Positions 1 to 64,000 of a DNA stretch of 64,000 nt are shown here, piece by piece. Location of the stretch: contig JAEUWY010000004.1 in assembly GCA_022059125.1 (NCBI GenBank), positions 1 to 64,000 on the forward strand, given 5' to 3'. The notes under the pieces were generated by a model. The model saw nothing but the letters and a program-made list of their open reading frames with translations, ran no database searches and was not told where the DNA came from. Both the position numbers and the translations under genes were made by a program. Origin of the DNA: Corynespora cassiicola (lineage: Eukaryota; Ascomycota; Dothideomycetes; Pleosporales; Corynesporascaceae). Each line of letters starts with the position of its first letter. Position 1 is the first letter of the stretch.

Positions 1-94
1 CTAACCCTAACCCTAACCCTAACCCTAACCCTAACCCTAACCCTAACCCTAACCCTAACCCTAACCCTAACCCTAACCCTAACCCTAACCCTAA
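1..94. repeat. Telomere repeat array (CTAACC)n
   Basis: About 15.7 uninterrupted copies of CTAACC begin at the first base, which is TTAGGG read outward on the minus strand. This is the usual telomere unit of filamentous ascomycetes. Position 1 is therefore at or very near a real chromosome end, and everything downstream is subtelomeric DNA of the left arm as drawn. No degenerate units are seen inside the array; it stops abruptly at AT-rich DNA. Confidence 0.98.
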
Positions 95-2600
95 AAACTC
101 TATTAACTAGTATATTTATTGCGAGTTCTTTATTTTTATTTATTTTAGAGAAATATTATATTTATTATTTATTTTATAAGTAAGTATCGCATATGTGTGT
201 TTTGCAGTTAAACTACTATTATATATATTTACGTAGTTTTTTCGGGAACTATTCTACTGCTACTTTATCTAAGTAGTAAATCTAGTATTAGTTTTTTCTG
301 CAGAATATCTATAAGTAGCTTATATATTTTAAATTTTTTAAGTTTAAGTAGTATTACAGTTTTTACGTATTTTAGTTTTATAAAAAACTTAAAACTGTGT
401 TTAGTTTGCTGTTAAAGTCTAGTAGAACTTCTAGTCTAATCTCTAAATCTAGTTAATTAACTCGTTTCTATATTTAAGAACTATATTATTATTATTATTT
501 TTCTAAATTTTAATTTTTTTTATTTAAGTTATAGTTTTTTTTTAAGCGTTTACGCGTTACAGGTAATTCCTTCTACTATATAAATATTTTTATTAAATTT
601 TTTCTATATTTCTTAAAAGCTTTAGCTAATTTTTATATTTTTTTAAAATTTTTATTTATTCTAAATTATGCGAGTTTAGATAGCGTACTGCTATTACTAT
701 TTTTTTTAAATTTATAACTAGCGTAACTTAAATAGTTTTTGTAATCGTGTGCTTCGCGAAAAACTTCTTTTTTTTTAAAACTAAATTTTTTAAATTTAAC
801 TTTTTTAAAAATATTTTTAGGCTCCGTTTAAGTGCTTTTATTTTAGTACTAAATATAATTAAAAAAAATTTTTATTTTTTTATTTCGCAGTAGTTCGCTG
901 TTGCAGATAAATTCTGTTTTATAAAATCTATTTATAACAACTTTCTATTTATTATCTGCGTTAAATTCGTCGTTTAAAGTAGTTTATAATATATTTAGCT
1001 GTTAAATAATTTTGTTTTTTAATTAATAGTTTTTTATAATATAGTCTGTTTTTCCACATACGTAGTAAGTTATAGCTTTACTTTTAAACTTATTATTTTT
1101 TTTTATTACTTTTTTATTCTAATTTCTAGATATTACTAAAAACTATTAGTTTATTATTATAGGTGTTACGAGTAAAATACGTTACTTTATATTTAACTCG
1201 TTTATTAGTATTAGTATTATAATACTTTTTACTATAACTTAGTTTAGTACGTTATTTATATTTTAGGTTCTAGTTTTAGTATAATTCTATTCGTAATTTA
1301 TACAGTTTCTAATTAATATTAATAAATTTATTTATAAGTTATTTAAGCGTGTTAAGCTGAGTTCCAGAACGTATAAGTTCTTTTTTAACATTAAATTTAA
1401 GTTCTTAACAGTATATTATTATAAATACTTTATTATTTTATTTAGTAAAAATTAACAGTTACTAAAATTTATTAGCATAGTCAGCAGCTAAAGCCTGTTA
1501 TTTAAAATATTAAATAGCTTATTTAGTAATTATATTTTTATTAGAAACTCTAAAAACTTATTTAATTTTTTTTTTAAATTTATTAAAATTTTTCATTTAT
1601 TTATTAACGTCGTTATTAGCTTCGCCGTTTTTATACTTAATAAAAACTAGTTTAATTTATTAAAGTACTTTGCTTTTTATATACGTAGCTGCAAACATAA
1701 CACGTTTTTTTTTTTTAATATTTTTATTTTAAAAGTTAAAAAATAAGTTAAGCTGCAAGAGCCAGTTTTTAAACTTACTTTATTCTTTATAGTAAAAATT
1801 AGATATTACTACTTTAATAAAATTATTATCTGCTGTATTAAGTTATATAATTATACTAGTAGTAACTTTAGCACTAACAGTGCTACTAGTTAAAGTTAAA
1901 AGTACGCATAATTCTAAAGTAGTACTTATTTTAAAAAGTATTTATAATATTAAAGCTGTGCTACAGACTATAAGCGAAACTAGAAAGCAAGTAGCTGTTT
2001 AGATTAATTCTTAGAAATAAATACTAATAAAGTTATATAAGTAAAATAATGTGCGATATATTATACAGGTCTCCGTATTAGCGATAAAGCACAATAAATT
2101 AATAGTTAATTCTAAACAATAGATTTGCTAATAAAATAAATATAATTTATAGAGTATAGTTATACAGACTATATATATATGCCTAAAGCTTTTGCTCAGT
2201 ACTGCTTAGTTACTTAGTACTACTAAGTAAACTAATTAACTAAGTATATTACGTGACCAGCTATGGCGGTGCGACTCTATCGGCCCCGTTATTAGCCCAC
2301 GTTTGTGGCTTATAACAATAACAGTATAGTATAAAGCGTATATATAGTTTTATACTATTTTAGAAACTAAAATTAAATTAAATATATAGTCTGTACAGAA
2401 ACTTTAAAATATAATATTTAGATTTTTATTTTAAATTTTTTTATTTAAATAGTTTAAAAGTTCTACGTATAATAATAAATATATATTTACTAAAAAAGCT
2501 ATAGAATATATTATTAGAAATATACTGTTATTAAACTTTGCTTAGCGTTTTTTTAGCGCTTTTATTAGCTAAATTCTTAGAAACACGGCGTAATCTCTTG
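95..2600. repeat. AT-rich, RIP-like subtelomeric DNA with no coding capacity
   Basis: The stretch is dominated by A and T, rich in TpA, and full of stop codons in all frames; no open frame above about 60 codons is seen. This pattern is what repeat-induced point mutation leaves on a duplicated element such as a telomere-linked helicase or retrotransposon, but no original protein can be recognised. A less mutated, G+C-richer island lies at about 2250-2310. A perfect 21-bp palindrome sits at 2210-2230. Composition returns to normal near 2600. Confidence 0.75.
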
Positions 2601-3186
2601 TAGAATAACGGTTAGTAGAATAGAGCTTAACTTATCATCCTGTACTAAGTCAGAGGTTATTCCAGCCCAGCTCAACTTCTGATAACTAAGCCACCACCTG
2701 CATGGGTTGTTAGCGGCGCAATTACGCGTCGGTCAGATTGTTTCCCCGCATATCTTGGCATTGTCTCACATTTCTAAGCAATGTGAGTGTATTCCACTAC
2801 GTATTAGAATTTTGAACGCAAGCCTCTTAACTTGAAGTTGGTGTTGGCAACACCAATGATTGCATTGAATTCCTTTTCAAGCCCGGTCACGCTCTTTGTT
2901 ACTTACTCATGTACTATCGCCTATACCTTGCTTCGTAATCATCGTTTACGTTCTCACGCCCTAATTATCTTTCTTCGGTCTTTGTATATTCGTCCGTGTC
3001 AATATCACGCACTATTTCCACATCTCCGTGTCACTTTAATTCCTGGCCATCTCGCCTACCTTTTCCGGAAGCCATGTTCAGAGATAGTTCCGAGCGCTGA
3101 ATTTCCCAGCGCCTTATTTTTAAATAGAAGACCTTCTTCTCGCTATCACTTTTTCCTAGTAAGCTCCCTCTTAACAAACTGCAAAC
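2601..3186. other. Upstream region of the kelch gene, no gene seen
   Basis: Normal base composition resumes here. A 124-codon open frame at 2832-3206 overlaps the start of the kelch gene, has no recognisable domain and is very rich in Leu, Ser, Phe and His, so it is read as chance. The region probably holds the kelch promoter; a pyrimidine-rich stretch lies just before the ATG. Confidence 0.5.
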
Positions 3187-4313
3187 ATGAATCATCTTTC
3201 TACTAACGGCTTATTATTTTTACTTGCTGCCTTACTCTATTGTACGAATGCTGAACCGTTGCGCGGACGTGTTTCAGTTGAACCATACTCTGTAACATTT
3301 CTACCCGAGATTCCCGCACCTCGCCAGGAACATGCCATCACGTTGCTTCAGGGTCGAATGCTTCTTGTTGGAGGACTAAGCAGCAACTACTCATACACTC
3401 CAGACACAATTACAGCACCATCAACTCCCGTCACTGTAGATACTGTGCAATCTTACAACATCAAGACAAGATCCTGGACTGATCACAAGCCTGCCCCCTA
3501 TCCTGTTAATCATGGAAATATTGCAGCTGTCAAGGGACGCATCTATCTGCTCGGAGGGCTAATGGGTGGAAACTTTTCGCGATGGGGGGCAGTAACCAAC
3601 AGCTACGTTTACGATATCAAAAAGGATACGTGGAAGACCATCGCGCCTATGCCCAGCGGAACTGAACGTGGCGCAAGCGCCATTGGTGTCAGCGGAAGCA
3701 AAATTTATCTTGCTGGAGGTTCGTCAGCCGTATCTAGGTCATATGTGTTTAAGCTGACTCTCCAGGCATGCGATTCCTAGATATGGAAACAAGTTCGCAA
3801 GCGTCTGTTGCCCTTGTCTCTTCCTACGATACCGAGACCAACACTTGGAACACAGATCTTCCATCACTACCCGAGTCCCGGGATCACGTGGGAGGTGCAG
3901 TGATTGGGAACACATTTTACGTGGCTGGAGGTAGAGATCGGGGTCAACATAATGTGCGTGGGGACACTTGGGCTCTGGACCTCAAAAACACGACATCAGG
4001 ATGGAGGAAACTTGCTATTATGCCTACAGCGCGCGGCGGATTGTCGGTGACGGCGGTGGGGCACTGTTTGTACACGTTCGGGGGCGAAGGAAATGCTGAG
4101 GGAGTAGGTGGCGTGTTTGCAAATGTGGAGGTCTATGACACAAAGCAAAACACTTGGGAAGCACTTCCTGCCTTGTGGGCAGGCATTCATGGCACTAATG
4201 CAGTAACTGGAGAGGACGGCAAGATTTACATAGCAGGAGGAGGGTATAGACTAGGTGCAGGACCTAGCAACTTTACTATAGCCTATCAGCCGCATTCTAA
4301 ATGCTTCGCGTAG
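3187..4313 (+). CDS. Secreted kelch-repeat protein
   Basis: Two exons, 3187-3718 and 3766-4313, joined by a 47-nt intron (donor GTTCGT, branch GCTGAC, acceptor CCAG). This junction restores a kelch blade reading LAGGMRFLDMETSS. The product is about 359 residues. Residues 1-22 form a clear signal peptide (MNHLSTN followed by a Leu/Ala core, ending YCTNA). The rest is five to six kelch motifs with the double-Gly hallmark (LVGG, LLGG, LAGG, VAGG, TFGG, IAGG) and conserved Trp such as NTWNT and DTWKT, predicting a beta-propeller. No copper-radical catalytic residues of galactose oxidase are recognisable, so a binding or scaffolding role outside the cell is more likely than oxidase activity. It is the most telomere-proximal intact gene, about 3.1 kb from the end. 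Confidence 0.85.
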
Positions 4314-5031
4314 ACTAGATTATAAATATTACTATTTATATATCTGTATTTTCTTTATATTTCGTAGCTATTGCAACGTTTTTGTATACTAAAATTGTGT
4401 TAGCAAGTATGCAGTAAGAAGCTGAGGCTTTTAACATATTCCTTTCGCCCTATAAAGTGTACTTTCGCCTACTGATTGTAACGGTTAAAAATTCGTCGAA
4501 TTCACCTAATTAGTTGGGAAGTAGGGAAATTTTAGATAGAGGCTTGATTAATATAAGGGCTTACATACATGTCATGAATCTGACTGCTACCATCATTGGA
4601 TCCTTATTGTTTTAGTTCCTCAGCGCCTCGATTTCCTTCTGGGGGGCTTCTTTGAGACTCTATCTGAGGCAATAGGCTCTACTTGACTTCATTTCAGTTA
4701 ATCGAATGTAATCAAGTCGCCAGTCGATGAGAATTGCAATGGCTGAGTTCGGTTAAGGTCGTAAGTTTTTCAGAGTTGCGCTGGCCGAGCTGAGCTGAAA
4801 CAGAACTTTTGTTCGAGTTGCACTGGCTCAATTGATTAGAACCATCAAGTCTGTCTGTATTGAATTGACTGAGCTGTGAGGAAAGGGTATGTTTGTCATC
4901 AGAAAAATGATCTTCACACCTCTTAAATCTCTCATTATAATCGCGCTATGCTTCGATGTTTTGATTTCGACACTGGCCAAGTTGACCAGTCAAAAGCTGC
5001 TGATATCTATAGCAGCTGCTGAGTTGATCCG
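4314..5031. other. Intergenic, no gene seen
   Basis: Moderately AT-rich DNA between the kelch gene and the Gly-rich pseudogene. Stops occur in all frames. Near 4700-4880 several loosely related copies of a short motif around 'ctgagctgagctg' and 'ttgagttgcactggct' recur, which looks like decayed low-complexity repeat. Confidence 0.5.
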
Positions 5032-5864
5032 TCAACAATTGCTGATCACGAGAGCATTGGCGTAGCTGCTCTGCTGAATGATGCTGAGCGTCGGAACTTT
5101 AATTTGGCATTGACGCAGCTGCTCTGTAGCCTGATGCTGAGTTTTGGAGAACTGCTCTTCACACCTTTTAAGCTTCTCTTCGGAGTTTTGCTCGGCCGCG
5201 GCGTTCTGCTGACTGCATCGCTGAAGGTCTGGCTCGCAATCTTCAGCAAAGGGGTCAGATTCCCCCTCAGTCTCGATTATCACTCTCTGCATGTAGTCTG
5301 CCCGCGAGACCCTGAGGGACTATCACCGCTCAAAAAACATTGCTTTTTGTCAGAAAGCCATGTGCTTCCAATGGAGCCTTCTTCGTTTTCACAGAGCTAA
5401 GCACACCATTCTAGTGACTTGGCGTCTAGCCGTTTCTTGTTGTGTTCACCGTAAGCGCCACAGTACAATACGGCCTTGTAACTGGGCTTGATTTCCAGCT
5501 CTTGTCCATTCAAATGAGGACAGACGATGGCATAGTGCTGAGTAGAGGTGAATTGGTTCCTGGAGATGTTCCGGAAGACCCATTTCCCTGGCCAGGGAGC
5601 AATGGAAGGCCGCCAAAATGGAATCCTGGAATCTGTTTTCCTCCAAAATCAATACCAATTCCTGGGAACTGACCACCGCCGATTCCAAAGTTGATACCTG
5701 GGATTAGCCCAACCCCCAAAACCTAGGTTGATCCCTGGCATCTGTCTTCCACCAAGACCGAGGTTGATGCCTGGGAGTTGGCCTCCTCCTAAACCCATGC
5801 CAATACCGCCAAAGACATGAGTTCCCGACAAGAATAATAACAGTATTAGTGGATTGAATTTTAT
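5032..5864 (-). pseudogene. Broken secreted Gly-rich repeat protein with lost start codon
   Basis: Reading minus from 5864, the frame gives (I)KFNPLILLLFLSGTHVFGG, a textbook signal peptide, except that the expected ATG is ATA (5862-5864). It continues into Gly-rich repeats of the type LGLGGxQxPGIN until about 5710, where the same repeat pattern jumps to another frame (5510-5719), a frameshift. Further 3', 5032-5292 encodes a Cys-spaced coiled-coil-like piece with CEPDLQRC, LKRCEEQ and LRQCQ, possibly the C-terminal part of the same gene. Family unknown. The combination of lost ATG, frameshift and stops argues for a dead gene; a G-to-A start loss is the change RIP would cause. Confidence 0.6.
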
Positions 5865-8800
5865 CGCTGATTGATATTGGTTAGGCGAATGCCAGAGAGT
5901 AGTGGACGTATTAAGGAAGTGATGGATGCTTTGGGTTCAAATCGTCGCCTGGGAGTATCTTATTTATGACATGGAGTTGCAATAAATACTTTTTATTTAA
6001 AAAAAAAAGTATGAAACCCAATCAGGATGTATGCTGATATGACTCCAGACTTACACCTAAGGCGGAGCTCTTGCTGACTCGATCAGCAATATTATATTGT
6101 CAGTGGGCTGTGCCCGATATTCACGATTCTTTTCCAATATCCATGCTCCTTATAATTCTTGATTCGCTACTCTGCAGCCTTCCTATCTTCTTACATAACA
6201 TAGCCGCTATGCAATATGTGAGCTTTAAATAATCTGTTAATATTAGGGGTTGAATAGCTATGCGATACTAGATATAAATTTTGTTAATGATCGTCGGATT
6301 CAAGGTAAATGTGTTAGAAGGCAACCGCAGCGTAAATTTCGCGCATAACGCTTACTGGGCATAACAAATAAAGATAAGAACTACAAGCTACGGTTTAACT
6401 TTACTTTGTATTTGGTTCAGCGCTAACACAGCGAGTAATAAATCAGTATAAAAGGTGGGCATAACTAACAGAACAAACCGTTTTTAAAAGAAAGCTTTAA
6501 ATCTACTTTTTTTTCCTTTTGTAAGATCTAAGCTTAACAACAATCGGTAGAATTCTGTTAAAATCGGTATATTTTGTTATAAATTTATGATAATATTTTT
6601 TTTTCTAGGCTTCGATTTGATTGTAGATCAATGAATCTTTTTGGCTCAGATAGTCTGGCTTTAAAGGTTTGGAAACAATATTGCGCTTATAGCGACATCT
6701 TATACGCTGGACTATCCGCCGCATTAACACACTGGAAACTTTACATTTATTGATTTACATGCTCTAATTGTGTGGGATCCCGACTGCGAGCATGTTTTGG
6801 CCTTGGACTCTGGTAGTAGCCTGTTTGTATCGCTCTGTAGCCGAGTTTGTGGCCAGCTAGGATGTGTGGGACGATATGTTCACTCTCACCAACGACACGA
6901 AATTATAGCCCCGGTACACATATCGTATATAGAATTCTCTCCAGCTTGAAGACTCCGTATCTTGCATCAAATGAAAATGAATATCTAAGATCGCCTAAGA
7001 TTTCCGATCGAACCAACTACAAGGAAAGGCTCTTAGATCTCGCCATAGACGAATGCCAGTATTGAAGACTCGCTCATGCTGAAATATATGGAGGCTGTAG
7101 ATAAGACCATGGCTTCTACGTCTCAGGATTTGGCATGTAACACAATCGTTTGAAAAGATTGCGAGGTCTCTGCTCATTGGTCTATTCGAATGATCCCGGG
7201 CTGTTTGGAATCAGAGACTCAACATCTCGCCAATCATGTGCCCCTCTGGGCCCAAGCCAACATTTGTAGTTTCGCAGCTTACAACAGAATTATTCCCTAC
7301 CTAAAAGCGGGCAATAGAAGCTCAAAGCTTCTAGACATTGAGTTACTCATTCTATTTGCATTGGATGCTGGGTAGATAGGAAATCTTCCTTTCCGGACCG
7401 GCGGGAGACTCTTTGGTTCTTGCTACAAATCCTTGGCAACCGTTCTGAACTTGAAATTAAGTCACTGATCGGAAATAGCATTTTATAGGAGTACGCAGTT
7501 GTGGTCTCTTACGATTTCTTCAGTGGCACGCGCCGTAGAAGGCCGTCAAATGTGCTCTTTACGGAAATCTTCAAGATGTCAGGGAAGCACTTTTAGCGAC
7601 ACTCTTTCGACACAATCGATACGGGTGAGCTATGGCTAGGTTCAATCTACGATATTCAAGCACTCGGGAACTATAATATAAATCAGAGAAAGCCAAGACC
7701 GAATCTTCCTGCTGGATTGCCTTGCAGAGAACTAGCTCCTACAGGAAAAGTAATGACGTGCGCCGGGGGTCAACGACTAAAATGGGAATCGGAGGCGAGT
7801 TGACGTCTGGAGCACTCAACAAGGCGATAAGGACGCCAAAGCGACCGACCTTCAGACGACTGACCATACTTCGAAAGGCACTAGCTTGGTGACGTGAAAA
7901 GACACAGGGTGGGATTATGCAATCAGAACACCAATTCATCTATCAGCTGATCGAGCTAATAGACACTTGGCAATCTAGAGATGAGTACCCGGATTCCGTC
8001 GAGCCCAGGAACGTCTGACTTACTCAATCTCACAGTTCTATCGGTTGGGAATGAGGTGTAGCCATGCTTTGCGTTATAGTATTATAACGACAAACGTTTT
8101 ATACTTTCCTCATCTAGCCCTTGTTTGATAAGGCTTATCACTTTGCGCATGGGTCTTTGTGTCCAAAAAGCATTGGCGTGGCATCTACTGAGCCCGATTT
8201 AGTAGGCCTTTTTACCCTTATGTATCGCACTACAAGAACATTCTACAAACACCACGATTTGTGAAAGTCGTAATATCGAGGTAGGCGATCGCCCTATTTT
8301 AATTGCCGACGGTGATATATCGCGTCGATTACCTACCTAAATGTCTTGAGATACTTGTTATACACAGGGAAAGTCTCCTCTTTCTCCGTCTGCGGAGCCG
8401 GAAACAGCTCCGCAGCCCCCCGTGCATCACTATCGTCCTCCAGAGGTTATGAATTTTTTTCTTTCATGTAGTTTGGTCCATTGCTCCGGATGATTACAAC
8501 GCAGTCAACATCCTAAGCATCATAATTCTCACTTAAGACTGGGAACAGGTGATTATGCAAGCCGGCTGTGCCTGTGATATCAGCTATAAAGTAATCATGC
8601 GAACCCTACCCGCTCTATCCATATGCTGATCTGGATCAAACCGGAAAAATAGCAGTTTTCCGATATTGGCCCATCTACTGGGTTCAAGAAACACAAAACT
8701 GTGCAGTTGGATCGACTCAAGACTAGAGAAAAGCAGCTTGCCCTAGCATAAGACCCAAGCATAAGCTGAAGGCCTCGTTGCTTTCAACGTAGGCGTAGCT

Positions 8801-9474
8801 GGTAGATGGCGAACAAGATGATCTTCGCGCAACACCCAGCCACCATGCAGGGCACAGCCTTTGAAACGTGGCCTGGGCTGCTATGAGCGCGCCTTGAACT
8901 ATTGCGACGACAGTTCAACCTGGCACTCACGGACCACCATCGTTACGTTGTCAGATTACCTTGCGGGGTGTGAAACACGGGCTTGTCAAGGTTGTTGTTC
9001 CGAGAGATCTGCCCATGATTGATTGTCAAGACACCGAGCAACTAACATCGCTTATCGCTGGGCTTCTTCACCCAGACAACATCAGGATTGCTCTCTTCAA
9101 GTTTGATCTCCATGCCGCTGGTGTCGCTCGTCTTGATTTTCCACTTGCGCAAAGCTAGCATCGGCCTCGGTTTAGCGACGGGTAGCAAATTACGCAAATC
9201 TGTACGAGATTGCAAGGGACCCATTAGCAATTAAACAGTGACGCTAATGACGAAGACTCAACAAACCTCACAGAGCATTGGCCCTGGCATTTGACGCATT
9301 ATAAAAACTTGCAGCCTACCTTCAGTGTCGGAGCCATCGACTTGAGTCGTGACGCTCACTACCTTTGCATACATTCGCTTCATACGTTCTTTACCGACCA
9401 TCTTCTCTGAGCAGGCTCACCTTCTGACCCATCCCGCAAAATCGTAGTTGAACTATTCAGACCCAAGATCCAAA
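5865..9474. other. 3.6-kb gene-free subtelomeric stretch
   Basis: Only short open frames occur (7190-7375, 7739-7939, 8961-9158), each under 70 codons and without recognisable domains. The part from 6600 to 7700 has longer readable snatches in alternating frames broken by stops, suggesting one or more old pseudogenes whose family I cannot name. A run of ten A's sits at 5999-6008. The last about 180 bases form the promoter of the CAP gene. Confidence 0.5.
9300..9306 (+). promoter_or_regulatory. TATA box candidate for the CAP-protein gene
   Basis: TATAAAA lies about 170 bp upstream of the ATG at 9475, with CT- and CA-rich leader sequence between, a spacing usual for filamentous ascomycete promoters. 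Confidence 0.45.
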
Positions 9475-10265
9475 ATGCGTTTCTCTACCGTTGCGACTTC
9501 TTTCCTTGTATCCAGTGCTGCGGCCTGGCACCTACCTGACTTCGACTGGTCCAACAACGGATACCGCCCCATCCGAAGCCCGGCGGTACCTACAGTGGCC
9601 CCGACCAATGCCCCCGCAGCTTCCGCGCCCCTTGCCACCACGGCGGTAGCTTCGGTCGTCCCCGCGCCCACTCCCGTACCGGATGTTGCTAGCACGAAAA
9701 CTTCGACTGCTGCTGGATCTTCAAACACTGGCAACGGCGGCCTGACTGCCGACCAGCAGGGAGCACTGGACGCACACAACGATGCCCGCGCCGAAGTCGG
9801 CACAGCGGACCTGGTCTGGGATGCTGCCTTGACCTCGGATGCACAGTCGTATGCCGACACGCTTGCCTCCAGCGGTACTTTGGAGCACTCCGGCATCTCT
9901 GACCAAGGCGAGAACCTTTACCAAGGCTATGGTGATGAAACACCCCTCACCAACGCCGTGAAGTCGTTCCTGGATGAAAAGAGCTCCTACGGCGGTGAGG
10001 CGATCTCATCGAGCAACTACATGACCTTTGGTCACTACAGTAAGTATTTCTAGAAGCCACGGTCCGCAGCTTGACTGATTCCCTAACAGCCCAATGCGTT
10101 TGGAAGAGTACCACCAAGGTTGGAATGGCTTCGGCCACTGGTAGCAATGGCGCTGTATTCGTCGTTGCGCGGTACCAAGAGCCCGGCAACATGTAAGACT
10201 CCTTTGACGCGATCCATCAACAGGTACTGACATGGCAAACCAGGATTGGCGAGACTGCGTACTAG
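9475..10265 (+). CDS. Secreted CAP (PR-1/SCP-TAPS) domain protein
   Basis: Three exons: 9475-10039, 10090-10192 and 10244-10265, 229 residues. The ATG at 9475 is preceded by CCAAA; an in-frame TTG further upstream is not used. Residues 1-17 are a signal peptide (MRFSTVATSFLVSSAAA). A Pro/Ala/Thr-rich linker, probably O-glycosylated, spans about residues 45-95. The CAP domain follows with HNDARAEVG near 100, GENLYQGYG near 145, and, across the first intron, GHYTQCVWKSTTKVG, the family's conserved active-cleft and Cys region. It ends ARYQEPGNMIGETAY, as in yeast Pry proteins and fungal PR-1-like proteins. Pry-type proteins bind sterols and fatty acids outside the cell; some fungal members act in host interaction. 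Intact. Confidence 0.93.
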
Positions 10266-10749
10266 CTGTTCCAATGTCGACTGATAAAGCGTGCCTCCTT
10301 GCAAACTCATTGATACATACCTGAGCAGCATCATGTCAGCAATGCTAGGTAACCAAAAGAACCAATTCAATTTATCCTACAATATCTCGATTGTGCGCAG
10401 ATTGCTTGTGATGTAAGGTTCAATCAAGTCCATGGGGGCCTTGGGGGGTACCTAGGAAGGTGGCGCTGACCTGTGACGCTAGTCGTTTGCGGCAAGGCTC
10501 CGGGGTACCCCCGAGGTCCCGAGGTCGACTGCGCCGCCATCCCTCCATTTCATGGTTTCAAAAGAGTCTATCAAGGCTCTGCCATGGGACACTGCCATGC
10601 ACCTGGTGTTGCGCCGAATCTCGAAACGCTTTGCTACTAGCGCATTCTGCTTAAACCTTTAGCTATTCAATTACTCTATAGTTGCTGCCAACTTATTTAT
10701 GGCGTTGCAGGTTAAGCCCGCTCCTCTAACAACCAATACCTCGACGGGG
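10266..10749. other. Intergenic, no gene seen
   Basis: Contains the CAP gene 3' flank and a G+C-rich patch near 10430-10560. A 64-codon frame at 10460-10654 has no recognisable content. Confidence 0.45.
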
Positions 10750-11585
10750 AAATTGACAAGCACTTCGAGGAATCAGTTCGTTCGCTGTCGCGTCCAAAAG
10801 GCGAGATTCACCTCTAGGTCCATCTTGTTAGCCAGATATAGTTACCTTGAACAACTTGGGGACAGGGGAGAAGTGTCCAAGAAGGCCTTCAAGCATCTGG
10901 CAAAGTCCCATTTACGCATATTTCTTTATGCTGGCCACAACACAATCAGTAGCACACTACGATACTGCTATTTCCTTCTTTATCGAAGGTCCGCGAAGAA
11001 CAGAAAAAGATCTTTGGCATCCGTTGTTCGCCCCATAATACCAAAGCCGTCATTTCAAGCGCTCCTACCCTCTTGAACCAGATCCCTTTTACCACTGCAG
11101 TCATCAAAAAGGTACTTCGCATGTTCCTACCTACTGGGAGTCCGCGCAATGGATCTTCAAACATTGTTCTTACAGACGAACGAAGGCAACGCTACCCGAC
11201 GAACGGATGTCGCATTTGGATCCTCAGTCTGGCCATTTATGGAAGTCCAGGTGTCTTCGAGTGCCCCGACGAGTTTATCCCAGACCGCTGGCTGGTTAGG
11301 CCCAAACATTCACTCCATCTGGGGAAAGCCTTGAAGAGCGTTCGAGTGCGATCCACTGAACTGTGTTGACCAGGCTCTTGCCCAACTTAAACTTAGGGTT
11401 GCCTTGGTGATGACAGCCAAGTTAATCGAAATTACGCCTGCCTATGACGAATGGGATAAGCTGCACCCAAGACAAGGCGTCAAGACTGTTGATGATAATA
11501 GAGTCTACCAAGCTGAAATGGGTGGGGAGGGGAGCTCACCCTGTAGAAAGGCTTCCCTGTGCGAGTGTCTGTTCGAGGCTAACTA
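10750..11585 (+). pseudogene. Cytochrome P450 relic (C-terminal half)
   Basis: Three frames carry successive P450 elements in the right order. At about 10900-10975 an I-helix like LRIFLYAGHNTISSTL appears (the family has AGxDTT). At 11075-11300 come IPFTTAVIKKVLRMF, the K-helix ExxR region with Glu changed to Lys, and ECPDEFIPDRWLV, the PERF region. At 11335-11575 come AFECDPLNCVDQALAQL, the haem loop with its Cys kept but its glycines lost, then YDEWDKLHP and VYQAEMGG. At least two frameshifts and loss of the ExxR Glu make it inactive. The N-terminal half with its membrane anchor is not recognisable. The YDEWD and RVYQAE signatures resemble fungal secondary-metabolism P450s, but no cluster remains around it. 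Confidence 0.8.
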
Positions 11586-12899
11586 GCTTCTTGTTACTTT
11601 TTCCCCTGCTCGCACTTGCATCTACATGTTGCATTACACTCTCGAGATGCGTTTGCAATAGAGTTGCTGATATTAGCTTATATTTGCCAATCCCCCCTCA
11701 GCCTGCGCAAATCACCAATCAAATGAGAGTTACCAGCGGCGATCGTGTGTTCATATCTTTCCCTCATAAGCAGAGGCCGGCACCGAGTAGCGCCTTACTG
11801 CATCGAAAGCTACCCATGTCACAAACCCCTGTCTTATCGCTGTGCTAGGATATTAGCGTTCTGCATTGGGAGCATCTCGCAAGTATCATTCGAATCTCAG
11901 TCTGCCTCGCTATGCAACACAAAATTGTCGCAGTGTCCGTGGGCGCGAATTCTGATATGCCGATTCAAATGCTAGACAGATTCTGTCAATGTTGAGCAAG
12001 ATACTCCCCACCACATAACGACCTGCCGTCTACCGACTCCGTTTCTGTGTACAACAACTATGAACTCCACATTCTTTTGTCTGAACGGTCGCATTTTGAA
12101 GTTATCCATGCACTATCAATTCTCGGGAGTATTCCAGGCCAATTTCCTGGATGATATTTTACTTCCTCTCGACCCCTACAGCCTCGAACAAATCTCGCGA
12201 AGAGGCCTGTGCCATCCTTAAACCATCAGCGATTGGCCACTTTGAATCTTTACAAAGACTCTATTGCCTCATTTAGAAGTTTCGGGGGTTAGCGCCACTC
12301 TATTTCCGGGGAGACATTTGGTGACATCTTAGATGATGGCTTGGACAGTGGCTTATGCTAATGTCATAAGCCAGTCTGATCACGATGTCACAGTAGATTC
12401 CACACCAACACCTGACTACGTTTCCGGCAGTGACTGACCGTAATAAGGTATTTGGCGTTACTGTTGAAGACGTAGAGGGAAATATCGAGGAATAGGAACC
12501 CGCAGATTTAAAAATCTTTCTCAATATTTATACTGAATGCATTGTTGGCGGTTATCAAGCCATTGTCATCAGAAAACTTATCTGCGAATATTCCTTCCCA
12601 TATTGCTTTCCATGATATTTGATTTTGGACGCAAATCCTGTCTCGGGGCGAAATCCTCCGGAAGCCAAAACCGCCCCCACCCTGACATCAAGGCTGAATC
12701 CGGACTTGGTTGATCAGAGCCAATCAAGAGATGGGTATGTGGTGACGGATTTCTTATTGCTAATTTTGTCGGTAATACGGGCTTAGGCGCCCGTGTCAAT
12801 CAATCTCACGCTGTCCCTTCGTCGACATTGACGTCTCCTCAACTTCTATACTCCATCCACCACCCACACATACGACACCTTTGAGAATAATCCCAGGCA
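11586..12899. other. Intergenic, no gene seen
   Basis: 1.3 kb without a convincing open frame. Short frames at 11444-11848 and 12300-12524 have no domain signature. The end serves as upstream region of the membrane protein at 12900. Confidence 0.5.
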
Positions 12900-13810
12900 A
12901 TGATTAGCTTTTGGCAGACCATATTAGTCGGTTTTTTTCCCTTCAGCATTATCGTTGTTGCACAGACGTCGTCTGCTTCGTTCGGGTACCCCAGGCCAGA
13001 AACAACTGAGTCTCCAAGGATAAAGATCAATGTTTTCGATACCATAGAGGTAGAATGGGAGTCTAACTTTGACCACGCAAGGTTGTATCTCTGGTGCAAG
13101 TCGAACGAGGTAGCAACAGCATCTTGTACGTCTTGGCTTCTCTACACTCAGATGTAGATTCGTGGCATAATTCTCACATACCTTGAACCACAGGGTTTGA
13201 CAAGTTAGTGAACATGACTGGAAACATATCATATTCACCCGCTCTGGAATCCGATATAAACCGTGACTGGTCGGAACCTTGGAATTGCCATTTCGACCTG
13301 CTGTACATCGAGGCACCAAATAATCGAGGATATCAAGGTCCTCCAATCTACATCACCTCGTCAAAAACAGACGTGTCCACAACATTCGCTCGTGATTATA
13401 CGAGATCAGTTATGCTATCCGAAATTACCCTTCCCACCAGAGCACCGAGCTCGATCTCTTCTCAAGTCAGCCCGACTGTTGCTGCTACATTCTCACCATC
13501 TCCAGAGCCTTCTGAGACACCCACTGGTAATAGTGAGAGTGATGTCTTGACATCGGGTGCTAAAGCTGGGATAGCGGTCGGAGCTACACTAGGGGCTGTT
13601 GCCATTGGTGGCCTTGGATATCTTTTCTATCGTAATCGCCGAAAGCTGAAAGAGCTTGAATCAAGGATTGTTCAATCTGGCCCACAAGATGATATGGAAT
13701 ACAAGCCTGTGTATGCCGAGTATGCACACCAGGACATGCACACGCAGTCTAATGTGCCGCTTCAAGAGCTGGAAACCCACCGAACCCACGAGCTACCAGC
13801 TTCAAGCTGA
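12900..13810 (+). CDS. Single-pass cell-surface protein, Ser/Thr-Pro-rich stalk
   Basis: Two exons, 12900-13125 and 13194-13810, with a 68-nt intron (donor GTACGT, acceptor CACAG); 280 residues. A signal peptide covers about residues 1-21 (FWQTILVGFFPFSIIVVAQ). The ectodomain has a few Cys (LWCKS, WNCHFD) and N-glycosylation sites (NMTGNIS). It is followed by a Ser/Thr/Pro stalk (about 150-185) and one membrane helix (AGIAVGATLGAVAIGGLGYLF) with a basic stop-transfer RNRRK. The cytoplasmic tail is acidic/polar with a late SSN-free Gln-rich end. This is the layout of fungal Mid2/Wsc-like surface sensors, but no WSC or other named domain is seen, so function is unassigned. It converges on the kexin-peptide gene, with 125 bp between stops. 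Confidence 0.8.
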
Positions 13811-13935
13811 TATAAATACATGAACTTGCTGAGAAGGAATGTAACATCACCAATATCTTTGCGCACTTTGAGGGCAAAATCGTTTTAGTTAAAAAAAATC
13901 GAATTTCTGTTCTATTTTGTGGGCTTGAAAACTAT

Positions 13936-15756
13936 CTAGCAACCGGACCAAACACCAATGCCGCAAACAGCCGGGTATGCGTCGGCCATGTCCTGGCTGT
14001 CAACATCGGATGGGGGTGCGAGGCGTCCGCGCCTGCCGCCCTGGGTCTCCTGTTCCTGGCGAGTCTGAATAATATGTGTCTCCGATGAAGCTCCGACATC
14101 CAACTCCTCTGGAATGCCAAGCTCACTGGTGAGTTCGTCCAGGGTCGATCGCTTCTGTGGGTTACTGAGGATATCGCCGATGACGAGGCCATCAGCCAAA
14201 GCACCCAGACCCCCCGCAGCTCCTTCCAGAAGGTTTCCAGCAACGCGGCCGCGGGAGCGCTGAGCTTCACGCTTTTGGGGGTTGGTGAGGATGTCGCCAA
14301 TGACGAGGCCATCAGCGACAGCGCCCAAACCCCCAGCAGCTCCTTCAAGGACGTTGCCAATGACCCGACCGCGGGATCGCTGAGCTTCGCGCTTCTGAGG
14401 ATTCGCGAGAATGTCCCCAATAACAAGTCCATCAGCGATGGCGCCCAAGCCCCCGGCAGCTCCCTCCAGAACATTACCAGCAACGCGGCCACGGGAGCGC
14501 TGGGCCTCGCGTTTCTGGGGGTTGGAGAGAATATCCCCAATCACGAGTCCATCAGCGATCGCTCCTAGGCCTCCAGCAGCTCCCTCCAGAATATTACCAG
14601 CAACACGGCCACGGGATCGCTGAGGCTCGGCTTCGCGCTTCTGGTTGGCGACAATGTCTCCAATGACGAGGCCATCAGCAATGGCGCCCAAGCCCCCGGC
14701 GGCTCCCTCCAAGACGTTACCAAAGACGCGGCCGCGAGATCGCTGGGGCTCAGCCTCGCGCTTCGCGGGGGCGGGTTGGGTGAGGGCAAAGATGGTGCCA
14801 AGGTCGGCACCCGCGCCAATGAGACCAGCACCCACCTCAGCAGCATCACCAAGACGGCGGAGACCACCGCGGCGCTGAGGCTCGGGAGACGCCTCACGCT
14901 TCTGGTTGCTGACGATGTCTCCAATCACCAAGCCATCAGCCACAGCACCAACGGCTCCGGCAGCACCCTCCAGGAAGTTGCCAGCAACTCGGCCGCGGGA
15001 GCGCTGGGGCTCGGCCTCGCGCTTCTGAGGGTTGCTGAGGATGTCGCCAATCACCAAGCCGTCGGCGACTGCACCCAGACCACCTGCCGCGCCCTCGAGA
15101 ACATTTCCAAACACTCGGCCACGGGAACGCTGGGGCTCAGCTTCACGCTTCTGAGGGTTGCTGAGGATGTCGCCGATAACCAGGCCGTCAGCAACTGCAC
15201 CGAGGCCGCCTGCTGCGCCCTCAAGAACATTCCCGAAGACTCGGCCACGGGAACGCTGAGGCTCGGCTTCACGCTTCTGAGGGTTGCTGAGAATGTCCCC
15301 AATGACGAGGCCGTCGGCGACTGCACCGAGGCCGCCTGCTGCGCCCTCAAGAACGTTGCCAAAGACTCGGCCGCGAGAACGCTGGGGTTCCGCCTCACGC
15401 TTCTGGGGAGGGTTGAGGATGTCGTTGATGACCAGGCCATCGGCAATTGCTCCCAATCCACCTGCTGCGCCTTCGAAGATGTTGCCAGCAACTCGACTGC
15501 GGGAACGCTGGGGTTCCGCCTCGCGCTTCTGGGGGTTGCTAAGAATATCGCCAATAACAAGGCCGTCGGCGATTGCTCCCAATCCGCCCGCTGCGCCTTC
15601 GAGAATGTTGCCAGCAACGCGACCGCGGGAGCGCTGGGGGTCGGCCTCGCGCTTAGTAGGCTGGGAATCGGCCTCCCCTTTGCGAGTATCGACTGGAGCA
15701 GCGACCGTGACACCGGCGGTGAAAGCAAGGATAGCAGCAGCGGTAGAGGCACGCAT
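13936..15756 (-). CDS. Kexin-processed repeat precursor (KEP), twelve peptide units
   Basis: Single exon, 606 residues. A signal peptide covers 1-20 (MRASTAAAILAFTAGVTVAA), with a short pro-region to the first Lys-Arg at 35-36. Twelve units of 38-44 residues follow, each bounded by KR. Most begin EAEPQ, so KREAEP copies the Kex2 site plus Ste13 dipeptide spacer known from alpha-factor precursors. Eleven units share a basic head (RSRGRV) and a Gly/Ala/Ile/Leu-rich amphipathic body (GNVLEGAAGGLGA, ADGLVIGDIL). Unit 7 (288-331) is different (GGLRRLGDAAEVGAG). A 70-residue tail has RR at 576-577 and ends in a two-Cys segment (VCGIGVWSGC). Units lack Tyr and Cys, unlike ustiloxin-type cyclic peptide precursors. 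The layout resembles Rep1 repellents and Ece1 of other fungi; whether these peptides are surface-active, signalling or antimicrobial is unknown. Units 3, 4 and 5 are identical as protein yet differ at silent sites. Confidence 0.9.
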   Translation of the reverse strand: MRASTAAAILAFTAGVTVAAPVDTRKGEADSQPTKREADPQRSRGRVAGNILEGAAGGLGAIADGLVIGDILSNPQKREAEPQRSRSRVAGNIFEGAAGGLGAIADGLVINDILNPPQKREAEPQRSRGRVFGNVLEGAAGGLGAVADGLVIGDILSNPQKREAEPQRSRGRVFGNVLEGAAGGLGAVADGLVIGDILSNPQKREAEPQRSRGRVFGNVLEGAAGGLGAVADGLVIGDILSNPQKREAEPQRSRGRVAGNFLEGAAGAVGAVADGLVIGDIVSNQKREASPEPQRRGGLRRLGDAAEVGAGLIGAGADLGTIFALTQPAPAKREAEPQRSRGRVFGNVLEGAAGGLGAIADGLVIGDIVANQKREAEPQRSRGRVAGNILEGAAGGLGAIADGLVIGDILSNPQKREAQRSRGRVAGNVLEGAAGGLGAIADGLVIGDILANPQKREAQRSRGRVIGNVLEGAAGGLGAVADGLVIGDILTNPQKREAQRSRGRVAGNLLEGAAGGLGALADGLVIGDILSNPQKRSTLDELTSELGIPEELDVGASSETHIIQTRQEQETQGGRRGRLAPPSDVDSQDMADAYPAVCGIGVWSGC

Positions 15757-15868
15757 TTTGAATGTGGTTGAGAAAAAGGGTGAAAGGTTGAAAGAGAAGG
15801 GGGCTGTTTGAGAATCGAAGAAGTGGAAAAGATTTCAAGTTGCAGCTGGTGCAATTGTTGGCAAAAGA

Positions 15869-15922
15869 ATCTGAGCTTGCAGAAGGATCTGAACTTGCAG
15901 AAGGATCTGAACTTGCAGATGG
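15869..15922. repeat. Three 18-bp direct repeats in the precursor's leader
   Basis: The unit atctgaacttgcagaagg occurs three times in a row (15869-15886, 15887-15904, 15905-15922) with one or two mismatches. It lies 110-165 bp upstream of the ATG of the kexin-precursor gene, so within its 5' leader or core promoter. Confidence 0.85.
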
Positions 15923-15930
15923 TTTGAAGT

Positions 15931-15978
15931 GAAGAAGAGAAGAAGAGAAGAAGAGAAGAAGAGAAGAAGAGAAGAAGA
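15931..15978. repeat. GAAGAAGA microsatellite (CT-rich tract of the minus-strand gene)
   Basis: Six perfect copies of the 8-mer GAAGAAGA. Read on the strand of the kexin-precursor gene this is a TCTTCTTC pyrimidine tract between TATA box and ATG. Such tracts mark strong promoters in filamentous fungi. Confidence 0.85.
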
Positions 15979-16025
15979 GGCGAATGATGCTGTGGTACTG
16001 TTCCAAAGCCGGCCGCGAGGGTTCT

Positions 16026-16032
16026 CTTTATA
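16026..16032 (-). promoter_or_regulatory. TATA box candidate for the kexin-precursor gene
   Basis: TATAAAG on the minus strand, about 270 bp upstream of the ATG at 15756 and just upstream of the CT-rich tract. The TATA plus CT tract plus repeats layout suggests a strongly expressed or sharply regulated gene. Confidence 0.5.
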
Positions 16033-17592
16033 CAGATTCTTGCGTACCAACCATCCATATCCCCTGATCATCTATACAGACACAAAGCCAAGTGCTGTTT
16101 GTTGCCTGTCTTGCCTGCTGAGTAGCCAAGGACGTTGGACATTGGGGTTGCATAATGCGGAGACTACAGAAACGTGACTGGTGGTGGCCAAGTTCCTCGG
16201 GACAGTTGAATCGCATAAAGAGAACATCTAAGGAACACCAGCTATATTACTTGATTATATGCCTTAAACATTGGAGACAAGCTTTCAGGTACAACCTTAG
16301 AGTTTTCCTCCACGTTCCTGCACCAATCAGACAGCTTACTAAAAGGAACTAGTTCTGACAAGCTGTTAGGAAGTGTCTCATCAAGTGTTCTGCCGGGGTC
16401 TGATTTCTTGGCCACGGTTTCGTTCACCCAAACGTCTTCGGCGCTTCTCGTTTCAACACTTCTGACGCTTGATGCGATCCGGAGCACGGGGTGAGATTGG
16501 GCGTTCGTGCTTGCGCTTCGACCTTTCTCGGCCGCTGCCAAGCGTACTTTCGTACTTCATGCCATTACGCTTGGCAGCGAATGACATATATTTCTCTGGC
16601 TTTATGAGAGCTTGTCGTCTTTTTAAAGGGTAAGAAGCGAGTATAGATGAAAACGGCAAGAAAAAGTCCAAGACATAGATGCTCACCAGCTTAACTTGCT
16701 CCGTTTCAAAATCTTTGTTCCTATGCATATCTATTCACGGACGGTAATCATTGCGTTGGCCTTTTCAACAGCCTCAGGACGATACGACTGCCCAGGTACT
16801 TGGGTATGGGTTCGGGTGATTACTTAAGTAGTCTCATCACGTGATTGACTCCACATCCGAACCTTGCATCCCGGGGCAGCTGCACCGATAAGGGAGTACC
16901 CAGTAGTTTGTCATTAACAACCCCGACAACACATTCTTTCGTTCAATGTCGATGCACGGCGAGATCTAGAAGGAGTGCAACTCTCTCCGTTAGACCCCAT
17001 CCTTGGATGATACTTTACTGCTTACTTGGAGCCAAGGAGCAGAATCGTACATTCTTGTGTAATTCCATGCTCTGAATCTCTGACTCTGAGTATTTTCCAC
17101 AACACACGTTTCTTATGATACAGTTGTATGGAATCAGTGACGTACTCTTTCCAGTGCGCCTACTCTCCCATCCTCAGCGTCCCAAAGCTGGGGATATGTT
17201 CGTGAAAACGTTGCCGGCGACTGTGCCTATGGTTTCCTTTTTGGACAGGGCAGCCAGCCGATGGACGGGAATGGGCATCGATTTTCCTGCCGGGTAGGGG
17301 GAGCTGGAAATTCTGGACGGCCTCGGCGCAATCCCCGCACGGCTTTTGCCCGGAGCCGACAGCATGTTCGACGACGATTGGAGGAGCGGGACTGCACAGC
17401 GGCGCTAGGCCCAAATGCAGCAGCACATCTCCATCCGAGTCTGGGGAATATCTGGGGCACGTCTCACGTGTCCATGACCGGAAAACCTAAGCACCAGGCG
17501 GCCGACATAAATGGATCGTTCAAAATCGGGCCCCGGTCGAGACTTCGCATGTTGCATGCATACCATCCATTCCACACCTCCACACTGTCACC
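16033..17592. other. Intergenic; possible small spliced ORF on minus strand
   Basis: No firm gene. On the minus strand an ATG at 16728 starts MHRNKDFETEQVKL, followed by a plausible intron (donor GTGAGC) and then RRQALIKPEK and a Lys/Arg-rich end at 16453; that would be a 69-residue basic protein of unknown kind, at low confidence. The part 16800-17592 is the upstream region of the sugar transporter gene; it has no open frame that looks coding. Confidence 0.35.
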
Positions 17593-19304
17593 ATGTCCTC
17601 ATTGAATGAAAAAAACAATGTGGAAAGGGTTGACGATGTTTTCGACGATACTCAGCAGATTGCAGCCCACGCTACCGACTTCGAGGACCATGAGGCTACC
17701 ATTTGGCAGACTTTGCGGCGCAACCCCTGGGCTACATTTTGGTCTCTTTATGCCTGCTGGACCATCATTTTGGTCGCTTTCGAAACTCAGGCCGGGGGCG
17801 CCGTCGTAGGCATTCCACAGTTTCGCAAAGATTTCGGTTATGAATATCCAATTGGCTCAGGATCCTATGTCATACCGGCGTCCTGGCAAAGTGCTTTCAG
17901 TGGCGCTCCTTCTGCTACGTATGCGGCAATGCAGCCTCCATACAAAGAAACATACTAATAGAGTATCCACAGCAAGGTCATAGCTTGTCTGTTCACAGGA
18001 CAGCTCGCGGATTGGATCGGCAGACGATACACGCTTCTCATTTCGCTCATCATTGCTCACGTGGCTATCGGCGTGGAGTTTGTTGCCACAACTAATGCAG
18101 TCTTCTTTGCTGGAAAACTCGTCCAAGGATTCTCTATCGGTATCGTTGCGACAATGATGGTTGCCTATGTAGGAGAGATTGCTCCTCTGAAGCTTCGGGG
18201 CATTTTGACCTGCTGTATTGGAGTGGCATATGGAATCGGCCCACTTACTGCGTTCATCATCATCAACTACACTGGGGATGTGGAGACAAGATGGGCATAT
18301 CGAACAATTTTCTGTTCTCAATGGGGTTTTGCGGCCGTGGCTACCATTCTGTGGCCATGGATGCCTGAGTGAGTCTGTCGTTGTATGCATTTTATGGGTA
18401 TCTGACATACTCCAGATCTCCGTGGTGGCTAGTGTCCAAAGACAAGAATGATCAGGCCCTCAAGAGCCTACACAAACTCGGTTATACTGGGGAACGTGGC
18501 CAGCAGCGGCTTGCTCTTGTCCAAGTAACTTTGGAAGAGGTAAAGAAAGAGACCGAAGGCGTCACCTACGCAGAATGTTTCCGCAAATCGAACCTCCGAC
18601 GCACTATCATCAGTATCATGCCTATGAACATCCAGTCTCTCTCCGGCATCGCATTCGTCGCAGGATATTTCACTTATTACCTTCAACTCGCAGGGTACTC
18701 GACAAGTCAGAGTTTTCAGATTCAAATCGCCCAGCCCGTCTTGTCAATCGTGGGAAATCTGATGGCAGCAGCTGTTGTGGATCGCGTCGGCCGTCGTAGC
18801 TTGACACTGTACGGCAACATCATCCTCACCAGCTTCCTCTTGATTACTGGCGGTCTTGGTACAAATACTACCGATCTATCTATGATTAGGGGCACTGTGG
18901 CCTTTATCTTGATCTACAGCTGGTGGTACAACGTTTCTCTCGGGAGTGTGGCCTTTTCTATCCTCGCCGAGGTTTCGACATCCCGACTCCGATACAAAAC
19001 CGTAGCCATTGGCCTTGCAACGAGCAGTGCCATCAACGTTATGTGGCAATTTACCATCCCGTACATGTTCAATCCCGATCAGGCCAATTTGGGCGCGAAG
19101 ATCGCGTTCATTTTCGGGGGTCTCTGTCTTTTCTGTATCGCATACCTGTTCTTCTACCAGCCTGAAACGGCGGGCCGAAGCTACGCAGAACTGGACGAGA
19201 TGTTCGCAAAGGGGGTACCTGCTAGGAAGTTCAAGAGTTACAGGACAACCATGGAGATTCAGAATGAAGCTGCAGCAGAAATGGTCACGGGTAAACAAGT
19301 GTGA
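17593..19304 (+). CDS. MFS sugar porter (alpha-glucoside/maltose-type)
   Basis: Three exons: 17593-17918, 17973-18368 and 18416-19304; introns of 54 nt (branch TACTAATA) and 47 nt (CTGAC). 536 residues, usual length for the family. Sugar-porter signatures are present in order: the loop 2-3 motif LADWIGRRYT, the loop 6 PESPWWLVSK (PESPR type), the loop 8-9 motif VVDRVGRRS, and PETAGRSYAELDEMFAKG after helix 12. The N-terminus is a long soluble polar segment, as in fungal maltose permeases, and PESPWW is typical of that branch. It is predicted to import a sugar by proton symport at the plasma membrane; the substrate is an inference from family resemblance. It lies 490 bp upstream of, and co-directional with, a Sde182-type hydrolase gene. 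Confidence 0.9.
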
Positions 19305-19791
19305 ATCCTGAATTCCGTGTTCCATAGGAAAATCATCATCGCAGTGCAAGTTAGATGTGCAACGCATAATGTAAAGTTTCGAGGTTTTGCTATGTCCAGA
19401 TCCTTCTACTTCTTTCGAAGACTAGTATGAGTTGGTTGGGGGCTGATATGCCCCCACTTTCTCAACAGCATCCAGGTATTAAAAATATGGGCTGTGGCAT
19501 CACGATGTCTTTTAGAAAAGCTCGATTTGCGCATTATCACCAACCCGTGACGGCTCAAACATCAATACTGGGTCATCTGGCACGAAGTATTGGCGCCCAG
19601 CACCCAATGACTGCCGGGCGCGTAAAATTGCCGTATATGGAACGACAGATCTTAGCTCCCAAAAGACTGAGCCTGAGTTTCCCCATCTGGGCGCTACCCA
19701 TATATTTTGTATATCTACTGTCATAGTAGAAAAACCCCAGTAAATTCGCCAGTCCAGCCCTTCGTTGTCATCAGAGAATCTAGCCAACAAA
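19305..19791. other. Intergenic between sugar transporter and Sde182-like gene
   Basis: No open frame with coding character. Holds the transporter 3' end and the promoter of the gene at 19792. Confidence 0.5.
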
Positions 19792-21228
19792 ATGGCTGCT
19801 TCTCTCAATTTGTATCCGACGAAACCGAGGGTTTTCATTTTGACCGACATTACCAACGAGCCGGACGATGCGCAATCATTCTGCCGCTACCTTACCTACT
19901 CGAACCAATTCGACACCGAAGGTATAGTGCCAACGACTTCGACATGGCTCCGCGACAAAGTTGCACCCGAAGCGCTACACGACATCATGGATGGCTACGC
20001 CGAGATCGTAGATAATCTAAACGCGCATGCACACCCCGAGAATCCGTACCCGGCTCCCGACCGCCTACGCTCCCTCATTAAACCCGGATCGCCAGTCTAC
20101 GGAATGGAAGCCGTAGGCGACGACATTCCCTTGAGCGAGGGTGCCGAACTCCTTCGGCAACGCCTTGAGGCCGACGATGCCCGGCCGCTCTGGGTAGTAG
20201 TCTGGGGAGGGGCAAACGTTCTCGCGTCGGTGCTGCATCGGGTGCGGGGCCAGCCGAACGCGGCGGCGCTGCGCGCAAAGCTCCGCATCTACACCATCAG
20301 CGACCAGGACGATACCGGTGCATGGATGCGACAGCAGTGGCCCGAGCTGTTCTACATCTGCTCTGTGCATGGTTGGAATCAGTATTCCAACGCTACCTGG
20401 CTTGGAATTTCGGGGGATGTGCCAGCAGACAGAGGTGGGGCGGACCGCTCCATGGTGAGCCCCGAATGGATTAAAAGCAATCTTCAGATCGGTCCCTTGG
20501 GGAAGAAATATCCAGACGTCGAGTTTGCCATGGAGGGTGATACACCGACGTTTCTTTACCTTATCCAAAACGGTCTAGGTGTCCCGGAGCAGCCGGGCTG
20601 GGGAAGCTGGGGCGGACGCTATGTGCCGGTGAACGTGAGCGCAAAGGGCATATCGCCACGCGGCCACTTTGCTGACTGTGCTGATACTGTTGTAGGCATG
20701 AATGGTGAAAGTTTCATGTCTAATCGGGCGACTATCTGGCGCTGGAGGAATGCCTTTCAACGTGATTTTGCAGCACGTATGCAATGGACCCTGACATCAG
20801 ATTTCAGCAAAGTCAACCATGCACCTGTGGCAATTGTCAATGGCGAGAAAGGACTCGCACCGATATACATCGATGTCGATGCCGGTACATCAATTACCTT
20901 TGACGCAAATCAGAGTTACGACCCGGATGGCGACGAATTATCATTTAAGTGGTGGCAATATCGAGAACCAAGCGCGATTGGCACCTACCATGCCTGGGAA
21001 GCCATTGATTTGCCCATAAATCCTGTGGATAGCGGCAGGAAAGTCAATGTTGAAATCCCGCCCGCCGAAAAGTCGTGTGCATTCAGGAACACCAATAAAC
21101 CTCCGCGGATTTTGGAACGAGGCTTGCCTCTACACTTGATCCTAGAGCTGAGTGACAACGGCACACCAATGCTTACGGCATATCGAAGAATAGTAATTAC
21201 ACCTATCAACAAGGGAGGAGAGAAATAG
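19792..21228 (+). CDS. Sde182/DUF1593 nucleoside-hydrolase-like protein
   Basis: Single exon, 478 residues from ATG 19792 (AAAATGGCT); the TTG-initiated extension to 19765 is unlikely. The N-terminal domain begins PRVFILTDITNEPDDAQS; the TD(I)xNEPDD motif is the Asp-rich loop of nucleoside-hydrolase-like folds as found in the Sde182/DUF1593 family. Further family blocks are WVVVWGGANVLASVL, YTISDQDDTGAWMRQQWP and SVHGWNQYSNATW. A second domain from about 365 (NGEKGLAPIYIDVDAGTS, FDANQSYDPDGDELSFKWW) is an Ig-like/PKD-like C-terminal domain also typical of the family. The founding member binds cellulose; the enzyme reaction is not settled in the family. No signal peptide is seen, so it may act inside the cell on sugars imported by the neighbouring transporter, which is inference. 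Confidence 0.88.
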   Translation: MAASLNLYPTKPRVFILTDITNEPDDAQSFCRYLTYSNQFDTEGIVPTTSTWLRDKVAPEALHDIMDGYAEIVDNLNAHAHPENPYPAPDRLRSLIKPGSPVYGMEAVGDDIPLSEGAELLRQRLEADDARPLWVVVWGGANVLASVLHRVRGQPNAAALRAKLRIYTISDQDDTGAWMRQQWPELFYICSVHGWNQYSNATWLGISGDVPADRGGADRSMVSPEWIKSNLQIGPLGKKYPDVEFAMEGDTPTFLYLIQNGLGVPEQPGWGSWGGRYVPVNVSAKGISPRGHFADCADTVVGMNGESFMSNRATIWRWRNAFQRDFAARMQWTLTSDFSKVNHAPVAIVNGEKGLAPIYIDVDAGTSITFDANQSYDPDGDELSFKWWQYREPSAIGTYHAWEAIDLPINPVDSGRKVNVEIPPAEKSCAFRNTNKPPRILERGLPLHLILELSDNGTPMLTAYRRIVITPINKGGEK

Positions 21229-21341
21229 TTGCTTATTAAGTAGAACTATAGCAATAAAAATACACCATGTGTCAAGGTTCTACTGTTGCGACTTTCTCGA
21301 CCTATCAATATCTGACTCCATTGTCTCTGCATGTACGCTGC

Positions 21342-24300
21342 TCAGCCACGTTTCACGAAACTGTTTTTTGGCACTCGTACGATCCAGTAGATTAATGCTG
21401 CCACAAGAATGTTGAATATGCAGTACCCCCACATGAGCCCAAAGTCTCGCCAACGGTGACCAAAGCTCATGTTCATACCTGCAAGGAACTCGTTGCTCTC
21501 CGAAATCCTGCAGTATTGACATATGCTGGAAGCCCCATCAACCAGATAGCCACCAACGCTGTGTATATATGGCGCCATGTACTCGCCACAAGTACTTCCA
21601 TTTGGTGCATTGAACTGCAGCAGCTCTGAAGTGGCACATGCAGCTGGAGCGTTGGCAAGACTAACGCTGAGGAAACCTTCCACCACATAGGTAAATGGAT
21701 TAGCATAGTACATGAAGACCCAGAATCCAGGGAGGTCTTCGGGACCAGCCAAAACACTGCGAAAATGTCAGATGCGAACTAGGTGCTTAATGAGCCAACT
21801 CACCCGCAAAATGCGAACATCAGTATGAAGAGTAAGTTAAGAAGCCCCCCCGCAACTTCAGCGCTTCCTATTCCAGCGATGATCAAATGTGCAAATGTGC
21901 TAGAAAATACGAAGAAAATCCAGCAAATAAGGAAGAGAGTGATTGCTCGCGAGTGGACAGCATCGGTCCACTCGGCATTTCGATCAAAGCGAAGGGGAAA
22001 GTACCAGAACAGGAACGAGAAGATGCCCATGACCTGGAAGTAACAGTCAGCTCTTTGCTTTATTATTTTTTTGATTTGATTCTTGGTAAAGAAAAGAGGG
22101 GGTGCGTACTGAATTCCACACCATTTCGACAACGACATTGGCTGCGAAAAATGCGATCCATGAATATGCTTTGGCAGGACGCTCTCTCGCTTCGTACATT
22201 GTACGCTGGGACACAAAGACTGGCATTATCTGCTGAACCATCTGACTGAAGATGAATAGGAAGATGTACACTCCAAACATCTGATTTTGAAGGCCACGTT
22301 CTGTATTTTCGTTGCCAATGAGGGCTAGACCAATGAAAAGTGCCTAGATTCATCATTACCATCAGCATCCGCAACAGCCAGCATCTCCTCTTCGAGAAAA
22401 CAGGTACTCACTGAGCCAAAGGTCAATAATGACTTTGAGAATATATAGGACGGGCTGCGCCAGTATTGCTGAAACGCTCTCTTAGTAACTTCGCGCATCT
22501 GAACACTAAAGTCCGCAGCAAATTCGGTGTAGGCCGATGGGTCGATTTCCCCAGAAGACCTGGCTGCTTTCTCGCTGAAAGCTTTCAATCGTCGCAATTC
22601 TTCTTGCACCGTCTGATACTCGCGACTTTGGCGCCACACAGATGGCCAATCAATCTCCGTGTGGGACTTGGGTGCGGCCCCGATGACTTCCAGCATATAT
22701 TCCGCCGGATTCTCGCCTTTCTGATGAGCAGTTGCTCCGTTGCGACAGAAGTAGTCCAAAAGAACGTGTGAATTCTTTCCAATATCTCCAAAGTATACAG
22801 TCCGGCCACCTTTGGCTAATAGGAGGAGTCGATCGAATCTTTGGAAAAGGGATGCTGATGGCTGGTGAATAGTGCAGAGTATAGCTTGGCCGCTTTGTGT
22901 CAACGTCTCCATTAGGTTACAAATTGACCACGATGTTTGAGAGTCGAGACCTGATGTGGGCTCGTCAAGGAACAATAGAAGCTCTGGCCTGGCAGCCAAT
23001 TCGACTCCTATGGTGGTCCTTTTCCTCTGCTCAATGTTCAATCCCTCACCGAGGTCGCCAATGACTGCATCAGCGTAGTCTCGCATACCAAGAAGGTCAA
23101 TGACAGTGTCAACATACGCCAATCTCTCCTCTTGATTATAGCGTTTCGGCTGTCGTAGCATCGCGCTGAACGTCAAAGCCTCCCGTACCGTTGCAGTGTG
23201 TAAATGGAGGTCTTGCTGAGTGACATATCCAGTCTTCCGTTGAAACGAAAAGTCGCGCATCTGTCCGTCGACAAGCATCTCTCCGGTGACTACTCCCATT
23301 GTGACACGGCTCGCCAAAACGTCAAGAAGAGTAGTTTTCCCGGCTCCCGATACACCCATCAAAGCCGTCAGAGTGCCTGGCTTTACCCAGCCATCCACAT
23401 GATCGAGAATGGTGCGCGATTTGCCCTTGACCTTCACCTCATAGCTTACGTCTTTCCAGTGAAACACAGAAGTTTGCTTTGCAAGATCTCTGGCTTTTTC
23501 CTCAGAATTTCTGTTTTCCGGCATGTGTTGCGAACTGTCCAGACAGGTCTCGACATCCGCTGGGGCTCCTCGCAGTTTCTTCAAAGCCTTTCGGGTAAAC
23601 ACAAGCACTTCGCCTTTCGATCGCTCCGAAGTTACGAGCCCAGTCGCAATCAAATACAAACCCATGAAAAAGATGGTGATAGCTACCAGGATGCCAAAGT
23701 TGCGCCAGCGGTGACTATCTTCAAAGCCGTAAACAATCCGAAGGTGATCATCCCCACGGACAAAGCTAGCTCCTGCAGATGCTCCGATAGAATCACAAAT
23801 GCGTCCTTCAGGTAAAATCTCAGACAATGAGTACTCTGGACCTGCAGGCACAAACTTGGCGCAGCTGAAGTTTTGTCCGACGAACTCGTTCAAAGCAAGA
23901 CTCTCTTGAGCATAGAAGACTGGATTTGCCCAACGAAGCCAGCCCATCCAATCGCTCAGGTAAGACTCGGGGATTGCGAATCCACTGAAAAGCATCAGAG
24001 TAAGCAAAATGATTGCAGATGGTGCAAGCGCTTGCGATGTTGTTTTGGTTATCGAACCAAGGAAACGGAAGATCATCGACATAGAGATTGTAACGGTAAA
24101 CGAGACGAGTACAAAGAAGAAGAATGGCCCAGTAGAATCTCTCCGCAGGCTTGTCATGAAGTAAATGGGGACATTGATGAAGAGCGCGTTTAGAAGCTTG
24201 TAAGGAAGATCCACAATCATGGCGGCCGAAGCCTCCGCGCTTGGATGATATAGCGCATACCGCGATTGCTTTTCGATGATCTTCCGCTTGGCGTATAGCG

Positions 24301-26004
24301 TGAGGATTTCGAGCATGCTTCCCATGGCATTTATTAGAATCGAATAAAAGATCAAAAGGTTCCGGTTGTAGAGATTTGACGAATTAGATGGTAAGTTGTA
24401 AAATATGCTTGCGATAATAAGCGACTCAAAGCAATTGGTGGTTAACATGGTGAGTGTCATCCATGGCTCGCTTATCAAGAGTTTGAAACTACGCCAAAGA
24501 TTGAGCCTGACCTGTTGCGGGAAGGACAAGGTAAAAGGCGATGACGGTCGTTGGTATTTGGATTGATGTGCGCGTCTGGTGGTAAGAAACTGCTCATGTT
24601 GATTCCCGTCGAACGGGTGCAAGGTGTTGAAAGTGTCAATGTCGGTCTTGAGTTTGGCTCGTTCTCTGCTCTCCTCCCAACAGCAAGCGAATTCTGTGGG
24701 GCTACGTGGTGGTGGTTTCCCGCTCCATCCGGGTCGAATCTGGCGTTCAGAGCCACTTGTCATCGAAGTCAAGAAGTCGGCAGTCGTTTTTTGCTCCGGA
24801 CAATGGAAACCGAGGTTTTCGAAATAAGCCTTGGCGTCCGTGGCTCGTCCAAAGTAAATTTGGTGTCCTTGATAGAGCACAATCACCTTATCAAAGAGCT
24901 TACTGAAGTTAGCAAAATCTGTTAAGAGATTCTACGGCCAATTGGGCATGATAACATAAATTATCAGCGAAAGAAACATACCCGGTAGGCTTCTTCGGGA
25001 GCTTGATAGATGGCCAGACAGGAAGTAACCCCAAAAACGTCGGCCTGTGTTCGAAGAGTGCGACAAAACTCAATGGCGTTGGCAGAGTCTAGGCCTCGAG
25101 TGCTATTGTCCCAGCACTGCAAAGGTGAATAGCTCAAGAGAGCCTCGGCGATACTAACACGTTTACGTTCGCCGCCACTTATTCCACGAACAAAGTCGTC
25201 GCCCACTCTAGTGTCTTTGGTGTGGGATATCCCCAGCATTGCCATGACCACGTCTCTCAAATGCTCGGCATAATAATGTTTTGAGATGCTACTTGGTAGA
25301 TCCATGTTTTGTGGACATCTCGCTCGAGCGGCAAAGTATAGCGTGTCCGCGACGGTGAGATATGGGAAGTGGTAGTCGAACTCGGAGTTGTAAATGGCCT
25401 CGCCTCTAAATGTCGTTTGCACTTCCTCAGGGCGTATGCCCTGGTAGTTGATCTCTGTATCCTCTGTAACTTTAAACCCGGAAGTTTCTCCGGCAATGGT
25501 CTTCAGCAGAGTTGTCGCGCCAGATCCAGGGGGGCCCAGAACGGCAAGCAGCTCACCGCTCTGTACAACACCATCAAGACCTTTCAGTATGTCGATGCGC
25601 TGTCTACTTTTTGGTGCGAGGATACTTCTAGCCATAGTCGCAGCGTCGAGAAAGAAATTTCCAACAGTCTTTTGGTAGTCCATGGTAGACCCCAAACCGT
25701 AGACATTGAGGTTGCGAAACGCGAATCCGATTGCGTTTGGAGGGTTTCCAAGCAATGCCTTTGTTTGAGTTTTGTAGAATGAGCGCGACCACAGGCGAGC
25801 GTCGAAATCTGGACTATCAGGGTCGAGGGATTTATCCGAAGGTTCAGGAAACAGATGGTGCACTCTTCCTTGAGACATTGAGGTCAACCGTCGGGCGAGC
25901 TCATGGATCTCGTCCACCATGGAGGCTTCACTCTCCGAAGTGTTGGAGCTGGCGTCTGCGGGCTCATGTTGCGAGATGGATTGGCAATTCTTGGGCGACG
26001 ACAT
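21342..26004 (-). CDS. PDR-type (ABCG) full-size ABC transporter
   Basis: Five exons read from 26004: 24982-26004, 22412-24898, 22110-22343, 21804-22033 and 21342-21756; 1462 residues, normal for the family. Intron 1 (83 nt) uses the acceptor TAAG and yields EEAYRLFDKV, exactly the family sequence. NBD1 has a degenerate Walker A GPPGSGATTLLKT (no Lys, normal in fungal PDR pumps), signature RGISGGERKRVSIAEAL and a Walker B with Asn (CWDNSTRGLD). NBD2 is canonical: GVSGAGKTTLLD, LNIEQRKRTTIGVEL, LLLFLDEPTSGLD. Each is followed by six membrane helices, giving the (NBD-TMD)x2 order. Predicted role: ATP-driven efflux of lipophilic drugs or metabolites at the plasma membrane. It is divergent from a Zn2Cys6 regulator 384 bp away, which may control it. 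Confidence 0.95.
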
Positions 26005-26388
26005 TTGATCAGAGGCGTGCAGGTGTTGGGGTCGCTGCTCTTCGAACGTGGTAAAGAAAATCCCAATGTCCTCCGAAGTCTTATAATGTGGGCCTCCATA
26101 GGGCCCCGGTCCGCAATGAAAAATCTATACATCTCGTCTGCTTTGCGCTGAAGCTTGGTGGCTCGTGTGGAGAGTGATGGAGGAACGAGTGGCGCTAGTG
26201 CTTTGAGTGGAGCGGGACCTTGCAGGGATTGCGCACATTCGGAATGTGCGAAGGTCCAGTTCCGCGGGGACGCTGGCCCGACAGCAGCGGCTTGCAGTCG
26301 GCGAAGCAACGACATACATGCTTCACATTTCCATCTCGGTTCGCGTACATTGAGCTCCGTGTCCATCAGCTCTTGATCACGAGTGGTT
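26005..26388. promoter_or_regulatory. Shared divergent promoter of ABC transporter and Zn2Cys6 factor
   Basis: 384 bp between the two start codons (ABC gene leftward, factor rightward). A 161-codon minus frame covers it but overlaps the ABC start out of frame and has no domain, so it is taken as chance. CCG/CGG triplets of the kind bound by Zn2Cys6 factors occur (for example 26105-26113 and 26155-26190), but no clear spaced pair can be claimed. Confidence 0.45.
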
Positions 26389-28567
26389 ATGGCGCAGGAA
26401 GAGACCGTTGTAATCGACGGCCTTTCGGTAAGTCCGAATCTCGGTCGTCTGTGACATGACAGCCACCGACCCTGCCGCGTTCAGCCTGCACTTTTGTGTC
26501 TTCGTACCTTTAGTGGTCCTTTAGTAATCTTTGGAATCCTTAGTGTACCAACTGTAGAAGAAAGAAGGTATGATTTGATGCATGACATCGTCGCCTGTCG
26601 ACTCACTCGACGGCCACTTAGGTCAGGTGTAGTCGGACCACTCCCAAATGCGATCGTTGCAGCACCTATAACTTCTCATGCCAATATCCACGAAGAAAAA
26701 CAAGAAAATCAGCAAAAGATAGATCCGAATCCAGCAGGTAGGGGTATTCTAAGAGCGTGCGGCTCCAGCAGGTTGCTTACATTAGGAAGTGGCGACGGCA
26801 CATTATCTCTGATCCTTGGCCGGCTGCAACGCATCGAGGAGAGCTACACATTCACGGCGTCCAATCCTACATCTGCTACAGACCAACAAGTTGTTGGCAG
26901 CCCTACCGCATACGTGTCACCGCGAGGCATCCTTGGCGAACATGACCATTCACGATTTCTTTCACACCCCCCGGTGTCTTCATACGAAAACACGTCGCCG
27001 CAGAGTGCACCTCACATAGCCTTCGATTGTCACTCCATCGATGCGCCTCCTGTTGATGTGGCTTCGGCTCTCAGTGACACGTTTGATAGGGTCCGAGATC
27101 AGCGACTGCGGTTGACACTCGGCTCTCATGCCATGGCAACTCAAGGGATAGAGATACCTTCAGACCTTGCCAAAACATGGATTCGTAGTGAGTCTGTAGG
27201 CATGGTCCTTTACGTTAGCCGTGTTCTGACAACACAGATTATTTTACCTACGAGGCTACTGAGACATTCCTGAGTCTTGTCGATCGGAAAACTATCGAAA
27301 TGATACCTGACCTGCTCGATACGAAGCATGTTCGACTCGATCCTTGTATTCTCATCCTGTATTACGTGATTCTTTGGCGAGGATGTTTCATCTTGAATAC
27401 AAGATCCTATTCGAGCTCAGATGGTTGCTATGCGGGGCAGTTGTACCTGTGTTGTCTCCGAATCATACCCATCTGGCAGCGAGAGGCGACGGGCTGCGTC
27501 ACCGATTTTGTCGCCGCTATTTTCATGGTACGCATATTTCCCATTCTCTGAATAATCCCTCGATTGACATATTCTAGACCGGTATATCAAACGAATCCTT
27601 CGACTACGAGACAAGCGTAGAGATGCACAAGCTGGCATGCGAGTACGGAAAAGGCCTCCAGATGCACGTTCTCGATGGGAGCGGCAACCCCATGGCAGCC
27701 GGGCCATCGTGGACCGACAACGATAGAAGGGGAATGTGGGAGCTTTTTCAGACAGATTTGTTCTATCATCTGATCTACAATAAGCCCGCGTCACTTCTTC
27801 GCCATCTTGGAGACTGGAGGGTCAATCTGCCTTGGCTTTCACTAGGCTCTTCGCCGGACAACAGCGCTCCGCTATCGACCATTGCTTTCTTGGTTCGCAG
27901 TCGGTTGACTTTCATCCTCATAGAATTTTTCCAGAAACTGAAAACACTGGACACCGAGCCGGAGGCCATAGCAACAATTGAGCCACTATGCCACCAAGTT
28001 GAGCTCTTGTTGAAGGAATGGAGTATCGCAAGTCAACCTACCTTGCCTCCTGGGAACAACGCACTGACACAGTCTTAGGAAGCCTGGCTCGATCGCTCCA
28101 GTCACGACCAAATGAACCTTTGGATACTGTCAGGCCTCATTCTCACCGGGTACACTTGCATACTCTACATGCTCCGCAAAGCCACGCTGTTGAACTCGAA
28201 CTCGCCCAACCCCGCCGTAGGCAACATACCGCGGACAGATCTCGCGCTTCGAGCCTCCCGTCGTCTGCTGAAGCTGACGTACCAGATGCTGCATGTTTGG
28301 AAATTCCCCGCAATCGAGGCGATCTCCTACATTCTCGGCGCCTACCGAGCGCACATTGCGTACGCGACTGTCGCGAGTAATGCTTTGGAAGCGCCTCACG
28401 CCGAACACGTGGCGGCTGATCTGGAGCTCTTAGATGGCGTTGCATCCACAATCGAAAATGTTGCTTCTGGAGAAAAAGATTTTGCGCCTCTTGCGCGGGC
28501 CATGAGGATGCTCAATGCAGACATTAGGAGCAAAGCCGAAACGGTCGAAACTATACAGGAAAGTTAA
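26389..28567 (+). CDS. Zn2Cys6 fungal-specific transcription factor
   Basis: Seven exons assembled by phase: 26389-26427, 26544-26567, 26622-26737, 26790-27187, 27238-27527, 27578-28022 and 28083-28567; 598 residues. Exon 1 encodes MAQEETVVIDGLS, and the cluster is built from exons 2 and 3: CTNCRRRKK then VRCSRTTPKCDRCSTYNF and SCQYPRRK, giving all six zinc-binding cysteines. A short leucine-rich helix (LSLILGRLQRIEE) follows, then the fungal middle-homology region (IPSDLAKTWIRNYFTYEATETFLSLV to the C-terminus). The 24-nt exon 2 is unusually small. The exon 3/4 and exon 6/7 junctions (acceptors GAAG at 26789 and 28082) are in phase but less certain. It probably regulates the adjacent ABC pump. 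Confidence 0.8.
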
Positions 28568-28632
28568 TTAACAGATATATATTGTCATTTTTATATAGAA
28601 ATCTAATCAATAAGCTTGTTGGAATGTCAATG

Positions 28633-30188
28633 TTACGCGATCCACCTCTGCTCATTCGTCCCAGCCATCTTCTTGTTCAGCCTCCGATAGTACATCATGA
28701 GACAAAAGCTCAGCACCCCGCTGGTGAGGATGAACGCAGCGTTGACTGCATGCCCGAGCCTATAAAATGGCGCATCTTGAGCCCGATAAATCCAAACGCC
28801 AATGATCTGGCCAGGGCCCGAAAAGGCAATGTTCAAGGCCGTCGAAAGCGATCCGGCGGTTGTGGTACGCACATTGTCCCCGACCCAGGCACAGAGCGAT
28901 GGCAGCCCGCCAAAGACGCCTGAGCATGCGATTATGAGCATGACATAGCGGGCTGTGTATGCCGTTCCGGGGAGTGCGGCTTGGATGATGAATGCGACGC
29001 CAGCAACCAAGCAAGAGATGCAGGCAACCATGCCTCGAGTCTTGTACCGGTCCGAAATCATGGCCGCAAGAAATGTCACCACATATGCAACAGCATAGGG
29101 TGGAACTGTGAACAGCTGGGCTTGCAAGTCCTTGTATCCGAGGCCAGCGACGATGGTGGGGGAGAAGAGCGAGAGCGAGGCCACGGTGACGCCAACTCCC
29201 ATGTAGATGATGTAGTGCACGTAAAGACGCCAGGTTGTGAGACAGTCTTTGATCTCAGCCCAGTTGAGCTTCTTATCCTCGCTATGCCCTCGTTAGATTT
29301 GACACAGATATCTGAGCATCGATACGTACCCAGCGCCCGCATTGACTCCCAGGCGATCTCTTTGCATCTGTTTTTCCTCTTCTGTGAGCCATGAGGCATG
29401 CTCGGGGTAACTCGGTAGCCAAAAGAACACGCCAAAGCCAACAACAACTGCAGCATGTCAGTCAGACCACTCGTCCAGATGGTGTTCATCCCTACCTGTA
29501 AGGCATCCTTCAAGAATAAACAGCCATCTCCACCCTTCCAATCCTCCAGCGCCGTTCATGTGGCCTACGCCATAGGCCAGGGCTCCCCCAAAGGCCCCCG
29601 CAAGAGTGGCGCTGCAGAGGAAGGCGGCAATACGCGTGGCTCTTTCTTCCTGCTTGTACCACAGGCTAAAGTAGAAGATGAGTCCTGGGAAAGCTCCGGC
29701 CTCGGCTGCACCAAGGAGGAAGCGCAGCGCGGTGACGCCTGCAAAATTGTGAGTTCCTGCTATTCCGGCGCAGAGCGAACCAAAGGCAATGACGAGGAAC
29801 CCGATCCACTTGTTCGGGGATATAATCTTGAGCGCGAGATTAGACGGGGCCTCGAACACCGAATACGCGACCAGGAAGACCATCAAAGCGATTGTGAATT
29901 GGTAGTTGGACATGTTGTTAGTTTGTTGCATAGTGTCGTTGGTGGATGAGTTTAGAATCTTTGCATTGCCAATGTTGGAGCGGTCGAGGTAGCAGAGGAG
30001 GTAGATGATTGCGGTGATGGGGAGTAAGCGGATGTCGATCTTTCGAACCATTCTGCCATCATCAACATCGTGGTTTTTGTTATCCACATGACGACTCACT
30101 TCTTCTCCAGCTCTGGGTCAATGAGTGGCTGGAAGGAAGCCTTGTCATCGACAGCCTCCACCATCTCCACGTCGCGCTTCTCATCCAT
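28633..30188 (-). CDS. MFS anion:cation symporter (Dal5/Tna1 type)
   Basis: Four exons read from 30188: 30100-30188, 29496-30052, 29330-29447 and 28633-29281; introns 47-48 nt; 470 residues. Family marks: KIDIRLLPITAIIYLLCYLDRSNIGNAK at helix 1 (split here only for reference), FLLGAAEAGAFPGLIFYFSLWY at helix 4-5, WRWLFILEG at helix 6, FWLPSYPEHASWLTEEEK in the central loop. This is the allantoate/nicotinate/pantothenate-type permease group. Twelve membrane helices are expected. The exact substrate cannot be read from sequence. It is convergent with the Zn2Cys6 factor, with only 65 bp between stop codons. Confidence 0.92.
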
Positions 30189-30768
30189 AGTGCCAGGAAA
30201 GCTATCCAAATCTCAATGTAGACTTGAATGATAGTGCTGAGGAGCACTGACGATAATGTTTTATGTTGGCCGACGATCCACCTTTTATCAACTCACGATG
30301 CGGGGGATATAGCCGAGATCTGGGGTTTGCGGGGCCCCACAAATGCATAAGGTCTTTTGATCGGATATAGCTCTGATTGCATGGAAAGTCACAATGTATG
30401 GGGACGCTATGATCATTACGAGGACGCCGCGTGGTGTAGTGCATGATGGGCGCGCTCGGCAGTATGGCTGTTGATCGGAGGGAGCCCAATGTCCCCGAGA
30501 TGGCCGGAAAAGGGTACCCATCAACGTAAGAACCTCTCACCACTTCCGGAAATGAGCAATACTCCCCGCCTCGTTATATCTCTATGCCGATCTTTTTCTC
30601 ATTTCAGTATAAGCTGGCTTCTGTCCAGTGCAAGGAAACCGTATGGCATGTGTTCCAAATCTCAATCGGTTTTCACACGCCGAGCATCAAGTGCTTCTAT
30701 CGCTCAGGACCGTTACCACATCACTAGAGTAGTCGTTCGCTCGGTAGGGAAAGACAAACATGTTTCAT
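30189..30768. other. Intergenic, no gene seen
   Basis: Upstream region of the MFS permease and 3' flank of the BCKDH gene. Frames of about 110 codons here have no recognisable content. Confidence 0.5.
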
Positions 30769-32023
30769 TTAATAGTCTATCGTCTTCTTGATTGCATCGT
30801 ATACCCCTGATCTTGTTAGCCTGGTGGCTCATGATTGGGATTGAAGCCATAATGTACTCACTTGTGACATCGGGAATAATAAACTTTTCGTAAACCAGGC
30901 CCGTGTGAGTGGCCCAGCCAGTCACTCTCTTCACCGGGGCCTCTAGCCTCAAAAACGCCTTTTCTTGGATGGTTGCAGCAACCTCGGCGCCGACGCCGGC
31001 ATTCATCATGCTCTCGTGCACAACGATGGCTCTACCAGTCTTCTTGACGCTTTCCAAGACGGTTTCACGATCCCAGGGGTATATGGTCCTCAAGTCGATC
31101 AACTCGACGCTGCAGCCAAAGTCCTTTTCTGCTGCGGCGATGGCGGCTGAGCAAGTGTACAGCGGTGTGCCGTATGAGATTATGGTGACGTCTTTCCCAG
31201 GCTTGAGAACTTCTGCCTTGTCCAGCGGAAGGTCATATGCGCCCACTGGCACTTGCTCAACGGCAGCTCGGTAGAGTACCTTTGGCTCCATGAAGATGAC
31301 AGGGTCATTGGTGCGAACGGCAGAAAGGAGGAGGCCCTTTGCCTGGACGGGAGAACGAGGAATCACGACATGCAGGCCGGGGATGTGAGAGAAGAGAGAC
31401 TCGGGAGACTGGGAATGGTATAAAGCGCCATGGCCCACGACGCCCATGGGCATCCGGATGACCAGACCTCCGCAGTTGACACCGGTAGCTCCCGACCTGT
31501 ACCTGTACTTGGCGGCCTCGTTGACGATTTGGTCAAAGGCAGGAAACACGTAGTCTGCAAACTGGATTTCGGCCACGGGCCGCATCCCCTCGGCGGCGGC
31601 CCCGATGGCGAAACCCACAAGGCCCTGCTCGCTCAGCGGCGTGTTGAAGACGCGCTCGGTGCCAAAGTCTGCGGCGAGGTTCATGGTACAGCGGAAGACG
31701 CCTCCAAACTGTATGTCCTCTCCAAAGACGAGCACCCTCTCGTCCGTCTGCAGGGCATGACGCAGGGCCTCGTTGACGGCCGTGTAGAGGTTGATGCGCT
31801 TGGTCTGGCCGCCGCGCACATGTTCGGGTAGCTCGGGATTGGCGAGAGCAGCGCGAGAGGTGTGGTTCAAAATGGACGTGGTATCGTACTCTACAGAGCC
31901 ATTGAGGCGTGCGCCGGCGGCGGCTGACGACCAGCGGTGCTGCGGGCGGGCAATACGGCGAGGGGAGAGGTGCGAGCGAAGACAGCGAGACAGGCCGCGG
32001 AAAGAGGGTGCTATTGAAGTCAT
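30769..32023 (-). CDS. Branched-chain 2-oxoacid dehydrogenase E1 beta subunit
   Basis: Two exons read from 32023: 30862-32023 and 30769-30806, 55-nt intron; 399 residues. The intron joins PDVT to RVYDAIKKTIDY, the family's C-terminus. An Arg-rich, acid-free N-terminus (about residues 1-37: SFRGLSRCLRSHLSPRRIAR) is a mitochondrial presequence, favouring this ATG over the in-frame one upstream. The transketolase-pyrimidine-binding domain includes EDIQFGGVFRCTM, LSEQGLVGFAIGAAAEG and AEIQFADYVFPAFDQIVNEAAKYRYRS; the C-terminal transketolase domain has ELIDLRTIYPWD and HESMMNAGVGAEVA. It pairs with E1 alpha (encoded elsewhere) to oxidatively decarboxylate 2-oxoacids from Leu, Ile and Val in mitochondria. 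FGGVFRC distinguishes it from pyruvate dehydrogenase E1 beta. Confidence 0.95.
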
Positions 32024-33185
32024 TGTGAAGAAAAGGGCACCGAAGTCGTACGCATAGCCGGAACAGAGAAATTGGCCAGCGAGTGGGCGACGGGATATGT
32101 TTGTTGCAAGATGCATGGCGGTTACCAGCGGCTCTGGAGGAAGCGAGGTTAGGGCGGGACACTCCACGGGGTAGGGCGGGACGGGTCAAGGAGCCCCAGG
32201 GTGCAGGTCACGGGACGTCGAGGCGGCGGCATGCCGAAGCTGCCGGACCGGCTCGAGAGGAAAACAAAGGTTGGGGAAAGAGCAAGCAGTGGCAGCAGCA
32301 GAGGAAAGCGTGATGGGCAAGCCACAGCGCCACCTGCCTGTTGCGGACGGCACGTGATGTGCCCCAGGACGGGCGGGCAGGCGCACTCGCCCTACCCAGC
32401 CTGCTGCGAGACCGCGTCTCATGCAACTTGCGACGTCGTCCATCTGGCGGACATGGTCGTGGATTGCCTAACCGCCAGGGCCCAAGCTCGCGAGGACGAG
32501 AGGTACCCAGGTACCTAGGAGCATCATGCCTATCTAGACCACCCGGTGTGGCTGGAGTGGCTGGCATGACGCAACGCGCCGCCGCCGACCCACCGAACAG
32601 CTGCCGGCCCGACTGGACCTCAACACTACTGTGGCCTGCAATCATCGTGCAGCGGGTAATGGGCACAAGCAGAGGGGCGCTGCTTCAAAAGAAAACACCC
32701 ACTTTGGGCATGCCAGCATGCCAGGTGCTGCATCTTGTCTGCGAGCGTGCCAATGCTGAGCGGCAGCCCGGCAATGCCCTTGCCCTCGGACCCCTGCCGC
32801 CCAGGAGGGCACAGGGAGGGGAAGCAGGGCTCGCGGCCTCATCGTCGGAGCAGCACCAGAGGGAGAGAGACCGGATTCAGACCACAGCCTCAGCGCCTGC
32901 GCCTGAGTAATGTGCTTCTAATCGGCCTCGAGTGGATTCGGCGCAAAAACTCAGACGCATCGCCCGTCGCTTTTTCGCCTTGCCGCCCCACTGCGCAGTC
33001 ATTGACCTCAAAGGGTGTCCCCCGTCGCGTTGCCCGTCGTGCCCGTCCCGCCCGCTCGGACCCCAAGCACCGCCCAGGGCCCTCACAAACTCGACGCTGC
33101 TCCAACTGCTCCTCCTCTCTCCCTCCTCCACCCATCCTCACTCGCCCATCCCCCCAAGCCCCAACGAGGCCCCCTCATCCAGTGT
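32024..33185. other. GC-rich divergent intergenic region
   Basis: 1.16 kb between the BCKDH gene (leftward) and the Mam3-like gene (rightward). G+C-rich, so long chance frames appear on both strands, for example 32735-33499; these are Arg/Pro/Ser-rich without domains. Pyrimidine-rich tract at about 33110-33180 just before the Mam3-like ATG. No protein gene supported. Confidence 0.55.
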
Positions 33186-35512
33186 ATGGCCAGCGCCATC
33201 AGCACCGCCCGTTCTCACGCGGGCGCCGGCAATGGCTTGCTCTCGCCGCGCCTCGCCCGCTTCAACACGCTTCTTGTCTGCCTCTTCCACGCCTTTGCCC
33301 CCGTCGTCAAGGCCTTCCCCGTCTTCCAGCGCAGCCTAGACGCCCTCGAGGGCGACGACCTGCCCAAGGACCCCGACGATGCCAGCCTCTGGGTCTATCT
33401 GGGCACCGCCATCGCCCTGGTGCTGCTCGGAGGCGCCTTCGCCGGCTTGACCATAGCGTACGTGCCTTGCCCGACACCCATTCATCCTCGATGCGCTAAC
33501 ACCACCCAGCCTGATGGGCCAGGATGAAATATACCTACAGGTCATTGCCCACTCGGGCGAGGGCGCTGAGCGCAAGAATGCGAAGAAGGTGCTGCGACTG
33601 ATGAAGGCCGGCAAGCACTGGGTCCTCGTCACCCTGCTCCTGAGCAATGTCATCACCAACGAGACCCTCCCCATTGTGCTCGACCGCTCGCTGGGCGGTG
33701 GCTGGCCCGCCGTCGTTAGCTCTACGGTACTCATTGGTGAGTCTGCACCTCCTCCGTGCATGTTGCAATGCCCTCGCTAACCTCCCATCGCAAGTCATTT
33801 TTGGCGAAATCGTTCCCCAGTCCATCTGCGTTCGCTATGGTCTCCCCATCGGCGCCTGGATGTCGCCCGTCGTCCTCGGTCTCATGTACATCATGGCGCC
33901 CGTCGCATGGCCCACGGCGAAGCTGCTCGATTATCTCCTCGGAGAGGACCACGGCACCACGTACAAGAAGGCCGGACTCAAGACCCTCGTTACCCTTCAT
34001 AAGACGTTGGGCACCAGCCCCGACGAGCGCCTCAACCAAGACGAAGTCACCATCATCACGGCCGTCCTCGACCTCAAAGCCAAGGCCGTTGGCAGTATCA
34101 TGACCCCTATGAAGGACGTGTTTACCATGTCGGCTGATACCGTATTGGATGAGGACATGATGGATAATATCCTCTCTGCTGGCTATTCGCGCATTCCAAT
34201 CCATACCCCCGGTAACCCCAAGAACTTTGTCGGCATGCTTCTCGTCAAGATGCTCATCACCTACGATCCCGAAGATGCCCTGCGCGTTCGCGACTTCGCC
34301 TTGGCCACCCTCCCCGAGACGCGCCCTGAGACCAGCTGTCTCGACATCATCAATTTCTTCCAGGAGGGCAAATCGCACATGGTCCTTGTTTCCGACTTCC
34401 CCGGTGAATCCTACGGCGCTGTCGGCGTGGTCACACTCGAAGACGTCATTGAAGAACTCATTGGCGAGGAAATCATCGACGAGTCGGATGTCTTCATTGA
34501 TGTCCACAAGGCCATCCGTCGTCTTGCCCCTGCCCCCCGCACCCGTGTGCCCAAGGGCGAGATCCTAGCGGACCCCATGCGCCGCCAGTCCAGCAACAAG
34601 GTCGATGGCAGCGATTCCGAGGGAGCTCAGCCCAGGAAACTTTCGCAGCATGAAATCGGCAGCCCCAAGGGCCCTACCTTCATGATGCGCCGTCGCAGCA
34701 GCGGCGGAAATGGCACCGTCGATCGAGCTACCCTCCGAAGCGATGATCCCGAAGTCATGCAACACCTCAAGCATCTGGGTCCTTCCAACGCCGCCAATAA
34801 ACCAAAGTCGACTCGCATCAACACAGTCAAGATCAAGCCCGGTATTCCCAACACTATCCCCGAGGATTCTCAACGCCCTAACGATGGCGCTATCCCGACT
34901 CCCTCCCACGCACCTCAGGGTGGCATTGGTGAGGGCATATTGGAAAGCGCAGGCCGCGAGGCTAGCGACGGCGTGCACAGTCTCGCAGTTGGCTATGGCA
35001 CTATCGGATCTCCCAACGCCGATCGCATGTCATGGAAATCTGGAACCTCGAAAAAGAAGATTAGCGATGAACCCACTTCACCCAAATCAACCACGGCCGA
35101 CGAACACACTAGACTGATCCCTGACGACCGCGACCGCGATCATCGTGGCAACTCCAGAAATCGTTCCAGGTCTGCAAGCACCATCGCCTCTCTCAAGTCC
35201 ATTGGCTCGCCCCATAGCCCTCCCACGAAGCGACACACCGCTCGTAGTGGTAGCATCTCCGAGAATATTGTCGACATCAACGGAGTACGGAAAATTGTCT
35301 TGGAAACGACCAGTTCCAGCGATTCTGAGAGTAGACCTCTGACCGCGCAGGCCGACGGCATGGATGACAATAACCTTCATTCGGAGCAGGACGGTAGCAA
35401 AAATGGGGACAGTAAAGCTAACAAGAAGAAGCGCAAGAAGCGTGGTAAGAAGAAGAAGAATGGCGGAGAGAGCAGTGAGTCCCAGCCGTTGCTCGGCGGA
35501 GACCACAATTGA
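33186..35512 (+). CDS. Mam3/CNNM-type DUF21-CBS membrane protein
   Basis: Three exons: 33186-33457, 33510-33736 and 33795-35512; 738 residues. The first about 70 residues hold an N-terminal hydrophobic segment. The DUF21 (CNNM transmembrane) domain includes [66 protein letters not shown] (both given only in part as landmarks) and [21 protein letters not shown] pair follows ([69 protein letters not shown]). A long polar tail ends in a Lys-rich stretch and ESQPLLGG. Yeast Mam3 is a vacuolar-membrane protein affecting metal homeostasis; CNNM proteins handle Mg2+. The tail has two ExxxL(L/I) motifs (EHTRLI, ESQPLL) suited to vacuolar sorting. Confidence 0.93.
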
Positions 35513-35985
35513 TCTCCTTGCTCTCCCTGTTGATGCAATTTCCTAGGCGTTTCAAGCGGCCTCTCCATCTTTTTGCGGAGATTTTCTTAGGTCGCATCTA
35601 TTTGATAATCGGATGGGGTTCACAACGTTCACAACTTGTATCATAGCCCCTGCGCCTATACGATAGGCCTGGAGGCCCAGAATTCATTCCATCGTATATC
35701 TGCCTGCAACTTGTTCTGACACTGTACTATGCTTTCTGCGAATAAACTAACCTGCTAGTTTTGAAATGGTCGAATGTCAACACAATCACCCGTCTTGTCC
35801 AGTCCCGTGATTGTGGATAAAACCCTGCGGCGTAGTCGGCAGTACACATTTGCGGTGCTGTACTGTAACGGCTAGCATTATGCTCTTTTCATCGAGATGT
35901 TCTGCAAATACTCCATTGTCGGGTTAACCATTGCCACTTCCCTATTCGCCACCCTGTCTAGAGACTCAAGTTTCACCCCCTAGCC
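35513..35985. other. Intergenic, no gene seen
   Basis: 3' flank of the Mam3-like gene leading into the P450 pseudogene. No coding frame; no recognisable P450 membrane-anchor sequence could be found just upstream of the pseudogene. Confidence 0.5.
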
Positions 35986-37506
35986 AAAGTCCCAGGCCCG
36001 AGGTTGAATGCCATTTCCTGGCACACACACACAAAGGTGAAAGCCACGAGTTCCTGCCTGCGCTGCATGAACGGCACGGTCGCGTTGTGAGAATTGCACA
36101 TGACAAAGTCTTGGTTTGTTCCGAAGAAGCCGCGCGGGTTGGCTGTGGTCGGTACCATCGTCTTCCAGGAAAGGATATACCAGTGTAACCTCCACCAGGT
36201 GTCGGAAGCCCCTTTGTCCAGGACTTTTGGTATCAGGGTGCTGTTCACACCACTTCCAAGTCGGAGGGTGAAAACATGTTTAATCTCTTCATCGAGATGA
36301 ATAACGATCGATATCGACTCCAGCGACGCGCAATCGGCCCTGCATACTCGATGTTTGCAATGGAGAAACACAAAAACCTCGTGGAAGGAGCTGTTGAGTA
36401 TCTCATTGCTAGAATCAAGACTGGGGGGATTCTAAGTTGATTTGGGTACATGGATGAACATTTTCACTTCAGATGCATTATCAGCAGTAAGCTCGACGGA
36501 GACTCCAGACTACACTTCCCTCGGCCATGATGGAGGAAACAAGGCCGCAGACGACAGAACCTGGGCCTGTTTCACCTCCTTTGGCTTATTTCCGCCACTG
36601 ATAAGACTTGTACACTACTTCCCGAAATTCATCAGGTACCTACGGGTTCCCCTCGCACTCCTGTCTGGCCTGAGCGTTCCTGAAGGCGCCGCTATTGTTC
36701 CATACACGACGTCAATCGCGCTAAAGCGACTCTCGACATTACAGTCTACAAGCACTGTCAAATTGCCCACCGATCTATATGGCCGTAAACAACCGATCAG
36801 TGGCACTGATACTACCTTACCAAAGCACGACATGCTGGATGGCATCATGCGCCTCCATTCAAGTAAGACCTCTCAACTTCGGGCCTCCTGGGTTCTAATG
36901 ACTATGGTCATGAATTCTGTCGCGGGCCATGACACTGCGAGCTTTACACTAAGCTCACGTATCTACTACATATGTACTAACTCGCGTGCGAAGCGGCAAA
37001 TATCGGATGAACCAAGTGAAGCCAAGATAGATCTGCATGCGAGCTGCACAGAGATTGCATCCAAGATACCCTACCTGGTCGCTTGTATCAAAGAGGCGAT
37101 GCGCTTGTCTCCAGCCATAGGCTTCTGCCTGCCTCGAGTCGTGCCCGACACAGTCATCACATTGTGTTCGGCCCATCTCCCGGCCGGCACGACCATTGCC
37201 GTGTCCCTATGGGCTGTGCACCGAGACGCAGACATATTCGAGTCACCCGAAGAGTTCCTACCAGAACGCTGGATCCACGACGGCGACGAGGAAAAGAAGA
37301 AGCAGATTAGCAGGATGGATGCATGTTGGCTGGGTTTCGGGGCCGGCAGTCGAAGCTGCCCGAGCCAACTCCTCGCCCGTTTCCTGATGGTCAAGTTACT
37401 AATTCCTCTCTTTACCGAGCTCGACTTCGACTTGACTGCGTGGTTCTTGACGCATATGGAGGGCGTCAAGGTGCGGTTTCGCGAGCCGGGGTCGCGTCAG
37501 GGATAG
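35986..37506 (+). pseudogene. Cytochrome P450, disrupted N-terminal half
   Basis: At 36010-36426, with frame changes and a stop, pieces such as HERHGRVVRIAHDKVLVCSEEAAR, RYRLQRRAIGPAYSM and LIARIKTGG read as the N-terminal third of a pisatin-demethylase/benzoate-hydroxylase-like P450 (landmarks only). A TGA and a frame change near 36435 interrupt it. From 36445 (DLGTWMNIFTSDALS) one frame stays open to 37506: the I-helix is AGHDTASFTL, the K-helix KEAMRLSP has ExxR intact, the PERF region is EEFLPERW, and the haem loop is FGAGSRSCPSQ. The haem Cys is kept but the usual Gly two residues after it is lost. No membrane anchor or ATG is found. The 3' half looks recently intact, the 5' half decayed. 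Confidence 0.8.
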
Positions 37507-37919
37507 GATGGTCTAGCTCTGTAGGGCGGATCAGGGATTCTCCAGCGCCACCTAGGGTCCGAGGATGCGGGAACGCGAGGGGGCCAGAGATCTGGGGATG
37601 CAGATTGACGAGCCACATGGTTGCGAGATCGTCGTTTGGGGGGGGGGTTTTCGGCTGCGCTTGCGGGTTCGCTGCGAGGGTGTTGCTGTCTCGTCTCAGG
37701 CCCCGAGGCATCTGACCTGAAGTGTTTCATGACGTCACTATATTTAGGGTAACAGAATGTAATCGTCTGGCGGACGGCTTTTATTTCTTTGGACACGGTT
37801 TCTTATTTGCAATTGCATATATTCGAGTGGAACTTCCCTTGGCTCTCTACACCATCGTTGGGATTTCGCCGGTGAGATATATCAATCAGGGAATGCGTTG
37901 AGCCGACAACTGCACAGCA
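37507..37919. other. Intergenic, no gene seen
   Basis: P450 relic 3' flank and promoter of the gene at 37920. A run of ten G's lies at about 37639-37648. Confidence 0.5.
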
Positions 37920-39101
37920 ATGGATCTTTTAACGCAATATGGAAGTCCGCCAACCAACTACCTGGGCACCACGCTGTTTTTGTCGTACATTGCCTCGGCG
38001 CTGTATCTCACGTTCTCGATTTCAATCTCGCTTCACGCAAAATATACCGCCATCTTCCACGCCGAGGACGAGCCTACTCCAGAGTCAAAATCGAAATCGA
38101 AAGATGCCAAGGACTCCAAAAACTCCAAAAATGACGACTTGAAAGAATCTCAATGCCTCGCCTCCGCAAAGGAGGCCCGAAGGCGCCACATCCAAATCTA
38201 CGCCATGCTGTCCGGCATAATCTTCGCTTCGCTATCGTACCGCATGCTGCACTTTCTCACCCTCTCCTTTTACGCGTGGAGAGGCGAAAAGTCGCACCTG
38301 GGAAAGGATGTCCCCATCAGCGGCGGTGAGATCGGAGCCTGGATGCTCGAGACGAGCCTGTTTGACGATTTTGCGCACGAGCTGGTGCGGGACGGGCCCA
38401 GCGCTGTGTGGGCGCAGCTCGCGATCCTGGGGACGTGGTTTTGGGGGTTGTGGATGGCGACGAAAGGTATGTTTGACTTCTGCCCGATATAGATGAGACG
38501 GGATGGTACACCTGTGTGAAATCTGCTTCCATGATGAGGGAGGGAGATGCGAGCGTTGAGCTTTTGCTAACTAGTCTGTGAGATAGCTACCCAGCGTCGC
38601 TTCACTGATACATCGATGCTGCCGTACATTCTCCTGGGACAGATCCTACCGATTAGCTTCACAGCCTCGCTCTTTGTTATTCGCCTGCACCTCGAGAGCC
38701 CAGATATCGCACCTGCGGATCCATCGTCCAAGCCCGCACCCCGCAAGTTGAAAAAGCGCGCTTCCCTCACGTTGCCCACACTCCTGCTTAACGCCTCCCT
38801 GCTATGCCTTCCCCGGCTGCAGAACCATGAGGGATTCATGTTACTCGTCCTGTTTGCGCGATTGGTGCTGCTGGTGCCGTTCTCAGGGAGGGTTAGCCTG
38901 AAAGATTCCGAAGTCATGAAGAGTATGACGGTCTCTGGGGGATTTGTAGCTGCGAACTTGGCCATGATGAGGAAGACAGTGCCGATGGGTGATGTTGCGA
39001 GGGGGTTGAAGACAGGCGGAGAAGCGCTGGGTGCATTGGGATGGGATGCAGTGCTTGGGACGGCTCTGGGTGCGGTTTTGGGGTGGGGTGGCGGGGTGTG
39101 A
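37920..39101 (+). CDS. Conserved-type multi-pass membrane protein, function unknown
   Basis: Two exons, 37920-38466 and 38587-39101; 353 residues. The donor is GTATGT and a perfect TGCTAAC branch lies at about 38564-38570. Both acceptors after it (38574 and 38586) are in phase; 38586 gives the smoother join MATKATQRRFTDTSM. The protein has about seven hydrophobic segments: YLGTTLFLSYIASALYLTF near 15-33, a charged Ser/Lys/Asp loop at 48-85, IYAMLSGIIFASLSYRML near 95, AQLAILGTWFWGLWMA near 170, MLPYILLGQILPISF near 195, LLVLFARLVLLVPF near 270, and a Gly-rich C-terminal segment. No signal peptide. I do not recognise the family; the good reading frame, splice site and codon pattern support a real gene. 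Confidence 0.8.
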
Positions 39102-39244
39102 GATTGCTCTGGTGAAAGTTTAAGAATTAAACCGTCAATGGTAATAGAGGTAGAGGATGAGGAGCCACTGTCCGGACACAGTGGCTGCAAGATATGTAGG
39201 CACATACGCAGTACCCTCACGAGTAATGGAGAAAATGAACCCCT

Positions 39245-40251
39245 TTACGATTCCACCAGCTTCTCGAACCCAGCCCCAATGTGCTCCCACTCTCTCTCGT
39301 GTGTTGCCTTCCATTCGCGCACCTTGCGGATTCCATCCAAGTCCCCCGCCATGTGCTCCGCCGTCGTCGTCCCGTTCAACACCACGACCCCTAAATCCAT
39401 GACCAGCGCATACAACGCTACTTCCCTCCCCACACCAACTTCACTCGCCAACCTCGCCACAGGCTTGCTCGCCAGCAACTCGGGATTCCCCGTCAGCGTC
39501 CAGAAACTCTGGTACGTGATGCCCTTCTCGCGGCAGTACGCACGCAGCGGGCCGTCATACGCGGTGCTCGGGTAGAACCTGTTCTGCACGAACTTGGGCT
39601 TGATGGTCGCATTCTGGTACAGGACATCCAGCACAGGCAACGAGACGTTGGAGATGCCCAGGGCGCGGATGCGGTCTGGGACGTAGGGTTCCAGCGTCTT
39701 CCAGGCGAGGAGCGTCTGATCGAGAGTTGGAAGCGGGGAGTGTAGGAGCAGCGAGTCCAGGTAGGTTTTGTCCTGGGACTCGGCGGCCGATTCGGGGCGT
39801 AGGTTGGAGAAGGAAGAGGAGAGGGAGGTGTGGATCTGGGTGGGGAGGGGATCGAGTGGGTGGTAGGGCATGTTCTCGTGATCTTGGCCGGCGGGAGATG
39901 TGTATTTTGTTTGGAGCTGGATTGATATGGTCAATTAGAGGGGTCGTATGGCACGTGGGGATGGGCGTGCTATACGTAAATGTCCTCTCGCTTTACGATG
40001 CCCTCGGCATAGGCTTCTCGAAGGCCCTCTCCGACAAGTGCCTCCTGATAGTGCCGTGGCTGAGCTGCCGTATCGATACTCCTGAAGCCAGCCTCGAGAG
40101 AGTCTTTGACAAGGTCTTTGGTGCGGTCCTTCTTCCACGCGGTACCGTAGATGAAGGCCGGTTCAGGGTCCGTCAACCGTGAAGCAGACGCCATGCTGCG
40201 TCTCGATGCCGATTTAAAGAAGGTCCAGACTGAATTCCTAGCTGATTGCAT
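39245..40251 (-). CDS. Aldo/keto reductase
   Basis: Two exons read from 40251: 39976-40251 and 39245-39916, 59-nt intron; 315 residues. The TIM-barrel AKR marks are present: AFIYGTAWKKDRTKDLV at strand 1, FRSIDTAAQPRHYQEALVGEGL with the catalytic Asp and Tyr, LQTKYTSPAGQD with the catalytic Lys, and LDSLLLHSPLPT with the catalytic His, so the Asp-Tyr-Lys-His tetrad is complete. IRALGISNVSLPVLDVL and FVQNRFYPST follow as usual. It should reduce aldehydes or ketones with NADPH. The start is ambiguous: from 40251 the first 19 residues (MQSARNSVWTFFKSASRRS) look like a mitochondrial presequence, while the in-frame ATG at 40194 (MASASRL) would give a cytosolic form. Divergent from riboflavin kinase. 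Confidence 0.92.
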
Positions 40252-40631
40252 CTCAATCCTAGCCTGCCAGCTCCTTCTTTTCCATTGTCCACCGTTACAT
40301 CCTGTCCATCCACGAGCTTCGGTGCAATGGTGACGTCCTACTATGGCTGACTAATCTCCCGAGCTTCCCCTCCGCTCCGCCCGCCGAAGCTCCCACCCGT
40401 CCAGCCCGTGCTCGCCCGTCCGCCCCACCACCCCTCCATCCACATGAATGAATGACACCATCCTTTCCGCCCTGCGTCCGCCATAACTTTTCCTGCAGCC
40501 CAGCCGCCCCAACCATCATCATTACCACCACCACCACCAAACTGCTTTCTAGGGCACCGCACCCCCAATCGATCCCCGCGCCTCGCCATCAATTCTAATC
40601 CCCCACCGATAGAAGACTACATACAACAACA
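40252..40631. promoter_or_regulatory. Divergent promoter, aldo/keto reductase and riboflavin kinase
   Basis: 380 bp between the two ATGs. The side next to riboflavin kinase is pyrimidine-rich with short CCA repeats at about 40525-40542. No gene. Confidence 0.5.
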
Positions 40632-41381
40632 ATGGTGCGCCCCACCGGCCCCCGCGACCCCATCGCCGGTCCCCCCACCCCTCAGCCCCCTTACCCCCTC
40701 CGCCTCCGGGGGCCCGTGATAAAAGGCTTCGGGCGCGGCAGCAAGGAGCTCGGGATCCCGACGGCCAACATTCCGCTGAGCGGGCTCAGCATCGGCGGCA
40801 ACGAGGACCTGGACTCGGGCATCTACTACGGGTTCGCGACGCTCGACTACTCGAGCATCGGCGCGCATGTCGGGGGCGACGGGCGCGTCCCCAGCGCGAG
40901 TGGCGGGAAGGAGGACCCGGGGGAGCGCAGCTCGAACCACGCTGTTGCGGACCTAGAGGCTGCAAAGGAAGAGGAGGGCAGTGGTGCTCCGCAAGCGCAG
41001 GGCGCCAAGAAGAAGGTCGTGTATCCGACCGTGCTTAGCATCGGGTATAACCCCTACTACAAGAACACGCAGCGCAGCATCGAGATCCATATCCTGCACA
41101 CCTTCGGCGAGGACTTTTATGGTGCCACGCTCAGCCTCGTCATCCTGGGCTTCATACGGCCAGAGTACGACTACGTGAGCAAGGACGCGCTGGTCGAGGA
41201 CATCAGGGAGGACATTCGGGTTGCACAGAGGAGCTTGGACAGGGAGGGGTACAAGGTTTACGAGGGCGATGAGTGGCTTGTCGGAGATAAGGAGCAGCAG
41301 TCAGAGGCAAGCACAGCGAGGGAGGCGCAGCGACCGAATGTTGGCCAAAAGGACGGCGTCGGAATAAGTCAGATGGAATAA
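40632..41381 (+). CDS. FMN1: Riboflavin kinase (flavokinase)
   Basis: Single exon, 249 residues, ATG in ACAATGG context. It phosphorylates riboflavin with ATP to FMN, the first step to flavin cofactors. Family blocks: [21 protein letters not shown] (Gly-rich nucleotide loop and PTAN motif), [47 protein letters not shown] with the catalytic Glu, and [22 protein letters not shown]. Compared with yeast and animal enzymes there is an added charged/Gly-rich linker of about 45 residues (approximately 80-130: [18 protein letters not shown] to GAKKK) between the GFA strand and the YPTVLSIG strand, and a polar C-terminal tail of about 30 residues. Both lie in loops and should not break the fold. Confidence 0.95.
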
Positions 41382-41853
41382 TGGACGTATCGATTCTTCT
41401 GAAGAGAACGTACATACGAGACACGACTACAGTATAGACATTAGACATCACACAAACACGATAGCATCGTGAAGCAGTCAAATGCAATTGATATTCATCA
41501 GCACGGGCAGCAACAGATAAGAAAAGGACTAGGGTAGTCCGCCTGTAAACTCCTTTACCCCAAAACTCCCATCGTCGGCCCGACCTACGGCCAGACAAGA
41601 ACCATTAACGATTACCCTATGCCCAGTACCGACACCACGAAGGCATCTTGGCCAGCTACGTTAGTAGCTCCTTGGAAAGAAGTGAGGTAAATGAAAAGGA
41701 AACGAGAATGAAAATGATTCATCAGAATGCAACCAAACGCCTGAAAATGACACTTTTGAACCACCCAAGACTTCGTAACCTGGTCGCCAAATGCGCCATT
41801 TGTTTACAGTTCCTCCTACGGAGTTTCTGCTGTTATGCTTGGGGGTTGACTTG
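41382..41853. other. Convergent intergenic region
   Basis: 472 bp between the stop codons of riboflavin kinase and the AcuK-like gene; AT-richer, no coding frame, expected to hold both 3' UTRs. Confidence 0.5.
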
Positions 41854-44088
41854 CTAGGGTGCTCCTTTGAGGACGGGCATGATCTAGTCAAGTTAGTCGC
41901 GCTATACTGCATTAAAGTCAAGGCAAACTCACCGCCATGACGACAAGCATGGGCAGATCAAGATTGTCTCTCTTGATATGCCACCAGATCATACAATCAA
42001 CCATGCCGTCCTTGGTCCCTAGATTGCTAATGGCAGCTTCGCCCTGATGCACGGGGCCGCCTTCTAGCTTGATCATTGGCTCCGGCTTGATGTGCTTGCC
42101 GTTTGCCACTGCCCTTGCCTTCATCTCCTCGATACGAGCCGCGTCCTCTTGGGTGCGGTATTGGAGGAAGTTCACACGCCGATGGCGATAACCCATTGGG
42201 TCCAAGTGCGCCAGGTCGGCAAAATCTTCAAAGTACTCGGCTGCCGACCGCTCGTCCATTAGCTCCAGGATATTGACCGGTTTCGGGCCGTTATCCGGCT
42301 CTTGACCCGGCATGTTAGGCGTGGTGCTAGTTCTGGTGGAGACGCCGCTATCGTTTGTGGGATCTTTACTGATGCCAAGATTGACATTTAGATTGGACTC
42401 TTGTCCTAGTAAGACTTCGCGCTTCCAGCCGGTCAGGATGGTAAATTCCTTGTTCATGCCTACTACCTCTCCAGAACGCCGACAGAATAGCGCCGGCACA
42501 CCGAGGTCGCCGCAGCGTTCCTCGAGGGATATCAGAGTACGCTGCAGATTCCGCTCTGCGTGGATCAAGTCAGGATCGTCCATTTCCGAAGCCGACTGCA
42601 ACAAGACTGGCCTGAACTTGCGAAACGAGGCATTGAATTGCTGCTCTATGGGTCTAGTAGACCGCTTTCTAATCAGCTCAAACAAGCGATGGTACGAGGC
42701 GACGTAGTCGTAAGGCTTGACAATCTCCTCGTAGATCCACTTGGTTTCGCGACGACGCTTTCGGACAACGTTGGAGGGTGCAGGCTGGGGCGCGGCATAT
42801 GGTAAACGGCCCGTCGTCGGAGAGCGTTGTGATTGCCGTTGATTTGCATTAGCGAAGAAGGTAGCCGCCGACAGGGGGTTGTCGTTGTCGTATCCAGAGT
42901 TCACATCGGTCGAGGCAGGGCTTGCGCTCGATACACTGGAAGGGCCTTGGCCAATGGCAAAGGCATGTGGCCCATTGATGCTGTCGTGGCGCTCTCCGTG
43001 GTGATCTATTGTATTCGTAATTGGCGTGTTATTGGGGGTCTGCATCTGTACGCTTCCGTGCCGCGATGACGAATTCTGCTGCCATTCCGAGCCAGGCAGA
43101 CTGTGCGGGCCGAATGTCATACTCACTGGAGCTCCAGTGTTGTCGTGGTATGCGCCAGACGACATATGAGGGTTATATATGTTCGCAGCTTGGTTCAATG
43201 GATTCATCAAGTTGCTATCGTTGGGTGGGTTTTCGGTAGCGCCAGCAGACATGTGGCCCAGGATGCCCATTTCGAGCGCGCCATAGTGATTGCCAAAGTT
43301 GAGGCTGGAAATGTCGAAGTTGAACAGAGCTGGATCGCTGGGGTCAAAAAGAGGGCCGCCAAACTGCTGCTGCTGTTGCGGGATCGGCTGAGCGTGAGCC
43401 TGGGGAACAGCATTTTGTGCACTGGCGATGGAAGCTTGATTCGTCTGGCTATATGGAGGCGAGATGGGCGTCTGCTGGCTGTTGAATGCGCCGGGGGCGT
43501 CTTGGGGAGTCGTGACTGTTTGTACCGGGGCAGTGTTCTGCGCATAGTACGCCGTCGACGAAGGCGGTTGGCTAAAGAAGCTGGCTTGTGGGGCTGCTGG
43601 CATGGGTGGTGGATTCTGGCCTGGCAAAGCTTGCGCGTGGTTTCCATTGATATGTCCTGGATGAGGGTAGTGCCCTCCCACGCCAGGCATGAGGGCGCCA
43701 TCGGGAGCATCGTGGAGATACTTTGCCTTTTTGCGCACTCCATCCATACACTGGTCTTGGAGACCACGTTTGATACACCTGCCGCATGGTCGTTCGTCAC
43801 CTAGAAAAGTACTGTAAGAGGGCCGAAGACATTGTGAAGGGGGAGAATGGTCCACTCACCACAGGTCAAGTGGGCGCGCTGGCAGGCAAAGCAGGCCCTC
43901 CTGGCCTTCTTGCGCCGCGGACGCAACGGGTCTTTGGCGTTGGAAGCCTTGGAAGGATTCGGCTTCTGTGCAGGCGAGCTCGCGCCCGAGGCATGGTCAG
44001 TCTTCTGTTCGGCGGCCATGTCGCTGCCGTCTGGATCACGGCCGTACTCGGGTGAGGGCGATGCATCGTCGGCGTCTGGGGTGGTCAT
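41854..44088 (-). CDS. acuK: Zn2Cys6-PAS transcription factor, AcuK/ERT1 type
   Basis: Three exons read from 44088: 43860-44088, 41933-43800 and 41854-41883; 708 residues. It starts [15 protein letters not shown], as AcuK proteins do. Intron 1 splits the zinc cluster: [17 protein letters not shown] then [18 protein letters not shown], giving six Cys. A Gln/Pro/Asn-rich low-complexity middle (about 110-390) is followed by [26 protein letters not shown] (landmark) and a PAS domain near 490-590 ([33 protein letters not shown]). The final 10-codon exon gives IMPVLKGAP after LPMLVVMA. AcuK activates gluconeogenesis genes with AcuM in Aspergillus; ERT1 does similar work in yeast. The regulatory role here is by homology. 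A 1.66-kb gene-free upstream region suggests a long promoter. Confidence 0.93.
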
Positions 44089-45750
44089 AATATCTCCTCT
44101 GGGGTACACGGGCGCGACGGCTCGCACGGATTGTGTTGCAAGCGTTGGCGGGCGCTGTAGACGCACGTTTCTGCTGCGCGCAGCCGTCAATGTTGCCTCG
44201 TATATTCCCGGTGTAGCGGGTCAGCCAATGTGACCGGGACAGGCCTGGGGCGTCGTCCCAGCTGCGTGTTTCGAGAGTGCGATCACGCGTGCGCTGGCTC
44301 GCGTGTGGCACCGTGACAGGTCCAATCGAGGCGGGCGAAGGAGCAGCAGAGGCGGGCAGTAATCCGGCACGCAGAAATCGGGGGAAGCGGGCGTCGTACG
44401 GGGCCGGGGTCCATGCACTCGGGGGGCATTCCAGTGGAGCGCGCTCGCTCTCGATCATGATGCTCTGGGCGGCAGCGAGGGGCGAGGCGGGGTCTACCAG
44501 GCGGCGCCCATGCTGCGGCAGCGCAAACGGGCGGGCGGGCGGTAGGCAGCGGTATAGGTGGTGGTGATGGTGGTGGTGAAGCTGTGGAGGGGGAGGTCGA
44601 GCCGGGGGACCGGGGCTGGCGCTGGAGCTAGAGGGAGAGCTGGATAGAGCTGGATAGAGCTGGGCGAGGGCTAGATGGCGGAGCCGGGGGGGAGGGTCTG
44701 AGGGCTCGGAGGTGTAGAGGGTGTAGAGGGTGTAGGCGAGGGCTAATGCCGTGGGACGTGTATTCCGACGTGTATCTCGTGGCAGGGCCGAGGCAGGCGC
44801 GAGGCAGGTGCGAGGCAGGTGCAGCGGAACCGCCGTCTGGAACGGGCAGCAGCAGTGGGGGTGCGACGGGGCGGCTGGGTGGCGGCGGCGGGAGAAGCGC
44901 AGGCGCGCCGGACCGCAGGGCTCGGCGGGGGGACAGTGACGGCGGCGTCGAGGAATTGGAGCTTGCAGCGAGTCGTGCGGATGGGGGAGAGGATGGCGGA
45001 GGGCGAGTGTCGTGTGTGGGTGCGGGTGCTGGTGCGGTCGTGCGGTTGTGCGCGTTGCTGCGTGGCCCCGCAATTGGTGAAAGTTTCGCTGCAGGCCTCG
45101 CTCCTGCCTGCGCTGGCTGGCTGGAGCTCTTCACGCTGCCCCTGATTGGCTACCGGATTACCGAGCTCCCATTACCCGGAATCTCATCGTCCCACGTGAC
45201 CGTGCCCGGCCCCCAAGGAACTTTCCGGCTCCTCCGGCCCATCTTGCTCGACTACAGCCATACTCAACACCTACACGCCTGCACCCACTCTGCAGCACAC
45301 ACGCACACTGCAACCTCACATGGCAATCTGGCTCGCAATATCACGGCCCTCGCACAGCGCTGCTCGGCTATGCGCCTGCATCTTGCGTGCTATCAGCACC
45401 CCCTTGGCGCGAGCCTCTTATTAGCAGCCCTTATTCCTTCGCGCGCCCTGTACCACCGCACACGGCCACCTTGCGCTGCCTCGTCTACCCCCCTCGCAGC
45501 GTGGCTCTCTCGTGGCGCCCAGGCCCCAGCCATTCCCTACCCAGTCCCTACCCAGTCCCTATCCAGTCCCTATCCTCCCCCCCCCCATCCAGCCCCTAGC
45601 CTAGTGTCACGTGTGCGTGGAGAAGGGGACAGAAACTTGGATTCAATAAACATGATGGAATGCAACTGCCGTGTCACATCCGCTATAATTAGTCTCGTCC
45701 ACTCGAATCCGCCACATAGCCTCTCACCCCCCCATACCCCCTTCATCTTC
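44089..45750. other. Long GC-rich upstream region of the AcuK-like gene
   Basis: Very G+C-rich, so chance frames run long (345 codons at 44036-45073, 337 codons at 44746-45759); these are dominated by Arg, Pro, Ala, Ser and His with no domain and overlap each other on both strands. Short GGTGGT and GGGCGGGC stretches occur around 44520-44600, and tandem 'ccagtccctacc'-like units near 45538-45575. Probably promoter and 5' UTR of the regulator plus the 3' flank of the MFS gene. Confidence 0.5.
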
Positions 45751-48640
45751 TCATGCTGACGCAAACCGCGAATTGCTCCTGAGCCGCTCGCCGTACCGGA
45801 AGAACAGTATGGGGAACCTGCTCGCTCGTTAGCCGCTTGCTGCTGCCCAAGCCCTGCCCGGGGAACGCCATACGGAGCCATGGCCAGCGCCAGGAATGCG
45901 AGTATCGTCGTCGCCCACTGGTAGCCCACGTCTTTCCTAATCAGTGACCGCCTTTTCATGCTCCAAGCCTCCGCTGGGAACACTCACTGTTGTACATTTG
46001 GACACCAAACAGAGGAAACGCCGCTGCAAAATACGACCGCGCAAAGCTATTCGCTGCCAACGCAGAGGCAGCATACAATGGATACTGGTCGCCGACGTCA
46101 GTCGACCTGCAAAGCCCGCCTTCTCCGCCCGAGATCGGCCCCAACTGTGTGTGCGTGTGTACTCACGGCTTCGACCAGAAAGGTAAATACTCCAGAGTAT
46201 ACCCAGATGATGCTACATGCCAGTCGGAGCGGTCAGTGTCCAATGCCACTTTGCATGTCTAAAAGGGGGGGGGGGGGCCTTACCCAGTGCCAAAGATACC
46301 CGAGAAGATTATTGGAACTGCCGTGCCAGCTCGTTAGCTATTATTACTCCCTTCCCTCAGTCTACAGTCAATGTGCGCGACACTACATACCTATCCAATG
46401 CACCTGCAGGGAGCCAGGGGTCAGCCAACCTCAAGCAATCGTCGCATACGAGGGAGAGAGCACACTCACATGGGAATACGTCGTCCACCCAAACCCTGCA
46501 TGTAGCGTGATTAGGAACCTGCCATACGTCCGGGCGTGCTGCACATGCTTACCGAAGAGTGCAATGGGGACGACAAAGGCCCCAAACATTGTGCTGGGGA
46601 GCCGAAATTCTGGTTCAGAGTGGCCCCCTTGCGCCTCCCGCTGCCGCACGAGCCTGTCGTAGCATGCCTTCCACAGCGGGTCGCTGGCGATGCCCGTGAG
46701 CATGCCCACGAAGAGCCCGAGGAACGAGAGTCCGGTCTGGGAGATGGAAAACCCGTGGTTGTTCTGGAAGACGAGCGGGAATGCCCCGAAGAACAGGTAC
46801 AGGATTCCCAACAAGATTGCGGACAGGATACAGAGATTGAGACACTGCAGCACACGGCATTAGTCCACCAATCATGCCGTAACCGAGTCAGTCTTTGGCT
46901 CTACCTACCATTGGCTCGAAGAAGAGCAGTTGAAACGGCCTGATGCAGGACCACAGCACCGTCTTCGCAATCGATCTCGACATCTTCTCGATGGGCGCGA
47001 TCCACTCCGCATTGCCCGTCTCTTCTCGCAGCCGCTGGGCCTTTTTGCGGAGCAACACCGGATGATACGTTTCGGGCACAAATAGGACGATCATGGTCAG
47101 CTTCACTTTTTTGTTAGTCTCTCACGTCTTGTCTCCTGTTTTGATGTGCTTCGCCACTCTTACCTGAACGCCAGACCAGATGATCAATAGGTAGAAGCAC
47201 CTGGCTATGTCAGCACTATAGCTTTACATGGTGCAGCTTTGGCCGAGGGGAAGGGACAAAAAAGCAACGCAAATAGCAACGACCATTGACATGACCATGT
47301 GCTCGTCATGAAATACCCAAAGTAGACTACGGGCAATGAACATCTTCTCACCATCTCCATGTCGTGTTCTCCACCAAGAACCCCCCAACAAGAGGGCCTA
47401 TTTCCGGTCTGCCCGAATGTGCATATCAGTAAATTGTATTGGCCAGCAGAGATGCGTTTCCATTACCCTACAAACGGAGAGGCGGTATACACCATCATTG
47501 GTGCCGAGAGCTCCTGGGGGGTAAGATTAGCACATCAAGAAGCCGTGCACGGAAACGCGAGTTGCATGGCCAGGTACTGACGTGTTTTGCAAACATGTCG
47601 CCGACGGTCCCTCCGGCGACGCTGAGGAACGCACTTCCGGCCAGGCCATCCAGGAAGCGCGCCACTAGCATGGTCTGGATATTATGCGCGACGGCACAAG
47701 GGATCATGAAGATGAGGAAGAAGGAAAAGGAGCAAATGTAGACGGACCGGCGGCCGAAGAACTGTCCCACCGCCCACGAGCATTAGCACTTGGGTCGACA
47801 GCATTGGCACGGCAATGCCACGACGGAACTGTGACGGGAAAGGATGGTACATGCCTCGGACAGGGGACTCAGAATCATTGGGCCGGTGCCCAAACCTGCG
47901 ACAAACATGCTGAGCCCGAGCGTGCATATAAGCCGCGAGGTGCCAAATTCGGGCATCAGCTGACTGTAGGTGCTGGTATATAGCGAAGATGTGCATGTCC
48001 TAGAGTTTCCCCGACCCTCTATTAGCCTAGCTCCGTACTCGTGGTAGTAGACCCAGACCCCACCACCCCCCTGGGGCCATGGACTAGACAAAGGAAGAAA
48101 GGGGAGAGAATCTGACAAACCGCCTAGTACTTACACACATAGGGAGCTGGAACTGACAATCAAGACAATGGCCCAGCGTCGCAGCTTGGTCATGCTCCGA
48201 GGGTTCAAGGGGTCGGAATCGCCATCCCACGAGACCAGGAAGGGCTCCTCGTCGGCCGTGGCACGACTGGAGTTGTTCGGGCGGTTGTGGTTGCGGTTGC
48301 GGTGGTCGTCGTGCTCCTCGTCGAAGCAGGTGTATCCATCTGCGCCGGCCCTCGATTGGTTCGATCGGACGGATCGCAGGCTCTTTGCATGCTGGAGAGC
48401 CTTTGCTTGGCTGGAGGCCGACTGCTCGCCAGGGGTGCGCAATTCGCCTGGCCGGCTAGTGTCTCGGCCAGTATCATCACCATCACCGTCGTCGTCGTCG
48501 TTGTCGTCTTCGAGTCCCAGTCCCAGGGCTTTTTCCTCGTCGACGACCTTTTCGCATTCGGGTCCTTGATCGTCGTGGGCCGAACGCACTGTGCTCTCGG
48601 TTCTCCTACTCCTGCTTCTCTTTTGTGCGTCGTCGTTCAT
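45751..48640 (-). CDS. MFS drug:H+ antiporter (DHA1), 15 exons
   Basis: Fifteen exons read from 48640: 48135-48640, 47855-47999, 47582-47761, 47467-47513, 47352-47408, 47164-47200, 46909-47100, 46553-46844, 46470-46495, 46391-46403, 46284-46317, 46167-46212, 45988-46084, 45874-45931, 45751-45817; 598 residues. The cytosolic N-terminus is long and acidic, then VSWDGDSDPLNPRSMTKLRRW, the usual entry to helix 1. Later landmarks: GLGTGPMILSPLSEFFGRRS, FLDGLAGSAFLSVAGGTVGD, MMVYTASPFVGPEIGPLVGGF, FVPETYHPVLL, ALFGFGWTTYSH, FTFLVEAYPLYAASALAANSFARS, LFFRYGERLRSNSRFASA at the end. All are polyamine/FLR1-type DHA1 marks. Intron 2 appears to be GC-AG (GAG/GCATGT). Predicted plasma-membrane efflux or polyamine transport. 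Confidence 0.88.
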
Positions 48641-50352
48641 CTTGGCTCCGAACTCCTGACTCGAGGCGTCGATGCCTCCCTTGGTGCTTCGCTACGAGAT
48701 GGATCGAGGCAATGCTTTCAGCAGCAGTGACAACAAGTTGATGCATTCGACTGACTGACGTCTCGATAGAATTTACTTATCGGCCTAGCCCTCGACCGGA
48801 CTTAACCCACCCAACCCACCCTGGGAGATTTTTCCTCTGTTTCCCTATCGATGACAAACGCGCTCGTCATAGGCACCATCCCTGCCGAGGATCTCGCGAA
48901 CAATCGGATAAGAGTCGGAAAAAGTCCAAGGCCCTCTGGCCAGAACGGCTCCCTGGGTTGTTGGCTGCCGCAAGCGCATGCACATCTCGCATGCCACGAG
49001 AGACGAAGGGGCCATGGGAATCACAGATGTGAGTTTGATCTGCTGGCGCTTGCAGGCGGCTAGGCTTCGCGGCACTTGGTCCGCTTGTGGGGAGGGAGGT
49101 CCGCGAGTTCGTGAGTCGACTCAAGGCACATGGGATGGTGCGGTTTTGCCGAGCCAACAAAGGGTCCCGCCCGGATGAGGCAATTTGGCCCGGGGGGGAC
49201 CCAACGACGCTCGGAACCCAAACCCAGACTGACCGACTGCCTAATTGTTACAAGCTTTTGCGCGGATTGAACGTCTCCGCCATCTCCACCCTCGCCTCCG
49301 AGCTCGCTGCTCCGACCGCGTCGCGTCGCCTCCTGTCAAGGCGGGACGGGACAGGCGGCTTGTTGGACAGATGGCAGTGGCATAGAGACTTTTCCCGCTG
49401 ACTCGAGATTCCAACCCAACCCACCCCACCCCACCCACTGACTGCCGCAAAAGACCAGTCCTCCTCGAGGGCTACAGCACGCGACTGCTTGTCCTGCCAT
49501 CTCGGATACCCCCATTCTTTCGAGTCAGGTGACGTCAAGATTCAGATTTCCAGATGCTCATCGTCGGATCATGGGGAGGGAGAAGCGGCGCTTGAAACGA
49601 GAGTGTTGGGCGGGAGTGCGGATGCATGACTCTACCATGCACCCTTTCTCCCGCTCTTCTATTCCTTCTACAGACTTTCCCCTATTGACTGATCAAAACA
49701 CTGAGGTATCATCCCAACTCCCAAACACAAACAATCTAAAATGCCATGCGTGCCCTGACTCTTGGTCTCTCTGTCTCTGTCTGTCCCGTCTCCCAGCCGT
49801 TGGTACTACCGAACGGTCGCGCGCCTGTCATCCACGTGTACCGCGCGTCGTCCCATGGCTTGCGACTAGCGTGTGTTGTAGTCCCAACTGCCGGCCTTCG
49901 ATTTGCTTCTTCGCGGCGCTTTTGTCGATCGCGCATTGCGGGAGTTTTTTTTGTTGCGCGGTGGGTGTGCGCCGCCCAAAGGAAAGAGAAAAAAAAATGA
50001 TAATGAATGTCCCGATTTCCAAAAATACTCCAATTGTCTCCGCTCCACTCTGCGCTGCCCTGCCTTGCGCACGGAAGACAATAGATTCCTCCCCCCCCCC
50101 CCTGCGTCTGCATCGGCGTCCAATAGATCCGCCCGTGCGTGTTGTAGTCTTGTGTTTCTTCTGCCATCGCCCGTCTCCCCCTCCCGTTTAGGGGCCTGCG
50201 CATGCGCTGCTGCTGCTGCTGCTGCTGCTGCTATTTTGTACAGCTGAGATGTTGCGCGCGCCGCCATCCACCCGACTCTTGCTCAGCTCTCATAAGCCAC
50301 TGCCATTAATAATTATACCTCCTTTGGTGGTGTTGGTCTCCTTCCCTCTCTC
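48641..50352. other. Intergenic, upstream of the DHA1 transporter; no gene seen
   Basis: 1.7 kb with only chance frames (for example 49529-50191, Arg/Ser/Pro/Cys-rich). A C run occurs at about 50090-50102. Confidence 0.5.
50206..50232. repeat. (GCT)9 microsatellite
   Basis: Nine perfect GCT triplets, about 120 bp downstream of the stop of the Cys-rich membrane protein gene; not within a supported coding region. Confidence 0.95.
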
Positions 50353-51337
50353 TCAATAGTATCCCTTGTCCAAGAACCATCCCAGCACTGGGCTCTCCGG
50401 GTACTTCTCCGTGGCCAATGCCATGCGGGAGCTGCTCCGCGTGGCGGGCGTCGCCGTCCTCGGAGGCGGCGGGAAGTGCGATATGCGCGGGTAGTCCTGG
50501 TTCATCTGCTGACGGCTCTCGCTGGCGACGCGCTTCTTCTCGGCCAAGGCCTTCATCTGCTTCCGCCGGTACCTGAGGGACAGGTAGATGAGCACGGCGA
50601 TGATAAGGAGCCCGAGGGGGATGCCGAGGCCCAGGCCCAGACCCAGTGCGAGGGGATTCCGTGCGGCCTCTGCCGCTGCTTCTGCTGAGGAGCGGGGCGA
50701 GGGGTAGGTGACTTCCGGAATGTTGGATGCAAAGTCGTCGACGTCCCAGGGCGATACGGTCGTGGCGACGATGATGGGCATGGTGTTTATGTTGACGGTG
50801 GCGTCCGGTGAGGGCATTCCGTCGACTTCGATGACATTGGTGGGTCGGGGGATGTCCTCTGGATAAATCGTCTTGAGTTGTCTGGCGTCAACAACGTTGG
50901 CGGCGGTTTTGTCGGCGCAACAGTCGTTGTCGTCTTGTCCGTCACCAGAGGAACAGCACCATTTTCCTGTACTGGGGCACCTGTAGAGAAACAAGTTGTC
51001 GAGGGCTCCATCGCTGTCGACCAGGTTGCAGAGGTTCGGACACGAAGGGTCCGTAAACGTCTTGTCGGTACACCATTCGCGCCGGAATTCATTAGGAACG
51101 GAAGTGAGATCAGGAGTCTGGCAGATGCCATTGGCGAGGCATTCGTCGCCCTGTACGTGAAACTCTGCATGATTTTGGTGGTGTTGCTGCGCCGAAGCGC
51201 CCGTTTGAAGAGGAATGGCAGAAGGAGTGTCGGTAAGTAGGTAACGAGTTGGTGAGGGGCCCTGACTATAGCAGTCCAGCGTTAACGGTCGGGATTCTTG
51301 CAGGCTCGCGGGGATGGATATACACTTACATTTCCAT
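50353..51337 (-). CDS. Cys-rich single-pass membrane protein, 5' end unresolved
   Basis: The frame is firmly open from 51265 to the stop at 50353. The ectodomain has paired cysteines: GDECLANGICQ, REWCTDKTFTDPSCPNLCNLV, YRCPSTGKWCCS and DDNDCCAD. A Pro/Ser-rich stalk follows, then one membrane helix (NPLALGLGLGLGIPLGLLII) with basic RYRRKQMK and a cytoplasmic tail with FPPPPRTATPATRSSSR. This is a common layout of fungal surface proteins of unknown function. No in-frame ATG precedes the ectodomain. One in-phase model has an 8-nt first exon (51330-51337, ATGGAAAT) spliced to 51265, giving 306 residues but no signal peptide; a missed upstream exon with a signal peptide is at least as likely. 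Confidence 0.7.
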
Positions 51338-54300
51338 ATTGGCAACAGTTGAATGCAAACCTTAAACAAAGCACATTAGGCGCCGCACACGAATGCCCTG
51401 TTGCCCTATTTACATGTAGGGTTCGTCGTGGGGAGGTGCAGTACAGGCAAGCAGCCGGACAAATGGCTCCGCCGATCAGCGTAAAGCGGTCCTGCTGTAG
51501 AAGAATACCGCCGCGGTGAGCACCTGGGGACGTTGGTGTCGCAATATCGAAAGGCTGGAAATCGGACCGTATGCGGTGTCCCCTCTTCAAAAATTGCTGA
51601 CAACGGCAGACGGGACCCGCCCACGTGGACCGACGGCTTGGAGAAGATTCCTTTGCGGGTGTGGATTTGCCCAGTACCGCGGTTTCGAAACTTTGTTTCG
51701 ATCCGGGCGTGCCAGGAACCCAGGGGCATGCCACTGCATTGCCACGCCTGCAAGGCTGGACATGACGTCGAATATGGGTTCATGAATCGGGTGGGATGCC
51801 ACAACGAGCCGCGCCCCTGGTCGCTGCTAGAGCCGCGGGCACTGCTCTGTACAGATTGGGGCTCTGGCTCTCTGGCTCGCTGGAAACGGGGTGCCGTAGA
51901 AGCTTGGGTAGCCGCCACTAATGCACTACGGGCCAGATTTAGTGGCACGAGGCCTCGATTAGACGTTGCCGCGCCAATAGTTGGCTATACGATAAGGGAG
52001 ATGACGGCGACAAAAGTAACGACTGTGTATAGAAACGTACGATGTGCCGTTCTGTAATCCGAACTTCCAATAACCAAGGCTGACTGCGACGAGTAAGGTC
52101 CGCGACGCTACAGCCTTAGTCTGGCCGAGGACTAGGGTACATGGTCCACTTCGCACCCTGCCCCTCGCTGTAACCTCCGCCTTCCGCTGCAAGAAATTTT
52201 GAACTCGGCTGCGGCCGAGTCGTATACGAATCTGCATACGCCGCCTTCTATCAAACGGGAGCGAGGGGCCCTCGGCCTTCGGTGCGCGCGGGAGGGGTGC
52301 GATGCGGATGTGTTATCAAGCACGTTGGGCGTCCAAAAGCCCCGTCCCCGGCCATTCATCTATCTCGGACTGGAGGAGCGGACGGTTTTCTTGGCGAACG
52401 TTGACTAGCTAACGGTTCCGACGCTACGGATTCAAACAAGGTTGATTCCTTCTCATGTCATGGCAAGATGCATGTGGGGGACACTGTTCCTGCATGCGAC
52501 CTTTTGAGCCTTCGTCCTTTTTCCCTCCTGCTGACGACACACCATTTCGTACGTACCACGCCTGTGCATGAGTGACATCGAGATCAACGCCCGACATGCT
52601 GCTTTGGTCCAGCGCTGCATTTGCTTCTACGGCTCGCTGGAGCGATCAAACCTCCTCCAATCTGTCCCAGCCGAGACGAGGCGATCCGTCGTGTGCACAC
52701 TCACATGCCCGGATTATCCAACAGCCCCCTTGGCTCCCCCTGTGCGGCGCTTCGCGGGCGGTATAACCACAACCGACTGGGCACCAGCCCAATGCTTGTG
52801 AACGTGATCCTTCATGCAGCCGTGGGGGAAGGAACCGAGAACACGAATGCTGTACGTTTTTGGATGCGGCATGCCACAAACCAGGAAGAGGGATCCCGCG
52901 CCCATCCGTTCACTCCCACCAGATCCGAGGGCGTTGGGGCTGCGACTAGATCGCATTTACTCGAACAGGGCACACGCGAGGCTAAGTGCTGTCGCATGAA
53001 TGGGCGCAGAGCGCCAAGCTGCCTCCAAGCTGTCCCTAAGCTGTCTCCCAACCGCCCACTAGCCCCCAAGGCCATCAACTTGCGACATCCTCCGGCCAGA
53101 CTGTTGTACAGCTAATTCCCGTTCATCGACCGTTTGCGCCCTCGTCCACCGCGAAGAAACGTCGCGAACCCAAAAGTCGGTTCCACTGCTTTCGGATTCC
53201 GTGGACCAACAACCCCACCCCCATCGGTTCTGCCACTAATGCAGGTACCGGAGTTGCGTGTATGGAATAGATTAACAGCTAAAAGGAATGACGAACCTAG
53301 CACCAGAGGTCACGCACATCTGTTAGCTAAAAAGCTGCTCGGTCCCACTTGTCCGGGTAGCATGTTTTACGTCAAGGTGTCAAGGTGGTGTGAGTAGGAA
53401 TACGTCAGAACCGAAAAGGTTGTTAAGTTCGTAGCAAATAATGTTTTTTGCCGATCTTCCATGACTATATCTGCTCGTTAGTGATTGTTGGGTGATGCCG
53501 TAGGTCATCACTCTCTCAGTGTCCAAGTTTGGCACAAAGGAACCTACCTATGTACACCATTGCAAAAACATGTAGCAGTGCCACCGTCACACCAATCCTA
53601 TCCAAAACAAAAATTTCTGCCGACTGTTTGCTTATTCTATACGAGAAAGTTGTTTTGACAATGTACCACTGTAGCCTTTTCTAGGTATGCTGCCCAGCCT
53701 GTTGCAGTTTGCAGAGGCTGAAGTACGACCATCATAGACATTATACTATGATCAAGGCATAGGAACGCATCTCGCACATTAGTTTCAAGCAAACTCTACT
53801 ATTAATCGGAGCCATACATCAAGTCGACTGCCTTGTGATCAATGATTGAGACTGTCAAATTCCCGATGCATGCATACGCCTTGGCTCTTTTGTTCTTGTG
53901 GAGTCAACTGGACGATGTTCAAATGCCCCGAAAATAATCTTTAGATGAATTGATGTAGAGACTGGACCTATTATTTAATCTATGAGTGCATCTAGTCATA
54001 TTGCTTTTAAATATTACCATGACATACTCCTGAGCCCAGAGCTTAGGGGAGGCGATAAAAACAACCCTCTCGACTCCCACTTACTATTGAATATTGTCGA
54101 CCTTCTACAAACAAACCAATAGAAATGTCAACGTAGCAACATCAATTACCTGTTGTTGAAAGTCACACAATAGTACAAAATAACTCGTCTTATCATTGCA
54201 ATAGTTTCTTCTATTGCACATACCATTCGTGCTTTTCCTGGCATGCACAGTTCGAATATTCAGGCCCACAGCACACCGCACTACAGCCGCACCGGCGCTG

Positions 54301-54457
54301 TAGACACATGCGCGCCACTCCATTCTAGGAAGACCTTTGACATCATCAACCTACTCCTCATCAAAAACAAAAAAAAACCGCCTGCATGCAGCAGCCCGCC
54401 AAGCACCATCCCACCAGCATCAACCCGGCATTAGCCCCACGCAAAAAGAAAAAAAAC
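51338..54457. other. 3.1-kb gene-free region
   Basis: Overlapping chance frames up to 180 codons occur on both strands at 51282-53115 with no domain and no coding character. From about 53400 the DNA becomes AT-richer with short frames only. Nothing beyond background could be supported. Confidence 0.5.
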
Positions 54458-54557
54458 TGGACTTGCTGGGAATTGAACCCAGGACCTTTCCCACGCCGAA
54501 TCTCGTATCCGAGACGCCAAATGCTAAGGGAAAATCATACCACTAGACCACAAGCCC
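54458..54557 (-). tRNA. tRNA-Ala(AGC) with a 28-nt intron
   Basis: Minus strand. The acceptor stem GGGCTTG/CAAGTCC includes G3:U70, the alanine identity pair, with discriminator A. The T arm is CTGGG-TTCAATT-CCCAG. The anticodon stem TTCCC/GGGAA holds the loop TTAGCAT, anticodon AGC. A 28-nt insert lies directly 3' of position 37, the canonical eukaryotic tRNA intron site; it contains a short hairpin (TCTCG/CGAGA). Removing it gives a 72-nt body identical to the tRNA at 58429-58500. The D arm (GTGGTCTAGTGGTATGAT) looks like that of eukaryotic tRNA-Pro. Confidence 0.9.
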
Positions 54558-54571
54558 TGAAGGGTGGGGAC

Positions 54572-54696
54572 TGGACTTGCTGGGAATTGAACCCAGGACC
54601 TTTCCCATGCTATAAATCAACCCTGATGCCCCTCCTGAAAGGAAGGAACTGGAGATGAAGTGCTAAGGGAAAATCATACCACTAGACCACAAGCCC
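54572..54696 (-). tRNA. tRNA-Ala(AGC) with a 53-nt intron
   Basis: Same tRNA body as the neighbour only 14 bp away, but the insert at the same site after position 37 is 53 nt and unrelated in sequence to the 28-nt one. It ends ATTTATAGCA, repeating part of the anticodon loop, and holds a short stem (CCTTTC.AGGAGG region). The exons are identical, so the gene should be functional if the splicing endonuclease accepts the fold. Confidence 0.88.
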
Positions 54697-56203
54697 GATT
54701 ATCCAATTGATGGGAGCTGGGACGAATTGTTTGGTATATCATTGTGGTGTTGTGAGGGCTTGCAACGCGTTGTTGTTGCATCGTGAGGTTTTGGGATGCA
54801 GGTTTGAAATGAGACTAATTGGAAAAAATTTGCAGACGGGGCAGAAGCGAGGGACCCGCAGGCTAGTCTACCATCAATATTAATAGCAATATGTGGGTTT
54901 TGTAGTGATTCCAAAAAGGCATAGAGGCCGTATAGAACATGAGGCGGGCATGCCATCATGGCTTGCAAAATGGTCAAATTGCTTGGAGGGAATGATGTGT
55001 TGGGTTTAGGATGACATTGGTAGCCCGGCATGCCATCAGCATGCTATTGAAACATATCGAGTTGTCTTGGTGTCATCTCAATTCTCCTGGCACAAGGACA
55101 AGGCATACCGTCTTCTTGGAAGGCACCGCCCAAGGACCTGGATAATGGTACTCACGGCTTCCTCCGCCCCCTATAGCGGAGATGGCCCATCCATTTTGGT
55201 TAAGAATGATGGGTCACAAAAACATTTTCAGATATGACACAATGCAGCCTTGCCGGAAGAGATGCCTCCGGCGCTGACGAAAAAACAACAACAACCAGGT
55301 GCAAGATAGGGTCACCATGATATACGTACCTATGATATAGCGCACTGACAACACCTCCGAACCCTTTTACAGCAGGAACATGCAGATCCCACAAGTACGG
55401 ATTGTTTCACGGTCGCAATACCGCAACCCGTGCACCCCCTCTGTCTGCCCGTGTCCGTGCTTCTAGCATGGACTTCCGGGATGGCATCTCTCTATTCAAC
55501 CACATCCCAGGGAATTCGCCTCACTACCACGCGTGTATCGCACCGTACCCAGGAAACGAGCCGGTGCCCTCGCGAATCGGACCCTGACGAGCGGAGCTGG
55601 CACGGCGGGAGCGGTATTGCGCGTTGGCCGATCGTTACACGTCCCTCAACTGCCGAGATTGTGCGGATGGGAAAGAAAAGAAAAATTCGCATGCGGGCCA
55701 TGGACATGCGCCTGGGCGCCGACGCGTTGTGGGGATTTGGTGTGGTGTCGATGCGTTTTTTTTTCTTTGATTGTCTAGCTGGGATGGGTTGGGAATTTCC
55801 ATGGACGTGGGTTGGGGCGGAAAAACCTTTCTGCGAGTGTGGGCGTTGGGCCATAGCGGTATGAAGCGCGCTAGGGGATGGGTTTCCAAGTTGCCGTGTT
55901 GGGGTATTGCAGTAAATTTGTATTCGTATTTTTTTTCCAAGCATGCGCTGGTATGATATACTGTTTGGCCTGTCTATGCAGGCTGTTTGTACAGCATGAT
56001 AATAATAAATCCAAGGACTTTTTCAACGAATCACATGATACGGGCCTGTGGTCCAGTGGTAATACCATCCCACGGCACTTCATAAGAGATCTCGCACGAT
56101 GTACCTAGACGTATAGGAATTGTTAATGACTTCTAAATACAAGCTTACCAATGTAGCCCTTCTAACGGGCAACGGTGAATTGTAGAAGGTCTAATATTTG
56201 AAC
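54697..56203. other. Intergenic, no protein gene supported
   Basis: Frames of 100-150 codons at 54699-55031 and 55430-55944 have no recognisable domain, and several overlap on both strands. A degenerate tRNA-like 5' half lies at 56042-56075. Confidence 0.45.
56042..56075 (+). pseudogene. tRNA remnant (5' half)
   Basis: GGGCCTGTGGTCCAGTGGTA closely matches the first 20 bases of the tRNA-Ala genes in this window (two differences), followed by ATACCATCCCAC where the anticodon arm should be. No T arm or matching 3' acceptor strand is found within 60 bases, so it is a broken copy. Confidence 0.5.
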
Positions 56204-56495
56204 CTAGTGTGAGACCTGACACTTTTCGAGATCGATTTTAAGGTAGATCCGTATGCGTTTCTGTAGCCTATTGGATAGTTGGGAGAAATGATTCAAGAAT
56301 CGCTCGAATTTGCGAAACCGTACGATGACGGGTCTTCCGAAGTATAGGGGGCGAAATTCCGCTCGAATCTGCCTGCAGACTTGCATGAGGTTTAATGAGT
56401 CTCTGTAAGGAGGGTTTCAGTTGATATAGTGCCTTTGTAAACAGGATTTTCGAGGTAAGCGTACTCGTAGATCATGTTAGGTAAATCTATAGGAC
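56204..56495 (-). pseudogene. Fragment of an LPxELR/IYEYA-type (F-box-like) fungal gene
   Basis: Minus strand: LPNMIYEYAYLENPVYKGT (from about 56490), then a stop and frame change near 56395, then LMQVCRQIRAEFRPLYFGRP and VRFRKFERFLNHFSQL. The order 'LP..(L)R.MIYEYA ... LL.VCRQIR.E..PLY' is that of a large fungal family of short proteins with an F-box-like N-terminus. Broken by frameshift and lacking both ends. Confidence 0.6.
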
Positions 56496-56921
56496 TTAGG
56501 CTTGAGTGTGTCCATTTGACCTCTTCGTTTACTCTTGGAAACCACGTACCGCCTGGTAGATTCAAAAGGCATTCCCGTGGTTCTGATCAAGTCTCATTGC
56601 TAATCTGAGATGTTCCCCGTTCGCCCTTAACCATGAAGCTTTCTCTGGCTCGCTCATGTGCCTTGCATACATGGCACGTGGGAAAAGGCATCTAGAATAT
56701 TCAGCGTCATGTCGGACTTCTCAATCGAAGCACAGGTGAGTCGCAGATTCTCCATCAAGCGGTGGACGGAAAGAAGTGGCCTGATAGACTCGGTGTTCTG
56801 GATGCGCTCCTCCCGTTGAAGATGAAAATGCGCGGGGCACACGCCATGGCGACTGCTTCTGCTTGGATGGCAAGAAGGCACGCAACAGCGTCCTTGCCAC
56901 GGGCATTGGCCCCTCGCCGGG

Positions 56922-56981
56922 TATTTAAACCTCTCTTCTCCTCCCTCTTCACCGACTTTCTTTCTCTCCATCCAGGTGAGT
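56922..56981 (+). promoter_or_regulatory. Promoter-like block with 5' splice site but no ORF
   Basis: TATTTAAA at 56922-56929 is followed by a 45-bp CT-rich tract and CCAG/GTGAGT with the donor at 56976-56981. This is how a fungal transcript with a leader intron would begin, yet no protein-coding exon can be found downstream to 58.4 kb. Either a non-coding RNA or a dead gene's promoter. Confidence 0.35.
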
Positions 56982-57157
56982 GATCCCCCTTTTCTTTTGC
57001 TAACTGCTTGTTAGGACCGGGCGGTTGGAGCACTGTTTGCTAGTCGAGGGACCGCCTTCTGGCCGGATCCCTATGACGCATTTGCTCTCAGGTGTTCCCA
57101 GAGCAAAATAGCTGGTGGTAGGCAGGCTTCTCTTTCCCATGAGATTTCTGTAGGCCC

Positions 57158-57186
57158 TCTACGTCGGTTATTCTGCCCGACGTAGA
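57158..57186. repeat. Perfect inverted repeat (10-bp stem, 9-nt loop)
   Basis: TCTACGTCGG, a 9-base loop, then CCGACGTAGA. The inner part GTCGGTTATTCTGCCC recurs at 57637-57652 without the second arm. Confidence 0.8.
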
Positions 57187-57374
57187 CAGCTGACATCTTT
57201 CTTTGGTGATGTGGTTTTGCTGGCTGAGGGTCTTCTGTACATGGTATGGCTACAATAGAAACAATGGATTTCATCATCTCTCCGTTGTCCTTGCATGCCA
57301 CCTTCTCTTTCTGATACCATTGCGAGGACCGTTCTGTATTTGAACACCAACAAAGGCGGAAGGTCATGGGCAGG

Positions 57375-57488
57375 TCAGCGAGGTCATGGGCTCAGGTTCT
57401 GCTCGTGCAACTCATCACTGCCCACACGCTGTCAGTGAGGCTATGGGCTCAGTTGTTGCTAATGCAACCCATCACTGCCCACGAACTC
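57375..57488 (+). repeat. 57-bp tandem duplication
   Basis: 57375-57431 and 57432-57488 are two diverged copies of a 57-base unit (start TCAGYGAGG..ATGGGCTCAG, end CATCACTGCCCAC). The period is 19 codons and one frame reads MGSG-A-ATHHCPHAVSEA then MGSV-A-ATHHCPRT. Whether it is coding is unknown. Confidence 0.7.
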
Positions 57489-58428
57489 TGCATGCACGTG
57501 GAAAGCAGGAGCTACAGTGTGCATCAGACGCGAAGTCATCATCGCACCAAAGTAGACAGGAGCTGCTTCCACTTCTTGTGACGTAGATAGAATGCCATCT
57601 TTACGAAGAAAGAGACATAGCTGTAGCTGGTTTTTTGTCGGTTATTCTGCCCAAAGGAGAGAAGTCTGCTCGGGGCGAGGGGAACGGTATTTGAATGAGA
57701 GAAGTGCGCCAAGCCCCAGGCCCAGGCTCCACCCTCAACACCAAATTCGTTGAATCCCATCATCTCCACGACGCTGCTGCCTCGCGTGCACATGCATGGA
57801 AGCCTAGAAGAAGTGGATCCATTCCAACCGACATGGTCGCTCCGGAGGTCATGTTCGTGATGGTGTTTTGTTGAATGACGGAACTATGGTTTCAAGGCTC
57901 AGACTCTCAATGTCTCCACCGAATGGAGGATAAAAAGACTTCCGCAATGCGTAGTGATGTTTTATTCTTCATTTACCCACTGCCAGCATGGGCTGTATCA
58001 GCTGACACAGTAGCGTTTGAGTGCACTGATAACATCCAATGACCAAGCCTGGTTGGCGCCAGTATCGTGCATGCACAGGCATCAGGTACCGCGTCTTCTT
58101 CAAGCGGTGATTTTCGCAGTTGTGTGAGCAGTGTAATGAAAGTGGATTGATTTAAGAAAGGTTGCGCCCGCTTACACATTTCCATCCATCTGCTTGCCTC
58201 GCTTCTAGGTAATCAATGTCGAAAACGCTAGCAGTCCAGCCGGGTAACGCCAAGCCGCGGCACTGAGCGAGAACCCAAGAGGGTTGGCGAGTGCACAAGG
58301 TGCGGGAAGTGCGATGAGGAAGCGCGACGCATGAACCGAACATGGGATATGCATCAAATGCCATGGGCGTCAGCAAGGTAGATTACTATATATTGCATAG
58401 ACTGATGAACTCTGTCAACAATTAATAC

Positions 58429-58500
58429 GGGCTTGTGGTCTAGTGGTATGATTTTCCCTTAGCATGGGAAAGGTCCTGGGTTCAATTCCCAGCAAGTCCA
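58429..58500 (+). tRNA. tRNA-Ala(AGC), intronless
   Basis: 72 nt including discriminator A. It has GGGCTTG/CAAGTCC with G3:U70, anticodon stem TTCCC/GGGAA, loop TTAGCAT (anticodon AGC), T arm CTGGG/CCCAG, and is followed by a T-rich run (TTTTTTGCTCTTTTTTTG), the usual Pol III terminator. The body is identical to the mature parts of the two intron-bearing genes at 54.5 kb. Confidence 0.93.
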
Positions 58501-58939
58501 ATTTTTTGCTCTTTTTTTGCCTCCCCCGCACCTACTATACACACGTACTTTCGCCCCGTGCCATTTCCTTAGATCAACCACACACCTTGGGTTTGAAATG
58601 AAAATATCAAAGCGTTTCTTTTTTGAATTTCAACTATAGTCATGCGCATATTAATAAACTTTCTACAAATATTTCTCGGGAAATCGATATACTGCTTACT
58701 TGTATGTTTAACGGATTCATTCCGCCATCTTAGAGTAATAAGACACTAGACACAGTCTTTCATCCTAGACTCAGCTAAACAAGACAACTCGAAAGCATAC
58801 CAATCAACGCCTGAACCTCGTGCCTAGTAAATCCTATCAACATGCTCGAAAGGCGCAGTATCCCATTTCCCTCAAGCCCCATGATCCGAAAAACCCGACC
58901 AAAGTCCATCAGTCATCCTCCAATCGCCTAACCGCTCCA
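58501..58939. other. Intergenic, no gene seen
   Basis: AT-rich after the tRNA terminator; no coding frame. Confidence 0.5.
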
Positions 58940-59275
58940 TCAACCTCTGTGTTTTTCCAAACCCAGGCCGCCAGCATTACCACATGAACTTCCAAGCTTG
59001 CCCTCGAGATAGCCAGTGCTCGGACCTGAGATGGCGCCTCTCCGCCCATTTGCCAGGTAATGCGTACCCTGCACCTCGACCCAATCAGCCCACTTCCTTG
59101 CTATCAACTGCGACCTGGGATTCAAGTCTGGACTGCGACTTGATGAAGAGGGCACAGGAGAGCCGGATGCTGTATGGCGACTTTTACCATGATTTGTCGT
59201 CGAAGATATCTTCAAGGTTGAGCTGGACTTAGATGATATAATGTTGGGGGAGTTTTTTGGCTTCTTGCGGGACAT
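58940..59275 (-). CDS. Hypothetical Ser-rich small protein
   Basis: 111 residues from a real ATG (59275). The first half is Ser/Lys-rich and disordered (MSRKKPKNSPNIISSKSSST). The middle reads LIARKWADWVEVQGTHYL, a Trp-rich segment with protein-like character. No known domain, no signal peptide. It could be an exon of a larger gene or chance; it is listed because its composition is unlike that of the shadow frames around it. Confidence 0.3.
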   Translation of the reverse strand: MSRKKPKNSPNIISSKSSSTLKISSTTNHGKSRHTASGSPVPSSSSRSPDLNPRSQLIARKWADWVEVQGTHYLANGRRGAISGPSTGYLEGKLGSSCGNAGGLGLEKHRG

Positions 59276-59856
59276 GTTTGCTTTCCAATGAGCTTGGGGG
59301 GCAAGATATAGAACGGTGAGGTTGAAATATTGATGACTGGCTTGCCAAAATTCTCGTGGGCTGGTAGTGTTTGCTTTTTACCGTAGGCTCATTAGGTCGA
59401 AGATTTGTGGTTGGAGCGAGCGTTTGCAGCAGAGGAAGATATGCCGAGCCTTCCAAAAGGAGTGTTTTGTCTGGGATGCGCCCACAGAGAAGCGGCAGGG
59501 GTATGGAAGGCTCTGGGGTTACATATACCGAGCCATGAGTGAAGTCGAGGCTGTGAATCATCATCTGAGACAAGGGTACGAGGGAAAGTCAAGTCCGGCA
59601 TTGTCTGGAAGTAGCGAGACAGGAATAACGTCACGCAGGGACTGCAGGGAGAAACGACCTGTCACCAAACGAGAAACTTCTTCGCATACTAATAGACACC
59701 TCGCCAAATGGATGTCTATCTATGGATCGGTAGTCAGACCTCCACGTGCACGCTGACGTATTGTCCCGCTGCATCCATCCCGTATTCGATCGACTCAATG
59801 ACCCATGTAGAGATCGGAGACAGCATGACTGAACCCTTCAGACAGCAGCTGGAGGT
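59276..59856. other. Intergenic, no gene seen
   Basis: A 129-codon plus frame (59367-59756) is rich in Arg/Ser/Cys with no domain and lies over a minus frame of similar length. Nothing firm. Confidence 0.45.
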
Positions 59857-60498
59857 TCAGTACGGGCCGTATCCTGGCTCCCAGTAATGTCCCTCAAGTT
59901 CTTCCTCTTCGCCACAAGCCTCGCACCCATTCTTGTTAATGCGATTGAATTCTCCGTGTCGGCTGAAGCAATGATGGCACAATTTCCGGTCTTTCCAATC
60001 TCCACGATGCACATTCTTGAAGACAATCTTCTCGTCATCATACAGATAAAACGGCTTCAGCCAAGTAGGAGTCGGCTCGGGGCTCACGGCATTTCCTTCG
60101 ATCGAGGCTCGAATAGCATGGCTGGGTGGGCGTCGAGACGGCTCAGGAGTGGTGACGCGTGATGGGCTGCAATTTCGGGAGTTTTTGCCAGAGTCGCTTG
60201 GGCTAGACTTGGTAATCATGGAATCGCTGAGGGATGTACTGCGGCCGCGATCGTAGGAATTAGACATAGTCCGTGTCTTCTTGGCCAATGGCTCCGGAGG
60301 TGGAGGCGAGGGAGACGATAAATAAAGGTCGACAACGCCGTGGTCCGATGCTGCGCGCTTCAAGCCAGCCTTCACGTTGTAGGATGAGTGTCTACGGGCC
60401 AGCGTCGGGCTTTGTGCATCATCGGGATCCTTGAAGGACACCTTCCGCTGACGGGCTTCGTCGAATGCTCGCAGTTTGCGCCGTGCATCTTCGGCCAT
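59857..60498 (-). CDS. Ser/Pro-rich protein with a C-terminal Cys-pair (zinc-binding-like) motif
   Basis: 213 residues from ATG 60498 (MAEDARRKLRAFDEARQRK). The middle is disordered and rich in Ser, Pro and basic residues with nuclear-localisation-like KRAASDHG and AKKTRTMS. The conserved-looking C-terminus has WLKPFYLYDDEKIVFKNVHR (landmark), then CHHCFSRHGEFNRINKNGCEACGEEEE: CxxC and CxxC pairs that could bind one zinc. It ends EPGYGPY. No named family recognised. The same frame continues upstream through 60702 with coding character, interrupted only by TAG at 60514-60516 (see next entry), so the true start may be 60702. Confidence 0.7.
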   Translation of the reverse strand: MAEDARRKLRAFDEARQRKVSFKDPDDAQSPTLARRHSSYNVKAGLKRAASDHGVVDLYLSSPSPPPPEPLAKKTRTMSNSYDRGRSTSLSDSMITKSSPSDSGKNSRNCSPSRVTTPEPSRRPPSHAIRASIEGNAVSPEPTPTWLKPFYLYDDEKIVFKNVHRGDWKDRKLCHHCFSRHGEFNRINKNGCEACGEEEELEGHYWEPGYGPY

Positions 60499-60513
60499 GG
60501 GTCCGCCTGCAGC

Positions 60514-60702
60514 CTAGACAGAGCGCCCTCGACTGACGGGACGTGATTGAGACGACCTGGACGAGGCGCGGGACAAGTTTGGGGAGCGAGGGATGGCACT
60601 CAAGTCATTACCGTTTATCTCCTCGAGCAGCAGCTGGAGCATGGAGCGCGAAGGACCGTCGGCGGCTGGGGCCAAGGTGCCTGAGCGTGGGGTAGTAGTC
60701 AT
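60514..60702 (-). other. Upstream in-frame ORF ending in TAG, probable 5' part of the next gene
   Basis: 62 codons from a true ATG (60702): MTTTPRSGTLAPAADGPS, SMLQLLLEEINGNDLSAIPR, then a Ser/Arg-rich end (SRASSRSSQSRPVSRGRSV) and TAG. It is in the same frame as the gene starting at 60498, separated by five codons (TAG then AAGGP). The LQLLLEEING helix has coding character. Possible explanations are a very short phase-0 intron (24 nt, GTCAGT to CTAG), a 36-nt intron ending CTGCAG, readthrough, a regulatory upstream ORF, or a real nonsense mutation. Confidence 0.55.
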
Positions 60703-61083
60703 AATTGTTTGATAAGCCTTGTCGATGCCGCGCAGTAGGTGATGACAGCTAAAGGATGCAAAGGAGCAGTCCGTGGTGCATTGAGATGTCGGCGCTGAGG
60801 ATCTGGAGGGGTGAGAGGGGAGGGGCAAAAGGTGGTCCAGATAGAGTATTGCCCGAAAGGGAAGTGGAGGGAACGATGACGACAACGGACAGCAGCAGGA
60901 GAAATAGGAAGAACAAGCACGCTATGAAGCAGGGACGTTCCGATCATATCATCAAGACGTTATTGTGGGTGCCAAAATGCTGTCCTCACCTGCGGTGATA
61001 TACTACAGGTCCGATGCTATCGTTTTCATGGCCCCGTGTCGTGACGCCATCCCGGCTTCTTTTCAAGTCCCACCCATCCCTTC
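60703..61083. other. Intergenic between the Ser/Pro-rich gene and proteasome gene
   Basis: 381 bp. Frames seen here (60756-60998) have no coding character; expected to hold the promoter of the leftward Ser/Pro-rich gene and the 3' UTR of the proteasome gene. Confidence 0.5.
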
Positions 61084-61997
61084 TCATGACTCCATCTCCG
61101 TGTCCTCAGCCTTGGCCAGTCCGTGCTCCTTCAACAGAGCGTCAATCTCGTCGGCGCCCCACAAGTGGTGGTAAATCTTGCCGGACTTGGTCCTGCCTAC
61201 GGTTGCAAATTCGACTGTATTCAATTAGCCCTTGTGCCATTATGATGATACAGTGCACAACTTACTTTTCTCGCTGCTCAGCTTGGTCGAGTCCATGGTC
61301 TTGCTGAGTACCTTGACAGCAAGGCCACAGGCCTCCTTCAAATCACAGTCCTCCTTGTAATCCTGCTTGAGCAAGCTCTGAGCCGAGGCGTTGTTGGCGC
61401 CCACGCTCGTTGCTTTCCAGCCGCCGTAGTTGCCACTGGGGTTGCTCTGGTAGAGCTGGAACTGGCGTTGCGGGTCCCAGCCGGCGTAGATGAAGGACAC
61501 ACCAAAGGGTCGGAGACCACCGTGCTGTGTGTATCCCTGCTTGAGATCGCATAACCGGCGGACGAGCTGTTCGCAGGGAATGTCTTCGTTATAAGTGAGC
61601 AGGTATCGCTGAGCAGCCTGGCGGGCGTAGTTGATGAGGATGTTGGCGTCGGCCGTCATGCCGGCGACAGCGCAGATCATGTTGCTACGATAGTCAGCAA
61701 CAGCGTCTCGCCGTATGGATGCAGGCTACGAACTCGTTCAGGATGTAGAGCTTCTCGGCCGATGTGTCCTGCTCAAGCAGCTTGCTGGTGACCTTGCGTT
61801 CGGCGGCCAGCACGATACCGTCCTGTGCCAGTATGCCCAATGCAGTACCGGCATGCGAGATGGCTTCGAGGGCATATTCGACCTGGTAGAGACGCCCCTC
61901 GGGCGAGAAGATGGTCGTCTGCAGTGGGGGTTAGCTGCCATTCGGAGCGGGAGCGAACTGGCGGGCGGCTCACTCTGGAATCGTATCTGCGGGACAT
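61084..61997 (-). CDS. PRE9: 20S proteasome alpha subunit, type 4 (Pre9)
   Basis: Four exons read from 61997: 61974-61997, 61734-61918, 61266-61684 and 61084-61214; introns 55, 49 and 51 nt; 252 residues. [28 protein letters not shown] is the proteasome alpha N-terminal signature (landmark), followed by [83 protein letters not shown] and [16 protein letters not shown] and [11 protein letters not shown] are specific to the alpha-4 type (yeast Pre9, alpha-3 position in the ring). It forms part of the outer gate ring of the 20S core and is not catalytic. Intron 2 uses the donor GTTCGT, as does the kelch gene. Divergent from the WW-FF gene with 297 bp between ATGs. Confidence 0.96.
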
Positions 61998-62294
61998 GGC
62001 TGCAGATGCGAGGGGAACGGGTGCCCGAATACGCTTTGCAGTGCAGTACAGGGGCAGGTGATGGGGCGAGGGTGCGGACAGGCGGTGGAGGAGGGCGGGG
62101 TGGAGCTGGGGCGGGTCGATGTGGTGTTGATGAGGTCCGGCGGTGCAGCTCCAGGCACAAGCTTCACGCGCGTCGGCGGGAGGTGCGCGCCAAGACCGAC
62201 CAGTTTTTGGACGTCACAGCCAGAGAGCCGCCTCCAACACCAGCCTTCTCTCCTCTGCCTGGGCCCTCCGTCGGCGGCCACCACACCCAAAGCC

Positions 62295-64000
62295 ATGTCT
62301 GATCTACCTGCGCGCCCGCCGCCGCCTGCGCCGACCCCCGCCCTGGCGCCGGGCTGGACAGCACACACGGCACCCTCAGGCCATACCTACTACTACAACA
62401 GGGAACTAAAGAAGTCGACCTACAAGTTTCCAGCCGCCGATATCCACGTGCCCAGCCCTACTCCTCCTCTTCTGCCTCCACAGTCGCAAGCCCCCACAGC
62501 CTCCGCGCCAATCCAGACTCAAACCTCTTTTGCGACACCTGCGCCGTCTGCCACACCTGCGATTCCGCACCTGCAAGACCTCATATTCGGAAGTGTTCAG
62601 CAGAACCACCACCGGGGTCCGCATCATCATAATGCACGTGGTGGTCACCACGCAAGAACGCGTGGGGACCATGGCCAGACTGGCGACCGGAGAAGGGATC
62701 CCAAAGACCGCCCAAAGCACCGCGAGGACATACCCAATTGCGCGCCATGGGTGCTCGTGAGAACGAAGCTCAAGCGCCGATTCGTCTGGAACAAGGAGAC
62801 GAATGAGAGCTTTTGGAAATTCCCTCCTCATGTCATGAAGGCAGTCATCGATTTCGATCGCGTCAAACGAGAGAAGAAAGAGCGTCGCGAGCGCGGCGAG
62901 CCTAGTGACGACGAGCAAGAGGCAATGGCAGATATCGAAGCGGATTTGGCAGCAGCCGAGGAGGATTTTGAGGAGCGGATTGTCGAAGTCGATGGTGACG
63001 AGAACATGGAGTTTGACGAAGAGTACGAGGAGGTGGAAGTCACGGACGACGAGGGAGACGACGCGCATCATCCCTCGAAACGCCAGCGTACCGAAGAGCC
63101 AGTCGACGATCAACCTATGGAAATGGGCGAGGATGACATGGCTTGGCAGTTGGCCCAAATGGAAGCCATGGAGGCTGGATTTGGCGAAGAGGAAGAGGAG
63201 GAAGAGGGATTGCCGCTGACCGAAGAAGACTGCAAAGCCCTCTTCAAGGAGCTCCTGGACGACCTCCGCATCAATCCATATTCACCATGGGACAAGCTTC
63301 TCGAAGATGGTCTCCTCTATGACGACGAACGCTACAAGGCCTTACCCAATATGAAAGCCCGCAAGGAATGCTTCGATGAATGGGCCAGAGAACGCATACA
63401 GTGGCTCAAAGAGCAAAAGGCGAAACAGCAGAAGGTTGATCCAAGGATACCCTACTTGGCCTTTCTGCATCGATTTGCCACGCCCAAGCTCTACTGGCCC
63501 GAGTTTCGTCGAAAATACAAAAAGGAGCCAGAGATGAAGGACATGAAGCTGCCCGACAAAGAAAAGGAGAAGCTGTATCGGGAACATGTCAAAAGACTCG
63601 GTATGAGGCATTCAGACCTGAGCTCCGACCTTTCTGCCATGCTCAAGGCACAGCCGCTTGCCGTACTCAATCGATCCACCACCCTAGAAACGCTCCCACC
63701 AGCTATCCTTAGCGATGTCCGCTTCATCTCCTTGCCTAGTTCCACCCGGGACTCTTTGATTGAATCCTACATATCTACTCTGCCCTCTGCCCCCGAAGGT
63801 GCCGCCGCGTCTGCAGAGGAGGAAGCCGAAATGGCCAAGAAGCGAGCAGAAAGGCAACGCCGGGAGCAAGCTCTTGCTGAACGTGAACGGCGTGTCCGGG
63901 AAGAGAAGCGCAAGCACGAGCGAGAACTTGCCTATAGTAAGGGGAGGTTACATGAGGAGGAAATGGAGATTGAGCGAGCCATGAATGTTGGCAAGCAGGG
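62295..64000 (+). CDS. WW-FF domain splicing-type protein (Urn1/Dre4-like), 3' truncated
   Basis: Open from ATG 62295 to the end of the window (568 codons so far, no stop, no intron seen). A WW domain lies near residues 17-45 (APGWTAHTAPSGHTYYYN with Trp, Tyr-Tyr-Tyr and STYKFP). A Pro/His-rich linker is followed by a second WW-like block near 155-180 (WVLVRTKLKRRFVW, SFWKFP). A very acidic stretch around 200-290 comes next. The FF domain near 310-370 reads EEDCKALFKELLDDLRINPY, SPWDKLLEDGL and RYKALPNMKARKECFDEW; a second, weaker FF-like block (FLHRFATPKLYWPEFRRKYK) follows. A Glu/Arg-rich coiled coil begins near 510. This is the order of yeast Urn1 and related pre-mRNA splicing/transcription-elongation factors. 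The C-terminus lies outside the window. Confidence 0.88.
   Translation, partial: MSDLPARPPPPAPTPALAPGWTAHTAPSGHTYYYNRELKKSTYKFPAADIHVPSPTPPLLPPQSQAPTASAPIQTQTSFATPAPSATPAIPHLQDLIFGSVQQNHHRGPHHHNARGGHHARTRGDHGQTGDRRRDPKDRPKHREDIPNCAPWVLVRTKLKRRFVWNKETNESFWKFPPHVMKAVIDFDRVKREKKERRERGEPSDDEQEAMADIEADLAAAEEDFEERIVEVDGDENMEFDEEYEEVEVTDDEGDDAHHPSKRQRTEEPVDDQPMEMGEDDMAWQLAQMEAMEAGFGEEEEEEEGLPLTEEDCKALFKELLDDLRINPYSPWDKLLEDGLLYDDERYKALPNMKARKECFDEWARERIQWLKEQKAKQQKVDPRIPYLAFLHRFATPKLYWPEFRRKYKKEPEMKDMKLPDKEKEKLYREHVKRLGMRHSDLSSDLSAMLKAQPLAVLNRSTTLETLPPAILSDVRFISLPSSTRDSLIESYISTLPSAPEGAAASAEEEAEMAKKRAERQRREQALAERERRVREEKRKHERELAYSKGRLHEEEMEIERAMNVGKQ

Follow-up and report, generated by a model that had tools for sequence, protein, structure and literature searches.

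The gene at 13936..15756 on the reverse strand of the window, by which we mean the whole 64,000-nucleotide stretch of Corynespora cassiicola DNA analysed here, belongs to a real, selected, multi-gene family of KEP precursors that share a strict cutting grammar and carry at least two unlike kinds of cargo. The explanation that we regard as best, with a probability of about one in two, is that a secreted, Kex2-processed repeat protein would yield linear helical peptides acting outside the cell.

An ORF reading of the window gives one intact frame of 606 residues that begins at ATG, and splitting the protein at KR yields a signal/pro segment, 12 units of 38-44 residues and a 70-residue tail. Such an intact precursor with 12 KR-bounded units had been claimed in a preliminary description, and its repeats agree with the rule that KEPs hold at least three repeats of at least 8 residues between KR, KK, RK or RR, none longer than 100 residues, in a definition that also asks for a signal peptide called by SignalP (PMC7329392 and PMC6339444, both cited from parts of their text). 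We assign the frame as a KEP precursor gene from the ORF, its homologues and a Pfam search with the precursor that returned 0 families, as expected from the earlier claim that it matches no known family. The predicted signal peptide (MRASTAAAILAFTAGVTVAAP, 15694..15756; all parts lie on the reverse strand) is assigned from its hydrophobic N-terminus and its conservation, being of the same kind in six precursors of this genome, and is followed by a short pro-segment up to the first KR (15649..15693). Eleven units are of one type, type A, of which QRSRGRVFGNVLEGAAGGLGAVADGLVIGDILSNPQ is an example. Unit 1 (15529..15648) has the leader EADP before Q, and EAEP precedes Q in unit 2 (15403..15522), unit 3 (15277..15396), unit 6 (14902..15018), unit 8 (14641..14757) and unit 9 (14515..14634), the body of the last being that of unit 1 with 25 of 108 nucleotides different. 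Unit 4 (15151..15270) has the same peptide as unit 3 in a DNA comparison that shows 12 of 108 nucleotides to differ, and unit 5 (15025..15144), which was also placed by unit alignment and an AlphaFold2 model, shares that peptide with both. Units 10 (14395..14508), 11 (14275..14388) and 12 (14155..14268) have EA before Q. Unit 7 (QRRGGLRRLGDAAEVGAGLIGAGADLGTIFALTQPAPA, 14764..14895), assigned from the KR split and an AlphaFold2 model, has the leader EASPEP before Q, is closest to units of the precursor on contig C19, and represents a second type, type B, so that the 12 units described earlier as one peptide set stand as to their number and divide as to their kind. Most units had been said to begin with EAEP, which is the case for seven of the 12 (EADP in one, EASPEP in one and EA in three others). 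The tail (13939..14148), delimited by the KR split and residue counts, ends in VCGIGVWSGC and holds the only two Cys of the precursor together with its single Tyr and single Trp; all 12 units lack Cys and Tyr, as had been stated.

Telomere repeats occupy positions 1-94 of the window and the precursor gene is therefore subtelomeric, as proposed at the outset. An AT-rich stretch follows the repeats (positions 1-2450 of the window, with a GC content of 0.21 in the first 2 kb). The close paralogues are contig-internal, lying at approximately 1.62 of 5.48 Mb on C2 and 0.33 of 0.74 Mb on C19.

A reading of the gene as a lone one does not survive, because the genome holds two further precursors with helical cargo and three with Cys-loop cargo. 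A protein search of the genome located the two intact helical-cargo precursors, one of 596 residues with 12 units, one of them type B-like (C2:1623408-1625195), and one of 748 residues with a type B head in all 14 of its units (C19:330454-332697). Searching with the first 40 residues of the C19 protein gave a gene with one predicted intron on the forward strand of C1 (C1:5594269-5596103; cargo VCAVGFGGPCNG), past whose stop another Cys-loop-like stretch is seen in a different frame. The DNA pattern KR-[DE][AP]-Q, with 58 matches on both strands against 27 for the control, led to a precursor at C20:1775039 (cargo LDACVVGGNCG), in which signal peptide and units stand in different frames and an intron is thus likely. 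With the C1 signal peptide as query the C20 gene was matched again, along with a further precursor at C4:4118285 on the reverse strand (cargo ACALVPGSEPGECND). The C1, C20 and C4 precursors have the signal peptide kind and the leaders of the helical set, and their cargo is unrelated, consisting of Cys loops. Helical and Cys-loop cargo mostly occupy separate precursors in this genome, although a single Cys loop also closes every one of the three helical precursors: the C2 precursor ends in FPDVCGQEFSTC and the C19 precursor in FLDVCGRPESSC, with two cysteines each and none elsewhere, and by eye these tails and that of the window precursor look like the cargo of the C1 and C20 genes.

Several weaker matches were also considered. 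A protein search matched residues 527-601 of the window precursor (51%, with an internal stop) to an inverted pair of relics on C9. This pair belongs to a 3.4-kb inverted duplication (C9:28908-32312 and 35115-38519) whose copies are 99.8% alike, each holding a decayed piece that resembles the 3' end of the window gene; blastn at 1e-5 did not reveal the relic. A piece beside the relic resembles, by eye, the membrane-protein gene that neighbours the window precursor, and tblastn at 1e-4 gave no match for it. A match on C5 (36%, one stop) was set aside on finding no repeats by eye, as was a weak match at C2:4767303 (E 0.8), a 202-residue KR-bearing frame with no relation by eye; C3:12112 is a further weak match (E 0.8). 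At C16:483840-485123, on the reverse strand, lies a KEP precursor whose signal peptide is of another kind and which repeats QKKIDAVDVE in tandem, between KR, more than 20 times. Around the start codon of the window gene and upstream of it, the stretches 15660-15799 and 15902-16007 contain DNA pieces that are 70-94% like the precursor genes on C2 and C19. A simple repeat of GAAGA type makes up part of the upstream stretch. The family may have promoter or leader regions in common.

The precursors of the family agree in the sequence that follows KR. The window precursor has 13 KR pairs, where 2000 shuffles give 1.28 on average and never more than 6. Its lysines sit in KR in 13 of 14 cases, as do 13 of 13 and 16 of 16 in the two other helical-cargo precursors. 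In all 38 units of these three proteins, KR is followed by one to three X-Ala or X-Pro dipeptides and then by Gln, bearing out the Kex2 plus Ste13 layout suggested in the preliminary description; A and P together have a background frequency of 0.238 in the three proteins, a value that falls to 0.161 when the first 16 homologues are taken. When every post-KR segment of the three is counted (n = 42), 38 show this ladder followed by Gln, three begin directly with Gln and one, the window tail, does neither. Adding the C1 precursor, in which X-[AP] precedes Q in 11 of 11 segments, and the C20 precursor gives 52 of 57 segments with ladder and Gln, three with Gln directly and two exceptions, namely the window tail and a two-residue piece of C20 that may be intron. 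Two further segments, with SP or DP before Q, are read from the translation of the C4 gene. Processing of the family according to KR-(X[A/P])n-Q is thus well supported by sequence, from which we infer the cleavage itself. The type B heads also contain RR, which kexin could cut too. We know of no Ste13 ladder in either Rep1 or Ece1.

Related precursors are present in other fungi, contrary to the earlier statement that no sequence match could be named. Protein searches found at least 18 homologous proteins, a lower bound given that each search scored the best 8000 or so candidates, in Bipolaris maydis, B. victoriae, B. sorokiniana and B. oryzae, Pyrenophora teres and P. tritici-repentis, Exserohilum turcicum and Bimuria novae-zelandiae, one of the 18 being grouped here by its close match to an Exserohilum protein. 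They are hypothetical proteins, one having a UniRef name that begins Atrophin-1 domain, and some of the gene models are cut or fused, one of them carrying NRPS domains. All 18 begin with M[HR].ST.A.ILAF.AGM, and the hydrophobic N-terminus is conserved across these proteins and the six precursors of this genome. The second residue is A or P in 160 of the 205 post-KR segments of at least 8 residues in the 18 homologues. Among core units, selected with a pattern that covers nothing but the body, [DE][AP] is the start in 104 of 104 (68 of 68 unique), compared to A or P in second place in 47 of 77 unique non-core segments. The residue after the ladder is Q in 56 and R in seven of the 68 unique core units, and Gln is consequently common, though not universal, in the relatives. 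Several Pyrenophora precursors mix helical units with Cys-pair units.

Comparison of the units at the DNA level argues that the peptide itself is under selection, since the eleven type A units of the window are nearly identical as protein while their DNA has diverged. Over the first 32 codons of these eleven units, with the type B unit 7 left out, dS is 1.52, dN 0.072 and dN/dS 0.047, dS values this near saturation being rough. Pairwise differences at codon positions 1, 2 and 3 number 215, 50 and 979, and synonymous changes account for 903 of the 1059 codon pairs that differ in the true frame; the two alternative frames give 91 of 1077 and 29 of 1049. Units 3, 4 and 5 have the same peptide although 12-15 of their 108 bases differ, which implies that the window array is old and that every copy of the peptide has been kept by selection. 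In the C2 precursor dN/dS is 0.233 (10 of 12 units), and two subsets of C19 units give 0.200 (five of 14) and 0.128 (three of 14). In the C2 and C19 arrays some units do not differ even in their DNA, indicating that those arrays were copied more recently. The silent divergence of the window array, as opposed to the DNA identity seen in C2, could reflect an escape from repeat-induced mutation or from collapse of the array.

The body of the unit is predicted to form one helix. AlphaFold2 models show a single helix over residues 2-33 of 36 for a type A unit (pLDDT 87.2, from a 12-row alignment) and over residues 3-33 of 38 for the type B unit (pLDDT 91.4, from a single sequence). Conservation among 108 unique units, in an alignment that includes some non-core rows and is independent of the helix model, peaks at 100 degrees per residue (p = 0.0026, or 0.019 for the best angle between 85 and 115 degrees), and one face of the helix carries conserved Gly, Glu, Gly and Asp. 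Amphipathic character, which had been attributed to the peptides, finds weak support in the window units, the helical moment of all 12 giving p values of 0.09-0.32 against shuffles; those of the 14 C19 units are 0.08-0.42, and 10 of the 12 C2 units reach p <= 0.05. A small-xxx-small-xxx-small motif occurs in all 38 units, in a setting where shuffles average 30.5 and reach 38. The units have a net charge of 0 to +2 with acidic bodies, and in charge they differ from common cationic lytic peptides.

In the mechanism that we propose, the signal peptide would lead the precursor into the secretory pathway, kexin would cut after each KR, and a Kex1-type carboxypeptidase would take off KR. A Ste13/DPAP-type dipeptidase would then trim one to three X-Ala/X-Pro dipeptides and halt at Gln, which would probably close to pyroglutamate, so that 12 peptides of 35-38 residues, eleven of them type A and one type B, would be released together with the Cys tail. 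Each released peptide would have an Arg-rich head, a Gly/Ala-rich helical body and one conserved stripe. We hold these steps, from secretion through KR cutting and trimming to release, to be highly probable. In a final step the linear helices might pack through the Gly/Asp stripe on a membrane or surface outside the cell, in dealings with other organisms, a proposal that is more tentative and to which we give somewhat less than an even chance. The genome has one match to the kexin P-domain and four to DPPIV_N, which we take to be the family of Ste13; Glu_cyclase_2 (PF05096) has no match in the genome. Pyroglutamate can form unaided, according to the available part of PMC9769878, whose authors also report that six KEP gene knockouts gave no phenotype in pure culture and suggest that KEPs serve in interactions with other organisms. 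Fungi commonly have KEPs, whose functions are largely unknown (PMC9769878).

A wider and distinctly more tentative reading is that these genes form a Pleosporales precursor superfamily arranged in the manner of cone-snail venom genes, with one signal peptide, the grammar KR-(X[A/P])n-Q and exchangeable cargo, whose peptides might act together. Two types of Gly-zipper helix, together with small peptides that form Cys loops, would make up the cargo, and the two helix types might, for example, enter a joint assembly.

Other fates for the peptides appear less probable. Were they surface-coating repellents, the KR-cut peptides would assemble on the wall of the hypha and, like those of Ustilago Rep1, render it water-repellent; one KR-cut precursor does hold many similar peptides of 35-40 residues that would be made in bulk, and Rep1 peptides form amyloid-like fibrils (PMC9769878, in part). 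The models, however, predict one alpha helix rather than a strand, the 38 units show a low moment at 165 degrees, the beta angle (p 0.37-0.94), and we consider a repellent function unlikely. Still less probable is a role in signalling from one fungal cell to another, with the peptides as alpha-pheromone-like ligands read by a receptor. The layout is that of alpha-factor precursors, the sequence is under strong purifying selection, and the Ste13 signature in Ascomycota is described in the available text of PMC6339444 as generally dedicated to alpha pheromones. Nevertheless, PYG[LM]P[IV]G, the core reported for pheromones of Pleosporales (PMC6339444), is absent from all units. A DNA pattern for this core gave 0 matches anywhere in the genome, so that it did not turn up a separate pheromone gene either. 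In addition, a single precursor here holds many hydrophobic variants.

Tyrosine in the core marks the dikaritin family, whereas all 12 window units lack it, in keeping with the earlier claim that these are not Tyr-based dikaritins. Dikaritin and ustiloxin precursors do resemble the present ones in their KR-cut repeated cores, and further modification of the peptides by cyclisation, as in dikaritin-type RiPPs, might be entertained given that the genome has at least 26 matches to UstYa (PF11807) and that a DUF3328 gene lies near 22% of the KEP genes surveyed in PMC7329392 (as given in the text available). Among the matches listed, however, none lies in the window, as the preliminary description had anticipated, and the nearest are 1.49 Mb from the window gene (starting at 1,509,300 on its contig), 1.07 Mb from the C2 locus and 0.21 Mb from the C19 locus, making such modification very improbable. 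Pfam searches with 10 of the 61 non-overlapping window ORFs of at least 110 residues matched a family for eight, and with 10 of 37 ORFs at the C2 and C19 loci for six, none being UstYa; these 14 of the 20 scanned ORFs represent ordinary families. Neighbours shared with the other loci were not found by tblastn at E 1e-4 with window ORFs of at least 80 residues, a search that left out ORFs starting at 13.9-15.9 kb and gave one weak match, from an ORF at 36.4 kb. With no listed UstYa match near and no shared neighbours found, the window precursor looks like a stand-alone gene rather than part of a cluster. Its surroundings include a gene at 12900-13810 on the forward strand that by eye has a signal peptide, an intron and one transmembrane stretch and whose second exon matches no Pfam family, and a PDR-type ABC transporter across two adjoining frames at 22328-26124 on the reverse strand.

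Finally, the view that the gene encodes a structural repeat protein of the wall, never cleaved at KR, would accord with a long, repetitive, secreted protein and with the matches of a PDB phmmer search to three designed repeat proteins (E 8.8e-14, 1.3e-8 and 0.008; we rejected kinship, and the likeness is probably one of composition and period), but it is scarcely credible, since leaders in strict register, lysine nearly confined to KR and one grammar around unrelated cargo make sense only if KR is cut.

The architecture of the precursor places the family within a known class. KEPs (Le Marquer 2019, PMC6339444; Umemura 2020, PMC7329392) are likewise secreted precursors with Kex2-bounded repeats, some bearing Ste13 signatures, and in the available text of PMC6339444 such signatures are reported in some basidiomycete and Glomeromycotina KEPs. 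What sets the present family apart is a single conserved signal peptide, a strict grammar of X-[AP] and Gln, and cargo of two unlike kinds; the conserved core motifs that this text names do not include it. Ascomycete alpha-pheromone precursors share the Kex2/Kex1/Ste13 layout and the EA, EP, DA and DP ladders, but the peptides here are helical by prediction, 35-38 residues long and present as many variants per precursor. The Coprinopsis cinerea KEP 490115 is alike in that its Ste13 motif is removed to leave an N-terminal Gln, and when made in Pichia its peptides were found by mass spectrometry to be trimmed, with Gln partly converted to pyroglutamate; its peptides, however, are very short (QYKAPSW), are cut at RR and come from a basidiomycete (PMC9769878, in part). 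Ustilago Rep1 and Candida Ece1/candidalysin are named among KEP-derived linear peptides in the same source, and their likeness to the present family, suggested in the preliminary description, would be an analogy of precursor layout. Types G-8 and G-9 of PMC7329392 are common to Pyrenophora, Bipolaris and Exserohilum, a DUF3328 gene being mostly near G-8 and lacking near G-9 in the part of the text cited, and one of these types may be the present family. The earlier suggestion of an undescribed system goes too far as to the architecture, which is that of KEPs, and apparently stands for the family, no description of which was found in the literature searched; we claim novelty relative to these texts only.

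The combination of one grammar with unrelated cargo suggests a fixed module for secretion and cutting behind which the cargo is exchangeable. A strict Ste13 grammar occurs here in ascomycetes, in a family without the pheromone core. Moreover, this precursor family can be traced across several genera, and its mature peptides are predicted to the first residue, which makes them directly testable by peptidomics and with synthetic peptides.
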